A stretch of DNA of 64,000 nt from a virus (IMGVR_UViG_3300035199_000798:1-64000); one strand, 5' to 3'. Shown: positions 1 to 64,000, numbered from the stretch's first letter. Program-made: numbers and translations. Notes: generated by a model not told the origin, from the sequence alone.

Positions 1-1
1 C

Positions 2-361
2 AAAACTGGCGTGGATGGCATTAATAATATAAACGGCCTCCCATTTGAAAATCTCCCCTATCAAAAGATCAACGCTATTGGAAAGCAGTGGATCCGCCGC
101 TTTGCCCTTTCTCTGTGTAAAGAGATGCTAGGCAATATTCGAAGCAAGTTCGCCACTATACCGATACCGGGAGATGCCGTCACTCTTGACGGGCCGGCCC
201 TTTTGAGTCAAGGCCAAGCGGAGCAAGAAAAGCTTCGCGAAGAGTTAAAAACTCTATTGGATGAACTTACATATACGAAGGTTGCACAAGGCGACGCCGA
301 TCTCTCAGATGCCATTAACAAAGTACAAGAGCGGATTCCTCTGCTCATATTTACGGGATAG
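2..361 (+). CDS. Neck protein, gp13-like, C-terminal part (cut by window edge)
   Basis: The reading frame is open to the left edge (residues K-T-G before the GTG at 11), so this is most likely the 3' end of a longer gene. The visible part has a WIRRFALSLCKEMLG segment, then IRSKF and a predicted helical stretch rich in E, L and K. Its position directly before the gp14-like, gp15-like and sheath genes matches the T4 order 13-14-15-18, so I infer a neck or head-completion protein. The identity is inferred mainly from synteny; an unrelated structural protein is possible. Confidence 0.5.
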   Translation, partial: KTGVDGINNINGLPFENLPYQKINAIGKQWIRRFALSLCKEMLGNIRSKFATIPIPGDAVTLDGPALLSQGQAEQEKLREELKTLLDELTYTKVAQGDADLSDAINKVQERIPLLIFTG

Positions 362-368
362 GTAGCGC

Positions 369-875
369 ATGTCGGATCAAGAAAACAAATGGACACAGCC
401 CGCAACGCCTCCACCCCCTCTTTTCCTAGGTGAAAAAGAGCGCAATCTTGTAAAACAGGTTAATGACGAGCTAGTTGAGCGCGTAATAGGCCAAGAGGTC
501 ATATATTATCCGATTAGCCTTCAGGAAACGCGCTTTCACCCTCTTTATGGGGAAGCGCTCATAAAAACCTTTTTGCCCCCAATTAGGGTGTACGCTCTAG
601 TAGAATGGGGGGGATACACTACTAAAATTAGTGGTCTGGGTGTTGATAAGCGCTTGTCGATTACCGTTAAGTTTCACAGACGGCGACTCACAGAGGATCA
701 AGACCTATATATTCGAGAGGGAGACTTTGTAAGATATGGTGATGATTTATTTGAGATCACCACGATTGACTATCCCAAGCAAATATTTGGCCAAGGCTGG
801 GCCGGCTGGGAAAGAATCTTTGAGGCTGAGGCTTCATGCGTGAAGGCGCGGGAGGGACTATTCGATGCCACCTGA
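369..875 (+). CDS. Neck protein, gp14-like
   Basis: A 168-residue protein starting 7 bases after the previous stop. A central segment reads YYPISLQETRFHPLYGEA, then KTFLPPIRVYALVEW, and near the C-terminus REGDFVRYGDDLFEI. This layout (N-terminal tail, a 'plays with its own gateway' beta region, a late EGDFV/YGD strand pair) resembles neck proteins of T4-type marine phages, and the position between gp13-like and gp15-like genes agrees. It would sit in the connector between portal and tail. The next gene starts 10 bases before this stop in another frame, so the two are probably translationally coupled. The gp14 label is inference. Confidence 0.5.
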   Translation: MSDQENKWTQPATPPPPLFLGEKERNLVKQVNDELVERVIGQEVIYYPISLQETRFHPLYGEALIKTFLPPIRVYALVEWGGYTTKISGLGVDKRLSITVKFHRRRLTEDQDLYIREGDFVRYGDDLFEITTIDYPKQIFGQGWAGWERIFEAEASCVKAREGLFDAT

Positions 876-1788
876 TGATTACGGCTACACAGGAGTGGCA
901 GACGCCAATCAGATTATAAGTGTAACGGAGATTGAACCTTCGACACTAGAAACGATTGACTTTGCTTTTTACGATTTTGTGAATGATAACATGAGTTTAC
1001 AAGCAAACACCAACAAAGGGTGGAAAAAAGTGCCCATTATTTGGGCAACTCCAGAGCGCGCCTTTTTATCCAAACACAAGGGTGAGCCCCCCATCTTCGA
1101 TACCGACAACACCGTCATCCTCCCTATTATTACTATTGAGAGAACAGCGGTGACTAAAGATTTGAACCGCAAAGGGGCCTACTTTGGGGCCTCATCCAAT
1201 TTTGTTGACCCCAAGCGTGGAGGGCGCATTACACTGGCCCGCAAAATCAACAAAGACAAAACTAATAATTTTGCGGTTGCGCAGAACACCAAAGTATACA
1301 AAGATGATAGTGGCGGCCCGGTATATGCGACGCCCGGCAAGCAACCCTATTATCCAATGAAAGAGAACAAAAAAGTAGTTTATGAAACGTTGTCTATTCC
1401 ACTTCCCGTTTATCTGGGAATTACTTACAAGGTAACGATAACCACGGAATATGCCCAGCAGATGAACGAGTTGATGGCGCCATTCGCTACGCTAGGGGGT
1501 CACATCAACTCCTTTTCTATTAAGCGCGATGGACATAAGTATGAGACGTTTCTCCAGTCTGATTTTGACACCAGCAGTAACGTGTCGGATATGGGGAACG
1601 ACGAAAGAAAATATGAATCAAATCTTAGTTTCGAAGTGCTAGGGTATATCATTGGCGAGTCACCTAATGGCGACCGACCGAAGATCGTGAGAAGGGAAAA
1701 CGCCGTGGATGTGAAAATCCCACGCGAACGCGTTATTTTGGGCGATATTCCCGATTACATTGATAATCGAGGCTTTTACAGGGACTAA
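865..1788 (+). CDS. Tail completion / sheath stabilizer protein, gp15-like
   Basis: A 307-residue protein that overlaps the previous gene by 11 bases. The N-terminal third contains VPIIWATPERAFLSKHK and then VILPIITIERTAVTKDL; the C-terminal half has YKVTITTEYAQQMNELMAPF followed by a beta-rich region ending in a Phe/Tyr/Arg-rich tail. T4 gp15-type terminators sit at this point in the gene order, immediately before the sheath, and cap the tail tube and sheath at the head-proximal end. I infer that role from position and the general segment pattern. Confidence 0.5.
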   Translation: MPPDDYGYTGVADANQIISVTEIEPSTLETIDFAFYDFVNDNMSLQANTNKGWKKVPIIWATPERAFLSKHKGEPPIFDTDNTVILPIITIERTAVTKDLNRKGAYFGASSNFVDPKRGGRITLARKINKDKTNNFAVAQNTKVYKDDSGGPVYATPGKQPYYPMKENKKVVYETLSIPLPVYLGITYKVTITTEYAQQMNELMAPFATLGGHINSFSIKRDGHKYETFLQSDFDTSSNVSDMGNDERKYESNLSFEVLGYIIGESPNGDRPKIVRRENAVDVKIPRERVILGDIPDYIDNRGFYRD

Positions 1789-1790
1789 CA

Positions 1791-1804
1791 ACTAATTAAT
1801 AAAG
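1791..1804 (+). promoter_or_regulatory. CTAATTA motif upstream of sheath gene (candidate late promoter)
   Basis: ACTAATTAATAAAG lies 33 bases before the sheath start. Related CTAATTA(T) motifs recur upstream of other virion-type genes in this window. No TTGACA-like -35 is evident. The promoter role is inferred only from recurrence. Confidence 0.35.
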
Positions 1805-1836
1805 AAACTTTTCCACAATTACAAGGAGAATAACGA

Positions 1837-4767
1837 ATGTCTGTTGATAGATTTAAATTTATTTCGCCCGGGATTTTTGTCAATGAAATTGATAACACTG
1901 GACGATCGGCGCTCCCCGCTGACGTTGGCCCAGCTTTAATTGGCCGCGCCGAAAAGGGGCCCATCCTGCAACCTATTAAGGTAAAGGACTTTGCTGAATT
2001 TGTAAATGAGTTTGGCATGCCCATTCCCGGCGGAAACGGAAGTGACGTTTCTCGGAACGGCAATTACATTTCCCCCACCTACGCAGCTTACGCAGCCCAA
2101 GCATGGTTGAGAAACAACTCTCCCGTCACGTACGTGCGCTTGGGAGGCCAAGCCAACGACGCAGCAACTTCAGACAACGGATTCGCCGGCTGGCGAACTG
2201 ACAATCTCACCCCTTCCCTCACCCCTGGCAGCAACGGCGGCGCATACGGCCTATTCGTTGCTATGAGCGCCTCGGACGGCGGCCATGGGGTAGCCGATCA
2301 GACCCCAGTCACCGGAACCCTCGCTGCAATTTGGTATTTAAATGACGATTGTCTGATTGGACTCTCAGGCTCCCCTTCATGTCCAGCCCCCGCAGGCAAC
2401 ATACCCGCCTCCGCAACGAGCTATCAGAAACTTGGCTCAGGACAAACCTTTAAGGTAAAAATTCAATCCGCTGCAGGCGGTGTGTCAAACGCCACCATTG
2501 TCGATAGTGAGTTTGATTTCACTGAAACGAGCGATAAGTACATTCGCAAGGTTTTTAACACCAACCCGACACTGTGTAATAGTGCCATTACTAGCGATGT
2601 GCAAGGTTATTGGCTCGGCGAAACATTTGAAGGCGCCGTAAAGGCGGCCCTGACCGGATCTAATACTTTGGGCGTTATATTGCCCTTGATTAGCGGCTCC
2701 GATGGTTCTCGTTCGGGTCACTTGGCTGACCGTCGCAAAAATTATCAAACCGGCAAAACCGGATGGTATATCGCGCAAGATATGAGCCAAGGCCTTAGCA
2801 CAGGCAGCTTTGACGCTGGGACAATGCAAAAGCTTTTCCGAGTGGTTGCGCGCAACGCGGGAAGTTGGTCTTCGAAAAATCTTAAGATTTCCATCCAAGA
2901 CCTCAAGCGCTCCCCAAATACTTATCAGAAATATGGGAGTTTTACTCTGGCTGTGCGCAAGATGAAAGATACAGACAATACGGTGGAATATGTGGAACAA
3001 TTCAATAATCTGAATTTAAATCCCAATTCCGAAAACTATATTGCGCGCCGCGTTGGGGATGCCTATAAAACATGGGATGACACCAATCGTCGCTACAAGG
3101 ACTACGGCCAATATGGCAATATGTCAAAATACATTCGCATCGAAATGAACACTTCGGTGGATAGAGGTGACACAGACCCAGAATTACTCCCATGGGGCGT
3201 CTTTGGACCTCTTGTTTACAGAAGCTTCACGGACCTCGGGGGTATGACGGCCACGGGAGACACCAGTATCGCCCATCTCCATACCATGGTTAGCGGGGCC
3301 TTCGACGACGTCCACACCGGGGACCTCCCCGCCACGGCGCACTTCATTTCAGGCTCAGCGCTTGGGAATATTCGTTATCAGTTCCCCCGCCTTCGATTGC
3401 GCGTCTCAGCGTCGGAAGGCAGCCCGGTAGATCCTCGGGATGTGTACTTTGGCGTGGATACCACGTTTAATACCTCTCGTTATGATCCTAGCGTTGCTGA
3501 TCACTTGACCATTTTGGCGAGAACAACGAGCGACACCAACGAAGGAGCGGGCACCGACCATTCATTTGTCTTCACTCTTGACGATATGATGAATACTAAT
3601 AGTGCGCTGAGTGGCACTAATGTGTACGTTTCGGGCTCACGTGCGGCAACGCCGGTTGGAACTGACGCTAGTTCGATCCGACGGTCGTTGACTTATACCC
3701 GAGGAACGGGCTCATATGCGACCATTCTGGACAGCGCCGGCGTGGATAGCTTTACCGCCCTTTTATTCGGCGGATTTGATGGCACCGACATTACAGAGGC
3801 AGCGCCTTTTAACTCGACCATCTTGGACGCGGCGACCAGCGCAGCAACTAGCTATCCTTTCAACTCAGTCCAGGTGGCTATCGATAGCTTGCGAGACCCA
3901 GAGGTTGTAGAATACAACGTGGCAGCGATGCCAGGTGTTAAAAACAATACCCTCAACCGCCAATTGGTGGAAATGTGCGAATCTCGCGGCGACTCTTTGG
4001 CCGTCATCGACCTAAAGGGTGGCTACACGCCCAAGTATGAAAATACAACAGCCGAGACCTCTCGCCTAGGCGACGTCGACACGGTTGTATTAAACGCGCG
4101 TAATGAATTGCTCATCAATTCCAGTTACGGCGCGGCCTACTATCCGTGGGTACAAATTAGAGATACCAGTAGCGGTCAACTTGTCTGGGTACCACCCTCC
4201 GTTGCCGCCATTGGGGCCATGTCATATTCTCAAAAGACAGCCGACTTATGGTTTGCTCCGGCAGGCTTTACACGAGGCGGCCTTTCGACAGGCAACGCTG
4301 GTCTTCCGGTCACCGCTGTCCGCGAGCGCTTAACGTCTAAACAACGAGATAAGCTCTACGAGGCCAACATTAATCCGATTGCGCAGTTCCCAGCGGAAGG
4401 TATTGTAATCTTTGGACAAAAGACCCTACAAGCCACCCCATCTGCTCTTGATAGAATCAATGTTCGCCGGCTTCTGATCTACTTGAAGCGCCAAATCTCC
4501 CGATTTGCCGCCACGGTGATCTTCGACCAAAATGTCCGGTCCACATGGAACCGCTTTAAAGGTCGCGTCGAACCCTTCTTGGCAAGCGTCCAAGCAGGTC
4601 TAGGCATTACCAAGTTTAAGTTGGTGTTGGATGACACCACCACCACCGACGACTTGATCGATCGCAATATTATGTATGCGAAGATTTACATCAAGCCTGC
4701 GCGAGCTATTGAATATATCGCTCTTGATTTTATCTTAACTGACAATGGTGCGGCTTTCGAAGACTAA
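1837..4767 (+). CDS. Tail sheath protein (gp18 family)
   Basis: A 976-residue contractile sheath subunit. The N-terminus has the family pattern ISPGIFVNEIDNTG, followed by GPALIGRAEKGP, in which the extended arm and first domain begin. The C-terminal domain is diagnostic: RRLLIYLKRQI, then FDQNVRSTWNRFKGRVEPFL and an end segment with VEPFLASVQAGLGI and a final strand pair. The length is above that of T4 gp18 (659 residues), the extra being Ser/Thr/Gly-rich surface insertions around residues 110-600. AAGGAGAA lies just before the ATG. It assembles around the tube proteins encoded directly downstream and contracts on infection. Confidence 0.93.
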   Translation: MSVDRFKFISPGIFVNEIDNTGRSALPADVGPALIGRAEKGPILQPIKVKDFAEFVNEFGMPIPGGNGSDVSRNGNYISPTYAAYAAQAWLRNNSPVTYVRLGGQANDAATSDNGFAGWRTDNLTPSLTPGSNGGAYGLFVAMSASDGGHGVADQTPVTGTLAAIWYLNDDCLIGLSGSPSCPAPAGNIPASATSYQKLGSGQTFKVKIQSAAGGVSNATIVDSEFDFTETSDKYIRKVFNTNPTLCNSAITSDVQGYWLGETFEGAVKAALTGSNTLGVILPLISGSDGSRSGHLADRRKNYQTGKTGWYIAQDMSQGLSTGSFDAGTMQKLFRVVARNAGSWSSKNLKISIQDLKRSPNTYQKYGSFTLAVRKMKDTDNTVEYVEQFNNLNLNPNSENYIARRVGDAYKTWDDTNRRYKDYGQYGNMSKYIRIEMNTSVDRGDTDPELLPWGVFGPLVYRSFTDLGGMTATGDTSIAHLHTMVSGAFDDVHTGDLPATAHFISGSALGNIRYQFPRLRLRVSASEGSPVDPRDVYFGVDTTFNTSRYDPSVADHLTILARTTSDTNEGAGTDHSFVFTLDDMMNTNSALSGTNVYVSGSRAATPVGTDASSIRRSLTYTRGTGSYATILDSAGVDSFTALLFGGFDGTDITEAAPFNSTILDAATSAATSYPFNSVQVAIDSLRDPEVVEYNVAAMPGVKNNTLNRQLVEMCESRGDSLAVIDLKGGYTPKYENTTAETSRLGDVDTVVLNARNELLINSSYGAAYYPWVQIRDTSSGQLVWVPPSVAAIGAMSYSQKTADLWFAPAGFTRGGLSTGNAGLPVTAVRERLTSKQRDKLYEANINPIAQFPAEGIVIFGQKTLQATPSALDRINVRRLLIYLKRQISRFAATVIFDQNVRSTWNRFKGRVEPFLASVQAGLGITKFKLVLDDTTTTDDLIDRNIMYAKIYIKPARAIEYIALDFILTDNGAAFED

Positions 4768-4809
4768 AAAATAATCTAGGAAACTAGTTAACTTTAAGGA
4801 GAAAGAAAC

Positions 4810-5352
4810 ATGGCTTTTTGGAGAGATGGAAGCGTAGAACCTAAGAGACAATTTAGGTGGACATTTACACTGGGCACCGGTCTGGCAGGAGCGTCTATCC
4901 AGACATACTTTTGCAAATCGGTGAAAAAGCCCTCTTTTGCGGTGAACCCTGTACAACATCAATTTGTCCAACATACTTTTTACTATCCTGGAAGATTAAC
5001 TTGGAATCCCGTCGACATTACTTTTGTTGATCCGGTCAATCCGGACACATCAACGATTTTGGCGAATATTGTGGCCGATTCTGGCTATTCGGTTCCCGTC
5101 GATGAGCAAATCGCATTGCGCTCCATGAGCAAAGGTGACTTTGTTAGCAACATTGGTACCCCCACTATCCAACAGATCGACGCTGACGGTAACCCCATTG
5201 AGACGTGGACGTTGCAGAACGCTTTTGTTACGACTCTGGATTTTGGCCAGCTAGACTATTCAATGGATGATCTTGTAGTTGTCTCTATGACGCTTCAATA
5301 CGATTTCGCGGAACTTGGCGGCACAAGCACACCTTCACGACTCCAAAGCTAG
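4810..5352 (+). CDS. Tail tube protein 1 (gp19 family)
   Basis: A 180-residue protein with the MAFWRDGSVEPKRQFRWTFT start, a KSVKKPSF segment near residue 40, VDITFVDPVNPD near 75, and a C-terminal half ending QLDYSMDDLVVVSMTLQYDF. This is the beta-barrel tube layout of the gp19 family, and the size fits (T4 gp19 is 163 residues). TTAAGGAGAAA precedes the ATG. Its place directly after the sheath agrees with the T4 order 18-19. A close paralog follows 19 bases downstream. Confidence 0.88.
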   Translation: MAFWRDGSVEPKRQFRWTFTLGTGLAGASIQTYFCKSVKKPSFAVNPVQHQFVQHTFYYPGRLTWNPVDITFVDPVNPDTSTILANIVADSGYSVPVDEQIALRSMSKGDFVSNIGTPTIQQIDADGNPIETWTLQNAFVTTLDFGQLDYSMDDLVVVSMTLQYDFAELGGTSTPSRLQS

Positions 5353-5371
5353 TTTGAAATAGATTTCTAAT

Positions 5372-5926
5372 ATGCCTTTTTGGTCTGACAGCAGAATGTC
5401 CCCCAAGCTTTCCTATCGGTGGCTTTTAGACATCGGCGGTGGGCCCGGAACAAGCATCGCTAACTACACCGTAAGATCCTTCCAAAAGCCCTCGTTTACC
5501 GTGGGAGTTTCAGAATATCTAAACATTAACGATTTGGCTTACAAGCCGGGCATCGTATCGTGGACACCCATTGATGTGACGTTGGTTGATCCCGAAAATA
5601 CATTTGAAAATAATAGCAAAATCCTTTATCGCATCATACAAGAGTCGGGATACGTCAAAGATCCGCGGAACGCGGAACAGTTTCCTGCTAGCGCTATCGT
5701 CAAAAAGCGCAATAGCTCTCTTTTAGGGGGCGGAGGCGCGTACGGCGGCCTCATTACGTTCACACAAATCGATTCCCATGGCGACGCTGTTGAAACGTGG
5801 ACCCTGTGGAATCCCTTTATTAGTTCGATTAATTTCGGACAAGCAAATTATGCGTCCGACGAACTGATGACGATATCCGTACAGATTTATTACGATTTTG
5901 CCGACTTTAGACTGGCACACGAATAA
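5372..5926 (+). CDS. Tail tube protein 2 (gp19 paralog)
   Basis: A 184-residue paralog of the preceding tube protein. Shared blocks are the MPFW/MAFW start, the QKPSFTV versus KKPSFAV segment, a TPIDVTLVDPEN block and the C-terminal YASDELMTISVQIYYDFA. It differs by a glycine-rich insertion (LLGGGGAYGG) around residues 112-121. No strong Shine-Dalgarno sequence is visible before the ATG, so translation may be coupled to the upstream gene. It may be a minor tube or tube-end subunit, or form a two-component tube; the sequence does not decide this. Confidence 0.82.
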   Translation: MPFWSDSRMSPKLSYRWLLDIGGGPGTSIANYTVRSFQKPSFTVGVSEYLNINDLAYKPGIVSWTPIDVTLVDPENTFENNSKILYRIIQESGYVKDPRNAEQFPASAIVKKRNSSLLGGGGAYGGLITFTQIDSHGDAVETWTLWNPFISSINFGQANYASDELMTISVQIYYDFADFRLAHE

Positions 5927-5946
5927 GAATTAAGTTCACCAGACGT

Positions 5947-5975
5947 TTAACAAGGCCACGATCTTGTGTTATAAT
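5947..5975 (+). promoter_or_regulatory. Sigma70-type promoter
   Basis: TTAACA, 17 bases, TATAAT. It lies 26 bases upstream of the gp26-like gene, with GAAAAGAGAGG as ribosome binding site between. It is one of very few such promoters in the virion half. Confidence 0.6.
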
Positions 5976-6001
5976 AATACTTTAGGAAAAGAGAGGTTAC
6001 T

Positions 6002-6871
6002 ATGGTAAGATCCAACAAAGATAGATTCGCAATCCCGGAACAAGACCCGGGCCCCCCCGTACCGGCCCAACAGACGCCCGAAGTCGCCGCGCCCGGCACG
6101 GAACACTCAAACCCCTCTTCTATGCTTCAGTTCATTGTTCCCACTGAGGTAGTAGATTTGCCGAGTAAAGGCATCTTTTATGGCGAAGGGCACCCCCTCC
6201 ATAACTGTGAAACCATTGAAATTCGTCACATGACGGCTAAAGAAGAGGACATCCTTACTTCGGCCACGCTTCTTAAAAAGGGAATGGCCTTGGATAAAAT
6301 GCTTCAAAGCGTTATTGTCAATAAGGACATTAAAGTGGAAGATCTCCTCCTTGGGGACAAAAATGCGCTTCTTGTCCACTCGCGTGTCTATGGCTACGGC
6401 GCTGACTATAGTACGGTGATTGCGTGTCCGGCGTGTGGAGAGTCTTTTGAGAACAACTTCGATTTAACTGCCATTGGAAACAAGGAACTTGACCTTCAGT
6501 TGGATAAGTATGGTATTGAAAGCACCGACAGGCGCACATTTCTTATTGAACTTCCTAAGTCAAAATATAATGTGGAATTTCGCCTACTTACATCAAGAGA
6601 CGAGACAGCAGCCCTTGGATCGGCCAAAGAGATGAAGTCTTTGAAACTCCTTGAAACTATTACAGTTTCCCTTAATGACCAGACCGATCGTTTTTACATT
6701 AAAAGAGCGTTAAGTAGCCTTCCCATCATTGATGCCTCCATTCTTAAACGAGCTTACGCCGCCGCCACGCCGGACATCAACCTTACGCAGGAGGCTCATT
6801 GCCCCCATTGCGCGGAAATATCCGAAGTGGGGGTCCCGCTTGATGCGGGCTTTTTTTGGCCTGAACTCTGA
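6002..6871 (+). CDS. Baseplate hub / tail assembly protein, gp26-like, with zinc ribbon
   Basis: A 289-residue protein. After a Pro-rich N-terminus (residues 1-45) comes VPTEVVDLPSKGIFY, then IRHMTAKEEDIL and VEDLLLGDKNALLVHSRVYG, a pattern seen in gp26-like baseplate hub proteins of T4-type phages. Two CxxC pairs, CPACG (about residue 141) and CPHC (about residue 265), probably hold a zinc ion. It lies upstream of the tape measure, the usual place of hub assembly proteins and tail chaperones. The last codons include a hairpin and seven T residues, discussed separately as a terminator or frameshift site. Confidence 0.68.
   Translation: MVRSNKDRFAIPEQDPGPPVPAQQTPEVAAPGTEHSNPSSMLQFIVPTEVVDLPSKGIFYGEGHPLHNCETIEIRHMTAKEEDILTSATLLKKGMALDKMLQSVIVNKDIKVEDLLLGDKNALLVHSRVYGYGADYSTVIACPACGESFENNFDLTAIGNKELDLQLDKYGIESTDRRTFLIELPKSKYNVEFRLLTSRDETAALGSAKEMKSLKLLETITVSLNDQTDRFYIKRALSSLPIIDASILKRAYAAATPDINLTQEAHCPHCAEISEVGVPLDAGFFWPEL
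6835..6857 (+). terminator. Terminator-like hairpin with T7 run inside the end of a gene
   Basis: CCCGC, loop TTGAT, GCGGG, then C and seven T residues. This has the form of a Rho-independent terminator, although it ends 12 bases before the stop codon of the gp26-like gene. The T run could instead be a slippery site. Confidence 0.45.
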
Positions 6872-6875
6872 TTAT

Positions 6876-7049
6876 ATGAAAGCTGTCTATGAGCAGTTTT
6901 TCTACATGAAGTACGTTTCAAGTTGGTCCCTCGCCGAGCTTTACAGCCTACCCATAGGCCTCCGTACATGGTTCGTGGAGCGCACCATCCAGCAAAAACA
7001 AGCGGAACAAGAAGAAATTGAAAAAGCGCAAAAGAGTCGCGGCCGCTAA
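6876..7049 (+). CDS. Small protein after gp26-like gene, possibly made by frameshift
   Basis: A 57-residue ORF starting MKAVYEQFFYMKYVSSWS and ending in a charged coiled tail (KQAEQEEIEKAQK). The ATG lies 4 bases after the preceding stop and has no Shine-Dalgarno sequence. The frame is open leftward through the T7 run of the upstream gene, so a +1 (or -2) slip there would produce a fused protein continuing GLNSDYMKAVYEQ. Small proteins of this kind before the tape measure gene often act in tail assembly; that role is inferred. Confidence 0.6.
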   Translation: MKAVYEQFFYMKYVSSWSLAELYSLPIGLRTWFVERTIQQKQAEQEEIEKAQKSRGR

Positions 7050-7061
7050 TTTCTTCTAACT

Positions 7062-7079
7062 ACTAATTATATATAATAG
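7062..7079 (+). promoter_or_regulatory. CTAATTA motif (candidate late promoter)
   Basis: ACTAATTATATATAATAG lies 23 bases before the next gene. It contains the recurrent CTAATTA core and a TATAAT-like end. No convincing -35 hexamer is present. Confidence 0.35.
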
Positions 7080-7102
7080 ACACTCTCTATGAGGACATCA
7101 TC

Positions 7103-7432
7103 ATGTTAAAAGATATCCATATTGATCTAAACACACTTAAAGGTGACACTCTTAATGAGTCCGCTGTTGTTCGCATGGCAGCAGATCTCAAGTATTTATT
7201 GTATCACATGGCAGGCCCCAGCGCTAATTTATTCCCCCGAGGAGTCAAAGTGAGCGGCAGCCGTGTGGATCTCCAAAATTTTAGTCGCGTGATGGCCAAA
7301 GAAAAGAATTATATGGATTCATACCTAAAACATGGACTAAACGACCCCCGCGTCCTAAATGATCGACACAAACTCGAAAAAGCCGTCTATGCCTTCGAAA
7401 GAGAAACAGGCATCAAATGGCCACTCAAGTAG
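7103..7432 (+). CDS. Small virion-region protein of unknown function
   Basis: A 109-residue protein, MLKDIHIDLNTLKGD at the start, largely helical by composition, with LKYLLYHMAGPSANLF in the middle and KAVYAFERETGIKWPLK at the end. GAGGAC precedes the ATG. I recognise no family. It lies between the hub assembly genes and the tape measure, so a tail or baseplate role is likely by context. Confidence 0.75.
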   Translation: MLKDIHIDLNTLKGDTLNESAVVRMAADLKYLLYHMAGPSANLFPRGVKVSGSRVDLQNFSRVMAKEKNYMDSYLKHGLNDPRVLNDRHKLEKAVYAFERETGIKWPLK

Positions 7433-7443
7433 GTTAACTCGCA

Positions 7444-9684
7444 ATGGCAAACCAAGACGACCTCACCCTTCAAGAACAGATAAACGCAGCCCTTGACGAT
7501 CAGTTCGGGAAAAAACAGGCCCTTATGGACCAGGACATGCGCGCCGCCGCAGAGGCTCAAGCCAAACTCGCCATTCAGCAAGAAGAGTTAGCGTTGGCGG
7601 AAAAACAGCTTGTGGAGGCGCAAAAAGCTAACAAAGAGGCCGAGAAAAAGGCGGCTTTTGACGGCATCAGTATCAAAACTCAAGATTCGGCGCTTGAAAA
7701 AGCCCAAAAACTTGTCGCCCAAACCAAAGCCAATGTCAAGGAAACAAAAAAACAAGTAAAAGCCACCGAAGGCGTCGCAAAAGCGTTCGGCGACACGCTG
7801 GCACGTGTAGACACTCTAAAGGGTCAGCTTTTAGGCATCAACGAAGTTACTGAGCAGCTTGGCGAAGAACTCACTAAAGACGGGAAGATTGTAGGCAACA
7901 TTACCCGAAAAGTGGGCAAGCTAGTCAAAGGGATAGGAGACAGCTTCACAGGCGCAAATATGCTGGGCAAAGCTTTCGAAAGCGCCCAAGAAAAAGTTGT
8001 CGGGATGAACGACAGCCTTAACCAAACTGCTAAAAAATATGGCATTACAGACGCCATCGGCCGCGCAAAAGAGTTTGACGCCACAATGCGCAAGACGGCG
8101 CGCCAAGTAGGTATCACAAGCCTTGACGCGATGTATGCCCAAAACGAGATGTTTGAGGCCGCCATTGAAGGCACCGTCCATACGGGAGACAGCTACTTAA
8201 AGATGAACGCCGCCGTCTTTAAAACTTCTACCGTTTTCCGCCAGGCCTCGAAGAGTATGAGAGAGGACATGACCCTCATAAGCCTCGACCTTCAACAAAC
8301 ATTTGGAGTGACCGCAGGAGAAAGCACGCAGGTCATGCAAGAGTTGGCCACCACTTTTGGAAAGACGGGTCCTCAAGTAACGAAGCTTACCGCAGACTTG
8401 GCGATGATGGCACAAACACAAGGACGAGACGTCAACAAGAGCTTCCAAGATTTTGCCAATATGTCCGGACAGTTAGCCAAGTTTGGCCTTCCAAGTGCTA
8501 CCAAGGAATTCGCGCGTCTTCAAGCGATCGAAGAAAAAACTGGCGCCTCTATGAACAATCTCGTGAGCAGCATGGACACTTTTAGCACCTTTGAAGGGGC
8601 TCTCACTGCCGCCTCCAAACTTAATGCCGCTTTCGGAAGCACCATCGACGGCATGGAACTCATGGACACAATGATGACCGGCGGTCCAGCCGAAGCGCTT
8701 CTGCAGCTCCGCCAACGCTTGGATGAAACGGGTCAATCGTTTGAGTCGATGAACTACGCTCAAAAGCGCGTGATGGCAGAAGCCACCGGCATGGGCGTAA
8801 GCGATCTTGCTAAATTTATGTCCACCCCCTTTGATGAACTAGAAGCCGCAGTTGCCGACTCAGATAAGAGCATTGAAGGTCTGACCGCTTCCCAAGAAAA
8901 ACTCAAAGCCGCCACCGAAGGCACCTTAACCGGGGCAGAAGCGCAAGCGAAGTTGCAAGATGATCAGCGCGCAGCCGTACAAGAATTGGGATCCGCATTG
9001 GAGCAAATGGAAGTTGTGATGGCCCGTAACACAAACGCCTGGGTTGCCTTTGGAATGGCGGCCGCCCAATCAGCCGGAATGTTTGTCGGCGGCCTGGCCA
9101 AAATGCTGGCCAAGTTCATATTCTTTGAGAAGGCTCAGACAGCATCAGCCGGCACTGGCACTGCCGAGCGCATCGGATTGGCCGGAGCGGAAACCGCAGC
9201 CTGGAACGCCCGGAATCTAGCCAGATTGGGCATTGCGGGGCTAGCCGTGGCGGCCGTATATGGGGCATACAAAGCCGGCGAATGGATGGCTGACAACACC
9301 GATCACTTAGGGTTTGACACGGCGCCCAATAAAGACGCACAGGATAATCCCATACCAACAATGATAGGTCCCGGGGAAACTGCCTTTGCCGTCGGCCAAA
9401 ATTTTATTAGCCAGCCCACGATGGCCACCGTTGGCGAGGGCGGCGCCCCAGAAATCGCCAACATAAAGGGTCAAAACTACATGGTAGGCATGGGTGGCCC
9501 TCAGAACATAGCGCTTGGCGCAGGCGACAGCGTATCTCCTACGCAGGGCGCGCAGGCGGCCGGCCCCAAAGAGGTTGTAATGAACTTTACCTTTGTTGAC
9601 GAGAACGGCAAAAAGAAAACTCAACGCATTCAACGCGAATTTAAAGAAATGATGAACGAGAAATTACAGTTCAGTTATACTTAA
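7444..9684 (+). CDS. Tail tape measure protein
   Basis: A 746-residue protein. Residues 30-130 are a heptad-like Ala/Lys/Glu/Gln-rich coiled coil; residues 200-500 are helical and Met-rich; residues about 520-620 hold hydrophobic helices (for example FGMAAAQSAGMFVGGLAKML and a later IAGLAVAAVYGAYKAG). The C-terminus has GPGETAFAVGQNFI and VGEGGAPEI, close to the VGE-GGPE motif at the ends of many tape measures. It sits between tube and baseplate genes, as expected. It would fill the tube lumen and set tail length. The preceding stop is 9 bases away and the Shine-Dalgarno sequence is weak, so coupling is probable. Confidence 0.8.
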   Translation: MANQDDLTLQEQINAALDDQFGKKQALMDQDMRAAAEAQAKLAIQQEELALAEKQLVEAQKANKEAEKKAAFDGISIKTQDSALEKAQKLVAQTKANVKETKKQVKATEGVAKAFGDTLARVDTLKGQLLGINEVTEQLGEELTKDGKIVGNITRKVGKLVKGIGDSFTGANMLGKAFESAQEKVVGMNDSLNQTAKKYGITDAIGRAKEFDATMRKTARQVGITSLDAMYAQNEMFEAAIEGTVHTGDSYLKMNAAVFKTSTVFRQASKSMREDMTLISLDLQQTFGVTAGESTQVMQELATTFGKTGPQVTKLTADLAMMAQTQGRDVNKSFQDFANMSGQLAKFGLPSATKEFARLQAIEEKTGASMNNLVSSMDTFSTFEGALTAASKLNAAFGSTIDGMELMDTMMTGGPAEALLQLRQRLDETGQSFESMNYAQKRVMAEATGMGVSDLAKFMSTPFDELEAAVADSDKSIEGLTASQEKLKAATEGTLTGAEAQAKLQDDQRAAVQELGSALEQMEVVMARNTNAWVAFGMAAAQSAGMFVGGLAKMLAKFIFFEKAQTASAGTGTAERIGLAGAETAAWNARNLARLGIAGLAVAAVYGAYKAGEWMADNTDHLGFDTAPNKDAQDNPIPTMIGPGETAFAVGQNFISQPTMATVGEGGAPEIANIKGQNYMVGMGGPQNIALGAGDSVSPTQGAQAAGPKEVVMNFTFVDENGKKKTQRIQREFKEMMNEKLQFSYT

Positions 9685-9704
9685 TAGAAAGGAGACCACA
9701 ATAA

Positions 9705-10520
9705 ATGGCTGCCATGCAAAATGTTATCAAAATAAAACCGATGCACATTCCCAATACACCGGCCTTGACTTTTCCAACCATCATAACGCAGTTTGAAGAC
9801 ACATGGACACCAAATTGGCGCTCTGAGATGGTGTATGCGCGCATGGACCCGCTTGGGTTTTATGGAGGCACCACTCGCACCCTGACACTAGGTTTTAGGG
9901 TAATCGGGGAAGATCCATATGAAGCACAGAACAACATGGCTCAGCTAGAAAAGCTTATCCAATATCAATATCCCACGTTTCAACGGCACGGCGCGATGGC
10001 CACTTTGAAGGCACCTCCGTACTTTAGCGTGGAGGTTATGAATCTGGCACGCACCTCGGGCGGCTCTAGAAATAAAGGGACGCAAGGCCTCCAAGGTTAT
10101 TTTACTTCGCCTCTTACAATTAACCCTGGCTTTCAAGACAAGACCAACCCCCAGTACTTTAGCTCTGATTTCAAGAAAATCTACTTTTCGGATGTCAATG
10201 TCACTTTTCAAATGGTTGTTTTACATTCTCATGAAGTGGGCTTTTACAATCAAAATACGACTTACGGAGTGGGCGCTGGTCAAGAAACCTACCCCTATGG
10301 GGTTTCCCCATCCGCGGACGGGCCCTCCAACGCCGCGGCGGGCAAAGCCGCGGGTTATGGCCCGAACATCCCCCATGCGACTAACACCGCGGTGCAAGGG
10401 GTCACACAAGTCGTGGCAAAAGGCCTCAATGTGGCGAACGCGCAAGGTAGAATTGCGCGGAACAGGGCGAATCTGAGTGCCCAGCAGCGGAGGATAATGA
10501 GAAGGCGATACAACCCATAG
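9705..10520 (+). CDS. Baseplate-tube junction protein, gp48/gp54-like
   Basis: A 271-residue protein with a good GAAAGGAG site. Near residue 33 it has TWTPNWRSEMVYARMDPLGF, followed by GTTRTLTLGFRVIGEDPYEA and a LEKLIQYQYPTF block; this is the pattern of tube-initiating baseplate proteins that connect the hub to the first tube ring. The C-terminal 70 residues are Ala/Gly/Arg-rich and likely disordered. Its location between tape measure and gp53-like wedge fits. The specific gp48 or gp54 assignment is uncertain. Confidence 0.52.
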   Translation: MAAMQNVIKIKPMHIPNTPALTFPTIITQFEDTWTPNWRSEMVYARMDPLGFYGGTTRTLTLGFRVIGEDPYEAQNNMAQLEKLIQYQYPTFQRHGAMATLKAPPYFSVEVMNLARTSGGSRNKGTQGLQGYFTSPLTINPGFQDKTNPQYFSSDFKKIYFSDVNVTFQMVVLHSHEVGFYNQNTTYGVGAGQETYPYGVSPSADGPSNAAAGKAAGYGPNIPHATNTAVQGVTQVVAKGLNVANAQGRIARNRANLSAQQRRIMRRRYNP

Positions 10521-10532
10521 GATCCCACTATT

Positions 10533-10883
10533 ATGACAATATCTAGATATGACAAACGAGATATAATTAAAAACACTTCGCTCGACTACGCTTATTCGGA
10601 AATTTTCCGCGGTCGAGGTCTTGTTTCACCGCTCCAATATACCCTCGCCAGCTTCAAGAACCTCACCGAGAAAGAGATAGAAGGCTTCCAACTGGAAACT
10701 AAAATATGGTCCGTTGGGGAAAAGTACTTTAAATTGGCTTATGAATATTATGGTGACCCGGAATATTGGTGGGTCATCGCCTGGTATAACCAGAAGCCCC
10801 TGGAGACAGATTTTGTTCCGGGAGAGGTGGTGGAAATTCCGCTCCCCTTGGAATTGGTTCTCCAAGAATTAGACGTTTACTAA
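10533..10883 (+). CDS. Baseplate wedge protein, gp53-like (LysM-type fold)
   Basis: A 116-residue protein. The C-terminal half reads YKLAYEYYGDPEYWWVIAWYNQ-like (here YFKLAYEYYGDPEYWW then VIAWYNQKP), followed by DFVPGEVVEIPLP. This 'YGDPxYWWVIA...N...PGxxxxIP' pattern is typical of gp53-like and LysM-containing baseplate wedge proteins. It lies in the baseplate block. The size is smaller than T4 gp53 (196 residues), so only the core domain may be present. Confidence 0.6.
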   Translation: MTISRYDKRDIIKNTSLDYAYSEIFRGRGLVSPLQYTLASFKNLTEKEIEGFQLETKIWSVGEKYFKLAYEYYGDPEYWWVIAWYNQKPLETDFVPGEVVEIPLPLELVLQELDVY

Positions 10884-10903
10884 ACTATTGAGGAATACAG
10901 ACG

Positions 10904-13900
10904 ATGGCCATTAATGAGATTGGCGCCGAAAGCCTAGAATTAAATGATCAATGTATCTTATTCGAGCTAGCGGAAGGGATTCTCGCCGAGGCCGGCAACG
11001 CCACAATGACCGAAGACACCCACATTGTAGGTTATGATCTGCCGGTCATCATGCCCGGCGAACCCACCAGGGACCAGCCCTTGACAAACATTCAAGACCA
11101 AAGTATAACTGCCGCGCGCGCCAGACGGTACCTAGGTCAGGGTACAACCTCAGTCCACGAGTCAAACTACGATTACATAAAATACATTAGTTTGCGCTCC
11201 CCCACGCGACAATTTTTGGAAATAACACCGCCTGAAGTGGCGCAGCTAGCCCCGTCCATTAAAATTGACGTGGCATATTACGATGAGCGGGGGCGATTCC
11301 ACCATGCGGTACCCATGGATTTTCCTAATCATACCGACTTAAGCGGGCTCTTGGGATCCCAATCCCGACGCTTTGGCGCGGGCATAAAAGAAATTTCCAT
11401 CATCCACGAGGGAATTGACTCAGCAACCGCTAAAATTGTGTTGATAGACTCTGTGTTCGTGTTCCAAGATTTCCGCACTCTCGCCCAAACCAATTATCAA
11501 AATCTTATCAGTTTGGGAATAAGGAGCACTTCCAACCTCTTGCGCTATTTGCGATTTCGGTTTGGATGGGACTCCAGCCCCGGAATATCTGGTGACCTGG
11601 CGCTCCCTCAGCTGAGATCGGAAGTGCGCGGAGAGTTGGTAAAATACACTTTTGACTTTGCAGAAGACGGCAGCATTATTCTTAAAACCCAACATCGTGG
11701 GCATATTCACAGCATGTTTGGCAACTTGCCTGCGGCCAATGTTCTCGGCACTACGAAAACTCAAGAGTCGGCATTGCGCGCCGCATCGGTGAAGTTTCTC
11801 GACGACGCAATGAAAAAGATTCGGACTCAAAACGTATCAAATCAGGAAGAACTGGCCATAAAGCAGATGGCCCTGAGCGTGGTGATGGACACATTGTCGG
11901 AATTTAGTATCATTAACCAGACGACCTTCACAGCCAAAACGGCTTTCAACAACCGCGATGACGTCCCCGACAACTGGAAGGTCGTGGCGAATCCATCCAG
12001 CACCTACCATGGTATCAAGACGGCCGTCAAGGCCGGCCTGGAGCACGTCACTGCGGGTACCCCCACGCGCAGCGCGCATACCTATGTGGAGCTTATTGAA
12101 AGACCGGGCCTCGGCTTCGGAGCTGCGGCCGGTTTCAACGCGGCTCGCGGCATTGCGTTTTGGATTGACCCCGAGCACCTCACTACCACAGCTGTGGACG
12201 AAGCGCTGAGGCGGCAGTTGGGATCCGCCTATCCATCGGGCGCCGACGCCCTTGATATTGCGGATATTCGAGAAAAAGCGCTGGGTTTTTTAAGAGGGGC
12301 CCGTCGAAGCGCCCAGTCCGGCCGCACCACACAAATCGGCGGCAATCATCCTATTCACCAAGCCTGGAACCCGCGGAAGTCCCACGCCCACGGCCGCTCG
12401 GTGGCTCAGTGGGACCAGTTTATGCCTGCGGACTGGTATAGTGACGCGCGTCTCGTCTCGTGGGACGCCTACCAAGATATGTGGACCCATCTTCAACAGA
12501 ATCAAAAAGATCTGGGCATCGCGCGCGATCAGACCGGTCAGAACCTCAAGCCGCGCATGGTCCTTGCAACAGCGCGAAAACAGTTGGCACACAAAATGGG
12601 TCTTAGTAAATTTCTAAGTCTTTTCAACCTAGCGAAAACCCTCCGAGATCGCCAAAGAATATATTTGGGGGCAATGACAGAGATGCAAGCGGTCGCAATT
12701 GCGGGGGCCAAAACCTCCGCGCAGGCTCTCACCAATGTCTTCGCTCAAATCCACGCCCGGGAATTTCTTCGCAATATTATCAAGATCGCCCCAAAGGCAC
12801 CCGGGGTAACAACCGAAAAGGCAAAAGAGATGTTGTCAACTCCGATGATTGACTCTGTCCCCTTTATGTTTTTGGGAGAATTCTTATCCACGATTTTGGA
12901 GACCCCCGCCGATCTTGGCCCACAGCCAGCAGGAGGCCCGCCAAACACCATGCCTATGTGGGAATTGCTACGCGAACAAGCGGGAATTGATTTGCGGGTA
13001 GTGCTGGGCTATACCGATTTTGAAACCCCCTACAGCGGCCGAGTCGTCCGGAACTTTCCTCTTTATTACTTGCCGATATCCTTGACAAAAATGAACAATT
13101 TTATTGCCCGCGAGATTGTTGGTCGCGACAAAACGTTTTACTCTTTTGGAGAATTCTTAAAGGATGTCATTAATAAATTCCTGGACGTCCATTTTCACGT
13201 TTGCAGCAAGGTCGCCAATGCGGGATACACTCCGGCCACGCCCAAGCTGGATTTTGCTTTTGGAGAAACACCCCACGACGAAACCATCTGGTTTATATAC
13301 GACAGCAAACAAACGGGCAACGTACATCAGGGCCCCCACTGGGGGCGCTATAACGCAAACATGGTGGCCAAAATTCCTCATTTTTACCTAGGGGGCCCCA
13401 ACAAAGGCATCGCCAAAAAAGTCCAAATTAGGGATATTGCCGACCCGAGCCTTAAAACCGCCGTATTCTATAAATCCTCTCCATCTGACACTCTGGACCC
13501 GGGCAACGCCGGCCCAGCACAGGGACGCTGGGCGCCCGTTGTTTTTGAGGCGGAGGTGGAGACGTTGGGATACCCGAAGTTCCAACTAGGCCACATGATC
13601 TTTATAGACGCGCGTACGGTTATTTCGAGCCAACGGGCCCGCGAAAACTTCTTAGCAACAGGGTATTACGGAATTAAAAAGATCACCCACACCCTCACAC
13701 CAGACGATTTTTCCACCACTGTTAACGCCATTATTCAAGTGTCGGAGCGCGACAACCGCCAGGCACAAACCACCGGCAGGTTGACGCATAACCCGGAAGC
13801 AGCGCAAACGCCCGTCGACACGGATAACGATGTCTTAGTCGCCACCGCCACGGCGCCGAGCCCCGGGCACTTCCCAGCCCCCGCGCCAGGGTCCGTACAT

Positions 13901-14041
13901 TCGGTGTCGGCCGCCAGCGCCGCTGAAAAATTGGCTAAGAAAGCCGCGGAAGCGACGTCTGCCCAAGTGAAGAAAAACGTTAAGAAGATTAAAGCGACTA
14001 AAGACACTGATTACAGAAGCCCTGCCGACAGTGCCCCCTGA
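10904..14041 (+). CDS. Large baseplate hub protein, gp27/gpD-like
   Basis: A 1045-residue protein. The N-terminal region has KEISIIHEGIDSATAKIVLI and a beta-rich domain ending LRFRFGWDSSPG, as in hub (gp27, late control D) proteins. The C-terminal domain has a matching end piece: LGHMIFIDARTVIS, then TGYYGIKKITHTLTPDDFST, the 'locked, T-shaped' beta segment usual in hub C-terminal barrels. The middle (about residues 300-640) is a large insertion rich in His and Arg, without recognisable motifs. The last 80 residues are Ala/Pro/Lys-rich. It probably forms the baseplate hub. An alternative is a large structural protein of other function. Confidence 0.52.
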   Translation: MAINEIGAESLELNDQCILFELAEGILAEAGNATMTEDTHIVGYDLPVIMPGEPTRDQPLTNIQDQSITAARARRYLGQGTTSVHESNYDYIKYISLRSPTRQFLEITPPEVAQLAPSIKIDVAYYDERGRFHHAVPMDFPNHTDLSGLLGSQSRRFGAGIKEISIIHEGIDSATAKIVLIDSVFVFQDFRTLAQTNYQNLISLGIRSTSNLLRYLRFRFGWDSSPGISGDLALPQLRSEVRGELVKYTFDFAEDGSIILKTQHRGHIHSMFGNLPAANVLGTTKTQESALRAASVKFLDDAMKKIRTQNVSNQEELAIKQMALSVVMDTLSEFSIINQTTFTAKTAFNNRDDVPDNWKVVANPSSTYHGIKTAVKAGLEHVTAGTPTRSAHTYVELIERPGLGFGAAAGFNAARGIAFWIDPEHLTTTAVDEALRRQLGSAYPSGADALDIADIREKALGFLRGARRSAQSGRTTQIGGNHPIHQAWNPRKSHAHGRSVAQWDQFMPADWYSDARLVSWDAYQDMWTHLQQNQKDLGIARDQTGQNLKPRMVLATARKQLAHKMGLSKFLSLFNLAKTLRDRQRIYLGAMTEMQAVAIAGAKTSAQALTNVFAQIHAREFLRNIIKIAPKAPGVTTEKAKEMLSTPMIDSVPFMFLGEFLSTILETPADLGPQPAGGPPNTMPMWELLREQAGIDLRVVLGYTDFETPYSGRVVRNFPLYYLPISLTKMNNFIAREIVGRDKTFYSFGEFLKDVINKFLDVHFHVCSKVANAGYTPATPKLDFAFGETPHDETIWFIYDSKQTGNVHQGPHWGRYNANMVAKIPHFYLGGPNKGIAKKVQIRDIADPSLKTAVFYKSSPSDTLDPGNAGPAQGRWAPVVFEAEVETLGYPKFQLGHMIFIDARTVISSQRARENFLATGYYGIKKITHTLTPDDFSTTVNAIIQVSERDNRQAQTTGRLTHNPEAAQTPVDTDNDVLVATATAPSPGHFPAPAPGSVHSVSAASAAEKLAKKAAEATSAQVKKNVKKIKATKDTDYRSPADSAP

Positions 14042-14068
14042 GTTATTTTTTCTCTTGCTCCGCCACGG

Positions 14069-14080
14069 TGGCAATTGCCA
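14069..14080. repeat. 12-base palindrome in intergenic gap
   Basis: TGGCAATTGCCA is a perfect palindrome between two virion genes. It is flanked by a second GCCA/TGGC pair. It could be an operator or a weak terminator; the T run lies before, not after, it. Confidence 0.35.
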
Positions 14081-14087
14081 TGGCCTC

Positions 14088-14098
14088 ACTAATTATAA
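14088..14098 (+). promoter_or_regulatory. CTAATTATAA motif (candidate late promoter)
   Basis: ACTAATTATAA lies 32 bases before the TTG start of the next gene. It belongs to the recurrent motif family upstream of virion-type genes. Confidence 0.35.
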
Positions 14099-14130
14099 GA
14101 AGCGACCTAGGTTAAAAAGGAGACAATCCC

Positions 14131-15333
14131 TTGATTTATGACCCCCCTTTCTTCGGCAGCAGAGACATTGGCCCAACGCGGGCCTTCGTGGCGCGCAATT
14201 ATTACAAGATCGTGAGTTGGGACGCCTTCTCGGCGATACCCACAGGCAATCCCAACTGTGTTGACCTGTGGAATCATGTACCCCTGTATGGAAAAGTTTC
14301 GACACGGGGCATCTTGATGGTGCCTGATGAAAGTCGCTTGAGGTACGTTATGGGCGCTTCCAAGATTGCGCTGCTCCCGTGGGTTTATGAGGCGGTCCTG
14401 GATTTCCAAACGTATTTAGCGCGCGCTCAAGCGCAGGGACGTACAGACCTAGCAGAACTCTTTGGGAACTTCACGGTAAAAAGATCATATGAAACTCCAT
14501 ATGACGCCTATTTCACGCATGGAGCAGCGGTGATGCTGGCCTTTGGAGAGCATATCTCGTCGCGACCAAGTCGCAATGTGACGACCTTTGAACAGTATGT
14601 TACAGAGTTCATTAGATATGTAGGTTCACTCGAAGAGCCCTTTACGTTTGCTAGTTACTTTGCTTCCAGCCGAACAAGTCTTTTTTCAACAGCCCTCATG
14701 GCCTCTTTCGAGCCACGGGATGCCAATGAAGATGGCCCCAAGAACTTTTATTTCATGAACCAAGAATTTGATAAATATGTGAAGGCCGCCGCCAATTTTG
14801 GCCTCCGCGTTGACCAAAATGCCCCTTGGCGCGTAATTGCGGACATGAACTCTAAGCCTATGGCAACATATTTGGCGCGCCACAACCTCCCTGAGCTTTC
14901 GGATGCTTTTGACCAGTATTACACCCGCGCCGTAGACTACGAGCTAGCTGCCACAATGGAACTTCTTCACGAAGGGTACACTCACTATACTGATACTCAT
15001 AAGTCCAACTTTATTAACAAATATTGTATACGACCCGATTTCCTGTTTAAGCGCGCAATTAGCTCTCAAGTCGTCAAGCAAACGCAGCTTAGTGTTGCTA
15101 TCGAAAGTCTTTCGAAAGAGAGCTTTGCCAGTCAATATGACATAGTCCGATCTTTGCAGGTGTTGGAGGCCATCAAAAAAGCGGAACAGCGACGCATTGA
15201 CGCTCCCAGTCAGCGCATGTTTAAACGCCGGTTTGATCGACTTCTGGATCGAGGAGCGATCAACGCCGCCGCAGTGGCTCTTACACGTTTTTATAATGGC
15301 CCCCCTAAAATTCGTATCACAAAAAGTATTTGA
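14131..15333 (+). CDS. Probable virion-associated protein of unknown function
   Basis: A 400-residue protein starting at TTG after AAAAAGGAG, which decides the start. Notable segments are YYKIVSWDAFSAIP near the N-terminus, PFTFASYFASSRTSLFSTAL near the middle, a PKNFYFMNQEFDKYVKAAAN segment, and a basic C-terminus (QRMFKRRFDRLLDRG). I recognise no enzyme motif. It ends the tail block and is followed by a promoter for the replication genes, so a structural role is likely from context only. Confidence 0.7.
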   Translation: MIYDPPFFGSRDIGPTRAFVARNYYKIVSWDAFSAIPTGNPNCVDLWNHVPLYGKVSTRGILMVPDESRLRYVMGASKIALLPWVYEAVLDFQTYLARAQAQGRTDLAELFGNFTVKRSYETPYDAYFTHGAAVMLAFGEHISSRPSRNVTTFEQYVTEFIRYVGSLEEPFTFASYFASSRTSLFSTALMASFEPRDANEDGPKNFYFMNQEFDKYVKAAANFGLRVDQNAPWRVIADMNSKPMATYLARHNLPELSDAFDQYYTRAVDYELAATMELLHEGYTHYTDTHKSNFINKYCIRPDFLFKRAISSQVVKQTQLSVAIESLSKESFASQYDIVRSLQVLEAIKKAEQRRIDAPSQRMFKRRFDRLLDRGAINAAAVALTRFYNGPPKIRITKSI

Positions 15334-15357
15334 CATTTGATCTCAGCCTGGTATAAT
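15330..15357 (+). promoter_or_regulatory. Sigma70-type promoter for replication genes
   Basis: TTGACA, 16 bases, TATAAT: both hexamers are consensus. It lies 25 bases upstream of the DNA polymerase gene and separates the tail block from the replication block. Confidence 0.75.
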
Positions 15358-15382
15358 AAGGAAGCAAAACAGGGCGACAGGT

Positions 15383-16567
15383 ATGCTATTTCAAACGTTT
15401 GATGACAAAGATAATTGCGCATTAATATATCAAAACGGCCAGCTTTATACAACGCAGGCCGACTTGACCCTCACCTCTACTTGGTCATACGCCAATTACC
15501 TACGCGATAATGATATAGAATACGCACAATTATGGACTCAAGGATCGTCCCTAGCCCAATCTTGCCCTTCCTACCTGGCTGAGCATCTTAGAGAGGTTGA
15601 GACACGTCTAAAGGCCTTTATTCGCTCTTGTGGAATTGCCGGAGTAGATCTGGACGATGTGTGCTTTTATGAATTGGTGCCTCAAGCCTTTTTGCGCGAT
15701 TACGCCAACATTAAAAATGAAATCTCGCAACATGTTTTTCAGAAAATTAAACGGCCCGACAATTACCACCAATTGTTGAAGATTGTTAAGGTTATTTCCG
15801 ATATCAGGTACCGCCCCCTCGATTTGGATTTAACAAAGATGAACAAAGCTGCTATAAGAGATAGGAACATGTTTAAAACTCTTTCTTCTTGTAAGCGTAA
15901 CGTTGTTTATGACCCGTTTAAGACCATCACCGGTCGGCTGGCCACCAAAAGTCAAACTTTCCCGGCGCTCACACTGGGCCGAGAATATCGAAACGTTGTA
16001 ACTCCTACTAATGATTGGCTTTTTGAGCTTGATTTTAATGCCGCAGAGCTACGAACGGTATTGGCACTCTTGGGAAATGAACAACCCCTAGAGGACCTTC
16101 ATGATTGGAATATAAAAAATATTTTTTCCACTCCCATGAGCCGGGAAGAAGCCAAGAAGAAGATCTTCGCGTGGCTCTATAACCCTAACAACCAAGAGCA
16201 TGAGATTAACGCTATATATAATAGAGACCGGATCAAGGAATTATATTTCCAAGATGGCCGCGTGACCACCGATTTTAGTCGTACGATTGAGTGCGACGAC
16301 TTCCACGCCACGAATTATGTGATCCAGTCCACCGCAGCCGATCTTTTGTTTGAGCAGATGTATGATGTGTGGGAGTATCTACGGGATAAGAAGTCCTTCA
16401 TTAAGTTTTGTAACCACGACTCCATCATGATTGACTTGGCTGCCGAAGATCAAGGGTGCGTTAACGAAATTAAAGAACTCTTCAGTAACACCCGATACGG
16501 GAAATTTAAAATTAATTGCCTAGGCGGAAAAAGCTGGGGGAACATGAAACAGCTTTTGGTTCACTAA
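15383..16567 (+). CDS. Family A DNA polymerase, polymerase domain only
   Basis: A 394-residue polymerase palm/fingers domain. Thumb/palm segment TGRLATKSQTFPALTL matches the TGRL motif. Motif A is LFELDFNAAELR with the catalytic Asp and the ELR pair. The O helix (motif B) is REEAKKKIFAWLY, which fits RxxxKxxxFxxxY, with Asn instead of Gly after Tyr. Motif C is CNHDSIM, where the usual HDE is HDS but the catalytic Asp is kept. No 3'-5' or 5'-3' exonuclease domain is present; a separate 5'-3' exonuclease lies at 21475. It is far shorter than T7 polymerase (704 residues). A DnaE-type polymerase is also encoded, so its role (main, repair or lagging-strand synthesis) is open. Confidence 0.85.
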   Translation: MLFQTFDDKDNCALIYQNGQLYTTQADLTLTSTWSYANYLRDNDIEYAQLWTQGSSLAQSCPSYLAEHLREVETRLKAFIRSCGIAGVDLDDVCFYELVPQAFLRDYANIKNEISQHVFQKIKRPDNYHQLLKIVKVISDIRYRPLDLDLTKMNKAAIRDRNMFKTLSSCKRNVVYDPFKTITGRLATKSQTFPALTLGREYRNVVTPTNDWLFELDFNAAELRTVLALLGNEQPLEDLHDWNIKNIFSTPMSREEAKKKIFAWLYNPNNQEHEINAIYNRDRIKELYFQDGRVTTDFSRTIECDDFHATNYVIQSTAADLLFEQMYDVWEYLRDKKSFIKFCNHDSIMIDLAAEDQGCVNEIKELFSNTRYGKFKINCLGGKSWGNMKQLLVH

Positions 16568-16576
16568 GAGGATACA

Positions 16577-17446
16577 ATGCAAACAGTAATAGGACTAGGA
16601 AACGCTGGCTGTAAGATAGCCGACCAACTCGCGCAATATCCTCAATATAATATATTAAAGATAGACGCGTCCGATGTAAAAAAGGATGATATCCGCGATA
16701 AGACTCTTTGGGTTCAACGCCAATCCTCATCCGAAGCCTACGAGAGCACCGGCTCTTTTAAACTTGAACCTTTCTTAGAAGGGGTTACTAGCGAGACATT
16801 GCTCATTACTAGTTGCGGCACTGTCTCTGGCCTTTCACTTCGCATCCTGGAGCTTCTCAAGGAAAAGACCAAGATCACGGTGATGTATATAATCCCGGCC
16901 AAGGCGAATTTAGCAGAGAACCAGAAACTCCACAATAATCTTCTTTTCAATGTTTTTCAGGAATACGCGCGCTCAGCGCTTTTCGAAAGAGTCATTTTGG
17001 CCGACAACGAGAGACTCGCAGACATCGTGGGCCCAGTCCCTGTTCTAAAATATTGGGACGCCCTGAATGTTGTGCTTGCTTCTGCGTATCACATGATAAA
17101 TGTATTTGATCATTCTCACCCAGTATTTACTACTTTTTCAAACAAGATAAACACGGCCCGGCTCACCACTTTGGGCCATTATCCATGGGGCTCAGGGGAA
17201 AAAAATGAAGAAAAAATGTTTTTTTCGCTTGACTTTCCTCGGGAAAAGCGGTATTATTATGCGGTACCTCAGAAAATGCTGGAAGAGGATGAAAATTTAA
17301 TGGCGACAATTCAGAAACAGGTTAAAAATGCGGTCGAGCATGATAGAATGAAGGTTGGATATGCAATCTATTCTACACAGTATGATCAACCGTATGTATA
17401 CTGCGAAGGATATAGTACATTAATTCAAAAAAACCCAGCGTCCTGA
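16577..17446 (+). CDS. Divergent tubulin/FtsZ-like protein
   Basis: A 289-residue protein. The N-terminus VIGLGNAGCKIA (residues 4-15) resembles the first glycine loop of FtsZ/tubulin. LLITSCGTVSG (75-85) falls where the GGGTGTG signature is expected, followed by a helix and TVMYIIPAK, as FtsZ has TVgvVTkPF. Then come VILADNERLADI (139-150) and DALNVVLASAYHMINVF (161-177), corresponding to the helix preceding and including H7. The glycine signature is degenerate (SCGTVSG), so GTP binding may be altered. The size is near that of PhuZ-type phage tubulins. It overlaps nothing and lies 9 bases after the polymerase, with GAGGAT as ribosome binding site. The assignment is by motif reading and needs a structural check. 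Confidence 0.55.
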   Translation: MQTVIGLGNAGCKIADQLAQYPQYNILKIDASDVKKDDIRDKTLWVQRQSSSEAYESTGSFKLEPFLEGVTSETLLITSCGTVSGLSLRILELLKEKTKITVMYIIPAKANLAENQKLHNNLLFNVFQEYARSALFERVILADNERLADIVGPVPVLKYWDALNVVLASAYHMINVFDHSHPVFTTFSNKINTARLTTLGHYPWGSGEKNEEKMFFSLDFPREKRYYYAVPQKMLEEDENLMATIQKQVKNAVEHDRMKVGYAIYSTQYDQPYVYCEGYSTLIQKNPAS

Positions 17447-17489
17447 GAGATTTGTTAGGACGGCTATAACTTAAGGAGAAAATAATATT

Positions 17490-18230
17490 ATGGCAATTGA
17501 TATGGAAAAAATGCGCGAGCGCATGACTTCACTTAAAAACAACGGAAACGCGACGTCAAATAAATTTTGGCGACCCAAAGATGGCGAGCAAACGCTTCGC
17601 ATTGTACCCCCATCGGACGGTGACCCGTTCCGTGACTATTGGTTCCACTATAATGTGGGAGATGCCCCGGGCTTTTTAAGCCCCAAGAAAAACTTTGGAG
17701 AGGATTGTCCGCTGGATAGTTTTGTCCGCCAACTGTGGAAAGAAGGCACCGAAGAAAGCAAGCGTATGGCTAAAAAGCTCTCCGCTCGCCAACGCTTTTT
17801 CGCCCCCGTCGTTGTACGGGGAGAAGAAGAGGAAGGCGTAAAGGTGTGGGGTTTCGGAAAGCGCGCTTATGAAACGCTTCTGGGCCTAGTGCTTAATCCC
17901 GAATATGGCGACATTACTGACGCCGAGGACGGCACAGATTTGGTAGTTCACTACGGAAAGCCCGCAGGCGCTACTTTTCCTGAGACGAAGATTACTCCTC
18001 GTCGGAAAAACACCCCTCTTCACAAGGACAGTGATCAGGCACGCGAGTGGCTGGACAATGTACCAGATTTTGAAGAACTTTTCACCCCTTCACGCAAGAC
18101 CGCTGACGAGGTTCAAGGCATTTTGGATGCTTTCTTGAACTCTGATGAAAGCCCTTCCGAGGGTCCCACCACTACTTCATCCGCGGGAAAAAGCGACGTC
18201 GACAAGGCGTTTAGCGAACTCCTAGGGTAA
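17490..18230 (+). CDS. Single-stranded DNA-binding protein, gp32-like
   Basis: A 246-residue protein with NKFWRPKDGEQTLRIVPPSD near residue 25, FRDYWFHYNVG, and CPLDSFVRQLWKEG, followed by VKVWGFGKRAYETLLGL and YGDITDAEDGTDLVVHYG; this is the OB-fold layout of gp32-like SSBs in marine T4-type phages. The C-terminus is acidic and Ser-rich with a final SDVDKAFSELLG, the expected partner-binding tail. TTAAGGAGAAA precedes the ATG. It coats single-stranded DNA at forks and for UvsX-dependent recombination, and lies in the same block as both partners. Confidence 0.82.
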   Translation: MAIDMEKMRERMTSLKNNGNATSNKFWRPKDGEQTLRIVPPSDGDPFRDYWFHYNVGDAPGFLSPKKNFGEDCPLDSFVRQLWKEGTEESKRMAKKLSARQRFFAPVVVRGEEEEGVKVWGFGKRAYETLLGLVLNPEYGDITDAEDGTDLVVHYGKPAGATFPETKITPRRKNTPLHKDSDQAREWLDNVPDFEELFTPSRKTADEVQGILDAFLNSDESPSEGPTTTSSAGKSDVDKAFSELLG

Positions 18231-18249
18231 AGTAAAGTCCAACCGCAGG

Positions 18250-18273
18250 GAGGCATGGGTTTACAGATGCCTC
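18250..18273 (+). promoter_or_regulatory. Hairpin after the SSB gene
   Basis: GAGGCAT, a 10-base loop and ATGCCTC form a 7-bp stem between the SSB gene and the next start. No T run follows, so it is more likely an mRNA processing or stability element than a terminator. Confidence 0.4.
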
Positions 18274-18297
18274 ATCCCCTATGAAAAGAGGAAATTA

Positions 18298-18576
18298 ATG
18301 AGGATTAAAGCAATTAAGTGTGAAAATTGCAATGATATTGTATATTCACGCGCAGAGCAAGATTATAGAGAGTGTGAATGCGCGCAAGTTGGGGCCTTTG
18401 GGGGGCAATCGTATGCCAAGTACAATACCCATTCTGGCGCGCCCCATGAAAAAATGATTATAAGCCTTGACATCACGCCCCAGGACCTGTATAATGATTG
18501 GAAAGAGATGAGGGACAGGTATGGGCTTATTAAAGCCACGTCAACAGCCCCCATTCCAAAATATATTACCTGTTAG
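18298..18576 (+). CDS. Small Cys-rich protein of unknown function
   Basis: A 92-residue protein with CENCNDIVYSRAEQDYRECEC near the N-terminus: a CxxC and a CxC spaced by about 14 residues, suggesting a small zinc site, followed by GGQSYAKYN. Similar 'CxxC..IYSRA..D' proteins are common in phages without known function. AAAGAGGAAA precedes the ATG. Confidence 0.7.
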   Translation: MRIKAIKCENCNDIVYSRAEQDYRECECAQVGAFGGQSYAKYNTHSGAPHEKMIISLDITPQDLYNDWKEMRDRYGLIKATSTAPIPKYITC

Positions 18577-18584
18577 GAGGGGAC

Positions 18585-18884
18585 ATGATGAGAGAAAGAA
18601 TTAATCGAGGTGACGCCGCCTTTGAAGCCAAATTGACTGAGCTTAAAAAGCGCTTTGCTGGGGTTAAGAAAAGTGCGGAGAGCGAAACTGCCGTTAATGT
18701 AAACAAGCAAGATTTAAAAGATGGCTACGTTACTTTTTGGTCCGATAACAGCGACATTACTCAATTGATTAACCGCAGCGCCGGCTATATTGTGTCCGTC
18801 ATGGATTGCGGAGAAACTGTGCGCATTCGAATGTCGCGCAAGGGATTCCGTAGTTGCTATCACGCTTTCAAGTTGTCAAAATAA
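18585..18884 (+). CDS. Hypothetical protein
   Basis: A 99-residue protein with a Lys/Glu-rich helical N-terminus and a beta-like C-terminal half (DGYVTFWSDNSDITQLI, then SVMDCGETVRIRMSRKGF). TAGGAGGGG lies before two adjacent ATG codons, so the start may be 18585 or 18588. It is sandwiched between SSB and UvsX genes, which suggests a replication-linked role by context only. Confidence 0.65.
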   Translation: MMRERINRGDAAFEAKLTELKKRFAGVKKSAESETAVNVNKQDLKDGYVTFWSDNSDITQLINRSAGYIVSVMDCGETVRIRMSRKGFRSCYHAFKLSK

Positions 18885-18895
18885 AGGAAACCACA

Positions 18896-20005
18896 ATGCG
18901 TAAACGAAATACTGGTAAGGCTGGCCAACTGTCTATTGATGACATGCGCAAGCTTATTAATAAAAAAGCTGGGCTCAATGTGGCTCACAACCTCACAAAA
19001 GAGAATCCAACCGAGGTTAAACAGTGGATTCCAACGGGCTCGCGGTGGCTGGATAGCATTATCTGCCGCGGCCAAAGCGCCGGTATTCCTGTCGGCAAAG
19101 TGGTTGAGGTGGCCGGATTAGAATCAACCGGCAAGTCCTACATGGCGGCGCAGGTTGCCGCAAACGCTCAAAAGATGGGGATTGACGTAATCTATTTTGA
19201 TTCGGAATCGGCGATTGACCCCACATTTTTAGAACGGTCAGGCTGCTCTCTCGATAATGTTCTCTACGTACAGGCGACGTCCGTTGAATTTGTCTTGGAG
19301 ACTATTGAAGAGTTGCTCGGCTCCAACGACAGTCAGATGTTGTTTATCTGGGATTCGCTTGCGCTCACTCCTGCCATCTCGGACATCGAGGGGGACTTCA
19401 ACCCCCAGTCCTCAATGGCGGTAAAGGCTCGCATTCTCGCGAAGGGGATGTCTAAGCTGACGGTGCCAATTGCTAATAGCCAGTCGACGTTCTTAGTGTT
19501 GAATCAGCTTAAGACCAACATTACAAGATCTCCCTCGGAGGCGCTGACAACCCCTTATATGACTCCTGGCGGCAAAGCCATGATCTATGCTTATTCGTTG
19601 CGCATCTGGCTCACGGGACGCAAAGCTAAAGCCTCGTTTGTTACGGACGACAAAGGATTCCGCATAGGTTCCGAAGTCAAAGTAAAACTAGAGAAATCTA
19701 GATTTGGAACCCAAGGACGTCAGTGCAATTTTAAGATTCTCTGGGGCGATGAGATCGGAATTCAGGACGAAGAGAGTTGGTTTGAGGCCATCAAGTCTTC
19801 AGACCACATTAAACAAGCCGGTGCCTGGTTCGAGCTAGTCTATGCGGATGGCACTACCGAGAAGTTTCAAGCTTCCCGTTGGTCGGAGAAGCTGCAGAAT
19901 GAAAAATTCCGAAAAAGAGTCTTGACAATCATGGACGAAGAGGTTATAATGAAGTTCGATAAACGGATTGGCGAAGCCAACGAATTTTACGAAGAAGAGG
20001 AATAA
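18896..20005 (+). CDS. uvsX: UvsX/RecA-like recombinase
   Basis: A 369-residue RecA-fold ATPase. Walker A is GLESTGKS (near residue 79), then DVIYFDSESAIDPTFLERSG, and Walker B-like LFIWDSLALTP; STFLVLNQLKTNI corresponds to the L2-proximal region. The acidic end (FYEEEE) is also typical. It promotes strand invasion for recombination-dependent replication together with the gp32-like SSB. I chose the ATG at 18896 because AAAGGAAA precedes it; an upstream frame from 18854 overlaps the prior gene and has no site. Confidence 0.9.
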   Translation: MRKRNTGKAGQLSIDDMRKLINKKAGLNVAHNLTKENPTEVKQWIPTGSRWLDSIICRGQSAGIPVGKVVEVAGLESTGKSYMAAQVAANAQKMGIDVIYFDSESAIDPTFLERSGCSLDNVLYVQATSVEFVLETIEELLGSNDSQMLFIWDSLALTPAISDIEGDFNPQSSMAVKARILAKGMSKLTVPIANSQSTFLVLNQLKTNITRSPSEALTTPYMTPGGKAMIYAYSLRIWLTGRKAKASFVTDDKGFRIGSEVKVKLEKSRFGTQGRQCNFKILWGDEIGIQDEESWFEAIKSSDHIKQAGAWFELVYADGTTEKFQASRWSEKLQNEKFRKRVLTIMDEEVIMKFDKRIGEANEFYEEEE

Positions 20006-20008
20006 TCC

Positions 20009-20641
20009 ATGAAGAAAGTGCTTAAAGAAATCCTTCAGATGCCCTATTTCCAAAACTATGCTGCGAGTAGCGGCCATGTACATAACGTGGCCAAGCATGA
20101 AGACGCCGTAGAAGACATTCTTATCAAACATCAGCTACAGAAATGGGAAACAAGCGTAGCCAAAGAAATACGCGACGGATGGCTCCGCGGTGAAAACGAT
20201 CCCCTTCCGGATAATTGCTATATTCCGCAACCTTGCGGAACGCACGACAGCCCAGATTTTATTGTTAAAAAAGACGGGAAGCTTTATTTTTTAGAATGTA
20301 AGAGCGTCAAAGGGAGAACTCCCAAATATAACAGTGGGGTACCCAAAGATAATTACATTTATATTCTCACATCCGGGTCCCAGGATGCCACCACTGTATA
20401 CCTAGGAGGGGACATCCTCCCTCGCCATCAAGCCCGGCTAATTTCTGAGCATATTGAAGAGGCGCGCCAACGCGACAAGGAACTTAATGCCAAGCTTAGC
20501 GCCCTCGACCACGGTCTTAGTTATTATACACGCCCGGCGATCGAACATAATACCAGGGACAAAACGCGCATTATTGACTACTTTCGTCACCCGAGACGCG
20601 CCGAATTAGAACGCAACGTTTTGGAGTTCGTAAGTGCCTGA
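20009..20641 (+). CDS. Putative type II restriction endonuclease (PD-(D/E)xK fold)
   Basis: A 210-residue protein. The segment THDSPDFIVKKDG then KLYFLECKSVKG gives a PD-x12-ECK motif, the catalytic core of PD-(D/E)xK nucleases, followed by YNSGVPKDNYIYILTSG, a pattern common in type II restriction enzymes. It overlaps the start of a DNA methyltransferase gene by 8 bases, so the two are almost certainly co-translated. The likely role is cleavage of unmodified (host or rival) DNA. The site specificity cannot be read. An alternative is a non-restriction nuclease for DNA processing. Confidence 0.62.
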   Translation: MKKVLKEILQMPYFQNYAASSGHVHNVAKHEDAVEDILIKHQLQKWETSVAKEIRDGWLRGENDPLPDNCYIPQPCGTHDSPDFIVKKDGKLYFLECKSVKGRTPKYNSGVPKDNYIYILTSGSQDATTVYLGGDILPRHQARLISEHIEEARQRDKELNAKLSALDHGLSYYTRPAIEHNTRDKTRIIDYFRHPRRAELERNVLEFVSA

Positions 20642-21536
20642 CGACTATAAATTATTTGTCGGAGACTGTAAAGACGTTCTACGTGACCTTCGGGACAACT
20701 CAGTAGATGGTTGCATGACCGATCCGCCCTATGGCATGGGAATGGAGGAGTGGGACCACTCTGTGCCCAGCCAGGAAATATGGGAAGAAGTGTATCGCGT
20801 ACTGAAGCCAGGAGGGTTCTGCCTCAGCTTTTGTAGCCCTCAGTTGTACCACCGAATGGCCACCGCAGTTGATGACGCTGGTTTTAACATCAAAGACCAA
20901 ATCATGTGGATGGTGACAACCAAGATGCCCAAGAAGAATCGCTTGAAGCCAGCCCACGAACCTATTGTTGTAGCGCAAAAGCCTTTTAAGGGGAGCATTG
21001 AAAAGAATTTTCAAGAGTGGGGCGTTGGCAAAATAGACGTCGAAGAAACGCGGGTTCCTTGGGACGGCAAGCCCCCAACTGGCTGGGTGAAAAGCGGCCA
21101 CCTGCGCCGCACCTTTGGAAAAGAAGGAAAAACCACAGGCTCGCAAAAAGAGTTTGGCAAAGTGGACGCTAACCCCGATGGCCGCTATCCCTCTAATATC
21201 ATTGGGGAAGTTCTCCCTGAACACCAAAAGTATTTCTACGCTCCCCGGGTCACCCGCAAAGAGCGCGGTGACTATAACGATCACCCCACACCGAAACCCA
21301 TTGCCTTGATGTCATACCTAGTTAAGATTTATTGTCCCCCTAATGGCATTGTCCTAGACCCTTTCTGCGGTAGCGGAAGCACGGGTATTGGCGCTTTGCT
21401 GGAGGGACGCAAATTCTGCGGCATTGACCTAGACGAACATTACATTGAAATTTCTAAACGGAGGATCCAAGACCATGTATTCAGCACGCAAGCGAAACCC
21501 AAGACAAGAAACGCCCAGACAGGACGGCGAAAATAA
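20634..21536 (+). CDS. DNA methyltransferase (N6-adenine or N4-cytosine type, beta class)
   Basis: A 300-residue enzyme starting at GTG inside the end of the endonuclease gene. Motif IV is TDPPYGM (residues about 29-35), and motif I, DPFCGSGSTG, comes near residue 240, with HPTPKP before it. The order DPPY first, FxGxG late, marks the beta class of N6/N4 amino-methyltransferases. The variable middle (about 110-200) should hold target recognition. Beside the PD-(D/E)xK protein it probably protects phage DNA as the modification half of a restriction-modification pair. Confidence 0.85.
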   Translation: MPDDYKLFVGDCKDVLRDLRDNSVDGCMTDPPYGMGMEEWDHSVPSQEIWEEVYRVLKPGGFCLSFCSPQLYHRMATAVDDAGFNIKDQIMWMVTTKMPKKNRLKPAHEPIVVAQKPFKGSIEKNFQEWGVGKIDVEETRVPWDGKPPTGWVKSGHLRRTFGKEGKTTGSQKEFGKVDANPDGRYPSNIIGEVLPEHQKYFYAPRVTRKERGDYNDHPTPKPIALMSYLVKIYCPPNGIVLDPFCGSGSTGIGALLEGRKFCGIDLDEHYIEISKRRIQDHVFSTQAKPKTRNAQTGRRK

Positions 21537-22515
21537 TAGCATGAAACGCGTAATGATCATTGATGCGTTAAATTTATTTTTACGCTCGTATATTGTCAAC
21601 CCGACCATCGCTAAAGATGGGAGCCCCATCGGAGGAACGGCTGGGTTCATTAAATCTCTTCAGAAATTATGTCGCGACATCAAGCCACAAGCGGTAGTTG
21701 TTTGTTGGGACGGACGCGGCGGCAGCAAGAAGCGCAAACTGAAGAATAAAGATTATAAAGAAGGGCGCGCCCCTATCCGCCTCAACCGTGGTGTACATAC
21801 TCTTTCGGAGAATGAAGAAAAAGAAAACAAGATTTGGCAGATGCATCGCCTTTTCGACTATCTTAATAACTTCCCGGTAATCCAACTAGTAGCGGACGAG
21901 GTAGAGGCTGACGATGTCATTTCATATGTGGGCCAATACTCCCCTTTTAAGGAGTGGCAAAAGGTCATAGTTTCAAGCGATAAAGACTTCTTCCAGTTGC
22001 TGGACGAGAAGACTATTCTTCACCGCCCCATTCAAAAGAAATATCTTAATAAAAACAATATCTTGGAAGAATACGGGATTCATCCCACCAACTTTGCCAT
22101 GGCACGTGCCATCGCCGGAGATCGTTCCGACAACCTGGCAGGCGTGGGGGGAATTGGTCTCAAAACTGTATCCAAGCGCTTTCCATTCTTCAAAGAAGAA
22201 AAGAGCGTAACACTAACAGATCTAGTGGAGTTCTGCGAGAATCAAGAATCCAAAGCCAAGGCCTATCAAACTATTTGCGAGAAGCAAGATGTCATTGCTG
22301 ACAACTATGGCCTAATGCAACTATACGCGCCCAGCATGTCTGTACAGACCAAGCAAAAGATTAATTGGACTATCGAGAATTTTGAATATTTGTTCAACAA
22401 GTCCGAGATGGACCTGATGATGCTTGAGGATGGGATATCTGATTATAGTTGGCTCGATCTCATTACCACTTTTAAATCGTTTTGTCTCAAAAATAAAAAG
22501 GTTGACAAGACGTAA
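21475..22515 (+). CDS. 5'-3' exonuclease / RNase H (FEN-like)
   Basis: A FEN/PIN-family nuclease. MIIDALNLFLRSY gives the first metal-binding Asp, AVVVCWDGRGGSKKRK the second Asp with the basic patch, VEADDVISY and VIVSSDKDFFQLL the further acidic residues, and AGDRSDNLAGVGGIGLKT the helix-hairpin-helix site. It should remove RNA primers and flaps, complementing the short polymerase that lacks such a domain. I chose the ATG at 21475 because GGAGGA lies 10 bases upstream; the ATG at 21541, directly at the conserved core, is the alternative. The first 62 bases overlap the methyltransferase gene. Confidence 0.85.
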   Translation: MYSARKRNPRQETPRQDGENNSMKRVMIIDALNLFLRSYIVNPTIAKDGSPIGGTAGFIKSLQKLCRDIKPQAVVVCWDGRGGSKKRKLKNKDYKEGRAPIRLNRGVHTLSENEEKENKIWQMHRLFDYLNNFPVIQLVADEVEADDVISYVGQYSPFKEWQKVIVSSDKDFFQLLDEKTILHRPIQKKYLNKNNILEEYGIHPTNFAMARAIAGDRSDNLAGVGGIGLKTVSKRFPFFKEEKSVTLTDLVEFCENQESKAKAYQTICEKQDVIADNYGLMQLYAPSMSVQTKQKINWTIENFEYLFNKSEMDLMMLEDGISDYSWLDLITTFKSFCLKNKKVDKT

Positions 22516-22566
22516 CAAATAAGATAAGGTATAGGTATAAGTATTTTTGCCATTGAAGGAGAGAAG

Positions 22567-22623
22567 ATGAGAGCAACGCTAGTAATCTTAGTGGTGGCCA
22601 TGGTGGTCATTGCCGCGCTATAA
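22567..22623 (+). CDS. Tiny hydrophobic peptide
   Basis: An 18-residue ORF, MRATLVILVVAMVVIAAL, preceded by GGAGAGAAG at good spacing. It is one hydrophobic helix. Similar short membrane peptides occur elsewhere in the window (58901, 62955). Function unknown. Confidence 0.45.
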   Translation: MRATLVILVVAMVVIAAL

Positions 22624-22647
22624 GACGTGGCCAGGAGAAGAAAAGAA

Positions 22648-22836
22648 ATGAAAAAAATTATTATAATAGCAGTCGCGACAGCTTTTTGTGCCGGGTGTTA
22701 TCTTCCCTACCCCTCCGTGGGTGTGCGGCCCCCCCACGTGGTTGAAACTTATGAAAAAGTTTGTACGGTGGAGAAAAACCCGGCACCAGAGAAAGTATCA
22801 ACAACGACTCGGTGCCGTTGGGTGCGGACACGGTAA
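22648..22836 (+). CDS. Small putative lipoprotein
   Basis: A 62-residue protein starting after AGGAGAAGAAAAGAA. MKKIIIIAVATAFCAGC is a signal-like stretch ending in CAGC, a lipobox-like site with Cys at the usual -3 Leu position. The rest is Pro/Val/Arg-rich with two further Cys. It could be an outer-membrane spanin-like or exclusion lipoprotein; nothing decides this. The stop abuts the next ATG. Confidence 0.6.
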   Translation: MKKIIIIAVATAFCAGCYLPYPSVGVRPPHVVETYEKVCTVEKNPAPEKVSTTTRCRWVRTR

Positions 22837-23088
22837 ATGAAAAAACGAATACACGTTAATCAGCATATAATTCGCAGCAATAAAAAGAATGACGAGAGCG
22901 CGCCTGTGCTTACAGTTAAAACATACAAGTCGAACGATTATTGTCATGAGGCGATCATCGACGGGCCTTGTAAGGTCATATATTCACCAGATAAACCGCT
23001 CCCGTGTGGCGCAACAGTTTGGATTGAAACACAATCAGAAGTTGTTTGCGTGATGAAAGACGAATACTCCCGTAGCTCAGTTGGTTAG
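22837..23088 (+). CDS. Conserved small phage protein overlapping a tRNA gene
   Basis: An 83-residue protein starting directly after the preceding stop. The pattern RIHVNQHIIRSN, then PVLTVKTYKSNDY, then PLPCGATVWIET resembles small proteins common in many phages; function unknown. The final seven residues (YSRSSVG and stop) are encoded within or next to the 5' half of the downstream tRNA gene, so the C-terminus was probably replaced or set when the tRNA was acquired. Confidence 0.72.
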   Translation: MKKRIHVNQHIIRSNKKNDESAPVLTVKTYKSNDYCHEAIIDGPCKVIYSPDKPLPCGATVWIETQSEVVCVMKDEYSRSSVG

Positions 23089-23139
23089 AGCAAGCGGCTC
23101 ATAACCGCCCGGTCGTAGGTTCAAGTCCTACCGGGAGTA
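23066..23139 (+). tRNA. tRNA with CAU anticodon (Met or lysidine-type Ile)
   Basis: A 74-base cloverleaf. Acceptor ACTCCCG pairs with CGGGAGT; D stem GCTC/GAGC; anticodon loop CTCATAA (anticodon CAT) on a GCGG/CCGC stem; T arm GTAGG-TTCAAGT-CCTAC; discriminator A. No CCA is encoded. The outermost anticodon-stem pair is A-C. Met elongator and Ile2 cannot be told apart by eye. Confidence 0.92.
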
Positions 23140-23155
23140 CTTAAAGGAGAGAGAG

Positions 23156-23503
23156 TTGAAAGTATTTATATTAGGGTTTTTGGCGCTGATAACGACCCCA
23201 ACGAACCCCTACACTTATGAGGCATGTGCCTCAATCGAGGCTGACTCGATTAAGGTGTCTGTAAAAGTTCACCCCGATGAGGGGTGGAAGTGGAATGAGG
23301 AATACCCCTCTACTATTAAAATAAAATATAAAGATGGAACAACAAGTCGTAAATATACATTGACTAGTAGAAAAATCGTTATGACAGTCGCACCTCGTGA
23401 AGAGTCCCTCGAAGGTTTGACGGCTGTCTTGACTTTTGGGCTTTGTACCAAAAGAGCATGTCGAGTTTTTCGCAATCAACAATTTAAAGTTAGCTTTGGC
23501 TAG
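23156..23503 (+). CDS. Secreted protein of unknown function
   Basis: A 115-residue protein starting at TTG after AAAGGAGAGAGAG. MKVFILGFLALITTPTNP is a probable signal sequence. The mature part is beta-rich (WKWNEEYPSTIKIKYKDG) and ends with two Cys (LCTKRAC). The YPSTIKI...C pattern is vaguely like periplasmic DsbD-type N-terminal modules, but I cannot support a family. It lies beside other small secreted proteins, so an envelope role is likely. Confidence 0.65.
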   Translation: MKVFILGFLALITTPTNPYTYEACASIEADSIKVSVKVHPDEGWKWNEEYPSTIKIKYKDGTTSRKYTLTSRKIVMTVAPREESLEGLTAVLTFGLCTKRACRVFRNQQFKVSFG

Positions 23504-23558
23504 CGACAGATCACATTGATTGTGAGAAACCTAATTATAGGGACGAGGAGAAAATATT

Positions 23559-23843
23559 ATGTGGAAAATTAAACATTTAGGGCACGCCATCCTGATCGGA
23601 GTAGCGTCCTCCCTGCTGCTGTGGGCACCCCCGAGCTACGCAGGGGTGAAGCCAATCCCCAAGCGAACCCCCAAGGCAAAATTTTACAATTTTACGGAGC
23701 AATTAATTGATGGCCAGCGCCGGAGCCCTAGTCTTACGTACGTTGGCCATCGCCAGAAGGCAAAGTTTAAACGTCTATTGAGCTTAAAGAAGTCTTTTCT
23801 TTCCAGACTGTTCGCCACCGGCCGCGAAAAGGTTTTCAGATAA
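23559..23843 (+). CDS. Small secreted basic protein, paralog A
   Basis: A 94-residue protein after CGAGGAG. Residues 8-28 form a signal peptide ending SYAG. The mature part has KFYNFTEQLIDGQRRSP and KRLLSLKKSFLSRLF. The same blocks occur in a second gene at 47290, 24 kb away, so the two are paralogs. The signal peptide and pI suggest a periplasmic or envelope-bound protein. Function unknown. Confidence 0.72.
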   Translation: MWKIKHLGHAILIGVASSLLLWAPPSYAGVKPIPKRTPKAKFYNFTEQLIDGQRRSPSLTYVGHRQKAKFKRLLSLKKSFLSRLFATGREKVFR

Positions 23844-23923
23844 GATATACAAGGTTTATTTGGATGGGAGCGTGTCGCCCAAGTCTGGCGCGCCCCGCTC
23901 ATGAGTAATTTTTTTTTCTTATC

Positions 23924-23984
23924 ATATCCACAGGTTACAGACAACATGAAAAATAGTTTTCTCGATGCGTTTTTATGTGGATAA
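23924..23984. other. Two DnaA-box-like sites in AT-rich non-coding stretch
   Basis: TGTGGATAA at 23976-23984 is an exact reverse complement of the bacterial DnaA box TTATCCACA; ATATCCACA at 23924-23932 is one mismatch away on the other strand. They lie in the 222-base gap before the helicase gene, which also has a T9 run. This could be part of a replication origin. Two sites are weak evidence. Confidence 0.35.
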
Positions 23985-24010
23985 TTATACATACCCATAC
24001 CACAAAGGAC

Positions 24011-24039
24011 TTGACTTTTTCTTCCTGTTGTCGTATAAT
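24011..24039 (+). promoter_or_regulatory. Sigma70-type promoter for helicase
   Basis: TTGACT, 17 bases, TATAAT, ending 26 bases before the helicase start. AGAGGTGAC follows as ribosome binding site. Confidence 0.75.
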
Positions 24040-24065
24040 GGTATCCTAAAGAAACTAGAGGTGAC

Positions 24066-25436
24066 ATGGAAAATTTAGGTGTTTTCGGGAAGAGCTTCCA
24101 AGAAAACTTGTGCAAACTTCTTCTCTACGACCGCCCCTTTTGTGACCAGATGCAAGAGGTGCTGGACGTAGGGTTTTTTGAGCTTAAGTACTTACAGCTC
24201 TTCACCAGAAAGCTTTTCGGCTATAAAGATAAATACGAAACTCACCCTTCTAATGAGGCATTAACCGCGATCCTTCGGTCTGAGTTGGAAGATGAAAATA
24301 GCGTCTTACAAAAACAAGTGCGCGACTTCTTTGTGAGAATGGCTACCGATGAGGAGATCGCGGATCGCGAATATGTTAAATCAAAGGCATTAGATTTTTG
24401 TAAAAAGCAAGTGCTTAAGGGCGCCATTATGAAATCGGTGCCATTGATCAATCGCTGCTCGTTCGAAGAGATCGAAAAGCTCATTACAGACGCCCTTCAT
24501 TTGGGACTCGACAATGACTATGGCTACGACTATATTAAAGACTTCGAGGAACGATTTTTAGTTAAGGCGCGAAATCCCATTTCCACCGGCTGGCAGAAGA
24601 TTGACAAGATCACGCATGGGGGCCTAGGCATCGGCGAATTGGCCGTTGTAATCGCCCCCACGGGAGCAGGAAAGTCCCACGTGTTGGTTCATTTTGGCGC
24701 GCAAGCCATCAAACAAGGAAAAAATGTTGTTCACATCACGCTTGAGCTTGCAGATACAGCGGTGGCCCGGCGATACGATGCGTGTCTCACAGGCTACAAT
24801 CTTAACCACCTGATAGAGAAGAAGGAAGACATCCTAGAGAAAATTCAGGACGTAGACGGTCAACTGATCATTAAAGAATACCCTACGAAATCCGCCACCA
24901 TAGGAATGATTAAGAATCATTTAGAAAAAATACGCCAACATGAGATGGCGATCGATATGATCATTGTGGACTATGGAGACTTGGTGCGCCCATCTGGAGG
25001 GAACAAGAATAGCGAAAAGCGACACGACCTAGAATCCATCTATGAAGAGTTGCGCGGCCTCGCGCAGGAATTTAAATGTCCGGTCATCACCGCGTCTCAA
25101 ACCAATCGCAAGGGGCTCAACGAGGAAGTTATTACGATGGAGTCTATCTCCGAGGCATTTAATAAATGTTTTGTCGCAGATTTTATTCTTAGTCTTTCGC
25201 GTACAATAAAAGATAAAAATTGTAACATTGGGCGAATATTTGTCGCTAAAAACCGTAACGGCCCCGACGCTATGATCTATTCGGTTTTTATGGACCCAAG
25301 CACCGTAACCATTAAGGTACTGGAGCAGCACGACGTCCAAGAGGTACAACGCAACGAGAAAAGAGAAAAGGACAAACGAGATAAAGATGAGGCGAAGCGC
25401 GTTTACCGTCGCAGCCTGACAGCTAAACATAATTAA
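24066..25436 (+). CDS. Replicative DNA helicase (DnaB/gp41 family)
   Basis: A 456-residue RecA-type hexameric helicase. An N-terminal helical domain (about 1-150) precedes the ATPase domain: GGLGIGELAVVIAPTGAGKS (Walker A near residue 201), VVHITLELADTAVARR (H1a), DMIIVDYGDLVRP (Walker B near 300), PVITASQTNRKG (H3) and an ADFILSLSRT...FVAKNRNG segment (H4, arginine finger area). It unwinds the fork ahead of the polymerases encoded nearby. The C-terminus is Lys/Glu/Arg-rich. No separate primase gene is visible in the window. Confidence 0.92.
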   Translation: MENLGVFGKSFQENLCKLLLYDRPFCDQMQEVLDVGFFELKYLQLFTRKLFGYKDKYETHPSNEALTAILRSELEDENSVLQKQVRDFFVRMATDEEIADREYVKSKALDFCKKQVLKGAIMKSVPLINRCSFEEIEKLITDALHLGLDNDYGYDYIKDFEERFLVKARNPISTGWQKIDKITHGGLGIGELAVVIAPTGAGKSHVLVHFGAQAIKQGKNVVHITLELADTAVARRYDACLTGYNLNHLIEKKEDILEKIQDVDGQLIIKEYPTKSATIGMIKNHLEKIRQHEMAIDMIIVDYGDLVRPSGGNKNSEKRHDLESIYEELRGLAQEFKCPVITASQTNRKGLNEEVITMESISEAFNKCFVADFILSLSRTIKDKNCNIGRIFVAKNRNGPDAMIYSVFMDPSTVTIKVLEQHDVQEVQRNEKREKDKRDKDEAKRVYRRSLTAKHN

Positions 25437-25466
25437 TAATTAAAAACATATAGGAGAACGAGTACA

Positions 25467-27329
25467 ATGGGGAAAAGTTTACCACACGAGATTCTTTCAG
25501 ATATTACAGTACACATGAAATACGCCAGATACGATTCAAATTTACACCGACGAGAAACATGGGATGAACTCGTCACCCGCAACAAAAAGATGCATCTTAA
25601 AAAATTTCCCCAACTCAAGGAAGAAATAGAGTTAGCTTACCGTTTTGTCTATGCGAAAAAGGTTTTGCCTTCGATGCGTTCCATGCAGTTTGGAGGGAAG
25701 CCCATCGAGGTCGCCCCTAACCGTATCTTTAATTGCGCTTATCTTCCCATCGATGATTGGCGCTCTTTTAGCGAAGTTATGTTTTTGCTCTTGGGGGGCA
25801 CGGGAGTGGGCTATAGCGTTCAATTCCACCATGTGGAAGCGCTACCAGAAATTCAAAAGCCCAACCCCAAGCGCACGCGGCGACACCTTGTCGCTGATTC
25901 TATTGAAGGTTGGGCCGACGCAGTAAAGGTTCTCCTAAAATCATATTTTTATGGAGGGTCCAAGATTCGTTTTGATTATAGTGATATCCGCCCCAAGGGC
26001 GCAGCCCTTTTAACATCCGGTGGGAAGGCCCCAGGCCCACAGCCCTTGCGCGAATGCTTGGTTAAGCTCGAAGGCCTACTCTCTCACAAGGAAACAGGCG
26101 ACAAGCTAACGTCCATAGAGGTCCACGATATGGTGTGTCATATCGCTGATGCCGTTCTTGCAGGAGGCATCCGACGCGCCGCCCTGATCTCCCTTTTCAG
26201 CGCCGATGATAGCGAGATGATTTCGGCCAAAGCCGGGAACTGGTGGGAGAAAAATCCACAGCGCGGTCGAGCAAACAATTCTGTTGTTTTAATGCGTCAT
26301 CGCATTACTAAAGAGTTTTTCATGGACCTGTGGGAGCGTGTCAAGGCTTCTGGCGCGGGAGAGCCCGGGTTTTATTTTTCCAACGATAAGGATTGGGGAA
26401 CCAACCCATGTTGTGAAATCGGATTGCGCCCCTACCAGTTTTGTAATTTGGTTGAGGTGAACTCCTCTGACCTCATTGCCCAAAGCGACTATGAAGCTCG
26501 CACACGCGCAGCCACTTTTATCGCCACCCTTCAAGCTAGCTACACCGATTTTCATTACCTGCGTGACGTGTGGCAACGTAATACAGAGAAAGATGCCCTT
26601 ATTGGTGTGAGCATGACCGGCATCGCCAGCGGCCCTGTTCTTAAGCTTGATATGAAAGCCGGCGCTAAAATTGTAGAGGCAGAAAACAAAAGGGTAGCCA
26701 AGATGATTGACATTAGGCCAGCCGCCCGAACCACATGCGTAAAGCCAGCGGGGACGACGAGCTTGGTCCTTGGAACCTCTAGCGGGATCCACGCGTGGCA
26801 CAATGATTATTATATCCGACGCATCCGCGTGGGAAAGAATGAGGCTGTCTATAATCACTTGGCGACCCATCATCCCGAATTGGTGGAGGACGAGTACTTT
26901 CGACCCCATGACACCGCGGTCATCAGCGTCCCCCAAAAGGCGCCTGCCATGGCGATCTTGCGGGATGAGTCGGCCCTCGACCTTCTTAAGCGGGTCGAAC
27001 AAATCAGCCGTGAGTGGGTCCGCCCGGGACACCGCCGGGGGCAAAACTCGCATAACGTTTCAGCCACCATTAGTATTCGCGAAGGCGAATGGGACGCGGT
27101 GCGTGATTGGATGTGGAAAAACCGTAAAGTTTATAACGGGTTAAGCGTACTTCCCTCTGACGGGGGGACCTACAAACAGGCGCCTTTCGAGGACTGTACT
27201 CAAGAAGAGTATGAAAAATTACTTTTTTCGTTAAAAGAGCTTGACTTGACACGCGTAATCGAATATAATGATAATACAAATTTAACAGGCGAACTAGCAT
27301 GTGCCGGGGGTGCCTGTGAAGTTAGATAA
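25467..27329 (+). CDS. nrdJ: Class II (adenosylcobalamin-dependent) ribonucleoside triphosphate reductase
   Basis: A 620-residue monomeric RNR. The first third has MRSMQFGGKPIEVAPNRIFN and a LLLGGTGVGYSVQ block; the active site loop is NPCCEIGL (near residue 312), with Asn, Cys and Glu in place; CVKAGTTSLVLGTSSGIHAW follows in the form KPAGTTSLVLGTSSGIH. The C-terminal ACAGGAC has the two redox cysteines. Absence of a separate radical-generating subunit and of the ATP cone fits class II, NrdJ type (Lactobacillus RTPR has 739 residues). It would supply dNTPs with host B12; the glutaredoxin at 43497 may reduce it. Confidence 0.88.
   Translation: MGKSLPHEILSDITVHMKYARYDSNLHRRETWDELVTRNKKMHLKKFPQLKEEIELAYRFVYAKKVLPSMRSMQFGGKPIEVAPNRIFNCAYLPIDDWRSFSEVMFLLLGGTGVGYSVQFHHVEALPEIQKPNPKRTRRHLVADSIEGWADAVKVLLKSYFYGGSKIRFDYSDIRPKGAALLTSGGKAPGPQPLRECLVKLEGLLSHKETGDKLTSIEVHDMVCHIADAVLAGGIRRAALISLFSADDSEMISAKAGNWWEKNPQRGRANNSVVLMRHRITKEFFMDLWERVKASGAGEPGFYFSNDKDWGTNPCCEIGLRPYQFCNLVEVNSSDLIAQSDYEARTRAATFIATLQASYTDFHYLRDVWQRNTEKDALIGVSMTGIASGPVLKLDMKAGAKIVEAENKRVAKMIDIRPAARTTCVKPAGTTSLVLGTSSGIHAWHNDYYIRRIRVGKNEAVYNHLATHHPELVEDEYFRPHDTAVISVPQKAPAMAILRDESALDLLKRVEQISREWVRPGHRRGQNSHNVSATISIREGEWDAVRDWMWKNRKVYNGLSVLPSDGGTYKQAPFEDCTQEEYEKLLFSLKELDLTRVIEYNDNTNLTGELACAGGACEVR
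27241..27269 (+). promoter_or_regulatory. Sigma70-type promoter inside the end of the RNR gene
   Basis: TTGACT, 17 bases, TATAAT. It would drive the small gene at 27343 and the GroES-like gene behind it, allowing expression independent of nrdJ. Confidence 0.6.
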
Positions 27330-27342
27330 CCTAGGAGAAAAA

Positions 27343-27645
27343 ATGAATTCTTTACAAATTGTTGACATGGACGGGGACGAACAAAGTACCGCTCAAGACA
27401 AAACAGAAAATTATGTTGTTAATTACCTCAAATCGATGCTCGCGATTGAAGAGGCCATCGAGCCCTATAAGGAGCAAAAGAAAGAACTCCGCACAGAGTT
27501 CATTGAGCAGGGTTGGCTCACTAAGGACCAGATTTGGTCCGCGGTGAAAGCCTATCGCTTGTACCAAAAGGGTGCCGATATGGACGACTTGAACGATATG
27601 TTCGATGCCATTGAACGCCAGTTTGGAGGAAAGAGTGAGCTTTAA
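27343..27645 (+). CDS. Hypothetical helical protein
   Basis: A 100-residue protein after TAGGAGAAAAA; this site decides the ATG at 27343 over an upstream in-frame codon. It is mostly helical: YVVNYLKSMLAIEEAIEPYK, then KELRTEFIEQGWLTKDQIWS and a C-terminal helix. The pattern recalls short coiled proteins such as DUF2312/GapR-type DNA-binding proteins, but the match is too weak to call. It overlaps the GroES-like gene by 11 bases. Confidence 0.7.
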   Translation: MNSLQIVDMDGDEQSTAQDKTENYVVNYLKSMLAIEEAIEPYKEQKKELRTEFIEQGWLTKDQIWSAVKAYRLYQKGADMDDLNDMFDAIERQFGGKSEL

Positions 27646-27919
27646 ACCTTGTAACCGGCACCTTCTACTTCAGGAGGTGCCTACCCTCCCCGACCCTGAT
27701 AAAACCACTATTTTGGTACCTGATGATTATAAGGCCAAAATTAACCCCCATGGGGTTTACCGTGTGGTAGCCAGCGCACCTGATTGTGTGAAGCTAGCGC
27801 AATTGGAAGCGGGTACTCAGGTGCTTGTTAACGAGGCAATGGTTGAAAATATTTCCGTGGGAGGCAATAGCCTCCTCTTGGTTTTAGAAAATCATGTCTA
27901 CGGTGTCTTCGAAAATTAG
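27635..27919 (+). CDS. GroES-like co-chaperonin (gp31-like)
   Basis: A 94-residue protein starting at GTG after TTTGGAGGAAAGA. FKPCNRHLLLQEVP matches the first GroES strand (P-x-x-D/N-R-x-L-x-x), a loop with ILVPDDYKAKINPHGVYRVV occupies the mobile-loop region, QVLVNEAMVENISVGG and LVLENHVYGVF match the closing strands. Length fits GroES (97) and T4 gp31 (111). It likely caps the phage GroEL encoded at 40709 or the host GroEL during capsid folding. The usual DGxxxxPxV is replaced, so it is divergent. Confidence 0.7.
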   Translation: MSFKPCNRHLLLQEVPTLPDPDKTTILVPDDYKAKINPHGVYRVVASAPDCVKLAQLEAGTQVLVNEAMVENISVGGNSLLLVLENHVYGVFEN

Positions 27920-27928
27920 GAGAAATAA

Positions 27929-28543
27929 ATGAATTTTTTGGCAAGCGTAATGCTGTTAGTTGCGTCGTTAGACCCTGGTGCGTCGTATGATGAATTGTAT
28001 GGGGAGGCTTATTTCAACTGTAATCGCCGCGGCACTCTCACTGAGTCTCAAACGCAAGTTATGGAAGACTTAGTAGAGGTTGAGCGGATATTTTTTGCGC
28101 TCCATCCCGAGATTCCGCCAAGCATGCGCGGGATGGTGCTAGCAGCCGCTTGTCGGGAAAGCCGTTTTACTCCACGCGCGCGAGGTGATTGGCGTATCCG
28201 CAACGGCCGACGCGTAGCCATGGCCCACGGTGTTGTTCAAATGTGGCCGTGGTGGAAGCGCGCGTATAATATTAATCGTGATGACCACCGGGCCGCAGCA
28301 AAGGCATGGCTAGCCCAAGTCGTCGTTCAGTATAATAAAAACAAGCGGTATCGTAGGTGCCCAGGCTGGTTTTCCGAAGAGCAGTACTGGCGCGCAGCGT
28401 GGGTCCAAGTGGCAAGAGGCGGCCGCGTCAATCGCTCCAACCGCTATCGCTGCTTTGAGGTGCCGAGTCATTACAAAACTTTACAGAAATGGAAGCGCAG
28501 CATCGAAGCCCAACGAGCTAGTCTGGACGCCGATGGGTGCTGA
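27929..28543 (+). CDS. Exported lytic transglycosylase-like protein
   Basis: A 204-residue protein after TTAGGAGAAAT. MNFLASVMLLVASLDPGAS looks like a signal sequence. AAACRESRFTPRARGD matches the catalytic ES motif of SLT-type lysozyme-fold enzymes (Glu near residue 75), and AHGVVQMWPWWK corresponds to the G-x-x-Q-M-x motif. The C-terminal half is Arg/Trp-rich. It probably cuts peptidoglycan at lysis or entry. The signal peptide makes it distinct from the GH25 endolysin at 34019. Confidence 0.65.
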   Translation: MNFLASVMLLVASLDPGASYDELYGEAYFNCNRRGTLTESQTQVMEDLVEVERIFFALHPEIPPSMRGMVLAAACRESRFTPRARGDWRIRNGRRVAMAHGVVQMWPWWKRAYNINRDDHRAAAKAWLAQVVVQYNKNKRYRRCPGWFSEEQYWRAAWVQVARGGRVNRSNRYRCFEVPSHYKTLQKWKRSIEAQRASLDADGC

Positions 28544-29216
28544 AATTGCTTACGGGTCTTCCTTAGAAGCCCTCCGATTTGCCTCTCAGCGCGGAATGCG
28601 CTTGATAATGGAAGATCCTTCTTTCCCCCCTCCATATGAAAAAGCACATGTAAAGGAAGAATGGGCCACCCTTTATTTTAATCTATTGCTCTCTGGTCAA
28701 ACCATAGGGGGAGATAGCGTGACTGGTACCCACATAGGAGAAGAACATCTTCAAGTGGTGTGTAAAGGGAGCGTTGTAAATAAAGTGGATTATGACAAGC
28801 TTTATGTTTTTAGCGACAAGAAGATTTTTGGCCTGCCTTCTCCGCATGCGGTGACCGACGTTTACACGGTAATTGACCATCTGCAGCAAGTGTCGCTGAG
28901 TGTTCCTCATCTTAACTACATCGAAACCCCAGACAGGCTCGCCAATCACGTTCACATATATAAACGTACACCGAAGGAAAAGACGCAGATTTATGTTATA
29001 TCTTCTTTAAACCAAAAAGAGTTGCGTAACTTCGATTTTTCTGATACAATGGTTAGGTTCAAGTGTGAAGAGTTATTGAGAGAGAATGGATTTAAAGGTT
29101 CGGCCAACGGCAAACATAAGCGCACATTGCGCTTAGAGACTCTTGGGCGCTCCGTGGCACCACTCATGGATGAATATGCGGACACTGATAGGATAAAGTT
29201 TTTCGATGGAAGCTAA
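28533..29216 (+). CDS. Conserved phage protein of unknown function
   Basis: A 227-residue protein whose ATG overlaps the preceding stop (ATGGGTGCTGA). The N-terminus MGAEIAYGSSLEALRFASQR, a middle VDYDKLYVFSDKKIFGL and a C-terminal basic region (NGKHKRTLRLETLG) resemble unannotated proteins of marine T4-type phages. I recognise no catalytic motif. It is translationally linked to the next gene (11-base overlap). Confidence 0.72.
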   Translation: MGAEIAYGSSLEALRFASQRGMRLIMEDPSFPPPYEKAHVKEEWATLYFNLLLSGQTIGGDSVTGTHIGEEHLQVVCKGSVVNKVDYDKLYVFSDKKIFGLPSPHAVTDVYTVIDHLQQVSLSVPHLNYIETPDRLANHVHIYKRTPKEKTQIYVISSLNQKELRNFDFSDTMVRFKCEELLRENGFKGSANGKHKRTLRLETLGRSVAPLMDEYADTDRIKFFDGS

Positions 29217-30087
29217 GCCTCCAAGTCGACACCCCTTCCACTTAGTGGGCCTTGTCCCTGTGGACGGTCAAAAGCTGGACTTTAATTTTCCATGGCATGA
29301 CTCCTTACAGCCGATAGATAGGGACTATCTCGCTGTAGAGAAGGCGGTCTTCAATTGCGCCCTTGCTGGTTGCAAGACCATTTGGATCGCCTGTCCCAAA
29401 GATATGCAACCCTTGATTCGCTATCGCCTAGGAGACTATATAATAGACCCGTATGAGCTAGAAAAGACAGCTAGATTCGCGCGCTACCCCGCGTATAAGG
29501 AAATCCCCATTTATTATGTTCCCGTTCATCCCAAGGATGCTGATCGGCGCGATAGTCTATCATGGAGCATCATCACGGGTGCCTACGCTTCTTACCGCGC
29601 CTCCAAGAAAATTAGCAAGTGGACCACGCCGGACCGCTATTTTGTTTCTTTTCCCTATGGTCTTTTCAGCGACCGTTCCCTTCAGGACAGCCGCTCTTTA
29701 GCGAGGAATAGCAGGCCTTTCTGTGTATCGTACGAGGGGAAGAACTTTAAAGATGGGCTCTATTTACCTTTTACTTTCACGCCTGAAGATTTTCTGGTTG
29801 CGCGCAGAAAGGTGCGCTCCTCTGAGACACGGAGCGTTGATGCTGAGCGGAAGAAACTCCCCCCAGAGGAACAGTTCTCCGGGCGCTATTTTACCCACGA
29901 TTTTGTCTTTAGCAACGTCGACATTGTGGACACCCAAGTAATTGACATCCCATGGTATTTTGATATATCCAGTTGGGAAGGTCTAAAAAAATGGCTGGGG
30001 TCTGATTATTCTCTTGACAAACCAGCCGCCAGTATATTATCATATCATGAATGGAATCCGATTGGAGTAGATAATGAACAAGAGTAA
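29206..30087 (+). CDS. Conserved phage protein, possibly nucleotidyltransferase-like
   Basis: A 293-residue protein. FHLVGLVPVDGQKLDFNFPW opens the protein; then AVFNCALAGCKTIWIACPKD, LIRYRLGDYIIDPYE, IYYVPVHPKDADRRDSLSWS and YFVSFPYGLF. The first 60 residues (a P-loop-free glycine region, then a CKTIWI strand) recall GT-A/nucleotidyltransferase folds, but no metal motif is certain. It overlaps both neighbours, so it is co-expressed with the protein at 28533 and the DnaE-type polymerase. Confidence 0.68.
   Translation: MEAKPPSRHPFHLVGLVPVDGQKLDFNFPWHDSLQPIDRDYLAVEKAVFNCALAGCKTIWIACPKDMQPLIRYRLGDYIIDPYELEKTARFARYPAYKEIPIYYVPVHPKDADRRDSLSWSIITGAYASYRASKKISKWTTPDRYFVSFPYGLFSDRSLQDSRSLARNSRPFCVSYEGKNFKDGLYLPFTFTPEDFLVARRKVRSSETRSVDAERKKLPPEEQFSGRYFTHDFVFSNVDIVDTQVIDIPWYFDISSWEGLKKWLGSDYSLDKPAASILSYHEWNPIGVDNEQE
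30014..30043 (+). promoter_or_regulatory. Possible promoter before the DnaE-type gene
   Basis: TTGACA, 18 bases, TATCAT, inside the end of the preceding gene. The -35 is consensus, the -10 is weaker. Confidence 0.4.
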
Positions 30088-33000
30088 AATCCCCTTTGTG
30101 GGGTTGCATGCCCATAGCGGAATGGGAAGTCCTTTTGATGGACTGGGATATCCCCAAGAACATATGGAATTCGCCTTCAAGAATGGGAGCAGCGCGCTCG
30201 CCCTCACTGATCATGGGAACATGAATGGGTTTGCTTATCAAGTTCAGTACGCTCGACAAATGAAAAAAGACGGCAAGAACTTTAAGCCTATCTTTGGCGT
30301 GGAAGCTTATTTTGTTCCCAGCATTGCTGAATGGAAAGAGGAGCTAGAGCGTGCGCGCCAAGACAAAAAGGCTCAGAAACAAATTGACAAGGGAAAAGCA
30401 GGCACCACAATTGAGGACGAGGGCTCCTCCAAAGGGGGCAACAAGACCATCCTCAACCGCCGGCGCCACTTGATTCTCCTGGCTCAAAACCAAACGGGCT
30501 TAAACAACATCTTTTCTATAGTCTCCAAGTCTTACCGCAGCGAAAATTTCTATCGGTTCCCTCGTACTGATTATGCTATGCTCGCTGAGCACGGTGAAGG
30601 GGTGATCGCCGCCAGCGCATGTATGGGTGGCGTATATGCTGGAGATTATTGGGAAAACCGCGACGAAGGGAGCCAAGCAGTTCTTGCGGCGATGCGCAAA
30701 ACAACAGACCGAATGCGCGATATTTTTGGCGACCGTTGGTATGGAGAACTTCAGTGGAACAGCATTGAACAACAACATGAGATCAATCAGTACATTATTC
30801 AAATACATGAGGAACTGGGCATCCCGCTCATCTCCACCGCAGACAGCCACTATCCCTCCCCCAGCGCGTGGAAAGATCGCGAGCTTTATAAACGCCTAGG
30901 CTGGCTCGGGAAAGGGAGCACTCCGGATTGGCTTTCTAATGAACTTCCAGCAGACGTCGATGAAATCGGATATGAGCTATACCCTAAAAATGGGGATCAG
31001 ATGTGGGCAGCCTATAAGAAATACGCCCAACAGTGCGATTACGCCTACAGCGATGACTTGGTACGCAAAAGCATTGAGGATACTCACCGTATTGCCCATG
31101 AACTGATTGAGGACTTTATGCCCGACAATACGGTGCGCCTCCCGGGCTTTGTTGTGCCGCCGGGACAAACCGATGATAACGCGCTGATCGCCGCTTGTGT
31201 CGACGGTTTGCGGAAATTAAAGTTGGACAACGATCAAACTTATGTGGAGCGATTAAAAGAAGAACTAGAGGTCATCAGCGACCGTGGGTTTAGTAAATAT
31301 TTCCTGACCATGTACGCAGTGGCCAATAGCGCAAACGAGGTTCAACTCACCGGCCCCGGCCGAGGATCCGCAGCAGGGTCTTTGGTTGCTTATACCCTTG
31401 GCATCACTCAGGTCGACCCTATTAAATACAACCTTCTGTTTTCACGCTTTCTGCGCCGCGACGCTACGGACTACCCCGATATTGATTATGATGTGAGCGA
31501 CCCCATGGGTCTTAAGGAGATTCTTATCGACAAGTGGGGCGACACCACTGTAGTACCCATCTCTAATTTTAACACCCTGCAGCTTCGCTCTCTCATCAAA
31601 GATATTTCGAAATTCTATGGGATCCCTTTCATCGAGGCTAACGCAGCAACCTCCAAGATGCTAGCAGAGGCGACGCCCTTGGCTAAGCGCAAGCATGGAA
31701 TCAAAGCCGGGGTTTATACTCCGACGTTTGAAGAGGTCATGGAGTACTCCGACTCTCTTAAGAGCTTTTTGATGCGCTATCCCAAGGTGGCCAAACACGT
31801 CAACGTGCTTTATGGCCAAGTCCGCGCCGTTTCGCGTCATGCGGGTGGAGTCGTCATTGGCGAAGATCTGGACAAGCATATGCCTCTCATCAATAGCGGC
31901 GGCATCACTCAAACGCCATGGTCCGAAGGGCAAAACGTTCGCCACCTGGAACCAATGGGGTTCATTAAGTTTGATATCCTGGGCCTTTCGACACTTAAGA
32001 TGATTGAAGGGGCAGTTTATCATATTCTGCGTCGGCACCATGGAGTGGAAAACCCCACCTTTGAAGATATCAAAAGGTTCTATGACGAGAATTTACACCC
32101 CGACGTTCTCGATCTCAAAGATCAAGATGTTTACCGAAACATCTTTCACAAGGGGAAGTGGGCCGGCGTATTTCAGTTTACAGAGAAGGGGGCGCAAGCT
32201 TTTTGCCAGCGCGCAAAGCCTAAGAGTATCGTTGACATCGCCGCCATAACGGCTATTTATCGACCAGGCCCACTTTCGGCCAATGTCCACGAGCTTTATG
32301 TTGATGCTAAGCAAAACCCTGAAAAGGTTAATTATCTCAACGACTTGGTTAAAGAAGTTACCAAGGAAACTCACGGGTTTTTAATCTTTCAAGAGCAAAT
32401 CGCTCTCCTCGCGCACAAGCTGGGAAAGAATTTGACACTCGACGAAGGCAACATGTTGCGGAAGCTGTTGACTAAGAAAGGAACAGGTAAGGGCGATGAC
32501 AAGAAAAGACAACTCCACCAAAAATTTATCCAAGGTTGTCTCGATAGGGGCTTATCTCGCGAAGAGGGACAAAAGATTTGGCAAAGGTTTGAGTATTTCA
32601 GCGGCTATGGTTTTAATAAGTCTCATGCTGTATCTTATTCTACCATTTCTTATCAGTGTGCTTGGCTGCTAAACTATTACCCTTCGGAGTGGATGGCCAG
32701 CTTTCTGGACAAGGAGCCTGAGAGTCGCAAGGAGCGCGCCCTAAACATTGCTAAGAAGTATGGCTTCCAGATTAGACCCTTGGACATTAATGAATCTGGT
32801 TTGGTGTGGGGTATCACCGAGAATGGTAAGACTCTCATTCAACCACTGGCCTCCCTTAAGGGTCTAGGGGACAAGGCCATCGAACAAGTTATGGATCATC
32901 GCCCCTTTACCACGGTGGAAGAGTTCTTGTTCAATGAGGAGATTGTCTATTCCAAATTGAACAAGAAAGCTATAGATGTACTAAGCCGCGCCGGCGCTCT

Positions 33001-33502
33001 TAAGCTGCTGATGGACGAAAGATTTGACAACCCTAAGCATTTTTGGACCGTTGTAGCACAGAATCGCCCAAAGAGTCGTAAGAAACTCAAAGAGTTGATT
33101 GAAGAGCACAAAGGGAGCGACGACTTTACGCGCGATGAATATATCGAGAACACCGTAGAACTCTCAGGCCTTTACCCCTTTAACTTGGTCTTGGATGAGC
33201 ATACGAAGCAGCGTCTTGATTTTCATAAAGTCCCTCCGATCTCAGAATTTGATTTAGATTTGAGCGTGGCTTGGTTTATCCCACGCGAGGTGGTCAAACG
33301 GAAGACAGTTAAAGGACGCCCCTATTATATTGTGAAAACTATCGATAGTAACTCCGCCATGGTGGATATTAAATGCTGGGGCGTAAACCCTGTCCGCGAT
33401 AAGGTGTTTTTAAACCGGCCATATATGGCTAAACTTAAATACGAAGAACAATGGGGCTTCTCTAGCAAGTCCGGATTGAGAAGCTGGAGGTTATTAGGAT
33501 GA
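30074..33502 (+). CDS. dnaE: DNA polymerase III alpha subunit (DnaE-like, family C)
   Basis: A 1142-residue polymerase, near full bacterial length (about 1160). The PHP domain begins FVGLHAHSGMGSPFDGL, with ALTDHGNMNG and FGVEAYFVP. The palm has LTGPGRGSAAGSLVAYTLGI followed by YPDIDYDV, which holds two catalytic Asp. Later blocks are GVFQFTEKGAQAFC, AITAIYRPGP, GFNKSHAVSYSTISYQCAWL and LASLKGLGDKAI (helix-hairpin-helix). The C-terminal region could hold an OB-like domain. Together with the short family A enzyme this gives the phage two polymerases. No clamp or clamp-loader gene is seen in the window. Confidence 0.92.
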   Translation: MNKSKIPFVGLHAHSGMGSPFDGLGYPQEHMEFAFKNGSSALALTDHGNMNGFAYQVQYARQMKKDGKNFKPIFGVEAYFVPSIAEWKEELERARQDKKAQKQIDKGKAGTTIEDEGSSKGGNKTILNRRRHLILLAQNQTGLNNIFSIVSKSYRSENFYRFPRTDYAMLAEHGEGVIAASACMGGVYAGDYWENRDEGSQAVLAAMRKTTDRMRDIFGDRWYGELQWNSIEQQHEINQYIIQIHEELGIPLISTADSHYPSPSAWKDRELYKRLGWLGKGSTPDWLSNELPADVDEIGYELYPKNGDQMWAAYKKYAQQCDYAYSDDLVRKSIEDTHRIAHELIEDFMPDNTVRLPGFVVPPGQTDDNALIAACVDGLRKLKLDNDQTYVERLKEELEVISDRGFSKYFLTMYAVANSANEVQLTGPGRGSAAGSLVAYTLGITQVDPIKYNLLFSRFLRRDATDYPDIDYDVSDPMGLKEILIDKWGDTTVVPISNFNTLQLRSLIKDISKFYGIPFIEANAATSKMLAEATPLAKRKHGIKAGVYTPTFEEVMEYSDSLKSFLMRYPKVAKHVNVLYGQVRAVSRHAGGVVIGEDLDKHMPLINSGGITQTPWSEGQNVRHLEPMGFIKFDILGLSTLKMIEGAVYHILRRHHGVENPTFEDIKRFYDENLHPDVLDLKDQDVYRNIFHKGKWAGVFQFTEKGAQAFCQRAKPKSIVDIAAITAIYRPGPLSANVHELYVDAKQNPEKVNYLNDLVKEVTKETHGFLIFQEQIALLAHKLGKNLTLDEGNMLRKLLTKKGTGKGDDKKRQLHQKFIQGCLDRGLSREEGQKIWQRFEYFSGYGFNKSHAVSYSTISYQCAWLLNYYPSEWMASFLDKEPESRKERALNIAKKYGFQIRPLDINESGLVWGITENGKTLIQPLASLKGLGDKAIEQVMDHRPFTTVEEFLFNEEIVYSKLNKKAIDVLSRAGALKLLMDERFDNPKHFWTVVAQNRPKSRKKLKELIEEHKGSDDFTRDEYIENTVELSGLYPFNLVLDEHTKQRLDFHKVPPISEFDLDLSVAWFIPREVVKRKTVKGRPYYIVKTIDSNSAMVDIKCWGVNPVRDKVFLNRPYMAKLKYEEQWGFSSKSGLRSWRLLG

Positions 33503-33969
33503 GATTAAAGGTATGTAGACTGAGGGAGGGGGCGAAACTCCCAACCCGCGCACATAAGATGGATGCGGGAGTTGATTTGTATTACTGCCCCAACGGAGAT
33601 CGGGCGCGCATCTTGCAAGATGAAGGACTCGTGATCGAGCCTCGACAGAGCGTGCTCATCCCCACCGGTTTAAAAGTAGAGGTCCCCTATGGGCACATGT
33701 TGGAAATTAAAAACAAGTCCGGGATTGCTTTTAAGCGGCAGCTGGTCGTGGGCGCATGCGTCGTCGACCCGGGATACACAGGGGAGTTGTATGTCAATCT
33801 TCATAATTTAGGGCTGAGCCCACAGTATCTTAAAGAGGGAGACAAGATTGCCCAAGCCATTTTAATCCCCATCTTACATTGTAACGTGGAGGAAGTTGCG
33901 GAAGAAAATTTTTTAAATTCCCACTCCACTCGCGGTGGGGGCGGGTTTGGCTCCACCGGAGAACGGTAA
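33499..33969 (+). CDS. dut: dUTPase
   Basis: A 156-residue trimeric dUTP pyrophosphatase. All five motifs are visible: DAGVDLYY (1), IKNKSGIAF (2, Asn-Lys in place of the usual arg), VVDPGYTGELYVNLHN (3), EGDKIAQAILIP (4) and STRGGGGFGSTG (5). It removes dUTP and provides dUMP. It overlaps the polymerase stop by 4 bases (ATGA), so translation is coupled. Confidence 0.95.
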   Translation: MRLKVCRLREGAKLPTRAHKMDAGVDLYYCPNGDRARILQDEGLVIEPRQSVLIPTGLKVEVPYGHMLEIKNKSGIAFKRQLVVGACVVDPGYTGELYVNLHNLGLSPQYLKEGDKIAQAILIPILHCNVEEVAEENFLNSHSTRGGGGFGSTGER

Positions 33970-34018
33970 TTTATTTTTACACTATTTAGACAGGATAACA
34001 ACCTGAAGGAGAATTGGA

Positions 34019-34879
34019 ATGAGTTTCATTTATACTTTACGTTTTGGCGATGAGGGCCAAGAAGTAAAAAGACTACAGCGCGCCCTAGGGGCGGTAGCTG
34101 ACGGGGATTTTGGTCCCCAAACTTTAAAAACAGTAAAAGAGTACCAGCAATCTGAAGGCCTCGTTTGCGACGGCCTCGCTGGTCTTAAAACACTCGGCTC
34201 TTTGGGGATTGCCCCGCGGGTGGGAATTGACGTTAGCTCTCACAACGGCGCCGTGGACTGGGCCAAGGCAGCAAATGCCGGCGTTGAGTTCGCCTGGGTA
34301 AAAGCCACAGAGGGCCAGACTCATGTTAATCGTGACTGGGTAAAGCGTTATGAGGGCGCCGTGGATAATAATGTTATTGTGGGTGCCTATCATTTTGCGC
34401 GGCCGGATCTTAACAAGTACGACAATCCCGAGGCGGATGCGCGCGCAGAGTTTAAACATTTCCGAGACACCCTCGCGTCGGTAGGAGGCCTGCAGGCCGG
34501 AAATTTGGTACCAGCCGTTGATCTCGAAGCTGGCATGAAGACAGACGATCAATATAATGCCGATTGGTACTTAGAGTGGCTGTCCGCCGCTGAAGAAGAA
34601 TGGGGCGTGAAGGCCATTGTGTACAGCGCGCGGTGGGCATGGAATCTCTATTTACGCAATGCGTCCGCGGAAGATAAGGTCAAGTTTACTGAGTACCCAG
34701 TATGGTGGGCAAATTATATTCGCAAGAAGCCTCTAGTGGGCCCAGAAGCACAGCTGCGGAATTGGGACACCTGGGACGTGTGGCAATACACCGGCTGGGG
34801 GGAATGCCCGGGCCTTAAGGGGCGCGTCGATTTGAATTGGATGGCTGGAGAGCAGCTATGTAAACTTGTGGTACCTTAA
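34019..34879 (+). CDS. Endolysin: peptidoglycan-binding domain plus GH25 muramidase
   Basis: A 286-residue protein. Residues 1-62 form a PG-binding-1 domain: LRFGDEGQEVKRLQRALGA, DGDFGPQTLKTVKEYQ, and CDGLAGLKTLGSLG. Residues about 66-286 are a GH25 lysozyme: GIDVSSHNGAVDWAKAA with the first catalytic Asp, FAWVKATEGQT, GAYHFARPD, VPAVDLEAG with the second Asp/Glu pair, and WQYTGWGE near the end. There is no signal peptide, so it needs a holin to reach the wall. AAGGAGAA precedes the ATG. Confidence 0.92.
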   Translation: MSFIYTLRFGDEGQEVKRLQRALGAVADGDFGPQTLKTVKEYQQSEGLVCDGLAGLKTLGSLGIAPRVGIDVSSHNGAVDWAKAANAGVEFAWVKATEGQTHVNRDWVKRYEGAVDNNVIVGAYHFARPDLNKYDNPEADARAEFKHFRDTLASVGGLQAGNLVPAVDLEAGMKTDDQYNADWYLEWLSAAEEEWGVKAIVYSARWAWNLYLRNASAEDKVKFTEYPVWWANYIRKKPLVGPEAQLRNWDTWDVWQYTGWGECPGLKGRVDLNWMAGEQLCKLVVP

Positions 34880-34889
34880 GGAGACCGAC

Positions 34890-35186
34890 ATGAGCACAGA
34901 AACACGGAAAATGAAAAGAAAAAAATTGACCAAGGCTCAGAAGGCCGCCCAGAAAGAAATGGCAACAAAAGTAGCTTTATTTGGAAAATTACCCGATTAT
35001 TGCTTGACTTGTGAAGAACCCTTTGATAAAATGGATAAAGAACAAGTGGCCTCGTGGAATGTGGTAGTAAACGAGAAAGAGGAACGCGTTCGCCTTTATT
35101 GCCCGGAATGCTGGCAACAAGCCCAACAAATAATTAAAGATTTTAAGAGACACCTAGAGGAGAAGCATGAGCAACCCAAAAGCTGA
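34890..35186 (+). CDS. Small zinc-ribbon-like protein
   Basis: A 98-residue protein after TTAAGGAGACC, which decides the start at 34890. A Lys-rich N-terminus (KRKKLTKAQKAAQKEMA) is followed by DYCLTCEEPFDKMDKEQV and later LYCPECW: two CxxC pairs about 35 residues apart, likely one zinc site. The C-terminus is a charged helix. Similar 'CLTCxxPFDKxDKE' proteins occur in marine phages. Function unknown. Confidence 0.75.
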   Translation: MSTETRKMKRKKLTKAQKAAQKEMATKVALFGKLPDYCLTCEEPFDKMDKEQVASWNVVVNEKEERVRLYCPECWQQAQQIIKDFKRHLEEKHEQPKS

Positions 35187-35448
35187 AGTGATAAACTTCG
35201 AAGATCCCGTTAACCACCCCAAACATTACAACATAAACTGGAAAGGCGAAAAGGCCATTGAGACATACAACTACATTGATTCGTGGTGTATGAACTATGC
35301 GCAGGGGAATATTATTAAATATGTTTCGCGATACCCCTATAAGGGTAAGTCAGTTGAGGATTTAAAGAAAGCGCGTTGGTATCTGGATCGGCTAATTGAC
35401 GAGGAAGAAGCGAAGAGATCCGCCCAGGAGAAGCCCCGTGAGGTTTAG
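35167..35448 (+). CDS. DUF3310-type protein
   Basis: A 93-residue protein. DPVNHPKHYNINWKG, then YAQGNIIKYVSRYPYKG and DLKKARWYLDRLI give the DUF3310 pattern (NHPxHY ... GNIxKYxxRxxxKG ... DLxKAxWYL) found in many phages, sometimes labelled nucleotide kinase without firm proof. It overlaps the previous gene by 20 bases and the next by 11. It lies among nucleotide metabolism genes. Confidence 0.82.
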   Translation: MSNPKAEVINFEDPVNHPKHYNINWKGEKAIETYNYIDSWCMNYAQGNIIKYVSRYPYKGKSVEDLKKARWYLDRLIDEEEAKRSAQEKPREV

Positions 35449-36484
35449 AGAGGCTCTAACTTATGACGATGTCCTTCTAGAGCCTCAGTACTCAACTATT
35501 CGTTCGCGCAAAGAGATTAGCCTGGGGAACGCTTTAAGCGATGATCTTTGGCTAGACTTGCCCCTTATCTCTTCTCCCATGGACACTGTCACGGAGGGGG
35601 AAATGGCCCGGGCGATGGCCCGACATGGCGCCATGGGGGTGATACATCGGTATAACGATATCGAAACCCAGGCCTCCATCGTGCGCGAGCTTCAGGCAGC
35701 CGCCTCTTCTGCTCTGAGTATCCTGACTGTACCGCCCATTGCCGCAGCAGTTGGTGTGACTGGATTTTATCTCCAGCGAGCAGTGGCTTTGTGCGAAAGC
35801 GGCGCCAATATTTTATGTGTTGACGTGGCCCATGGACATCACATCTTGGTTAAAGAGGCTCTTCGAAATCTCAGGTCCGAATTGGGGGAGGCTGTACACC
35901 TTATGGCAGGGAACGTGGCAACGCTCGCGGCTTTCAACGACTTGGCCGATTGGGGCGCCGATAGCGTACGCTGTAATATTGGCGGTGGCAGCATATGCAG
36001 CACCCGCATCCAAACTGGCCATGGCCTGCCTGGTCTTCAAACTATTTTTGATTGCGCGGCTACCGACCGCGACGTTAAAATAATTGCTGATGGCGGCATC
36101 CGCACGAGCGGGGATATCGTGAAGGCCATCGCCGCAGGCGCAGATTTTGTGATGCTCGGCTCCATGCTCGCGGGAACAGCAGAGTCTCCCGGGGAGACAA
36201 TAGAGGACTCCGCTGGCCACCTCTTTAAAAAATATCGAGGGATGGCAAGCAAGGACGCCCAGATCACTTGGCGCGGACGGCACAGTTCGAATGAAGGAGT
36301 GAGCACAGAGATCCCCTATAAAGGCCCGGTCGGTCCTCTTTTAGAGGACATTGCCAATGGGATCCGATCAGGGCTCTCCTATTCGGGAGCTAGAGATATT
36401 ATAGATCTTCAGACGAAAGCCAAATTCGTGCGCCAAAGCAGCGCTGGTCTAAATGAAAGCGGAACTCACATTTTGTCGCGATGA
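35438..36484 (+). CDS. IMP dehydrogenase / GMP reductase family enzyme, no CBS domains
   Basis: A 348-residue TIM-barrel enzyme starting at GTG after AGGAG. FREALTYDDVLLEPQYSTI is the family N-terminus; LPLISSPMDTVTEGEMARAM follows; GADSVRCNIGGGSICSTR holds the catalytic Cys loop; IIADGGIRTSGDIVKAIAAG and VMLGSMLAGTAESPGE bind the phosphate. The CBS pair found in bacterial GuaB is missing, and the length matches GMP reductase (about 346). YRGMASKDAQ and EGVSTEIPYKGPV do not settle IMPDH versus GMPR. It would adjust purine pools for DNA synthesis. It overlaps the next gene by 4 bases. Confidence 0.88.
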   Translation: MRFREALTYDDVLLEPQYSTIRSRKEISLGNALSDDLWLDLPLISSPMDTVTEGEMARAMARHGAMGVIHRYNDIETQASIVRELQAAASSALSILTVPPIAAAVGVTGFYLQRAVALCESGANILCVDVAHGHHILVKEALRNLRSELGEAVHLMAGNVATLAAFNDLADWGADSVRCNIGGGSICSTRIQTGHGLPGLQTIFDCAATDRDVKIIADGGIRTSGDIVKAIAAGADFVMLGSMLAGTAESPGETIEDSAGHLFKKYRGMASKDAQITWRGRHSSNEGVSTEIPYKGPVGPLLEDIANGIRSGLSYSGARDIIDLQTKAKFVRQSSAGLNESGTHILSR

Positions 36485-36819
36485 TGTATAAAAGAAAACC
36501 AAGACCCGAGGACGCCAAAACGATCCAATTTCCTTCGCTGGAAGAGCTTCATGTTAACTTATTGCTGAAACTTAAGTTCGATGATATCACCAAATACTTT
36601 TTTTTCAATGAGTGTATGAAGGCTTTTATTACGGAGGACCCGGACTTCATGCCTTTCTTGGAGAAAATGAAAGAGAAGAGCATGTTGGCGCGCAAGTTCC
36701 GCACTAAAAAAGCGCGTGAGTTACGCAAAAAAGAACAAGAGATTAAAGATAGATTTGCTTTAAATACTAACGACATAGAAGATATATTTGATATGATAGA
36801 ACACGAGGAGGGAGTATGA
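36481..36819 (+). CDS. Small charged protein, possible transcription co-factor
   Basis: A 112-residue protein, coupled to the upstream gene by ATGATG over its stop. KFDDITKYFFFNECMKAFI is followed by a Lys/Arg-rich middle (ARKFRTKKARELRKKEQEI) and an acidic end with DIEDIFDMIEHEE. T4 gp33-type late-transcription proteins and similar marine phage proteins have comparable size and an acidic hydrophobic tail, and it is immediately followed by a sigma region 4-like gene. The link to transcription is inference from this context. Confidence 0.7.
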   Translation: MMYKRKPRPEDAKTIQFPSLEELHVNLLLKLKFDDITKYFFFNECMKAFITEDPDFMPFLEKMKEKSMLARKFRTKKARELRKKEQEIKDRFALNTNDIEDIFDMIEHEEGV

Positions 36820-37043
36820 AATTATGTTCGCGGCAATGCTTATTGAACAATGAATGCTGTACAAAAAGCGAGTGTCGACAATGGATGGAATATAAAGAAG
36901 ATTTGAATTGTTGTTTAATTGCCATAGAGAAACATGGGAACTTGACTTTGAACGAGGTCGGAAAGCGATTAAAGATATCGTATGTTCGCGTCAAACAGAT
37001 TGAAACCGAGGCCATCAATAAATTACAAAAAAAGGTAATTTAA
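36816..37043 (+). CDS. Sigma factor region 4-like protein with Cys cluster
   Basis: A 75-residue protein. An N-terminal Cys cluster (CSRQCLLNNECCTKSEC) may bind zinc. Residues 36-75 read LIAIEKHGNLTLNEVGKRLK, then ISYVRVKQIETEAINKLQKK, the helix-turn-helix of sigma-70 region 4, which reads -35 elements. It is too short to be a whole sigma factor, so it may act as a co-sigma or a promoter adaptor, perhaps for the phage late promoters. The ATG follows GGAGGGAGT and overlaps the previous stop. Confidence 0.72.
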   Translation: MKLCSRQCLLNNECCTKSECRQWMEYKEDLNCCLIAIEKHGNLTLNEVGKRLKISYVRVKQIETEAINKLQKKVI

Positions 37044-37054
37044 CTTCAAGGTTA

Positions 37055-37065
37055 ACTAATTATTA
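37055..37065 (+). promoter_or_regulatory. CTAATTATTA motif (candidate late promoter)
   Basis: ACTAATTATTA lies 49 bases before the acidic head-type gene. It matches the CTAATTA core seen upstream of other virion-type genes. Confidence 0.35.
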
Positions 37066-37079
37066 CAACCCACTATACC

Positions 37080-37094
37080 AGATGTCTAACATCT
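37080..37094 (+). promoter_or_regulatory. Small hairpin in the leader of the acidic protein gene
   Basis: AGATGT, loop CTA, ACATCT. It sits 20 bases before the ATG and just before the AAGGAG site, so it could stabilise the mRNA 5' end or affect translation. Confidence 0.35.
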
Positions 37095-37114
37095 AATACT
37101 TTAAGGAGAGAAAC

Positions 37115-37876
37115 ATGGACAGCAAGAAGAACCTTTTGAACGAAGCGACAGTCCGCCGTTTTATGAAATTGGCCGAACTGGAGCCACTCGTTAACCCCTT
37201 TGTCGAGAATATCGAAACCGAAGAGGTGGTTACCGAGGATGAGGAAGACCGCTACGATTATGAAAAAGGCAAGGATGCCGGCGAAATCGAAGGCGCAGAA
37301 GACGCTCTTGGTGACGAGGAAGAACTCGAAGTAGATCTCGCCCCAGAAGACGAACTCGATATCGAAGATGATCTCGAAGCCGCAGGCGCGGAGGGTACCA
37401 TGGAAGAGAAAGTCAAAGACTTCTTTGACGCCGTCGCCCAAGCCGCAACAGACATTCTCGGAGTAGATACCGAAGTTGAGTCCGACACTGGCGAAGTGGA
37501 AGATGTCGAAGCTATGGACATCGGCCCCGAAGGTGAAGAAGAGTTGGCGGTTGCCGACCTGGATGTTGGCGGCGAAGACGTTGACGTTGACGATGTGGAG
37601 CTTGAAGAAGGCACCACTAAGGGTGAACTGGATAAGCCCGATGCCAGCGGTTATCGAAAACAGGCTTTTGGCGCGCCCGGTGAAGGTGGCAAAATCACCA
37701 CTGGTCCGCACAAAGGGGAGATCGCGGACGAAGACCCAAGCAAAGGGGAAGAACTCACCACTGGTCCGGACAAAGGCAAACCAGCCTACAGGAAGAAGCA
37801 AAACGAAAACAATGACCGCATCGCCGAAGAGATTACTCGACGAGTGGTTGAGCGTCTTCTTAACCCCAAAGCTTAA
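37115..37876 (+). CDS. Acidic putative prohead core / virion protein
   Basis: A 253-residue protein with AAGGAG before the ATG. The N-terminus KKNLLNEATVRRFMKLAELE resembles the starts of prohead core and internal proteins of marine T4-type phages. Residues 25-170 are strongly acidic (many EDE and DLE runs), and residues 195-240 carry two repeats of TTGPHKGE / TTGPDKGK. The C-terminus is a basic helix (ITRRVVERLLN). Highly acidic, low-complexity proteins of this kind act as scaffolds. No scaffold gene was otherwise seen; the label is inference. Confidence 0.6.
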   Translation: MDSKKNLLNEATVRRFMKLAELEPLVNPFVENIETEEVVTEDEEDRYDYEKGKDAGEIEGAEDALGDEEELEVDLAPEDELDIEDDLEAAGAEGTMEEKVKDFFDAVAQAATDILGVDTEVESDTGEVEDVEAMDIGPEGEEELAVADLDVGGEDVDVDDVELEEGTTKGELDKPDASGYRKQAFGAPGEGGKITTGPHKGEIADEDPSKGEELTTGPDKGKPAYRKKQNENNDRIAEEITRRVVERLLNPKA

Positions 37877-37901
37877 AAGCAACAACCACTCTTGATATAA
37901 T
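37873..37901 (+). promoter_or_regulatory. Possible promoter
   Basis: TTAAAA, 17 bases, TATAAT. The -10 is consensus, the -35 weak. It ends 16 bases before the next gene. Confidence 0.4.
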
Positions 37902-37917
37902 ATTCTTGAGGTATTAG

Positions 37918-38340
37918 ATGTCTGAATTCTTCTGGTTTCTTTTGGGTGCTTTGGTCTATAAAGTCTTATTCTCTCTCCTAGACTTTGGCCACAAGCGCAT
38001 ATTCCTTACTAAAATCAAATACTTAGCGTTTTTGTTGATTGGAAGAGCTTATCAAGAGCTTCTTCTTGTCCAAGAACTAAAGTACAAGGCCATCTCTTAC
38101 ACTCTCAAAGATGAACAAAAACTTAAGCTACATAAAAATAGTGACAAGGCTTTTATCCGAGGGTGGAAAAAAACTGCAGTTGACAATTTAAACTCCTCGG
38201 TCCCTTTTCCCTACCAAAATGCCATTGAAGTTGAAGATTGGAGTGATTTAATGCGCGTCATGGATAATTATTATAGAGCCAAGCTGAGGAGAGCCGCCAT
38301 TGAAAACTCACAAGATCAAAAAGATGTTGATAGATCATGA
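37918..38340 (+). CDS. Membrane-anchored protein of unknown function
   Basis: A 140-residue protein starting MSEFFWFLLGALVYKVLFSL, a probable N-terminal membrane anchor, with KYLAFLLIGRAYQELLLVQE continuing the hydrophobic or amphipathic helix. The rest is Lys-rich and acidic, helical. TTGAGG precedes the ATG. It overlaps the next gene by 41 bases. Similar anchored proteins occur in T4-type marine phages; function unknown. Confidence 0.7.
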   Translation: MSEFFWFLLGALVYKVLFSLLDFGHKRIFLTKIKYLAFLLIGRAYQELLLVQELKYKAISYTLKDEQKLKLHKNSDKAFIRGWKKTAVDNLNSSVPFPYQNAIEVEDWSDLMRVMDNYYRAKLRRAAIENSQDQKDVDRS

Positions 38341-38563
38341 ACTTATAACGTATGAAGATAAGTTTATTTTTGCGGAGCGCGCGTTCATGGCTCATTCTGC
38401 CGCCCAATGGGGCATTGATAAAATAGCGCGAAACGAGTTTTCTCAAAATCAAATTGACAGCTTCGGCAAAATTTTAATGATGTACCTAAAAGGTCGAATT
38501 GACTTAAGCTGGCAAAATGGCCTCTTAACAATGGAAAATCTAGAGGAGGTGCCACCCCAATGA
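38300..38563 (+). CDS. Hypothetical protein
   Basis: An 87-residue protein starting at TTG, chosen because GAGGAGAG lies 6 bases upstream. It is mostly helical: EDKFIFAERAFMAHSAAQWG and IDSFGKILMMYLKGRIDL. It overlaps the previous gene by 41 bases and the ClpP-like gene by 4 (ATGA). It may act with the protease; this is only context. Confidence 0.62.
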   Translation: MKTHKIKKMLIDHELITYEDKFIFAERAFMAHSAAQWGIDKIARNEFSQNQIDSFGKILMMYLKGRIDLSWQNGLLTMENLEEVPPQ

Positions 38564-39198
38564 GCGAAGTAGTCTCAGGTACCATGGACTTCGAAGAAGA
38601 AGAAGTACCAGCGCAAAATGTTTTTATAATAGATGCTGCGCCCAAGGGCCCTAAATTCCGTGCCGCGAGCCTTTTCGGAACGCTGGGCGAAGAAGAACTC
38701 CTCGAAGCTGTCCAAACACTAGTGGCTCTTAGGGAAGCCTCGGAAGAAGAAAAATTGCGTGGAGATGACGATTGCCCCCCTCCACCTCCACTCAAATTTT
38801 ATATTTCCACGTGGGGAGGGGACGTCCACGGGATGTTCGCTATCTACGATCTTATGCGTGTTGTACAAGAGGGTCACGAGATTGAAACTATCGGGCTCGG
38901 GAAAGTGATGTCCGCCGGTGTGCTCTTGCTCGCTGCCGGTACAAAAGGCATACGAAAGATCGGCAAGAATACAAGAGTTATGCTTCATGGAATACGGGCC
39001 CTTCATCACGGAGGCGTCGCGTCTCTAGAGAACGAAATGAGCGAAACGCGCTGGATCCAAGAACAGATGATCCAGGCACTTGTCACGGAAACCAAACTAA
39101 CCAAACGAAAGCTCCAGAAAATGATCGATTCAAAAGTAGATGTATACTTGAACGCCGAGGAAGCCGTCGCTCTAGGAATAGCCGACATAATCATTTAG
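38560..39198 (+). CDS. ClpP-like serine protease (divergent)
   Basis: A 212-residue protein with a ClpP fold. LKFYISTWGGDVHGMFAIYD matches the strand-turn-helix of ClpP; LGKVMSAGVLLLAAG holds the nucleophilic Ser (MSAG); NTRVMLHGIRA holds the His; the Asp should come from KVDVYLNAEEAVALGIAD. An acidic N-terminal extension (residues 1-20) and a Pro-rich loop precede the core. It is distinct from the canonical ClpP at 55102. In T4-type phages lacking a gp21-like protease, a ClpP-like enzyme can serve as prohead protease; its place near a probable core protein supports that. Confidence 0.82.
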   Translation: MSEVVSGTMDFEEEEVPAQNVFIIDAAPKGPKFRAASLFGTLGEEELLEAVQTLVALREASEEEKLRGDDDCPPPPPLKFYISTWGGDVHGMFAIYDLMRVVQEGHEIETIGLGKVMSAGVLLLAAGTKGIRKIGKNTRVMLHGIRALHHGGVASLENEMSETRWIQEQMIQALVTETKLTKRKLQKMIDSKVDVYLNAEEAVALGIADIII

Positions 39199-39215
39199 AA
39201 AGGACTAATTATAAT

Positions 39216-40661
39216 ATGAGTTTAGACGATCTGGTAGAATCTTATTTTGCCAAGCGCGGATCCCCCGCGTTGGCCAACCTCACTCCCCTATATGAGCAGG
39301 CGCTTCAGGAGATGCTGAAAGAAAAGGCTACCCTGGACCCCGGCGAAGATTTGAATATAGATATCAAATTTCCTAAAATTCGCATCACCGAAGATTTCGG
39401 ATCACTGGGGACCGAAGACCGCGCCATCATCGAAAAGTTCACGCGCAATATTAAAGGAGACACTCTCCAGGCCAAGATCGCTTATCTTAATAATATTTTA
39501 ACAACAAAACAAGAAAACGCCACCATTGGTGAGATCCTCTCGACGATGGTCGTATGTGAAATCTTGTCGGCTATCATCACTAACTTCACGGAATCGGCCG
39601 GAGGGTTTATTTTTGAAGGCTTCCTAGCAGGATTGTTTGGGGGCGAGTCTGTACAAATCACATCCCCCGAGGACATTGGTTCGGGCGCCACAGGGAAACC
39701 AATTACAGATGTGGTTTTGGCTGGGAAGCATTATTCTTTGAAGCTGCTGGGTGATCAAACTGAAGTGAAAGGTTCTTTCAAAAACATGGTTGAACACCTT
39801 AGAGACTATGACCACGTAATTTATTTAGACGCAAGGCGCATAGGGGGGACCGACGGGCTCCAATTTGGCGAGTTCACAATTACACTGGAGGGTTTCTTGG
39901 ACATATTTGTTGTTCCGTTCTTGAAGACAGTTTGGCGAAAAGAAGCAGATAAATTTGAAGATGCGGTAGAATTTCAACAAAAAATGTCTGAATTGAGAGA
40001 TTCAAATGTTGGTGTCAAGAGAATAATCTTTGGCAGGAAAGGGTTTTCAGAGGCAAAACCCGGCTGGGCCGCTTTTGAGTTTTCACCAAAAAGGGGGACG
40101 CTGCAAGAGGGACTAGTTAGTCCACAGGGAATGTCTCAATTAATAGACCAAATAATCAATGCAGACTCCAAAGAGTTACAGAATTTTGCTAACTTCGAGG
40201 TGATATATGCCGAGAGCAAATTTGAAGGCACCAAGGCGGCAAAACTGTTTGGCTCTTATGCGGTGGTCGAGCAGCTACAAAGGGCAATCGAGAGTGGGAA
40301 TAAAGAAGCGATATTTGATTCTTTGGAAAGAACCCCGGGATATCAACAAGCACAACAATTCGAATTCACGCGCAAGCAAGTTGAAGATAAGATTAAAAAC
40401 TTCCAGGAGATTGGAACCTTGATGATCGGCCCTAAATACATGAAGAGCACTTTTGCCATGTATGCTGAGCTACTCCAGGCAACCATTTCTCCCGTTTATG
40501 AACAACTCCAGTTTTTTACCAACAACATTAATGATTATTTCTTAGGCGTTTCGAATGAGAGTGCCAAACAAGATCGCAAACAATATGCGCTAAACGCTAT
40601 TGAGAACGCGAAAGGTCTTGAAGTGGCGACGACAAATGCTGTAGAAAAAATTGAAAAATAA
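39216..40661 (+). CDS. Conserved phage structural-type protein
   Basis: A 481-residue protein. The middle has ESAGGFIFEGFLAGLFGGES, KPITDVVLAGKHYSLKLLGD and VKGSFKNMVEHLRDYDHVIY, a conserved block in unannotated T4-type phage proteins. The ITDV...YSLKLL piece resembles the D-x-SLK core of PD-(D/E)xK-fold nucleases, which would suit a head-packaged nuclease, but this is a guess. An ACTAATTATAATATG motif merges with the start codon; AAAGGA lies 12 bases upstream. Confidence 0.65.
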   Translation: MSLDDLVESYFAKRGSPALANLTPLYEQALQEMLKEKATLDPGEDLNIDIKFPKIRITEDFGSLGTEDRAIIEKFTRNIKGDTLQAKIAYLNNILTTKQENATIGEILSTMVVCEILSAIITNFTESAGGFIFEGFLAGLFGGESVQITSPEDIGSGATGKPITDVVLAGKHYSLKLLGDQTEVKGSFKNMVEHLRDYDHVIYLDARRIGGTDGLQFGEFTITLEGFLDIFVVPFLKTVWRKEADKFEDAVEFQQKMSELRDSNVGVKRIIFGRKGFSEAKPGWAAFEFSPKRGTLQEGLVSPQGMSQLIDQIINADSKELQNFANFEVIYAESKFEGTKAAKLFGSYAVVEQLQRAIESGNKEAIFDSLERTPGYQQAQQFEFTRKQVEDKIKNFQEIGTLMIGPKYMKSTFAMYAELLQATISPVYEQLQFFTNNINDYFLGVSNESAKQDRKQYALNAIENAKGLEVATTNAVEKIEK

Positions 40662-40662
40662 C

Positions 40663-40691
40663 TTGACTTTCCTGTACAATTACATTATAAT
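40663..40691 (+). promoter_or_regulatory. Sigma70-type promoter for groEL
   Basis: TTGACT, 17 bases, TATAAT, 17 bases before the GroEL start. AAGAGGTG follows as ribosome binding site. Confidence 0.78.
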
Positions 40692-40708
40692 TTATAAAGA
40701 GGTGTGAA

Positions 40709-42286
40709 ATGAAGCTTTTTAAAGATTCGGTTGATTTGCGTGGCAAGTTAGAAAACGGCATACGCATCGTAGCAGAAAATGTAGCGTCCACGCTTGGCCC
40801 CAAAGGGCGCAGCGTCATCCTCCACCAAAAACACAAGAACCCCATTATCACGAAAGACGGCGTAACCGTCGCCCGATTTGTCGAACTGACAGACCCCATT
40901 GAAAACACAGGCGCTCAGATTGTAAAGCAAGCGGCCGAGAAAACTAACCAAGAGGCCGGCGATGGCACCACCACCACGACGGTGCTTACCTACGCAATGT
41001 ACCGGGACGCCCAAAAATACTTAGTTGCTGGCGCTCCACCAACAGAACTACGGCGTGGGATGGAAAAGGCGGTTGAGTGGCTCGTGGCACAAGTTGAAGC
41101 AGACGCCACCCCCATTCAATCACTAGAGGATATCGAAAACATCGCTACCATTTCTGCCAATGGAGACACAGTCATTGGAAAGATGATTGCAAAGGCCGTA
41201 GATTTGGCTGGCAAAGACGGCTCAATTAAAATTGAGGAAGCGCGCTCCCTTGAGACCACATTAGACTTAGTGGAAGGGTTTCGGTTCGACGCAGGCTATC
41301 TCGCGACAGCTTTTATTAACGATGAGATGCGAGGGATTGTTAGCCACGAAGATCCTCTTATCCTTGTTACAGATGAGAAAATTGAAACCGTAGAAGAGAT
41401 GATGCCCGCCTTAGAACTCGCTGCTCGCGAAGCGCGCCCTTTTATCATCGTCGCTGAGAACGTGGAAGGTCAAGCGCTGGCTGCTCTAATCATGAACGCT
41501 ATGCGCGGCACGCTCCGTGTCGCGGCCATCAAAGCCCCACGCTATGGAGAAGAGCGACGCAACATTCTTAAGGATTTGGCACTTTCCGTGGGCGCAACCC
41601 TCATCAGCCGTGAAAACGGGGTGAGACTTAAAGAAGTCAAGTTGAACCATTTGGGGGAGGCCAAAAGCATTGAATCTGGTAAAAGAGGCACCACAATTGT
41701 CGGCGGCACCGGAAGCCTAGAAGACGTAGAAGGTGAAATTGAAAAGCTTAAAGCAATCCTTCAGGACACCGAGAATATGCATGAGTGCGAAAAGATTCAG
41801 GAGCGCATAACTCGTTTGTCGTCAGGGGTGTCAATTATTCGCGTCGGCGCAGCGACAGAGATTGAAATGGTAGAAAAGCGGCATCGCATCGAAGACGCCC
41901 TGGAAGCGGTCAAGTCGGCCCAGCTAGAGGGAATCCTTCCCGGTGGGGGCGCATTCCTCGTACAAAAATCGAAACATCTCTTCCAGAAGGCCAAGAGCAC
42001 TGCTGATAACGAGTGGGAAGAGTTAGGGATTAAGATTGTGGAGAATGCGGTCCGCGAGCCCCTGCGCCAAATGGCTCGCAACGCAGGCCAATCAGGGGAT
42101 TTAATTCTTTCAAAGCTTCTTCACCGACGCACGGGAGAAGGGTACAACTTTAAAACCAGTAAAATGACCAACTTACTTGACGCAGGGGTGATCGACCCAG
42201 CGCGGGTAACGCGCTGTGCGCTGCAGAACGCCGTGAGCGTTGCGGGAACCTTAATCACTTCTAATTACGCAATTGTCGAGGAGTAG
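40709..42286 (+). CDS. groEL: GroEL chaperonin (phage-encoded, divergent)
   Basis: A 525-residue chaperonin (E. coli 548). ASTLGPKGRSVILHQ and ITKDGVTVARFV match the ATP-binding equatorial domain; QEAGDGTTTTTVLTYAM contains the DGTTT nucleotide motif with catalytic Asp; LEGILPGGGAFLVQ and the closing NLLDAGVIDPARVTRCALQN complete it. The apical domain is present (residues about 180-370). The C-terminal GGM repeat is lacking. It probably folds capsid or other phage proteins with the GroES-like protein at 27635. Confidence 0.93.
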   Translation: MKLFKDSVDLRGKLENGIRIVAENVASTLGPKGRSVILHQKHKNPIITKDGVTVARFVELTDPIENTGAQIVKQAAEKTNQEAGDGTTTTTVLTYAMYRDAQKYLVAGAPPTELRRGMEKAVEWLVAQVEADATPIQSLEDIENIATISANGDTVIGKMIAKAVDLAGKDGSIKIEEARSLETTLDLVEGFRFDAGYLATAFINDEMRGIVSHEDPLILVTDEKIETVEEMMPALELAAREARPFIIVAENVEGQALAALIMNAMRGTLRVAAIKAPRYGEERRNILKDLALSVGATLISRENGVRLKEVKLNHLGEAKSIESGKRGTTIVGGTGSLEDVEGEIEKLKAILQDTENMHECEKIQERITRLSSGVSIIRVGAATEIEMVEKRHRIEDALEAVKSAQLEGILPGGGAFLVQKSKHLFQKAKSTADNEWEELGIKIVENAVREPLRQMARNAGQSGDLILSKLLHRRTGEGYNFKTSKMTNLLDAGVIDPARVTRCALQNAVSVAGTLITSNYAIVEE

Positions 42287-42331
42287 ACTATTTAGGGTAG
42301 CGCATAAGGTGCTGTAGTACAGGGGACAAAA

Positions 42332-42613
42332 ATGGGTACAGATGACACAACAACGGCAGTTGCTTTAGCCGAAATGGCGGGCAAATTTGACACGATCATA
42401 CAAAACATTGCGGCGGTGAAAGAAAAGCAAGAAGAGATGGCCGAAGATATCGTCCAAATTCGAGAAGCGGTGTATCACCCTTACCAAGGGCTTTATGCGC
42501 GCATGCGCGAGCTAGAGAATTGGAAAACTACGTATTCCCGGATGACATGGATTGTCTTGACGGCTCTTATAGGCATCGGCGCCACAGCGGGCTATGCCAC
42601 AATTCTTTCTTGA
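42332..42613 (+). CDS. Small protein with C-terminal membrane helix (possible holin)
   Basis: A 93-residue protein. Residues 15-50 form a charged coiled-coil-like region, then YHPYQGLYARMRELENWK, and a C-terminal transmembrane helix (MTWIVLTALIGIGATAGYAT). Haemolysin/holin-like phage proteins often have this coil plus one-helix form. No other holin candidate is clear in the window, so a lysis role is possible, not shown. Confidence 0.62.
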   Translation: MGTDDTTTAVALAEMAGKFDTIIQNIAAVKEKQEEMAEDIVQIREAVYHPYQGLYARMRELENWKTTYSRMTWIVLTALIGIGATAGYATILS

Positions 42614-42638
42614 CAACGCCCAACGCAGGTGCTATGAT
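42610..42638 (+). promoter_or_regulatory. Sigma70-type promoter
   Basis: TTGACA, 17 bases, TATGAT. It overlaps the end of the preceding gene and ends 18 bases before the next start. Confidence 0.65.
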
Positions 42639-42656
42639 AAACAAAAGAGGTTTTTA

Positions 42657-43031
42657 ATGAAAGTTAATTTAAGTTATTCTGTTGAACTGGATGAAGTGTT
42701 AGCGGCCGTCGAGAGGCTCTACGGCGAGGCGCGGCAAAAGTTCGAACAAAGCTACGGTGCTTTAACGACGGTATCCCCCCCGGCATTCGCCTTGGGGCAC
42801 TTGGAAAGCGCTGTACGAAACATTGGAACAACGCAGGAGGCGCTGACAACATTTTCTGCTAAACTAGAAGAAATCCAAGGAATTCTGAGTGGATATCAAG
42901 GATTAATCCACAATCACATGGAGGCCAATCTGCCCCCGCCACCCGCGCCATGGCCCGAAGGCGCTCCCACCGAAGCAGCCCCGTCGGTACCCACTGATTC
43001 AGAAGAAGAGTCTTATGCGGATGATGACTAG
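42657..43031 (+). CDS. Hypothetical protein with Pro-rich acidic tail
   Basis: A 124-residue protein. The ATG at 42657 follows AAGAGG; an upstream in-frame codon would overlap the promoter. It starts MKVNLSYSVELDEVLAAVER, has a helical middle, then a Pro-rich linker (PPPPAPWPEGAP) and an acidic end (DSEEESYADDD). Unrecognised. Confidence 0.65.
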   Translation: MKVNLSYSVELDEVLAAVERLYGEARQKFEQSYGALTTVSPPAFALGHLESAVRNIGTTQEALTTFSAKLEEIQGILSGYQGLIHNHMEANLPPPPAPWPEGAPTEAAPSVPTDSEEESYADDD

Positions 43032-43032
43032 G

Positions 43033-43239
43033 ATGAAAGTTGGGGACCTAGTCTGGGTGCCTGATGGCACAATTGGGGATCGAGGATCCTATACGGTGGA
43101 TATGCGCGGACCGCTACTGGCACTCGTCAAAGCGCTTAAGCCTCAAAAGCTGCGCATTCTTGCTAATGTCGACGGCACCCAAGCGTCCCTTCTCGTGCGC
43201 CAGGAAGATGTATACGATATAGGAGATCTGTATGATTAG
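43033..43239 (+). CDS. MKVGDLV-family mini-protein
   Basis: A 68-residue protein beginning MKVGDLVWVPDGTIG, then beta-rich. This start marks a family of small beta-barrel-like (SH3/KOW-like) proteins spread through the right part of the window, most in an array at 59869-61671. Here the copy is isolated. The start lies one base after the preceding stop. Function unknown. Confidence 0.68.
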   Translation: MKVGDLVWVPDGTIGDRGSYTVDMRGPLLALVKALKPQKLRILANVDGTQASLLVRQEDVYDIGDLYD

Positions 43240-43504
43240 ACTAGTAGAAGTTGTAAAGCAATTTGATCGCTTTGATTTAAGAGAGGTGTTCGTGAATCCG
43301 CGCCATGTAGTATCGCTCAGAGAAGACGGACAAGCTCGTCAAGCGCTGACCGAGGGAAAACTCCCCGAGGGATTAGATCCCCGCCAAAACTTCACCAAGC
43401 TAACCCTGGATAAGGGCACCGTTGGTCTGGAATTGACCATTGTGGGATCCCCCTCGACGGTGGAGTCGAAACTTAAGAGTCAAAAGCAGGTGCTTAATGG
43501 GTAG
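43232..43504 (+). CDS. Hypothetical protein
   Basis: A 90-residue protein after TAGGAGATC. VFVNPRHVVSLRED in the middle and LTLDKGTVGLELTIVGS near the end suggest a small beta protein. It overlaps both neighbours (8 bases each side) and precedes glutaredoxin. Unrecognised. Confidence 0.65.
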   Translation: MIRLVEVVKQFDRFDLREVFVNPRHVVSLREDGQARQALTEGKLPEGLDPRQNFTKLTLDKGTVGLELTIVGSPSTVESKLKSQKQVLNG

Positions 43505-43739
43505 CTACACCGTGTGGGCCAAAAGCGAATGCCCCTATTGTCATCGTGCACAAGCGCTGTTGTTAGAAAAGAAACTTCCTCACAATATTGTTTTGGTGGA
43601 TCAAGAGCAAGCCCTTCTTCGAGAAGTCCAGCAAAGATTTGATTGGTCGACAGTGCCACTGATTGTGGAGAAGAGAGATAATGTTGAAATATTTGTTGGT
43701 GGCTTCACTGATCTTGTGGAGTACCTAGAAAGGAAATAA
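43497..43739 (+). CDS. Glutaredoxin
   Basis: An 80-residue thioredoxin-fold protein. SECPYCHRAQALL holds the dithiol CPYC active site; DWSTVPLIVE has the TVP cis-Pro; VGGFTDLVEYL matches the GG(F/S)-D-L C-terminal GSH-binding motif. It likely reduces the ribonucleotide reductase. The ATG at 43497 overlaps the preceding stop by 8 bases; an upstream in-frame codon lies inside that gene and has no homology. Confidence 0.9.
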   Translation: MGSYTVWAKSECPYCHRAQALLLEKKLPHNIVLVDQEQALLREVQQRFDWSTVPLIVEKRDNVEIFVGGFTDLVEYLERK

Positions 43740-43741
43740 TT

Positions 43742-44146
43742 GTGATTCCGTGTACATTACGAAGATATCTTCGCCCCTACCACAAACATGATATAAAAGC
43801 GTCCCCGCGCTTTGGCCAGTATGTTCAAAGCCTTTTTCATAGCGTAAAGGGCTACGGAAAAAAGTGCTGGGCAGTTAGTGTGGAAATTGATCTCGACTAC
43901 ACGGAGGCTTCTCAAGCTCAATCCGACGAAGAGATTATTAAGAAGTGTATTGAATATCTCAATACCCCGCCAAAGAGCAAGTACGGAAAGAGGCGCCGCA
44001 GGCGCCCAATGTATGGAATCTTTAGAGACGCCCCTTATCGCTTCTGGGTCAAGCGCCCATCGGGGGAAAAGCCTTACATTCAAGCGCTCCTTTTAACAGG
44101 GACAAAAGAAAATAATAAATTCTGGGGGGAAGGCCCCCTTCTGTGA
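43742..44146 (+). CDS. Hypothetical basic protein
   Basis: A 134-residue protein starting at GTG, 2 bases after glutaredoxin. It is basic with a RRRRRP cluster near residue 83 and a Pro/Arg/Lys-rich C-terminus (KRPSGEKPY). It overlaps the next gene by 4 bases. Possibly nucleic-acid binding by charge only. Confidence 0.6.
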   Translation: MIPCTLRRYLRPYHKHDIKASPRFGQYVQSLFHSVKGYGKKCWAVSVEIDLDYTEASQAQSDEEIIKKCIEYLNTPPKSKYGKRRRRRPMYGIFRDAPYRFWVKRPSGEKPYIQALLLTGTKENNKFWGEGPLL

Positions 44147-44487
44147 AAACTACCCTTATCGCGGTCACAAAAGAGGACATCACAAAGTATACTAGTGGCA
44201 TTATCCGACGCCGCGCCCATGCGCTTCATCACTTAGAAGACCTTTTGCTAGATCAAGACCCTACGGAATGGCCCGAAAAGCTTGCTTGCCTGGGGGAGTT
44301 TTTTAATTTGCTTTTTCGTTTTGAGAATGCCTTAGAAGCTGTGGAGTTGGGGGGCGAATGGGTACCCCAAAAGAATTATTGGCTTGTTGAAGAGGACTTA
44401 GGCGCCGACCTGCTCCTTTATACGCAGGCACTGGCCTTTAGCACCGACGATCTTTTGCTCCATGGAATCAGCCTTTCTTTACATTAG
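44143..44487 (+). CDS. Hypothetical helical protein
   Basis: A 114-residue protein starting at GTG over the preceding stop (GTGA). It is mostly helical with many Leu: RRRAHALHHLEDLLLDQD, then FFNLLFRFENALEAV. Unrecognised. Confidence 0.6.
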   Translation: MKTTLIAVTKEDITKYTSGIIRRRAHALHHLEDLLLDQDPTEWPEKLACLGEFFNLLFRFENALEAVELGGEWVPQKNYWLVEEDLGADLLLYTQALAFSTDDLLLHGISLSLH

Positions 44488-44490
44488 CCC

Positions 44491-44518
44491 TTGACATGCC
44501 CAAAACTTTTCCTATATT
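44491..44518 (+). promoter_or_regulatory. Sigma70-type promoter for the Hsp20 gene
   Basis: TTGACA, 16 bases, TATATT. It begins directly after the preceding stop. AAAAGGAGAA precedes the Hsp20 ATG. Confidence 0.6.
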
Positions 44519-44586
44519 TTACGTAGAGTTATTCATTGCCTTTGGAATGTTTAACTGGTTAACTTGCTTATAAAAGGAGAAATATT

Positions 44587-45024
44587 ATGACTAACACAGC
44601 AATTACCTTACACCGCCCAAGTCTTTTGGGCTCTCGCGTCTTTGATGACGTCTTCGATAACTTTTTCAACGACTTCCCCACGCTCTTGCGCCAAACAACG
44701 CAAGGCTACCCCGTGGCCGATATTTACGGCAACGAGGACGGGGACACCGTACTTGAATTTGCATTGGCGGGATTCTCGAAAGAGAACCTTTCCATTGATG
44801 TTCAAACCGAGAAGCGGAGCATTACTGTTCGCGCCAACACCAACCTAGAGGAAGGTGATGACGCGAACCGTCGCATTGCGCGGCGAAGCTTTGAGAAGAC
44901 CTACGTCAATTATGATAACAATCTTGATTTGTCTGCCATCTCAGCAGACTTTGAGAACGGTCTTCTAACTATCGTCGTTCCGCGACGGCCCGAAGCCAAA
45001 CCTATCGCAATTAAAATTAAATAA
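44587..45024 (+). CDS. Small heat shock protein (Hsp20)
   Basis: A 145-residue alpha-crystallin-type protein. The N-terminus is Phe/Asp-rich (VFDDVFDNFFNDFP), the core has YPVADIYGNEDGDTVLEFAL, GFSKENLSID, RRIARRSFEKTYVNYDNN, and DFENGLLTIVVPRRPEA, matching the end-of-core A-x-x-x-n-G-v-L-x-I-x-x-P motif; the C-terminus carries IAIKIK (IxI motif). Such proteins are common in marine T4-type phages. It is expressed alone: own promoter upstream, terminator downstream. Confidence 0.93.
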   Translation: MTNTAITLHRPSLLGSRVFDDVFDNFFNDFPTLLRQTTQGYPVADIYGNEDGDTVLEFALAGFSKENLSIDVQTEKRSITVRANTNLEEGDDANRRIARRSFEKTYVNYDNNLDLSAISADFENGLLTIVVPRRPEAKPIAIKIK

Positions 45025-45048
45025 TTGTGAGCTGAAAAAGTATTATAT

Positions 45049-45086
45049 AGAGGGCAAGTTAAAAAAAGATAGCTTGCCCTCTTTTT
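45049..45086 (+). terminator. Rho-independent terminator after Hsp20
   Basis: AGAGGGCAAG, a 14-base loop, CTTGCCCTCT, then four further T. A 10-bp perfect stem; the strongest terminator in the window. Confidence 0.92.
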
Positions 45087-45111
45087 ATTAACTACCAAAA
45101 CTATTTATAAT

Positions 45112-46833
45112 ATGCGCGACCTTTTCGAATCATTCCGACACTATAGCGACGCCTCCGACGAGCAACTTCTCATCGAAGGGCGCAAAGAAAACGCTGCCAA
45201 GAGATACCCCGAACTAGCCAAGAAACGCGACACCTTAGATGGCGAAAGCGTCCTCGACGTTCTCATTCAGGCCGACCCTTCGGGAAATCAAAAGTATCTG
45301 GAAGGCGCAGCAAAGATATTAAACAATTCGGTCCAAAATGCGGCCGAAAATGGCTACGAGATGTTCTGGGCAAAGAAGTGGCCCGACGCATCCACCGTCA
45401 CGCAGACTGCCGCCGGCGATACCGTAACGTCACCTACTGCTCCCCAAGACACAGACAACTTAATTTCACCGTATGGCATCGCGAGGAACATAGCAGATTT
45501 ACTCCCGCGCTTTCACAAGCTCCAACCTTTCATCGCACCATCGCTACGAGACATCAATCAAATTGAGACTTACAGCTATCTCAGCCAAGCTGTTAACGTC
45601 GCCGAGCAAACACAGCAAGATAAAGAACGCCGCAAGCAAGCCAAAGAGCGAGAAAAAGCAGAAGCACGTGAGGGATCTAGCGTCATTGCCGACAATGACT
45701 ACTATACAATGATCCGCCCTACGACAGCGGAAGCCTCCTGCTACTACGGCAAAGGCACTAAATGGTGTATTTCCTCAACCCAATCCGCCAACTACTTTGA
45801 TGAATATACAAGCGAAGGAAAATCGTTCTTCTTTGTTTTCTTTGCGAATATTTCTAATGAGAGCAAGTTTAAAAAGATCGCACTGGTAGTTGATCACGAC
45901 GGCGATTACGACGAGGCCTTCGACGCAGAGGATAACAGTCTATACGTCCACGAAGTGATAGACGCCATCATTCAGAATATGCTTTATGAAAAACAAGATA
46001 CAGGCGCTCTCGAAGCTTATCGCTATTTGGATAACAGCACGTGGCAGGATCCACTGCTCGACAAAGATAAAGAAGATTTTGTAAGAGTAGTAAAAGAGTT
46101 GGGGATCCCTTGGGACGAGTCGCTCGCCACCACACAGCGCGGCTGGGAAGACCAGGGAGAGCTAGCGGCGGCCGCCATTCAGGATAAGGCCAATCTCTGG
46201 TTCAGCGAAATGAAAGACGAGGCTCAAACAGACGCTCGCGAAAACCCAGCTGGCCCCAACGCGGAAGAATTTGTGAAGCTTCAAGACGCTTATCTCGAAC
46301 AAGCCAACAACATTAGCGTAGAGTTACAGTTTCCTTATGATACCGGAGCTTCTTATACTATGTGGGAATCACAGGCTTATGTCGATGTCGAAGAGATTAT
46401 AGGTAGCCACCCTCTCGTTAAAGAGAGGAGACTAAAGTGGCACATAAACCCCGAACAAACAACTGATGAACAAGATGAAGAGATAGAAGAAGCTGTTGAG
46501 GCAGCGCTTAAGTATGTTGATATTTGGCCCGACGAGGTAATTGGCGTGCGTGAACTCACGCGGGGGAGCACTTTGGAGTTTCATATAAGGATAGATAGTA
46601 AGGGAGGCTCCTTGGGCGATTTTGATAGCTTCCTCGACAACACCTTATACCAAGACAACAAGTGGGATGAGGGCTTTGTTGAGGGCCTGATCGAAGCGCT
46701 CGAAGAGAAGGGGCTAATTGGCCGAGACGAGAAAGAAGAAGAGTACTGGCCCGACCCCGAAGAAAAGAAACAACAACTCGAATTACCTTTAAACGAGTCA
46801 AAAAGGATTAAATTAATTATACGGAGGAAATAG
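45112..46833 (+). CDS. Large protein with possible capsid-targeting N-terminus
   Basis: A 573-residue acidic protein. The start MRDLFESFRHYSDASDEQLL resembles the N-terminal tags of packaged internal proteins (T4 capsid targeting sequences have a short amphipathic F-x-x-F/E pattern) and the protein at 48414. Around residue 210 it has CYYGKGTKWCISSTQSANYF, then SFFFVFFANIS, a 'KGTKWCIS...YF' block found in unannotated phage proteins. The remainder is rich in E, D and Q. No Shine-Dalgarno sequence precedes the ATG. It overlaps the next gene by one base. Confidence 0.68.
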   Translation: MRDLFESFRHYSDASDEQLLIEGRKENAAKRYPELAKKRDTLDGESVLDVLIQADPSGNQKYLEGAAKILNNSVQNAAENGYEMFWAKKWPDASTVTQTAAGDTVTSPTAPQDTDNLISPYGIARNIADLLPRFHKLQPFIAPSLRDINQIETYSYLSQAVNVAEQTQQDKERRKQAKEREKAEAREGSSVIADNDYYTMIRPTTAEASCYYGKGTKWCISSTQSANYFDEYTSEGKSFFFVFFANISNESKFKKIALVVDHDGDYDEAFDAEDNSLYVHEVIDAIIQNMLYEKQDTGALEAYRYLDNSTWQDPLLDKDKEDFVRVVKELGIPWDESLATTQRGWEDQGELAAAAIQDKANLWFSEMKDEAQTDARENPAGPNAEEFVKLQDAYLEQANNISVELQFPYDTGASYTMWESQAYVDVEEIIGSHPLVKERRLKWHINPEQTTDEQDEEIEEAVEAALKYVDIWPDEVIGVRELTRGSTLEFHIRIDSKGGSLGDFDSFLDNTLYQDNKWDEGFVEGLIEALEEKGLIGRDEKEEEYWPDPEEKKQQLELPLNESKRIKLIIRRK

Positions 46834-47315
46834 TGTTTATATTTTTATGTATTGTCGGCGGTTATTTATACGCCACGTGGTTAGAATGGGCATTACATAA
46901 ATATATTTTACACGGCCTCGGAAAAAAGAAAAATAGTTGGTTTAATTATCACTGGCATGACCACCACCAAACGTGCCGCAAAAATAAAAATGTAGATAAA
47001 AGTTATGCTAGTTGGCTGAGCCCATCGGTTCGCCGAGAGATCCTTTCGCTGTATGCTTTGAAGGTTGTCCACCTCCCCCTTTACTTTGTAATGCCTTGGT
47101 TTTATTACACAATCTGCTTCTGTGCGGTGCGTTATTTTTATATGCACCAGAAGGCACATCGCGATGTGGAGTGGGGCAAAAAGCACATCCCTTGGCACTA
47201 CGATCACCACATGGGAAAAAATCAAGATGCGAATTGGGGGGTCACTACGGCTTTGTGGGATATAATTATGGGTACGAGGGAAAAACATTATGATGAAAAC
47301 GAGGTCCGCTCTTAA
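46833..47315 (+). CDS. Fatty acid hydroxylase / desaturase-like membrane protein
   Basis: A 160-residue integral membrane di-iron-type protein starting at GTG after CGGAGGAAATA. His clusters occur as in the fatty acid hydroxylase superfamily: H22 and H27 (LHKYILH), H40/H42/H44/H45 (HWHDHH), H105 and H109 (HQKAH), H118, H122, H125 and H126 (HYDHH). Hydrophobic helices flank them (residues 1-20 and 75-100). Such enzymes modify lipid acyl chains, sterols or carotenoids. In a phage it may alter host membrane lipids. The substrate cannot be read from sequence. Confidence 0.8.
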   Translation: MFIFLCIVGGYLYATWLEWALHKYILHGLGKKKNSWFNYHWHDHHQTCRKNKNVDKSYASWLSPSVRREILSLYALKVVHLPLYFVMPWFYYTICFCAVRYFYMHQKAHRDVEWGKKHIPWHYDHHMGKNQDANWGVTTALWDIIMGTREKHYDENEVRS

Positions 47316-47568
47316 AAGAATCCTTATCGCCACTATAATTGGCATGCTAGTATACTGGCTACTCCTGCCTGCCTGCGCTCACGCGAAGCCGAGCCCGCGC
47401 TCCAAGTTTTATAATTTTGATGAACAAATGATTGATGGGCAAGTCCGCAAGCCCACCTATCTGTATATAAATGCTCGCGACAAGGTAAGATTTGAGAGAC
47501 TTCTGAGTCTAAAGAAATCTTTTATGCGAAAATTGTTTAGCACAAGCAAGAATCCCGTCTTCAAATAG
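47290..47568 (+). CDS. Small secreted basic protein, paralog B
   Basis: A 92-residue paralog of the protein at 23559. A signal-like N-terminus (ATIIGMLVYWLLLPACAHA) is followed by SKFYNFDEQMIDGQVRKP and ERLLSLKKSFMRKLF. The two copies share these blocks and spacing, but little signal-peptide identity. The start (two ATGs) lies 26 bases inside the end of the hydroxylase gene, so translation is coupled to it. Confidence 0.72.
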   Translation: MMKTRSALKRILIATIIGMLVYWLLLPACAHAKPSPRSKFYNFDEQMIDGQVRKPTYLYINARDKVRFERLLSLKKSFMRKLFSTSKNPVFK

Positions 47569-47590
47569 CCTCCTCAAATCTAATTAGAGT

Positions 47591-48217
47591 ATGGATTACT
47601 CTCTCCCTGAAGAACACTTCCAGCAAAATATTGAAATTATTATTAATGACGTGCTCAAAGAGGAGGCCATTGCGTTGTTCATTACAGATGTTATAGTCAA
47701 AGAAGAGCAAGAGTTGTCCCTTATAGAGTGCATGCTGTGTCGCGACGAAGAATGTGCCCCTCTCTCCGCGAACGGCTCTGGAATTGCGGATGCGCTGTTC
47801 ACCGCATTGGTGCGCCACTTCTCGGCGGAATTTTTGTGTTTGAGAAAAGTAGCTTTCGAGGATTTCAACCTCAAGGCCGACTTCAAGGATAGCGTCAAGG
47901 TCCATCGTTCTGATGCCACGGTGGAGGTGACTTTAGTCTTGAAGTCTTCCAATACACGCCGTCTTTATTTTCGCGCCAGTTCGCGGTCGCTGGTGTCAGC
48001 CGTTATCGAAGCTGTCCGTAAATCTATTCAATTTTTAATTAATTGTGAAAAGACGGTAACAGAATTATATTTACATATTGAGGAGTTGCGAGAAAAAGGT
48101 CGATGGCGCGCCGAAGAAGTACGGGTATTAAAATTAGCCGATGTCGTGCGCGTGGCAAACTTTGAAGAAACAATTAAACGAGTAAAATGGCAAACAAAAA
48201 AACACCTGGACTCCTAA
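47591..48217 (+). CDS. LeuA regulatory-domain-like protein
   Basis: A 208-residue protein. The segment ANGSGIADALFTALVRHFSA, with FEDFNLKADFKDSVKVHRSD and YFRASSRSLVSAVIEAVRKS, has the pattern of the C-terminal allosteric/dimerisation domain of 2-isopropylmalate synthase: G-x-G-P/I-x-D-A, a strand with shared V-H-R-S-D-A, then G-x-S-x-D/S-x-x-x-A-x-x-x-A. No catalytic TIM barrel is present. It may bind a small molecule such as leucine, or reuse the fold. It overlaps the next gene by 31 bases. Confidence 0.55.
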   Translation: MDYSLPEEHFQQNIEIIINDVLKEEAIALFITDVIVKEEQELSLIECMLCRDEECAPLSANGSGIADALFTALVRHFSAEFLCLRKVAFEDFNLKADFKDSVKVHRSDATVEVTLVLKSSNTRRLYFRASSRSLVSAVIEAVRKSIQFLINCEKTVTELYLHIEELREKGRWRAEEVRVLKLADVVRVANFEETIKRVKWQTKKHLDS

Positions 48218-48387
48218 AAATTGGAGACTTAGTAGTGTATAATTATCCTCCTAAGTTTATGAATTTAGGAGATGCGCTTCCTTATGGAATCGTAATGTCC
48301 ACGGACGGCCTCTTTGCCAAGGTGGTCTGGTCAGACGGCGAAATATATTTAGAGAGCATCGTGGACTTGAAACTCATAAACAACTAA
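48187..48387 (+). CDS. MKVGDLV-family mini-protein (variant)
   Basis: A 66-residue protein: LLKIGDLVVYNYPPKFMN, YGIVMSTDGLFAKVVWSDGE and a C-terminal ESIVDLKLI. It has the family order: hydrophobic GDLV strand, GIV strand, VxWxDG strand pair, and a final LxxI segment, as in small SH3-like barrels. It starts inside the end of the preceding gene. Confidence 0.65.
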   Translation: MANKKTPGLLKIGDLVVYNYPPKFMNLGDALPYGIVMSTDGLFAKVVWSDGEIYLESIVDLKLINN

Positions 48388-48398
48388 TTATAATAAAG
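48383..48398 (+). promoter_or_regulatory. CTAATTATAATA motif (candidate late promoter)
   Basis: ACTAATTATAATAAAG lies 15 bases before the ATG of the next gene. It matches the recurrent motif upstream of virion-type genes. Confidence 0.38.
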
Positions 48399-48413
48399 CC
48401 TTGGGGTGTGTGC

Positions 48414-51038
48414 ATGTCAAATTACAAGAAACTTTTTGAGGGTTTCCAAAATTTTATAAAAGAAGAAGAGATTAACGAAGTCACCGAAGACGAATTGGTC
48501 GACATTGAACAGGTGCTGAACAATCTTAAACCGAGCGACCTTCCCTTTGGCGACATCTTCGGTGACAAGATGCGCCTCATCCAACCGTTACCCACGCAAG
48601 ACGAAAACCTAGACTATCTTAAAAACATTCTCGGTCGTTCGGGCTACGACCCTGACTTCTCCACTGGCCGCGCCACCTACTACACTATTACTTTTAGAGG
48701 GGCGGGAGATGACGGTGCTTCCACCACCGTCATTATCACACCCGAGCAGCGCGACGCGGTGTTTGCTCTTAAGCCGGGAGAGGCGGAAGAAGAATACCTC
48801 GAACGAGTAAACCGTTTTCAGAAGAGAGAAGTGAAAATAGGGAAGCTCCTCCAGAAGGGTTCGCGCCTGTACGATATTGCCAAGAAATCTCAAAATGAGG
48901 CGGAAAAGGTAGGTGTACCGCCGCCACACCCGCCCGAGGATGCGGATTTTCTTGACCCCACAACCCGGAAGCAGTCGTACGACTACACGAAATATAGAAG
49001 TGATCTAATGGACAAAGAAGACAAAGCCAAGAAAGACCTGGGCAAGCTTCAAGATGTGTTTCAAGACTTCACTTCCAAGGCGAGCGGAGACGTTAATCCA
49101 TTCCAAAAGCTTGCTAGCTGGTGGAACAAGAAGTCCACCTATTACCGAGAAAACCCCGAAGCAGCCGCAAGCGGTGAGAGCGTCGGCGAATACTCAATTA
49201 TCTACACGCGCCATCCGATTGACGTATTGCGAATGAGCGACTTCGATAATATCGAAAGCTGCCATTCTCCACGCTCTCGCGGAGGCGGCGGAACCTATTA
49301 TAAATGCGCCGTCGCAGAAGCTCACGGCGAAGGAGCGGTCGCTTACGTGGTAAAGAACACCACCTTAGAAAGACTCAAAGAAGAGTGGGGCGCGGATTCC
49401 GTCCAAGACCTGCTGGACAAATTTCAAAGCGGTGACGAGGAATTCTTCAAAGACAGCGAACGCGGCACCGGCGAAGTCACCCCGGTTTCGCGTATACGCC
49501 TCAAGCAATACCGCAACCCGAGCGCCGAGGTCAGCTTGGCTGTGCCGGAAGAGCGAATCTATGGCCGAAAGTGGCCGAGCTTTCGCAAGACCGTCACACA
49601 ATGGGCAAAGGACACACAAGCTAAGGAAATCAAGAAGTTGGAGGCCACCAAGGATTCCGACAATCCCTACGAGAATGCTTTTGATGACGATGGCGCGCTG
49701 AACCTACGGAATTGGGAACGCTACGGAGGAACTTACCAAGACACCACCGACAGCACCTTGTTCCATAATTTTCTTGGCTACCAGACAGTCGGCAGCGCCC
49801 GGGTTGATTCCACTACCGAAGACAGTATTGAACTTAATTCTAATGTAGCTGCGGAATGGGAAAGGCAAACGCAAGAAACGCAGGACCATTGGAACAATCG
49901 GTATCAAGCTATTGAGGTGCGCGGAGAGGTCGAAGATCACGACGAGGAGGCATACATTGCGGTATCGGCGCGGTTCATCGTCAAGATTGACGAAGACGAG
50001 TTTGTCCACAGCGCTTTTCAGGATAAGACGCGCCAGGCCATCGAGTCTATACCCGACGAACTCAGGAATTACGGTTATGACTGGTTAGAAGATTATATAC
50101 GTTACACCGTCGATGGCGGCGCGGTCGTAATGGAGATCCCTATTGACATGGAAGATATGAACCCCGATGGTGGCGGTGGCGTCGCTTACGATCCCGACAA
50201 CTTTCATCAAATTTGCGAAGCACTAGACCAAAGAGACGATATGGCCGATGCCGTCACAGAGGTAGCCCGGGGTACGCTCAAACGTCAGGGCATTCTTGAA
50301 GGAGCCGCTCTGATAGAATTGGCGCGCTCTCTTGCAGACGAATCTTGGTATGAGTGGGATTACGAGGTGGACGATGATTGGGATCCAACCCAGGTTGAAG
50401 TTGAGACAAAGACCTATGTGAATTTTAATGAACTGATCAAGCAAATCCCAGTGAAATTCTCTACCCAATTGAAAGTCCCCACCCAGGACTTTACGGCTGA
50501 ACTACACGGTAGCCAGATTGCTATCATTGAGACGTGGGAAAGAGAGGACGGCGGCCGAGCCTATCGAGTTCGTTCCGAAGAGTTCGGAGATGAGACAGGA
50601 ATGGAAGTCGCCAATAAAGCCGCAGCAAAGGAGTGGATCCAGTGGGAAGTTTCCAAGCTCATTTTGCGACCACCAGGAAATTGGCCCGGTCAAATCTCTC
50701 GCTCGCGCTACGAGTCTAGCCGAGATTTTAATCTTGCGATTAGAAACTTAATGCGCGAAGAGGTGGATGGAGTTCAGGGCGAGTTTGCCTATCCCAATTC
50801 GGAAACGTGGGTGGCTGGTCCCGACGCCGACGACGAATACAAGGTAGAATATAGCATGCGCCTTACAGATAGCGATCCCGACGAGGTAGTAGAGAACGCT
50901 CATAAGATTATAGTTGAGACCGACGACGAAGACATCCAGCGTAACATTTTCTTGAAAGCCTTTGCCCAGGTCTTGAAGATACCAGGAGCCAGCGTCAACG
51001 AGACGCGGAAATATTTTAACAAATTTAACATTTTTTAG
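48414..51038 (+). CDS. Very large protein with possible capsid-targeting N-terminus
   Basis: An 874-residue acidic protein. The ATG at 48414 opens with MSNYKKLFEGFQNFIKEEE, similar to that of the 573-residue protein at 45112; GGGGTGTG-like bases upstream are a weak ribosome binding site. Near residue 270 it has YTRHPIDVLRMSDFDNIESC, then HSPRSRGGGG and AVAEAHGEGAVAYVV, a conserved 'SCHSP' block of unannotated phage proteins. The C-terminal half is rich in E, D, W and Y. The N-terminus and position suggest a packaged internal head protein. Confidence 0.65.
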   Translation: MSNYKKLFEGFQNFIKEEEINEVTEDELVDIEQVLNNLKPSDLPFGDIFGDKMRLIQPLPTQDENLDYLKNILGRSGYDPDFSTGRATYYTITFRGAGDDGASTTVIITPEQRDAVFALKPGEAEEEYLERVNRFQKREVKIGKLLQKGSRLYDIAKKSQNEAEKVGVPPPHPPEDADFLDPTTRKQSYDYTKYRSDLMDKEDKAKKDLGKLQDVFQDFTSKASGDVNPFQKLASWWNKKSTYYRENPEAAASGESVGEYSIIYTRHPIDVLRMSDFDNIESCHSPRSRGGGGTYYKCAVAEAHGEGAVAYVVKNTTLERLKEEWGADSVQDLLDKFQSGDEEFFKDSERGTGEVTPVSRIRLKQYRNPSAEVSLAVPEERIYGRKWPSFRKTVTQWAKDTQAKEIKKLEATKDSDNPYENAFDDDGALNLRNWERYGGTYQDTTDSTLFHNFLGYQTVGSARVDSTTEDSIELNSNVAAEWERQTQETQDHWNNRYQAIEVRGEVEDHDEEAYIAVSARFIVKIDEDEFVHSAFQDKTRQAIESIPDELRNYGYDWLEDYIRYTVDGGAVVMEIPIDMEDMNPDGGGGVAYDPDNFHQICEALDQRDDMADAVTEVARGTLKRQGILEGAALIELARSLADESWYEWDYEVDDDWDPTQVEVETKTYVNFNELIKQIPVKFSTQLKVPTQDFTAELHGSQIAIIETWEREDGGRAYRVRSEEFGDETGMEVANKAAAKEWIQWEVSKLILRPPGNWPGQISRSRYESSRDFNLAIRNLMREEVDGVQGEFAYPNSETWVAGPDADDEYKVEYSMRLTDSDPDEVVENAHKIIVETDDEDIQRNIFLKAFAQVLKIPGASVNETRKYFNKFNIF

Positions 51039-51068
51039 TTGACAATTTAAACACATATATTGTATAAT
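51039..51068 (+). promoter_or_regulatory. Sigma70-type promoter
   Basis: TTGACA, 18 bases, TATAAT. The expected transcript start falls on or next to the ATG at 51075. Confidence 0.7.
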
Positions 51069-51080
51069 GGAGGCATGAAA

Positions 51081-51269
51081 GTGAAAGTAGGCACTTTAGT
51101 AAAAGAGAAAGAAGGCCGCCGATTTGGCGGCGTGATTGTAGAGGTGACGCCCAGCGACATCGCTCCGCTGGAAGCGTCCGACTTTGTACGAGTACAGTGG
51201 GCCGATGGCGTCAACACAGTTTACAAGAAGACTTTTTTAGAAGAGATCCCACTTTACCCGGATTATTAA
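51081..51269 (+). CDS. MKVGDLV-family mini-protein
   Basis: A 62-residue protein from the GTG at 51081, giving MKVGTLVKEKEGRR, then GGVIVEV, VRVQWADGVNTVY and a final LEEIPLY: the family order GTLV, GVIV, V-x-W-x-D-G, L-E-x-I. The GGAGG is 7 bases before this GTG but one base before the ATG at 51075, so GTG fits better. However, the promoter places transcription initiation at about 51075, so a leaderless start at the ATG is possible. Function unknown. Confidence 0.65.
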   Translation: MKVGTLVKEKEGRRFGGVIVEVTPSDIAPLEASDFVRVQWADGVNTVYKKTFLEEIPLYPDY

Positions 51270-51290
51270 TTTTTAACCATAAGAGGCATT

Positions 51291-51524
51291 ATGGACGACA
51301 AAATTAGAGGGATCCTTAAGGATCTCGTAGAATATCACAAGGCGATATGTGACACTCCTGACCGCCTTCCCATGACCTTGACCGACTTGACTCAAAGAGC
51401 ACAAAAGTTGTTGGAAGCGGATGCCAAACGGCGCAGTTTGCGTTCTGGTGATATCGATCCTTTTGCTATGGACGTCGTGGGGACAGCACATGGCCGTATT
51501 ATTAAAAAAGAAACCGAGTGGTAA
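51291..51524 (+). CDS. Hypothetical protein
   Basis: A 77-residue protein, mostly helical, MDDKIRGILKDLVEYHKAI at the start. AAGAGG lies before the ATG. Its stop lies one base before the first lipoprotein gene, so it heads that overlapping gene set. Unrecognised. Confidence 0.6.
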   Translation: MDDKIRGILKDLVEYHKAICDTPDRLPMTLTDLTQRAQKLLEADAKRRSLRSGDIDPFAMDVVGTAHGRIIKKETEW

Positions 51525-51525
51525 G

Positions 51526-51741
51526 ATGAAAAAATTATTGATTATTCTGGGCCTTGTAGCCCTTCTATCCCCGGGCTGCATTTTGGTGTCGGAGAGTGGA
51601 ACCTATACCTACGTGGATGCGTGGGGGTGCGAGGTTGATGTCATCGAGAACTATTATACCGGAGAAGTGTGCGAAGAGACGTGGTGCTATGACGAAAATT
51701 ATGAGGAGTGGTACCTTTACGATGAATACTGCTATTATTAA
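51526..51741 (+). CDS. Cys-rich lipoprotein 1 of tandem triplet
   Basis: A 71-residue protein: MKKLLIILGLVALLSPGC is a signal with a lipobox-like SPGC. The mature part has five further Cys and the C-terminal motif CEETWCYDENYEEW and CYY. Lipid attachment would place it at the inner face of the outer membrane or in the inner membrane. The ATG of the second gene lies 20 bases before this stop. The three genes look like successive duplicates. Exclusion of other phages is a plausible role, not shown. Confidence 0.75.
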   Translation: MKKLLIILGLVALLSPGCILVSESGTYTYVDAWGCEVDVIENYYTGEVCEETWCYDENYEEWYLYDEYCYY

Positions 51742-52015
51742 GCTGTTTCTCGCGGCCGCACTTCTGGCCGGATGTGGTTCGGGAGATATGAACGACTACA
51801 CCCCTTATAGGCCAACTTTGGGGGGCGACTACTACCTTCAGTATGAAGCGTGTGGCCACGCACCTCCGCACCTTTTAGAGGATGCGTTGGTCTGCGAGTC
51901 CGCATGTTGTATCTGGGCTTTTGAGAGGCTCAACGTGAATTTAACCTGTGAGGAGACGTGGTGTTGCCATGCCGATGTGTGTGAGTGGTTTTTTCATTAT
52001 GAAGAGTGTTATTAA
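51722..52015 (+). CDS. Cys-rich lipoprotein 2 of tandem triplet
   Basis: A 97-residue protein: MNTAIIKLFLAAALLAGC has a classical LAGC lipobox. The mature part holds CESACCIW and then CEETWCCHADVCEWF and EECY. The CEETWC block matches copy 1; CESACC matches CNSKCC of copy 3. Its start lies in the codons of the EYCYY end of copy 1, and its own EECY end holds the start of copy 3. Confidence 0.75.
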   Translation: MNTAIIKLFLAAALLAGCGSGDMNDYTPYRPTLGGDYYLQYEACGHAPPHLLEDALVCESACCIWAFERLNVNLTCEETWCCHADVCEWFFHYEECY

Positions 52016-52241
52016 AATATTGTTGCTCCTGTTGCTAGGGGCGTGTAGTGTTGTGTGGCCTCCATCGGACGATTGTAATCCCAACGCCACCATTCCATAT
52101 ACTCAAGACGAAGTGGGCGAACCTCATTGCAATAGTAAATGTTGCGAATTCGTCGTCTACGGGAGCGTGGAAACGTGTCATGAAATGTGGTGTTATGACG
52201 GAAAATGTTCTTGGGAGTTGTACAATTCTTTCTGTTATTGA
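51999..52241 (+). CDS. Cys-rich lipoprotein 3 of tandem triplet
   Basis: An 80-residue protein: MKSVIKILLLLLLGAC has an LGAC lipobox. Mature part: HCNSKCCEF, then CHEMWCYDGKCSWELYNSFC and a final Tyr. It overlaps copy 2 by 17 bases. It is followed 12 bases later by a member of the MKVGDLV family. Confidence 0.75.
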   Translation: MKSVIKILLLLLLGACSVVWPPSDDCNPNATIPYTQDEVGEPHCNSKCCEFVVYGSVETCHEMWCYDGKCSWELYNSFCY

Positions 52242-52253
52242 GGCTCGGCCTTC

Positions 52254-52493
52254 ATGAGAGTAGGAGATTTGGTAAGGGTTGATTTTGGCAAAGACCGAAC
52301 ATACTTAGGGTTAATCGCGGGGCACGTGGCTCCCGTAGAGCCCTTGGCGCTCGACCGCGAGTGGCCCATCCAATACGACTTTGAGGTACTGGTGTTCACT
52401 ACAGCGCATGGGAGGGGAATTGTTCCCGTCTGTAAAAACGAAATAGTGGAAATACTGAACGAAAGACAAGAAAAGGTAGAAGAAAACACGTGA
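52254..52493 (+). CDS. MKVGDLV-family mini-protein
   Basis: A 79-residue protein beginning MRVGDLVRVDFGKDRTYLGL, with a FEVLVFTTAHGRGIVPVC strand segment and IVEILNERQ at the end. It fits the family pattern (GDLV, GLI, a hydrophobic strand, VEIL) with a longer C-terminus. Confidence 0.68.
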   Translation: MRVGDLVRVDFGKDRTYLGLIAGHVAPVEPLALDREWPIQYDFEVLVFTTAHGRGIVPVCKNEIVEILNERQEKVEENT

Positions 52494-52534
52494 TTTTCCC
52501 CGTAGTTTTAGGATACGCTGATATTTATTATAGC

Positions 52535-52741
52535 ATGTCAAATCGAATAAAAATCAAGTGCCGAGAATGCGGGAGCGTGTTTTTTCAGGATATGTTCCAA
52601 GAGCACGGTGCCGGAGCTATCTGTAGCTGCGAGGGGCTCACGATTAAGGCTCTCAAGGCTCCCGAGACACGATTTGGATATTGGCTAACCGTAGAATATG
52701 CCCAGCGGCCGCCATTGATCACCGAAAAGACTTTTCATTAG
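52535..52741 (+). CDS. Small zinc-ribbon-like protein
   Basis: A 68-residue protein from the ATG at 52535: MSNRIKIKCRECGSVFFQDM, then ICSCEGL, giving two Cys pairs (CREC and CSC) about 25 residues apart, probably one zinc site. An upstream GTG at 52490 overlapping the previous stop is the alternative and would add 15 residues. Neither start has a Shine-Dalgarno sequence. Function unknown. Confidence 0.6.
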   Translation: MSNRIKIKCRECGSVFFQDMFQEHGAGAICSCEGLTIKALKAPETRFGYWLTVEYAQRPPLITEKTFH

Positions 52742-52762
52742 CATAAAATCAAGAAAGGATAA

Positions 52763-52887
52763 ATGGAGCAATATACAATAAAAGATATAGACTACACCCT
52801 TCAAAGACTCTCCTGAAGGGGGCCAAACTGGCCCAGTTAAAAGGAGTCTAGGTTCGCATTCTCCGAAGAAAAGAATGCTTGCTCCAT
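52763..52887 (+). ncRNA. Candidate structured RNA (9-bp closing stem, two hairpins, possible pseudoknot)
   Basis: ATGGAGCAA (52763-52771) pairs perfectly with TTGCTCCAT (52879-52887), closing a 125-base element. Inside: CCCTTCA/TGAAGGG (52797-52803 with 52814-52820); the loop of this hairpin holds AGACTC, complementary to GAGTCT at 52844-52849, which would form a pseudoknot; GGGCC/GGCCC (52820-52824 with 52830-52834), competing with AACTGG/CCAGTT; and GCATTCT/AGAATGC (52856-52862 with 52872-52878) next to the closing stem. A 17-codon ORF (52763-52816, after AAAGGAT) lies within, so it could instead be a leader-peptide attenuator. The sequence does not match a tRNA or tmRNA. The next gene starts 10 bases downstream. 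Confidence 0.55.
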
Positions 52888-52896
52888 CGTTTTAAC

Positions 52897-53079
52897 ATGC
52901 ATACTATATTACGCGGCGACTTGGTGGAAATCCTGTCTAACCCGGGCTGCCCAACTCTCTTAGGGCTCGTCATGAACGTTCATGCGTTGTCCGGGAAAAC
53001 ATTCTTTGAGGTGCGCTATACCGCAGAGGGGCATAGCGATACTCGGTGGATTAATGAAACATTTCTCAGAAAGGCTTGA
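52897..53079 (+). CDS. MKVGDLV-family mini-protein (variant)
   Basis: A 60-residue protein: MHTILRGDLVEILSNPGCPT, then GLVMNVHALSG, FFEVRYTAEGHSDTRWINE and FLRKA. It has the family order GDLV, GLV, V-x-Y/W, W-x-x-E-x-F. No Shine-Dalgarno sequence precedes the ATG; the region directly upstream is the 3' stem of the structured RNA, which could control access. Confidence 0.6.
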   Translation: MHTILRGDLVEILSNPGCPTLLGLVMNVHALSGKTFFEVRYTAEGHSDTRWINETFLRKA

Positions 53080-53104
53080 CTTATTTTCTGAAATTTGTTA
53101 TACT
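53076..53104 (+). promoter_or_regulatory. Sigma70-type promoter
   Basis: TTGACT, 17 bases, TATACT. It starts over the preceding stop and ends 32 bases before the GTG of the next gene; GACGGAGGG is the ribosome binding site. Confidence 0.7.
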
Positions 53105-53136
53105 GTATAGCGTAACTTGAACACGACGGAGGGAAT

Positions 53137-53772
53137 GTGAAATCGACGGCGCGCATCCAAAAGTTAATTGCTCTCAATGAGGAGCATCATCTTCTTACTT
53201 CGTGGGAAGAAAGGTTCCTTTCCTCTCTTTTATCGCAGGCCCCGCATCGAGCGCTGTCTGTCAAGCAAAACGACCATCTTCAAAAATTAGAATCTAAGCT
53301 TTCGCCGAGCGCTCTCGACGCCATAAAGGTGTGGAAGAAGGACTGGTCGCCCGAAAAAGCGCGCACTCTGCGCCTTCTGGCGGAGTATTATCGTGGCACT
53401 GCTTATTTCACGACTCTCTCGCGTCAAGTTTTGTCGAACCCTGGCTATATTCCTCCAAAGGCTGCGTATGAAAAAATGTGTGAAAACAAGTATGCGAAGC
53501 GTGTAGTGGAGATCGCTGCCATGGAACCGGCGTATCCCGAAGGTACAACCGTCATGCTGCGGGCCACCGCTAAAAAGACCCTCTCTTTCGCCAAATTTAA
53601 TAAATTAAAAGATTGCCCTTTGTTTGTGCTAAGGGTGCTCCCTCACATCCATTCGTCTGCCAAGGGAGCGAAACTATATGAGGTTTTGTCGGGCGGTTCC
53701 TGCGACGTGTTTCGCATTGAAGAGCGCTTTTTGAAATCTTATCGGTATACGGCGGCGCGGAAGGCCGGATGA
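53137..53772 (+). CDS. Hypothetical protein
   Basis: A 211-residue basic protein starting at GTG. The N-terminal half is helical (SARIQKLIALNEEHHLL-like), with LRLLAEYYRGTAYFTTLSRQ; the C-terminal third is beta-like (YPEGTTVMLRATAKKTL, then EVLSGGSCDVFRIEERFLKS), similar in outline to the small SH3-like family. It precedes ClpX and ClpP in the same direction. Unrecognised; possibly a substrate adaptor by context. Confidence 0.7.
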   Translation: MKSTARIQKLIALNEEHHLLTSWEERFLSSLLSQAPHRALSVKQNDHLQKLESKLSPSALDAIKVWKKDWSPEKARTLRLLAEYYRGTAYFTTLSRQVLSNPGYIPPKAAYEKMCENKYAKRVVEIAAMEPAYPEGTTVMLRATAKKTLSFAKFNKLKDCPLFVLRVLPHIHSSAKGAKLYEVLSGGSCDVFRIEERFLKSYRYTAARKAG

Positions 53773-53814
53773 ACTGTTCTGGGAACTAGTTATTAATGGA
53801 AGAGGAGGAATTGT

Positions 53815-55098
53815 TTGAGTAGTAAAAAAGACAAGCGTTTTATGGTTTGCTCGTTTTGTGGGAAGGACCAGCACGATGTGAACAAGCTTATCGCGGGGTT
53901 CAATGTTACAATCTGTAATGAATGCATCGGGCTATGTAATGATATTCTTGATGACGAAGAGCAAAAAGATCGCGCACTACGCTACCGAAACGAACCCCTC
54001 CCAGTTCCCAAAGACATCAAGCGAACGCTGGACGATTACGTAATCGGGCAGTCTGCCGCGAAGAAGATTTTGGCCGTTGCGGTGTACAACCACTACAAGC
54101 GTGTTACGAAACTAGCCAAGAACCAAAAAAGCGAAACTACGCTCCAAAAAAGTAATATTCTTCTGACTGGGCCAACTGGTTGCGGTAAAACGCTGCTGGC
54201 TCAAACATTAGCCGAGGTACTCAATGTCCCATTTGCGGTCGTTGATGCCACCAACCTTACGGAGGCAGGCTATGTTGGGGAAGACGTGGAGAACATCTTA
54301 GCCCGGCTGCTTGAAGCCGCCGACTATGACATCAAAGCTGCCGAACGGGGCATTATTTATATTGACGAGATAGATAAAATCGCACGGAAGTCGGAAGGTA
54401 CCAGCATTACTCGCGATGTTTCTGGGGAAGGCGTACAGCAGGCTCTTCTTAAGATTATTGAAGGAACGGTGGCAAATGTGCCGCCCAAGGGTGGCCGCAA
54501 GCATCCCAACGCGGAGTCTATCCCCGTCGACACTACCAACATCTTGTTCATTTGCGGCGGCGCTTTTGTGGGACTCGACCAAATTATCTCTAATCGCAAG
54601 GGAGAAAAGGGACTGGGGTTTGGAGCGAAGCAGGAAAAGCGCGAAGACCTCAGTGTGAGCGAGTTGCTTCAGCACGTTCAGCCGAACGATTTGATGAAGT
54701 TCGGGCTCATTCCAGAGTTTGTTGGCCGCATCCCCGTGCTGGCATCTCTTCATGACCTAAGCAAAGAGATGCTCGTTCAGATCATTGGGGAGCCCAAGAA
54801 CTCTTTGCTCGCCCAATACAAGGAGTTGATTCGATTAGATGGCGTGAAGCTCACCCTTACGGAGGGTGCCATTGAGGGGATCGCTGATAAAGCCTTAGAC
54901 CTTGGCGCAGGAGCGCGAGGGCTGCGCGCAGTGATGGAGCAGGCATTGTTGGATATCATGTATGAGTTACCATCGGCTAGCAAGACACAAGAGGTGATTG
55001 TGACCCGCGAAACTATAATGAATCACGCGCCTCCCCTCTGTGTCTTACGCCGCCCAGAGGTAGAACCAAACGACACCGACACGGCACAGGAGGCGTAA
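53815..55098 (+). CDS. clpX: ClpX ATPase
   Basis: A 427-residue AAA+ unfoldase (E. coli 424). It starts at TTG after AGAGGAGG. The N-terminal zinc-binding domain has CSFCGK and CNECIGLC. The AAA+ domain has Walker [12 protein letters not shown] (near residue 119), [17 protein letters not shown], Walker [13 protein letters not shown], and [24 protein letters not shown] and [11 protein letters not shown] give the sensor 2 region. The pore loop GYVG is present. It unfolds proteins for ClpP, encoded 3 bases downstream. Confidence 0.95.
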
Positions 55099-55101
55099 AC
55101 G

Positions 55102-55683
55102 ATGCCCTATTATCCCCCCACCATTATTGAACAAACCGCCAAAGGCGAGAGAGCCTATGATATTTATTCACGCCTCCTGGTAGACCGAATCATCTTTTTA
55201 GGCACCCCCATCGATGACACAGTAGCCAACTCTGTCATCGCCCAGTTATTGTTTCTTGACCAAGATTCTGATAAAGACATTCTTCTTTATATTAACTCTC
55301 CTGGTGGGAGCGTCACTGCGGGCCTAGGCATACTCGATACAATGAACTACGTCAAAGCCGACGTTGCCACCATTTGCATTGGCCAAGCCGCATCAATGGG
55401 CGCTCTACTTTTGTGTTCGGGAGCCAAAGGCAAACGCAGCATCCTGCCCAATTCCCGCGTCCTCATTCACCAGCCCCTCGGCGGGACACGCGGACAAGCC
55501 AGCGATATTGAGATTCATGCGAACGAGATTATTCGCTTGAAGAAGCGTCTCAATGGGATCATGGCCGACGCGACTGGAAAGGACATCGAACAAATCAAGC
55601 TCGACACCGACCGCGACAATATCATGGATGCGGACGAAGCCGTAGCCTATGGGCTTGTTGACGAAATAATTCAAAACAATTAA
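55102..55683 (+). CDS. clpP: ClpP protease
   Basis: A 193-residue canonical Clp[21 protein letters not shown] is the usual N-terminus; [34 protein letters not shown] with the nucleophile Ser, [20 protein letters not shown] with the His, and [19 protein letters not shown] with the Asp. It forms the degradation chamber with ClpX. The phage also has a divergent ClpP-like gene at 38560. Confidence 0.96.
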
Positions 55684-55691
55684 TTTTCTTC

Positions 55692-55720
55692 TTGACTTCA
55701 AGGCCCTCACATGGTAAGAT
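55692..55720 (+). promoter_or_regulatory. Sigma70-type promoter
   Basis: TTGACT, 17 bases, TAAGAT. It ends 29 bases before the zinc-knuckle gene; AAAGGAG lies in between. Confidence 0.65.
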
Positions 55721-55749
55721 AGGGGTGGACTTAAGACAAAGGAGAATAA

Positions 55750-56424
55750 ATGTCTTGGAATGGAACTGTCAGGTGTTCACATTGCTACAAAAAAGGGCAC
55801 AATCGACGTGGTTGTCCAACTCTCAAAAAATATATCGAAGAGCATCCCGACAGTTATACTGCGCGGACTTTCAAGGAGCGCGCCAAGTACGCAAGCGTAC
55901 GCAAGTGTCGCTATTGCGAGGAAGAGGGGCACAACCGCCGCACGTGCCGGGACTTGAAAAACGATAAAGAATACTATCGCGCCTTATGCGTCGATATGCG
56001 CCGGGAAGTGCTGGAGTGGCTACAAAAAAATGGCGTCGGCGTCGGCGCTCTCGTCGCATATGCCCGCTACGGTGATACTCCAGAACACATCGGCCTTGTA
56101 AAGGGCGCGCAACTGTCGTGGATCGCGCCGCACCGGGCCGACCACACTCTCTCTATCGATAATCCAACAGCGCTTCATCCTTTTTTGAGTAAATGTCAGG
56201 TCATTGCTGTTGCTAACGCGAAGCATCCTAACGATCCCCGTTACGTCGCAGCGCTGGAAGTGCTCAGTCCGGTAAAATTCAACCCTGTACCGTTTGTCCT
56301 TTCCGAAGGGTGGGCCGAGGGCCGCGACATAGCAACGGTTGAGGCACGGGACAAACACTTCAACGAATATGACCGATACAGCGTACGACGCTACACTCTC
56401 CGAATGCCCACCGACGATTGTTAA
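55750..56424 (+). CDS. Protein with two CCHC zinc knuckles
   Basis: A 224-residue protein. CSHCYKKGHNRRGC (residues about 9-22) and CRYCEEEGHNRRTC (about 54-67) are two C-x2-C-x4-H-x4-C zinc knuckles, which bind single-stranded nucleic acid. The rest starts VGVGALVAYARYGDTPEHIG, like the GDLV/GLV strands of the mini-protein family, and ends in a basic beta-rich region. A nucleic-acid-binding role is likely. Knuckles are usual in retroviral and eukaryotic proteins, less so in phages. Confidence 0.78.
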   Translation: MSWNGTVRCSHCYKKGHNRRGCPTLKKYIEEHPDSYTARTFKERAKYASVRKCRYCEEEGHNRRTCRDLKNDKEYYRALCVDMRREVLEWLQKNGVGVGALVAYARYGDTPEHIGLVKGAQLSWIAPHRADHTLSIDNPTALHPFLSKCQVIAVANAKHPNDPRYVAALEVLSPVKFNPVPFVLSEGWAEGRDIATVEARDKHFNEYDRYSVRRYTLRMPTDDC

Positions 56425-56441
56425 AAAAATAAAAATAGTTG

Positions 56442-56470
56442 TTGACTTTCTTATAAATCTATGAGATAAT
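56442..56470 (+). promoter_or_regulatory. Sigma70-type promoter (TGAGATAAT type)
   Basis: TTGACT, 17 bases, GATAAT in the context CTATGAGATAATACATA, shared with other promoters of the right region. It drives the MoxR-like gene; AAAGGAT precedes its ATG. Confidence 0.72.
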
Positions 56471-56504
56471 ACATACATCAACAAGGAAAACAAAGGATAC
56501 CTAC

Positions 56505-57557
56505 ATGGCAATCGATTTCAAATCTTTCCGCGAATGCGCCCCTTACGTTCTCAAGTCAGCAAAACCTATTTTGCTTCGCGGTCGCCATGGTATTGGCAAG
56601 TCTGAAGTGGTGTATCAAATCGCTCAAGACTTGGAGCTTCCTGTAGTAGAGCGCCGCGCCTCTCAGATGACTGAAGGCGATTTGCTGGGGATGCCTTCTC
56701 CTGAAATGATTGAAGTCAATGGCGAGCAAGCGTCCGTGTTCCGTCCCTTCGCGTGGTTCATTCGCGCCTGTACGGAGCCATGCGTTTTGTTCTTCGATGA
56801 GGTTGATCGTGCGGTGTTGGAAGTGCGCCAAGGCTTGTTTGAGTTGACGGACAGCCGCAAACTGGCCGGGTGGACGCTTCATCCTGGCACACGTGTTATC
56901 TCTGCTGTGAACGGTGGGGAACATGGCGACCAATATCAAGTGAACGAAATGGACCCGGCAGAGTTGGACCGTTACACCGTGTTTGATGTACAGCCTACCG
57001 TAGAGGATTGGCTGACATGGGCCAAAGACAACGTTGATACTCTGATTTGGGACTTCATTAACCAGAATCGCACTCACTTGGAGCACGCAGAGGACTTTGA
57101 GCCTAACAAGGTATACCCCTCGCGCCGCTCTTGGAAGCGCTTCAACGATTGCGTGGTTGACGCTGGTTTGCTCACCGAAGAGCCTACCCCTGTTTTGTTT
57201 AATCTGGGCTGCGGCTTTGTGGGGTTTGAAGCTGCCGTTGCCTTCAACGATTTTGTTCAAACTTACGACCGCCAGGTCACGGTAGAGGACATCGTTGATA
57301 AGGGTGCTGTTGAAAAGACTGAAAAGTTCGACATCAACGAGCACGCGGCACTCGTCGAGAAGATGGATGCATCGGACTTGTTCAAGGATGACTTGACCGA
57401 GGAGCAGGCGGATAACGTTGGTGCTTACTTTGTAACGTTGCCATCGGAAATCGCCATGAAACTGTGGGAGTCTGTCGCTCGCTCGGAGAACCAAACTAAT
57501 ATCATTGCTCTCCATAAGCGTACGCACGAGTACTTGGTGACGATTCTGACTGGCTAA
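56505..57557 (+). CDS. MoxR-like AAA+ ATPase
   Basis: A 350-residue AAA+ protein. KPILLRGRHGIGKSEVVYQI holds Walker A (near residue 29), VVERRASQMTEGDLLGMPSP the region after it, and CVLFFDEVDRAVLEVRQGLF Walker B (near residue 98); RVISAVNGG is sensor 1 and DPAELDRYTVF holds the arginine finger region. Phage and bacterial MoxR ATPases act as chaperones for metal insertion or assembly, together with a VWA protein, here encoded directly downstream under its own promoter. The target is unknown. Confidence 0.85.
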   Translation: MAIDFKSFRECAPYVLKSAKPILLRGRHGIGKSEVVYQIAQDLELPVVERRASQMTEGDLLGMPSPEMIEVNGEQASVFRPFAWFIRACTEPCVLFFDEVDRAVLEVRQGLFELTDSRKLAGWTLHPGTRVISAVNGGEHGDQYQVNEMDPAELDRYTVFDVQPTVEDWLTWAKDNVDTLIWDFINQNRTHLEHAEDFEPNKVYPSRRSWKRFNDCVVDAGLLTEEPTPVLFNLGCGFVGFEAAVAFNDFVQTYDRQVTVEDIVDKGAVEKTEKFDINEHAALVEKMDASDLFKDDLTEEQADNVGAYFVTLPSEIAMKLWESVARSENQTNIIALHKRTHEYLVTILTG

Positions 57558-57579
57558 GAAATATTTTTCATAATTGTTG

Positions 57580-57608
57580 TTGACTTTCCCCTTCAGATGA
57601 GGTATAAT
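57580..57608 (+). promoter_or_regulatory. Sigma70-type promoter, start codon at predicted +1
   Basis: TTGACT, 17 bases, TATAAT. The ATG of the VWA gene begins 7 bases after the -10, where transcription should start, so the mRNA may be leaderless. Confidence 0.72.
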
Positions 57609-57614
57609 ACACGT

Positions 57615-58799
57615 ATGGAAAATCAAGATAAGAAAGAATTGGCCTTTGACTTGAACCTACACGTTGCGCGGCTCCTTCAATCGGAGCCGTTCTTCGCTAG
57701 CATCTCCCGCCGGGTCAACAAGATGCCGTCGACGCAACTACCCACGGCAGGTGTGCGCGTCAACCCCCATACAAGCCGGTTTGAACTCTTGTACAATCCA
57801 GACTTCTTTGCTAAGTTGACGGACCTGGAGCGGACAGATGTGCTCAAGCATGAGTTTTATCATCTGATCTTTGAACATGTGACAAGTCGGAAACCTGCGG
57901 ACATCAAAGATCGCGTATGGAATTTCGCTGCGGATCTAGCCATCAACTCTCACTTGGATCATCTACCTTCAGGAAGTTTGAAGCCCGGTGTCGGACCCTT
58001 CGAGGATTTTCCTTCGGGCCTGGCTGCTGAAGCATACCTCAAGCGGCTAGAGAAGATGAAAGAAGAAAGTTCTGGTAACGGGGACGGCGACGGACTGCCC
58101 GAAGAAGGGCAATTTGACGATCATGGGGAGTGGGGCAGCGGAGGCGAGGCCGACGAGATTGCTCGCGAGCGACTGAAGGATTACATCAAGAAAGCTTCGG
58201 AGGAAGCTTCCAGTAGTTCCAGCGGCTGGGGCACCGTCCCATATGATGTGCGCCAAGAGATTCTAGCTAAGATTAAGTCTACCCTGGACTGGAAGAAGGT
58301 GCTACGCTATTTTGTGAAGACTAGCACCCGCGCCAACAAGACCACCACTGTCAAGCGGGTTAACAAACGCTACCGGTACATCCATCCCGGCAGCAAGATC
58401 AAACGCCTTGCTCGCATCGCGATCAGCGTAGACCAATCAGGCTCGGTAGATGATACAATGCTCGAAGCCTTTTTCGGCGAATTGAACAAGCTCGCTAAGC
58501 TTGCCACGTTTACCGTTGTACCTTTTGATACCCGCGTCGAGGCCTCTTTGGTTTACGAGTGGAAAAAAGGCCAACGGCACAAAACTGAGCGTGTGATGTC
58601 CGGTGGTACCGATTTCAATGCTCCCACCGATTACGTCAACAAGCGTGACTTTGACGGGCATATCATTCTGACCGACTTGATGGCTCCGAAGCCAAAGGCG
58701 AGCAAATGCCAGCGAATGTGGATGACCACTAAGCGCTACGCTTCGCGCCCTTACTTCCAAACCAATGAACGCATTGTTGCTATCGAGGATGGACGATAA
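57615..58799 (+). CDS. VWA-like protein with putative metallopeptidase domain (MoxR partner)
   Basis: A 394-residue protein. In the N-terminal half LKHEFYHLIFEHV gives HExxH followed by FEH, a zinc metallopeptidase-type motif; NFAADLAINSHLDHLPSG follows. A Gly/Glu-rich linker (about 150-200) leads to a C-terminal VWA-like domain: IAISVDQSGSVDDTML matches the MIDAS DxSxS, FTVVPFDTRVEA and MSGGTDFNAPT hold the Thr/Asp sites. This layout is the DUF2201/VWA-like partner of MoxR ATPases. There is no Shine-Dalgarno sequence before the ATG. Confidence 0.85.
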   Translation: MENQDKKELAFDLNLHVARLLQSEPFFASISRRVNKMPSTQLPTAGVRVNPHTSRFELLYNPDFFAKLTDLERTDVLKHEFYHLIFEHVTSRKPADIKDRVWNFAADLAINSHLDHLPSGSLKPGVGPFEDFPSGLAAEAYLKRLEKMKEESSGNGDGDGLPEEGQFDDHGEWGSGGEADEIARERLKDYIKKASEEASSSSSGWGTVPYDVRQEILAKIKSTLDWKKVLRYFVKTSTRANKTTTVKRVNKRYRYIHPGSKIKRLARIAISVDQSGSVDDTMLEAFFGELNKLAKLATFTVVPFDTRVEASLVYEWKKGQRHKTERVMSGGTDFNAPTDYVNKRDFDGHIILTDLMAPKPKASKCQRMWMTTKRYASRPYFQTNERIVAIEDGR

Positions 58800-58804
58800 A
58801 AGAT

Positions 58805-58888
58805 GCCACGGTGGTGGAATTGGTAGACACAACGGACTTAAAATCCGTTGTCCGTACGGACGTGCGGGTTCGATTCCCGCCCGTGGCA
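58805..58888 (+). tRNA. tRNA-Leu (UAA)
   Basis: An 84-base tRNA. Acceptor GCCACGG/CCGTGGC; D arm with GGTGG/AATTGGTAGACAC; anticodon stem ACGGA/TCCGT with loop CTTAAAA (anticodon TAA); a long variable arm (TGTCCGTACGGACG) as in class II tRNAs; T arm GCGGG-TTCGATT-CCCGC; discriminator A. Only CC of the CCA tail is encoded. It lies 5 bases after the VWA gene stop. Confidence 0.95.
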
Positions 58889-58900
58889 CCGAGGAGAAAC

Positions 58901-58975
58901 TTGTACGAGTTTGTACTGTGTGTTTTGTTTAGTTTAATGGTGTTCTTGGCTTATAAGGCCTTGGAGCGCCCATAA
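58901..58975 (+). CDS. Tiny membrane peptide
   Basis: A 24-residue ORF starting at TTG after GAGGAG: one hydrophobic helix (FVLCVLFSLMVFLAY) and a short basic end. Too short to assign; the ribosome binding site supports translation. It lies in the tRNA-downstream segment. Confidence 0.45.
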   Translation: MYEFVLCVLFSLMVFLAYKALERP

Positions 58976-58992
58976 TAAAGGAGATTGATTTT

Positions 58993-59133
58993 ATGACTAT
59001 TTTTATGATTGTGACGGGAGTCCTTGCCGTAGCCATGTTGAGCTACAATATGATTCGGAACGAGATGCGCCTCCAGCGCACCGAAAAGCAACTTCAAGAG
59101 GCTCAAGACAGATATACCAATTCAAAAGGCTAA
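58993..59133 (+). CDS. Small membrane protein with coiled tail
   Basis: A 46-residue ORF after AAAGGAGA. MTIFMIVTGVLAVAMLSYN is a membrane helix; the rest (RLQRTEKQLQEAQDRY) is a charged helix with heptad-like spacing. Function unknown; similar short N-anchored genes lie at 59554 and 59687. Confidence 0.6.
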   Translation: MTIFMIVTGVLAVAMLSYNMIRNEMRLQRTEKQLQEAQDRYTNSKG

Positions 59134-59140
59134 TTTGTTC

Positions 59141-59169
59141 TTGACTTTTGTGTAAATTTGTGAGATACT
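59141..59169 (+). promoter_or_regulatory. Sigma70-type promoter (TGAGATACT type)
   Basis: TTGACT, 17 bases, GATACT, in the TGAGATA context of this region. It lies 27 bases before the SWIM protein gene. Confidence 0.65.
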
Positions 59170-59196
59170 AAGAAGCAGTAAGAAAGGAAAACTCAG

Positions 59197-59520
59197 ATGG
59201 AACCTTTAGTCGTTAGTGTCCCCCCTTCAATCGTGCCAATGCCTTGGAAAAACAAGACATATGCGGTGAGCGGAGGCACGTGGCTAGAGGTTCCTGATGG
59301 TACCACCCTTGCCACGCTGCCACCCTATATGGTCTTTAAGGGGTATGAAATCCCCGAGGAATCTTCCCCTAAGCATTGGACCGTGGAGGGTTCTAAGGGC
59401 AAAGTCTACGTCGTGAAAGTGTCGAATGAGGGAGCTTGGAGTTGTACATGTCCGGGCTATAGCTTCCGTCGACGATGCAAGCACGTTGAGAGCATGCGCC
59501 TGGACTATAAGGTTGCCTAG
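59197..59520 (+). CDS. SWIM zinc finger protein
   Basis: A 107-residue protein after AGAAAGGAA. The C-terminal third has WSCTCPGYSFRRRCKHVESM, which fits the SWIM motif (CxCx(n)CxH). The N-terminal part is beta-like with many Pro and Val, and EGSKGKVYVVKVSNEGAW leads into the finger. SWIM domains bind DNA or proteins. The role here is unknown. Confidence 0.8.
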   Translation: MEPLVVSVPPSIVPMPWKNKTYAVSGGTWLEVPDGTTLATLPPYMVFKGYEIPEESSPKHWTVEGSKGKVYVVKVSNEGAWSCTCPGYSFRRRCKHVESMRLDYKVA

Positions 59521-59553
59521 CGATGCATGCGATAAAGAGGGAAGCGACGTAAA

Positions 59554-59670
59554 ATGAAAAAGACTCTTATCGTAGTGGCAATCTTCCTAGCGGGACACTA
59601 TTTTGGTGACGTGGCTATTGATGCTGCCCAAACTTGTTATGAAATTGTTCGTGCTGAACTGGGTCAGTGA
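59554..59670 (+). CDS. Small membrane or exported protein
   Basis: A 38-residue ORF. MKKTLIVVAIFLAGHYFG is an N-terminal hydrophobic helix with a Lys start, as in signal anchors; the rest is short and neutral. The AAGCGACG before the ATG is a weak site. Function unknown. Confidence 0.5.
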   Translation: MKKTLIVVAIFLAGHYFGDVAIDAAQTCYEIVRAELGQ

Positions 59671-59686
59671 AAGTTGGAGGTTATAA

Positions 59687-59830
59687 ATGTTTGAAATGAT
59701 TGGAATGATTGTGCTGTGGTTGGCTGTACTCGGAGTGGTGTGTCTTTGGACCGACTACCGTCGCGAACGCCTACAGAAAATAATAGACAAGAGAGAGAAA
59801 AAAGTTATTGACAAAGAAGAGGATATGTGA
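59687..59830 (+). CDS. Small membrane protein with charged tail
   Basis: A 47-residue ORF after TTGGAGG. MFEMIGMIVLWLAVLGVVCL is a membrane helix; then a basic/acidic tail (RRERLQKIIDKREKK). Its last bases overlap the promoter for the MKVGDLV array. It resembles the protein at 58993 in layout. Confidence 0.6.
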   Translation: MFEMIGMIVLWLAVLGVVCLWTDYRRERLQKIIDKREKKVIDKEEDM

Positions 59831-59836
59831 GATAAT
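59808..59836 (+). promoter_or_regulatory. Sigma70-type promoter for the MKVGDLV array
   Basis: TTGACA, 17 bases, GATAAT in a TGTGAGATAATA context. It lies 32 bases before the first gene of the ten-gene array and inside the end of the previous small gene. Confidence 0.7.
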
Positions 59837-59868
59837 ATGGGTGTAAAGTAAAAAAAGGAACAACACCC

Positions 59869-60051
59869 ATGACACCAGGAACTCTCGTAAGAACCAAACG
59901 ACCCCGGCTCGGCGTACCACGTGGAACCTACGGCTTGATCGTTAGGTCGGCCAAAACCGACAGCAACGCTATCATCCACGAACTTCAACTGATAGGCGAC
60001 GACCTACGCAAGATTCTACGGATGGAACGCGACTTGGAGATTGTACAATGA
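59869..60051 (+). CDS. MKVGDLV array, copy 1 (divergent)
   Basis: A 60-residue protein: MTPGTLVRTKRPRLGVPRGT, YGLIVRS and an end MERDLEIVQ. It opens the overlapping array after AAAAGGAA. The family order is kept (GTLV, GLIV, LEIV). Its end DLEIVQ overlaps the start of copy 2 by 4 bases. Confidence 0.65.
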   Translation: MTPGTLVRTKRPRLGVPRGTYGLIVRSAKTDSNAIIHELQLIGDDLRKILRMERDLEIVQ

Positions 60052-60233
60052 AAGTAGGTGATTTGGTCAGCTTAGACGCGGGGCGCGACATTACACTAAC
60101 GGGTATCGTCTTGAAGATCGACAAGAGTCGCAAAGTGGGCAAGCATGCCTTCCCCTGTTTTGTTGCGTGGAGCACTGGCGAGGCGGATTGGATGCGGGAA
60201 GAGTTCTTGGAGATTATAAATGCAAGTGGGTGA
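60048..60233 (+). CDS. MKVGDLV array, copy 2
   Basis: A 61-residue protein: MKVGDLVSLDAGRDITLTGI, then HAFPCFVAWSTGEADWMREE, and FLEIINASG. The pattern is GDLV, GIV, V-x-W-s-x-G-e, W-x-r-e-x-LEII. Its last codons (NASG and stop) are the first codons of copy 3 in another frame; the 'LEII' codons carry the GGAG site for that gene. Confidence 0.72.
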   Translation: MKVGDLVSLDAGRDITLTGIVLKIDKSRKVGKHAFPCFVAWSTGEADWMREEFLEIINASG

Positions 60234-60384
60234 CTTGGTAAGGTTCCCCAACAATGGCATGGTTGGCCTCGTTGTAAAGGTGGCGATGATCGATCAACAA
60301 CGGTGGTACAATATAGCCTGGGCAGACGGCCACACCGGAAATCGTTTGGCTAAAGAGTTGGAGGTCGTTAATGAAAGTCGGTGA
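60220..60384 (+). CDS. MKVGDLV array, copy 3
   Basis: A 54-residue protein: MQVGDLVRFPNNGMVGLVVK, NIAWADGHTGNRLAKE and LEVVNESR. It overlaps copy 2 by 14 bases and copy 4 by 14 bases; the LEVV codons provide GGAGG for copy 4. This gene is too short for usual ORF cut-offs but clearly belongs to the family. Confidence 0.72.
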   Translation: MQVGDLVRFPNNGMVGLVVKVAMIDQQRWYNIAWADGHTGNRLAKELEVVNESR

Positions 60385-60586
60385 CTTAGTGAAATTTGTC
60401 GAGCCCACTCATCGCGGCACCGAAGACTATGTTGTTCGCGAGGATACGTCGGGAATCGTTCTGGGCTTTCACGAGACGAAAGGGAGAGTCAAGGTGCGCT
60501 GGTTTACGATGGGGGCAACTCCGACTCCTGTTAACATCGGCTATTGGCCGTGGGGAAGCTTGAAGGTATACAGTGCAGCGCAATGA
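60371..60586 (+). CDS. MKVGDLV array, copy 4
   Basis: A 71-residue protein: MKVGDLVKFVEPTHRGTEDY, SGIVLGFHETKGRVKVRWFT, then a Pro/Trp-rich segment and SLKVYSAAQ. The core strands are as in the other copies; the middle loop is longer. It overlaps both neighbours by 14 bases. Confidence 0.7.
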   Translation: MKVGDLVKFVEPTHRGTEDYVVREDTSGIVLGFHETKGRVKVRWFTMGATPTPVNIGYWPWGSLKVYSAAQ

Positions 60587-60812
60587 ACTTTGGCCCGAAG
60601 TGGGCGATTTATTGATTCAGAAATCCGATGGAAAAAAGCACACAGGCTTGATTACCAAGATAGAGGAACGCCCAGGCCTCGGTCGAAGTGGCGTTTATGT
60701 GGAGTGGGCCGCAGCGTGTCCGTTCGATTACAACTCGATTTATGGTTATTCATGCGTCAACATCCACAACCAAAATCACATTTTCACCTTAGTCAAGGGA
60801 GAAAAAGAATAG
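60573..60812 (+). CDS. MKVGDLV array, copy 5 (extended)
   Basis: A 79-residue protein starting at GTG: MQRNELWPEVGDLLIQKSDG, HTGLITKIEERPGLGRSGVY and VEWAAACPF. The VGDLL core is preceded by an 8-residue extension. It overlaps copy 4 by 14 bases and copy 6 by one base. Confidence 0.65.
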   Translation: MQRNELWPEVGDLLIQKSDGKKHTGLITKIEERPGLGRSGVYVEWAAACPFDYNSIYGYSCVNIHNQNHIFTLVKGEKE

Positions 60813-61006
60813 TGCGAGTCGGTGATTTGGTAACGATAAAGCCAGCGAAGCGGGGCGTATATATGATTACGAGTCTCGATGCTCACGATTTACACCACGG
60901 GGGAAGACTTCGCAATGCGGTTACGGTGGTGTGTCTAGACGATTCTACGTCTTCACCAATGCCCATGGGTAAAAAATGGATTGAGGTTATAAATGCAAGT
61001 CGGTGA
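60812..61006 (+). CDS. MKVGDLV array, copy 6
   Basis: A 64-residue protein starting at GTG: MRVGDLVTIKPAKRGVYMIT, RNAVTVVCLDDSTSS and KKWIEVINASR. It lacks the GIV strand sequence but keeps the GDLV start and the IEVIN end, whose codons carry GAGG for copy 7. The NASR end overlaps copy 7 by 14 bases. Confidence 0.68.
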   Translation: MRVGDLVTIKPAKRGVYMITSLDAHDLHHGGRLRNAVTVVCLDDSTSSPMPMGKKWIEVINASR

Positions 61007-61166
61007 TAAACTGGTGGCGGTTGAAAAAGAAAATGTTACGCAGAGTTACATCCCCTATGGATGCATCTGTGAGTACGTGGCCACCTTTGATCGTTATTTC
61101 TGTGTGCTGTACGAGGGGAGAGAAGTGCTCATCAATAAACAATTGTTAGCACCGGTCGCAGAGTGA
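60993..61166 (+). CDS. MKVGDLV array, copy 7 (divergent)
   Basis: A 57-residue protein: MQVGDKLVAVEKENVTQSYI, CICEYVATFDRYFCVLYEGR and LLAPVAE. It starts as the other copies (MQVGD) but the following strands differ, with three Cys. It overlaps copy 6 by 14 bases and copy 8 by 4. Confidence 0.62.
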   Translation: MQVGDKLVAVEKENVTQSYIPYGCICEYVATFDRYFCVLYEGREVLINKQLLAPVAE

Positions 61167-61321
61167 AAGTCGGTGACTTGGTAAAGTGTACATTGGAGGA
61201 AGCTCCTACGTATGGAATTGTGGTGCGAACGGGCAAATGGAATCTCGCTGTGATGATTGATAATTATCTTCGTTGGGTGAGTGTCGAATACCTGGAGAAG
61301 CTGAACGATGCAAACGATTAA
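61163..61321 (+). CDS. MKVGDLV array, copy 8
   Basis: A 52-residue protein starting at GTG: MKVGDLVKCTLEEAPTYGIV, VRTGKWNLAVMIDNYLRWVS and VEYLEKLNDAND. This is the smallest copy and shows the basic fold unit: GDLV, GIV, an A-V strand, W-V-s-x-e-x-LE. It overlaps copy 9 by 14 bases. Confidence 0.68.
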   Translation: MKVGDLVKCTLEEAPTYGIVVRTGKWNLAVMIDNYLRWVSVEYLEKLNDAND

Positions 61322-61487
61322 GATTGGAGACTTGGTAAGGTTCTGCCAACAACCAGACGCCGCTGTTGGCCTCGTCGTTGAAGTCGATCCACGCTTGAAC
61401 CGCATCGGAGTGGCCTGGAACTTCTTAGACGGGCGAATCGGATGGCAGCACAGGGTTGACGTGGAGGTCATCAGTGCGAGTGGGTGA
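61308..61487 (+). CDS. MKVGDLV array, copy 9
   Basis: A 59-residue protein: MQTIKIGDLVRFCQQPDAAV, GLVVEVDPRLNRIGVAWNFL, then GRIGWQHRVDVEVISASG. It keeps all family strands and the VEVI end with the GGAGG for copy 10. It overlaps both neighbours by 14 bases. Confidence 0.7.
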   Translation: MQTIKIGDLVRFCQQPDAAVGLVVEVDPRLNRIGVAWNFLDGRIGWQHRVDVEVISASG

Positions 61488-61671
61488 TTTGGTCAGATAT
61501 AAGCACGACACCAGAGAGGTCGGCGTGATTATTGCCTCGGCTGAGCCAACAAACCAGCTACCCAAACGACACAAGGTATTTTGGTGTGCGTTGCCTGACG
61601 ATGAACCAGCGGATTATCAGCATTCGGATTGGATGCGCGAAGTGGGGTTAGAGGTTATCTCAGCCACGTGA
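61474..61671 (+). CDS. MKVGDLV array, copy 10 (last)
   Basis: A 65-residue protein starting at GTG: MRVGDLVRYKHDTREVGVII, HKVFWCALPDDEPADY, HSDWMREVGLEVISAT. It ends the array without overlapping another gene; its LEVIS end still resembles the coupling sequence. The following 230 bases carry two promoters and a candidate small RNA. Confidence 0.7.
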   Translation: MRVGDLVRYKHDTREVGVIIASAEPTNQLPKRHKVFWCALPDDEPADYQHSDWMREVGLEVISAT

Positions 61672-61702
61672 ACATTGCTCGAAAATATTTTACGCTTTTT
61701 GC

Positions 61703-61731
61703 TTGACAAACCATCAAATATTTGAGATAAT
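61703..61731 (+). promoter_or_regulatory. Sigma70-type promoter for the candidate small RNA
   Basis: TTGACA, 17 bases, GATAAT in the TTTGAGATAATATAA context. No sizeable ORF follows before a terminator, so it probably drives a non-coding RNA. Confidence 0.72.
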
Positions 61732-61736
61732 ATAAG

Positions 61737-61843
61737 AACGTGGGAGACACGGACGAGATAAGGTGTCGAATGGGCACGTTGGTCGTTGCGTAAGCGTTTA
61801 GGCTGTGTCTAGCAGGAAGAAGATGGGAACTTTCTGCGTTTTT
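61737..61843 (+). ncRNA. Candidate small RNA between promoter and terminator
   Basis: Transcription should begin near 61738. AACGTG (61737-61742) pairs with CACGTT (61775-61780), enclosing GACAC/GTGTC (61746-61750 with 61763-61767). A second GTGTCT at 61805-61810 could pair with AGACAC instead, giving alternative folds. The element ends in a Rho-independent terminator. The only ORF of note is 7 codons (MGTLVVA), which recalls the start of the MKVGDLV family and may be a relic. Targets cannot be read; an antisense role is only a possibility. Confidence 0.62.
61812..61843 (+). terminator. Rho-independent terminator of the small RNA
   Basis: GCAGGAAG, a 10-base loop, CTTTCTGC (8 bp with one G-T pair), then G and five T. 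It closes the candidate small RNA just before the next promoter. Confidence 0.75.
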
Positions 61844-61846
61844 ATG

Positions 61847-61875
61847 TTGACTTTCTATGCGAAATATGAGATAAT
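61847..61875 (+). promoter_or_regulatory. Sigma70-type promoter with dyad around the -10
   Basis: TTGACT, 17 bases, GATAAT. CTTTCTAT (61851-61858) and ATAGAAAG (61879-61886) form an 8-base inverted repeat flanking the -10, possibly an operator. It lies 28 bases before the next gene. Confidence 0.72.
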
Positions 61876-61902
61876 AGTATAGAAAGAAAAAGGAGCTAGG
61901 TT

Positions 61903-62172
61903 GTGACCCAGCAAACAAAGACAGTGGAAGTCAGGAGTTACGTTGTGACCGAGCAAATAAACAGAGTCAAAGTCACCAAAACACGGGGCGAAGATGTGAA
62001 GCCCGGTCAAGATGTTGTTTTGGAAGACAAGTATAAATGGCGCGTGCTGCGTAATGAGCGCGGTATTGGTGGCGGAGGCGCGGTACAACTCTATCGCAAA
62101 GACGCCGGTCAAATGTGGCGCGGATACGAACATTGGGACAATTTTAACGTTGTGAAGCGAGGTAATGCATAA
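61903..62172 (+). CDS. Hypothetical basic protein
   Basis: An 89-residue protein starting at GTG after AAAGGAGCTAGG. KTVEVRSYVVTEQINRVKVT and KPGQDVVLEDKYKWRVLRNE lead to a Gly-rich turn, then MWRGYEHWDNFNVVKRG. Beta-rich and basic; no family recognised. It overlaps the next gene by one base (TAATG). Confidence 0.65.
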   Translation: MTQQTKTVEVRSYVVTEQINRVKVTKTRGEDVKPGQDVVLEDKYKWRVLRNERGIGGGGAVQLYRKDAGQMWRGYEHWDNFNVVKRGNA

Positions 62173-62342
62173 TGATGACGAGAGAAGAAGAATTAAAGTT
62201 GCTCGAAGAGTATATTGAGCAGAATGGAACCACCAAACTCCCTAAAGATACGCGAGGGGCGTCCGACCTCTTATTCAGCGTATGGAAACGCCCTCCACCC
62301 AAAAAACGGGGACGCAAGCCCAAACCTAAGCCAGCGAAGTAA
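62172..62342 (+). CDS. Small protein with AT-hook-like tail
   Basis: A 56-residue protein. REEELKLLEEYIEQNG is a helical N-terminus; the C-terminus PPPKKRGRKPKPKPAK contains RGRKP, close to the AT-hook core, so minor-groove DNA binding is plausible. It is coupled to the previous gene through TAATG. Confidence 0.6.
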   Translation: MMTREEELKLLEEYIEQNGTTKLPKDTRGASDLLFSVWKRPPPKKRGRKPKPKPAK

Positions 62343-62374
62343 AACCCCGCTCGAAAATATTTTTCACTTTTCCC

Positions 62375-62403
62375 TTGACATAGACCGCATTCTATGAGAT
62401 AAT
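62375..62403 (+). promoter_or_regulatory. Sigma70-type promoter with dyad around the -10
   Basis: TTGACA, 17 bases, GATAAT. TTCTATG (62390-62396) and CATAGAA (62407-62413) flank the -10, as in the promoters at 61847 and 63059. Confidence 0.72.
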
Positions 62404-62434
62404 ATACATAGAAACAATCAAGAGAGGTTCAAAT

Positions 62435-62638
62435 ATGCCGATGCTTAATTGCCCTAATGATCCAGAACACAAAGAGTTTGTCTTGACCGCAATGGTACCA
62501 GAGACTTGGTTCCTCAACGCAGATGGAGAGTGCGAACACATCGATACCCTCTTCGATGCCCACGTTGAAAGCGATTTGACCGACGCTCGTTGCCGCGAAT
62601 GCGACGCGCCCGTCGAAATTACATCGGAGGACAACTAA
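62435..62638 (+). CDS. Small zinc-binding-like protein
   Basis: A 67-residue acidic protein after AGAGAGG. MLNCPNDPEHKEF and CRECDAPVEI give a Cys/His set (C-x5-H, C-x2-C) likely to hold a zinc ion. It is followed one base later by the next gene. Function unknown. Confidence 0.65.
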   Translation: MPMLNCPNDPEHKEFVLTAMVPETWFLNADGECEHIDTLFDAHVESDLTDARCRECDAPVEITSEDN

Positions 62639-62639
62639 C

Positions 62640-62954
62640 ATGCCAGCCATTCCAAAGACCAAAGCATCTCAAACCGTTTGGGTCGCCAAGTGGGAACACA
62701 AACACGGCGAAGATATTTCTATCCACACCACCGAAGAAGGCGCTCGAAAGCAGTTGGTTGCGTGGGCTCGCGAAACGCTTGACGAATGGCATATCGACGG
62801 CAAACAGTATTCTTCGTTGGACGTTTGCGGCGAAGAGCATCCAACCTTCGACGATGACGCTCTCATCGAAGCGTGGCCCGAGTTGACAGGCGAAACCGAA
62901 TGCCTTTACGTCGAGGACCATTTGCTCTACAGCGCAGACGCTTGGGGCCAATAG
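62640..62954 (+). CDS. Hypothetical acidic protein
   Basis: A 104-residue protein. ASQTVWVAKWEHKHGEDIS is followed by helix ARKQLVAWARETLDEWHI and an acidic end. Such 'WVAxWEHKHGxD...EEGA' proteins occur in phages of many kinds with no known role. The ATG lies one base after the previous stop. Unrecognised. Confidence 0.6.
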   Translation: MPAIPKTKASQTVWVAKWEHKHGEDISIHTTEEGARKQLVAWARETLDEWHIDGKQYSSLDVCGEEHPTFDDDALIEAWPELTGETECLYVEDHLLYSADAWGQ

Positions 62955-63041
62955 ATGAGCGAATTTACCAAAGATATGGTCAAGGCGGTCGGCACTCTTG
63001 CGCTGCTTTACGCTTTCCTTGTGCTAGCCTGCACACTATAA
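62955..63041 (+). CDS. Tiny membrane peptide
   Basis: A 28-residue ORF directly after the previous stop: MSEFTKDMVKAVGTLALLYA then FLVLACTL. One hydrophobic helix, no Shine-Dalgarno sequence, probably coupled. Function unknown. Confidence 0.5.
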   Translation: MSEFTKDMVKAVGTLALLYAFLVLACTL

Positions 63042-63058
63042 AAAAACCAAAAAAGTTG

Positions 63059-63087
63059 TTGACAAACGTTGCTTTCTATGAGATAAT
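63059..63087 (+). promoter_or_regulatory. Sigma70-type promoter with dyad around the -10
   Basis: TTGACA, 17 bases, GATAAT in a TTTCTATGAGATAATACATATAGAAA-type context: TTTCTAT (63073-63079) and ATAGAAA (63092-63098) flank the -10. It lies 33 bases before the next gene. Confidence 0.72.
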
Positions 63088-63120
63088 ACATATAGAAACA
63101 AAGCAAGGGAGAAAAATTAT

Positions 63121-63336
63121 ATGTTGAAGCCAATGCTCGGGAGAGGCGAAACCAAATTCACAAAAGGCGATACCGTCCAGGTTTGGGATTGGGCCGGGTT
63201 TCACGTAGATGACCAATTGCCCCAACACGGCAAAATGGGCGTCATTGTCCGCAAAGTTCGCAAAAACCTGTTTACGGTTGCCATTCCCGGCGACGGTATG
63301 GTAGACGTTTGCACCGATTGGCTACGCAAGTCTTAA
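63121..63336 (+). CDS. MKVGDLV-like mini-protein (loosely related)
   Basis: A 71-residue protein: MLGRGETKFTKGDTVQVWDW in the N-terminal half, KMGVIVRKVRKNLFTVAIPG and VDVCTDWLRKS. GDTVQV, GVIV and W-L-R-K correspond to the family strands with more changes. AAGGGAG lies before the ATG. Confidence 0.6.
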   Translation: MLKPMLGRGETKFTKGDTVQVWDWAGFHVDDQLPQHGKMGVIVRKVRKNLFTVAIPGDGMVDVCTDWLRKS

Positions 63337-63347
63337 GGAGGCTTAAA

Positions 63348-63494
63348 GTGAATAGTTTACAAGATATTAAAAATGCTCCCCGATGGGTCTTAATCGCTTA
63401 CCTCGAAAGTTGGGGTACAGCTTGCTACGACGACGAATCAACAAGCCTTCTGCGCGAGGCCGCAATCGAAACATTTCAAACGGAAGGGTGCTAG
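63348..63494 (+). CDS. Hypothetical protein, shares N-terminus with last gene
   Basis: A 48-residue protein starting at GTG after AAGGAGGC: MNSLQDIKNAPRWVLIAYLE, then an acidic helical end. The first eleven residues and nearly the same DNA recur at 63909, fused there to a KVGDLV domain. This suggests exchange of N-terminal modules. Confidence 0.62.
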   Translation: MNSLQDIKNAPRWVLIAYLESWGTACYDDESTSLLREAAIETFQTEGC

Positions 63495-63495
63495 C

Positions 63496-63876
63496 ATGGG
63501 ATACCGTTCAGAGGTCGTATTGGCCGTTAGTAAACAACTTCAACCCCACTTCTTGGCCGCAATTGCTAAGCAACCCGAAGCAATGCGCTTCGTTTTCAGC
63601 GAAAACACCGCGCTAGAAAAGGATTATGACGGCGAAGGCACGCTTGTGGTCGCTTGGGATGACGTCAAGTGGTATGCCCAGTCCGACCCCGTGATTGGCG
63701 CAGTTCAAAATTTTGTGGATGCGTGCGATGGTGTGGAAGAGTTTGAAGGAATCGACGACACTACCGACCATTTCCGCTTCTTGCGCTTGGGCGAGGACGC
63801 CAATGACGTTCAAGACTGCGGCTATCTTTGCACCGACCAGTTGTATTGGACACGCACGATTCACGGCATCAGCTAG
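63496..63876 (+). CDS. Conserved MGYRS-type protein
   Basis: A 126-residue acidic protein starting MGYRSEVVLAVSK, one base after the previous stop. It has VAWDDVKWYAQSDP and a C-terminal FRFLRLGEDANDVQD. Proteins with MGYRSxV starts and these later segments occur in many phages and bacteria; the function is unknown. Confidence 0.72.
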   Translation: MGYRSEVVLAVSKQLQPHFLAAIAKQPEAMRFVFSENTALEKDYDGEGTLVVAWDDVKWYAQSDPVIGAVQNFVDACDGVEEFEGIDDTTDHFRFLRLGEDANDVQDCGYLCTDQLYWTRTIHGIS

Positions 63877-63908
63877 ATTCAACAACATTAATGCTATAGG
63901 AGCATACA

Positions 63909-64000
63909 ATGAATAGTTTACAAGATATTGAAAACACACCCCCGCAACGACTAAAAGTTGGTGATTTAGTTGTGAGGACATACGGAGAAGGCCAACGCCC
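63909..64000 (+). CDS. MKVGDLV-family protein with MNSLQDI N-terminus (cut by window edge)
   Basis: A partial ORF with 30 visible residues: MNSLQDIENTPPQRL, then KVGDLVVRTYGEG. The first part is shared with the gene at 63348, the second with the array family, so it looks like a fusion of the two. TATAGGAG precedes the ATG. The rest lies outside the window. Confidence 0.65.
   Translation, partial: MNSLQDIENTPPQRLKVGDLVVRTYGEGQR

Follow-up and report, generated by a model that had tools for sequence, protein, structure and literature searches.

Genes for small, predicted SH3/KOW-like barrels of marine phages as probable interchangeable cassettes linked by a shared coding joint

The window, a stretch of 64,000 nucleotides, is part of a 65,221-bp IMG/VR virus record of a contractile-type tailed phage that codes for a tail sheath, a DNA polymerase, a DnaB-like helicase, ribonucleotide reductase, GroEL, an endolysin and a UvsX-like recombinase; ClpP, a ClpX-like protein and a pair of AAA and VWA genes are encoded as well. 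Ten small open reading frames (ORFs) of 52-79 aa are arranged head to tail on the plus strand at positions 59869-61671. All ten were re-found as the initial annotation had described them, and so were the nine overlaps between neighbors, which measure 4, 14, 14, 14, 1, 14, 4, 14 and 14 nt in order. The array opens with a1 (59869..60051, 60 aa), a divergent first cassette that starts with MTPGTLV and has array homologues with 38-48% identity in L093, L099, L116, L100 and L005. It is followed by a2 (60048..60233, 61 aa), which overlaps a1 by 4 nt and has a 75% identical counterpart in L014, and then by a3 (60220..60384, 54 aa), a4 (60371..60586, 71 aa) and a5 (60573..60812, 79 aa, GTG start), each of which overlaps its predecessor by 14 nt. 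The next gene, a6 (60812..61006, 64 aa, GTG start), shares a single nucleotide with a5, while a7 (60993..61166, 57 aa) again overlaps by 14 nt and a8 (61163..61321, 52 aa, GTG start) by 4 nt. The last two genes, a9 (61308..61487, 59 aa) and a10 (61474..61671, 65 aa, GTG start), both overlap the preceding gene by 14 nt; a cassette about 57-58% identical to a9 occurs in L014.

A start of the MKVGDLV type had been proposed as the hallmark of these proteins. It is indeed typical of the family in general, but does not apply to a1, to a5 (VQRNELWPEVGDLL) or to a7 (MQVGDKL). The subfamily of a5 has its own invariant positions, namely GDL, GY and NIHN, and its homologues are found inside canonical arrays in L014 and L035. 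Since both a1 and a5 have clear homologues within canonical arrays, both belong to the family.

A promoter-like site on the plus strand, TTGACA-N17-GATAAT with TGn, lies at 59808..59836, agrees with the consensus at 11 of 12 positions and ends 32 nt before a1. Further sites of the same sigma-70-type pattern occur at 61703, 61847, 62375 and 63059. As all four are located past the last ORF of the array, the ten genes look like one operon, or transcription unit, which may be expressed from the upstream promoter early in infection.

Additional family members are dispersed over the plus strand of the window outside the array, at 43033..43239, 48187..48387, 51075..51269 and 52254..52493. The third of these had been reported to begin at 51081; the gene exists, although an in-frame ATG places its start at 51075. 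A weak, probable member at 52897..53079 gives no match to the family profile at E <= 0.01. The member at 63909 carries an N-terminal extension and is present as described, but its gene runs beyond the window (63909..64000) to position 64130 of the full 65,221-bp record. Its tail reads LEVINESK and overlaps an unrelated downstream gene by 14 nt. A 65% identical homologue of this downstream gene stands alone in L100 and has a promoter of this type to itself, from which it appears that, in one lineage, a cassette became attached to an ordinary gene. Joint-like tails also enter other unrelated genes, for instance those of a GIY-YIG protein (L013), a gp32-like protein (L126) and a SWIM-type protein (L105).

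The joint between cassettes is about 33 nt long, TGGAGGTnATnA(A/G)TGAAAGTCGGTGATTTGGTAA, and comprises the tail and stop codon of one gene, a Shine-Dalgarno (SD) sequence, and the start codon and MKVGDLV codons of the next. Four canonical joints are found on the plus strand of the window: a2/a3 (60208..60240, with SD, start, overlap and GDLV codons), a3/a4 (60359..60391), a6/a7 (60981..61013) and a9/a10 (61462..61494). At the first of them the DNA is TTGGAGATTATAAATGCAAGTGGGTGACTTGGTAAGG, which reads LEIINASG-stop in the frame of a2. Read as part of a3 it gives MQVGDLVR, and a GGAG precedes the ATG by six to ten bases. The overlap measures 14 nt because the Gly-Asp codons of the family, GGT-GAY, contain TGA in another frame. 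This arrangement accounts for four of the six 14-nt overlaps that had been noted in the window, i.e. for the canonical joints; a4/a5 (CAATGA) and a8/a9 (GATTAA) arrive at the same length through other, non-canonical stop triplets. When 394 unique 14-nt joints from related contigs were combined, a high-information block emerged that covers positions -12 to +20 relative to the start codon and reads T G G A G G T n A T n A (A/G) T G A A A G T C G G T G A T T T G G T A A. The central proposal of the initial annotation, that the DNA in which one gene ends also provides its successor with a start codon and a ribosome site, was therefore seen both in the window and in the 394-joint consensus.

The distribution of these features among family members suggests what they are for. 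A NESR-type tail is present in 93% of 767 members that have a follower with a 14-nt overlap, as opposed to 6% of the 225 members behind which no ORF starts nearby, and an SD-like motif occurs in the last codons of 85% and 13% of the same two groups, respectively. The protein can thus do without these last residues, whose codons serve to specify the start of the following gene. In 95% of the members with a 14-nt overlap, the start block has stops in both other frames within its first 24 nt. The glycine of the start block is encoded by GGT in 60% of members without an upstream ORF, compared with 39% at internal Gly-Asp pairs, which is what one would expect of cassettes that are overlapped at one time and stand free at another. 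No member was found to be an in-frame fusion of two domains, each with a full VGDLV motif. Three joints folded as single-stranded DNA gave differing weak structures of 0 to -3 kcal/mol, with no consistency between copies.

To define the scope of the family, we assembled 229 loci totaling 2.8 Mb, almost all of them marine IMG/VR contigs. Exact-pattern scans of IMG/VR returned 34 loci with a degenerate 31-mer and 91 loci with a 24-mer, and related-protein searches gave more. Altogether the 229 loci hold 1,724 family members that are distinct in their first 120 nt, and twenty records contain from 11 to 38 members each. Arrays with the same overlap, whose absence from any relative, together with the lack of a ribosome profiling signal, had been named beforehand as counting against the proposal, are present in many relatives: of 1,011 distinct close neighbor pairs, 769 overlap by exactly 14 nt, which exceeds chance. 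Among overlaps of 0 or more, 826 junctions share the phase of the 14-nt overlap, 135 share that of the 4-nt overlap, and one is in the third phase. The third phase cannot give an overlap of two distinct frames. Among the 50,697 phage records of INPHARED, no match was obtained with the array region (blastn) or with three members (tblastn), and a 37-nt joint gave only partial matches at chance level, none covering 80%. The joint pattern was detected at 50 loci in 84,980 prokaryote genomes, mostly as isolated chance matches; arrays were restricted to seven loci in metagenome-assembled genomes, some of which are likely virus contigs binned with bacteria. A literature search yielded neither a paper with MKVGDLV nor an account of such arrays, an absence that does not amount to proof.

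The small SH3/KOW-like barrel that had been suggested for these proteins agrees with AlphaFold2 models, with the family profile and with Foldseek likeness, and is a prediction throughout. The model of a3 is a five-stranded barrel (pLDDT 95.8), and that of the divergent a5 is a related barrel with strands plus helices (pLDDT 87.8). Against the PDB, the family profile matched KOW parts of Spt5 (E 5e-6 over 29 positions) and also NusG, while Foldseek placed the models near SH3-like barrels with TM scores of 0.7-0.8 (HspQ, PetP, CAP-Gly and the PcrA/UvrD Tudor domain), none of them at E <= 0.001. Among viral models there were six matches at E <= 0.001, the best with a TM score of 0.94. No Pfam family scored above its cut-off for the ten window proteins, and none matched more than one of 105 members; the KOW profile PF00467 found a single member of the 105 (E 0.003), below its cut-off. 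The best PHROG family for a3 is phrog_1690 (E 5e-7), of unknown function, which covers only a corner of the family, as it matches just 4 of the 105 members at E <= 0.001. The array proteins thus share a predicted fold with the small barrels of NusG/Spt5 KOW, HspQ, PcrA/UvrD Tudor and PetP, but have no significant Foldseek match in the PDB, and the Spt5 profile hit shows likeness only.

Orthologous cassettes are under purifying selection, with pooled dN/dS values of 0.16, 0.13 and 0.12 in three identity bands. Positive selection within cassettes was also considered and rejected, with no pair showing a dN/dS above 1. The copies are therefore real, maintained genes, whose variety comes from cassette content and not from fast internal change. 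This contradicts the idea of a set that diversifies through selection within its copies.

Variation in cassette content is concentrated at the joints. In array neighborhoods, a family start lies within 30 nt of 39% of the points at which DNA homology ends, against 9.5% expected (4.1-fold), whereas the corresponding values at control SD-bearing gene starts are 10.5% and 7.9% (1.3-fold). Relative to family starts, homology blocks between contigs begin mostly at -20 to +9 and end mostly at 0 to +29. The clearest single case is the comparison of L006 with L008, in which the aligned flanks are identical and L006 has exactly one cassette that L008 lacks; the 20-nt direct repeat ATGAAAGTCGGTGATTTGGT flanks this cassette. 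Strain collapse in assembly might produce a difference of this type. Further exact gains, losses and replacements of cassettes at joints were observed between L032 and L128.

Order is variable as well. Relatives of five window genes occur in L014 in the order 63909, a9, a2, a3, a5 (58%, about 57-58%, 75%, 42% and 49% identity, respectively), as compared to a2, a3, a5, a9, 63909 in the window. Viruses related to the window through the AAA gene at 56505 have their arrays in the corresponding position, after the AAA/VWA genes. In two such pairs, L147/L151 and L148/L152, the AAA proteins are 92% identical, and when both pairs are pooled a counterpart exists for 21 of 26 upstream ORFs and 16 of 26 other downstream ORFs but only 3 of 26 cassettes (cassettes versus other downstream ORFs, Fisher p = 4e-4, a contrast somewhat inflated by the fact that short proteins match less easily). 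The turnover itself consists of gain, loss and reordering of cassettes at joints. For joints of one locus, the exact run in common with the best partner has a median of 18 nt and an upper quartile of 23 nt. The four joints extracted from the window have runs of just 3-9 nt in common, so recent shuffling is not visible in the window virus itself.

A candidate enzyme for recombination at the joint is the UvsX-like recombinase encoded at 18854..20005 on the plus strand (phrog_97, E 1.2e-53). UvsX-like recombinases are present in all 20 array-bearing records tested, whereas the tyrosine recombinase family PF00589, detected in 14 of 14 controls, and the serine recombinase family PF00239 were each found in none of these 20 records, the completeness of which is unproven. 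This combination favors general recombination. Reported run lengths are 31-34 bp for RecA and 23-27 for Red-beta (PMC3945230). Joint runs are below the former and at the edge of the latter, and UvsX may consequently not be the enzyme; an annealing protein of the phage or its host is an alternative.

Several other explanations of the array were weighed. The initial annotation ascribes its growth chiefly to unequal crossing-over, by which a single gene would be duplicated in tandem and its copies would later diverge. The fold and both ends are indeed common to all copies, and two near-identical copies exist in L003, yet a partner of at least 50% identity on the same contig was found for only 38 of 1,107 members (12 of them with an adjacent partner), as against 581 with such a partner in another contig, a figure that is inflated by near-identical orthologous contigs. 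Moreover, 1,022 of 1,058 members have their closest partner in a different contig, in part for the same reason. The low identity within contigs holds independently of this: the best match of a member on its own contig has a median identity of 36%, and for most members no such relative was detected at E 1e-3. Together with the permuted recurrence of window cassettes in L014, this makes duplication unlikely as the main route of growth. It is also quite improbable that there is no special joint at all, and that conserved protein ends such as LEVINESR and MKVGDLV simply happen to overlap alike in compact genomes that favor overlaps. Phage genes often have starts and stops that overlap, and GGT-GAY always holds TGA, so that conservation of VGD at the start favors an overlap of 14 nt. 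However, the protein does not require the C-terminal tail (6% versus 93%), GGT is enriched at the start even without an overlap, breaks of homology are far commoner at family starts than at other SD-bearing gene starts, and an exact one-cassette difference was seen between L006 and L008.

Recognition of the joint by a site-specific integrase or transposase, in the fashion of an integron, would be in line with the uniform joint, the modular arrays and the precise one-cassette differences. We regard it as very unlikely in view of the absence of PF00589 and PF00239 from 20 of 20 records, where a host enzyme or another recombinase is possible, and of the variation of joints between copies, which have no common strand structure. 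Least credible of all is an artefact of metagenome assembly, in which short repeats such as the joint lead to chimeric joins and to false gains and losses of cassettes. All evidence does come from metagenomic contigs, and no INPHARED isolate has a relative; on the other hand, the arrays are seen in more than 80 contigs from many samples, with intact ORFs of low dN/dS, and occupy the same place downstream of the AAA/VWA genes in related viruses.

We therefore consider it highly probable that the array is a string of interchangeable small SH3/KOW-like barrel cassettes that are shuffled at a shared coding joint. In the mechanism that we propose, the last codons of a cassette (L-E-V-I-N/S-E-S-R-stop) carry the GGAGG Shine-Dalgarno sequence and the out-of-frame start of the next gene. 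Each cassette would take its ribosome site from the preceding cassette and give one to the following gene, with translation presumably coupled at the joints. As the tail supplies the next ribosome site and start, a cassette would need no promoter or leader of its own, and as the joint holds the SD, the start and stops in the other two frames, any recombinants formed at joints should be intact, translatable neighbors. Homologous or annealing recombination at the short joint repeats, probably by the phage UvsX system, would then insert, remove and reorder cassettes, and such exchange would render the locus hypervariable between closely related viruses.

Integron arrays consist mostly of promoterless single-gene cassettes that depend on an upstream promoter and share a joint at which they come, go and change places. 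The marine phage arrays resemble the IntI/attC system in this respect, since their units are also single genes that can be added, removed or put in another order, probably behind one upstream promoter. In contrast to integrons, they have no detected integrase or attC-like structure (20 records; three joints folded), their joint codes for protein and contains overlapping stop and start codons as well as the ribosome site, and all cassettes have one predicted fold. Closest in mechanism are the short conserved boundary sequences that have been proposed at some phage module borders and are not identifiable at most of them (PMC3029335). In both cases, short homology is located at the junction where similarity starts or ends; the array boundary differs in being repeated tens of times per genome, in lying within two reading frames and in linking single genes of one family. 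The array also resembles translational coupling of the ATGA and TAATG types, with the SD inside the upstream gene and an out-of-frame start in its last codons, but the overlap is 14 nt instead of 1-4 nt, is conserved across about 1,000 array junctions and is tied to cassette exchange. The best reading is an integrase-free, integron-like array with a protein-coding joint. Whether it merits being called a system of its own is close to a coin toss. The chances appear evenly balanced that it represents a dedicated integrase-free shuffling system of marine phages, with a cassette pool common to many viruses and a double-coding joint selected for keeping recombinants in frame and translated.

With respect to function, our leading but rather doubtful suggestion is that host proteins or the machinery that handles nucleic acids may be bound by the barrels early in infection, and that the array may let the virus change its set fast in response to hosts or their defences. 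Parallels to RNA-polymerase-binding, ribosome-binding and protease-adaptor barrels, which derive from the predicted fold, are to be taken as leads only. About 1,700 tiny domains that are predicted to fold could be screened for host-takeover or anti-defence activity, and the joint could be used as a ready-made natural template for coding cassettes that can be stacked. With up to 38 copies per record, the arrays may be one source of the unexplained small-gene diversity in uncultured marine viruses. Recombination homology that is built into overlapping reading frames would offer a testable answer to how such viruses exchange single small genes without breakage of the operon.

Beyond the array, four additional promoter-like sites of the TTGACA-N17-TGnGATAAT type were found at window positions 61703-61731, 61847-61875, 62375-62403 and 63059-63087, each ahead of a small gene. 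These sites are almost identical to each other, with TTGACT replacing TTGACA in one of the four. A site of this type also precedes a homologous gene at approximately position 960 of L100, a locus with related family members, and the sites of the window and L100 probably represent a single promoter class of this virus group.

Family members also occur in records labelled as prokaryotic. L084 (CP070664.1, 2136001-2144000) contains a partial array within a 2.85-Mb record titled as a candidate division WOR-3 chromosome, which can be read either as a prophage or as a viral contig merged into a metagenome-assembled genome. Loci L063 and L082 both lie on NHDW01000006.1 (305,838 bp). This contig, assigned to a Methylococcaceae bin, carries family members at two sites separated by more than 25 kb and may be a large phage. 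Among viral models (BFVD), the top structural matches of the barrel, the predicted SH3/KOW-like fold of the cassette proteins, were A0A516MB52, A0A516M778, A0A516MBH7 and A0A516LBZ6. All four share a single accession series and therefore probably derive from one uncultured virus genome set, absent from the phage collection searched (INPHARED).

SWIM zinc-finger small proteins were observed in two settings: adjacent to the window array (59197-59520) and, in L105 (11187-11495), joined directly onto a cassette tail. The window also encodes a GroEL-type chaperonin (40709-42286; phrog_5725, E 1.7e-136). Three successive small Cys-rich proteins (about 51526-52241), mutually alike and bearing CEETWC/CHEMWC motifs, constitute, as judged from sequence, a further tandem paralogue set besides the array. 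Their N-termini are lipoprotein-like, ending in SPGC, LLAGC and LLGAC.

Immediately 5' of the array, the phage encodes a ClpX-like ATPase with the ClpX zinc finger and an adjoining ClpP protease (53815-55683), followed by an AAA gene and a VWA/DUF2201 gene. The top Foldseek match of the barrel was HspQ, a Lon specificity factor; this likeness of the modelled fold provides a mere lead that the barrels might act as adaptors.
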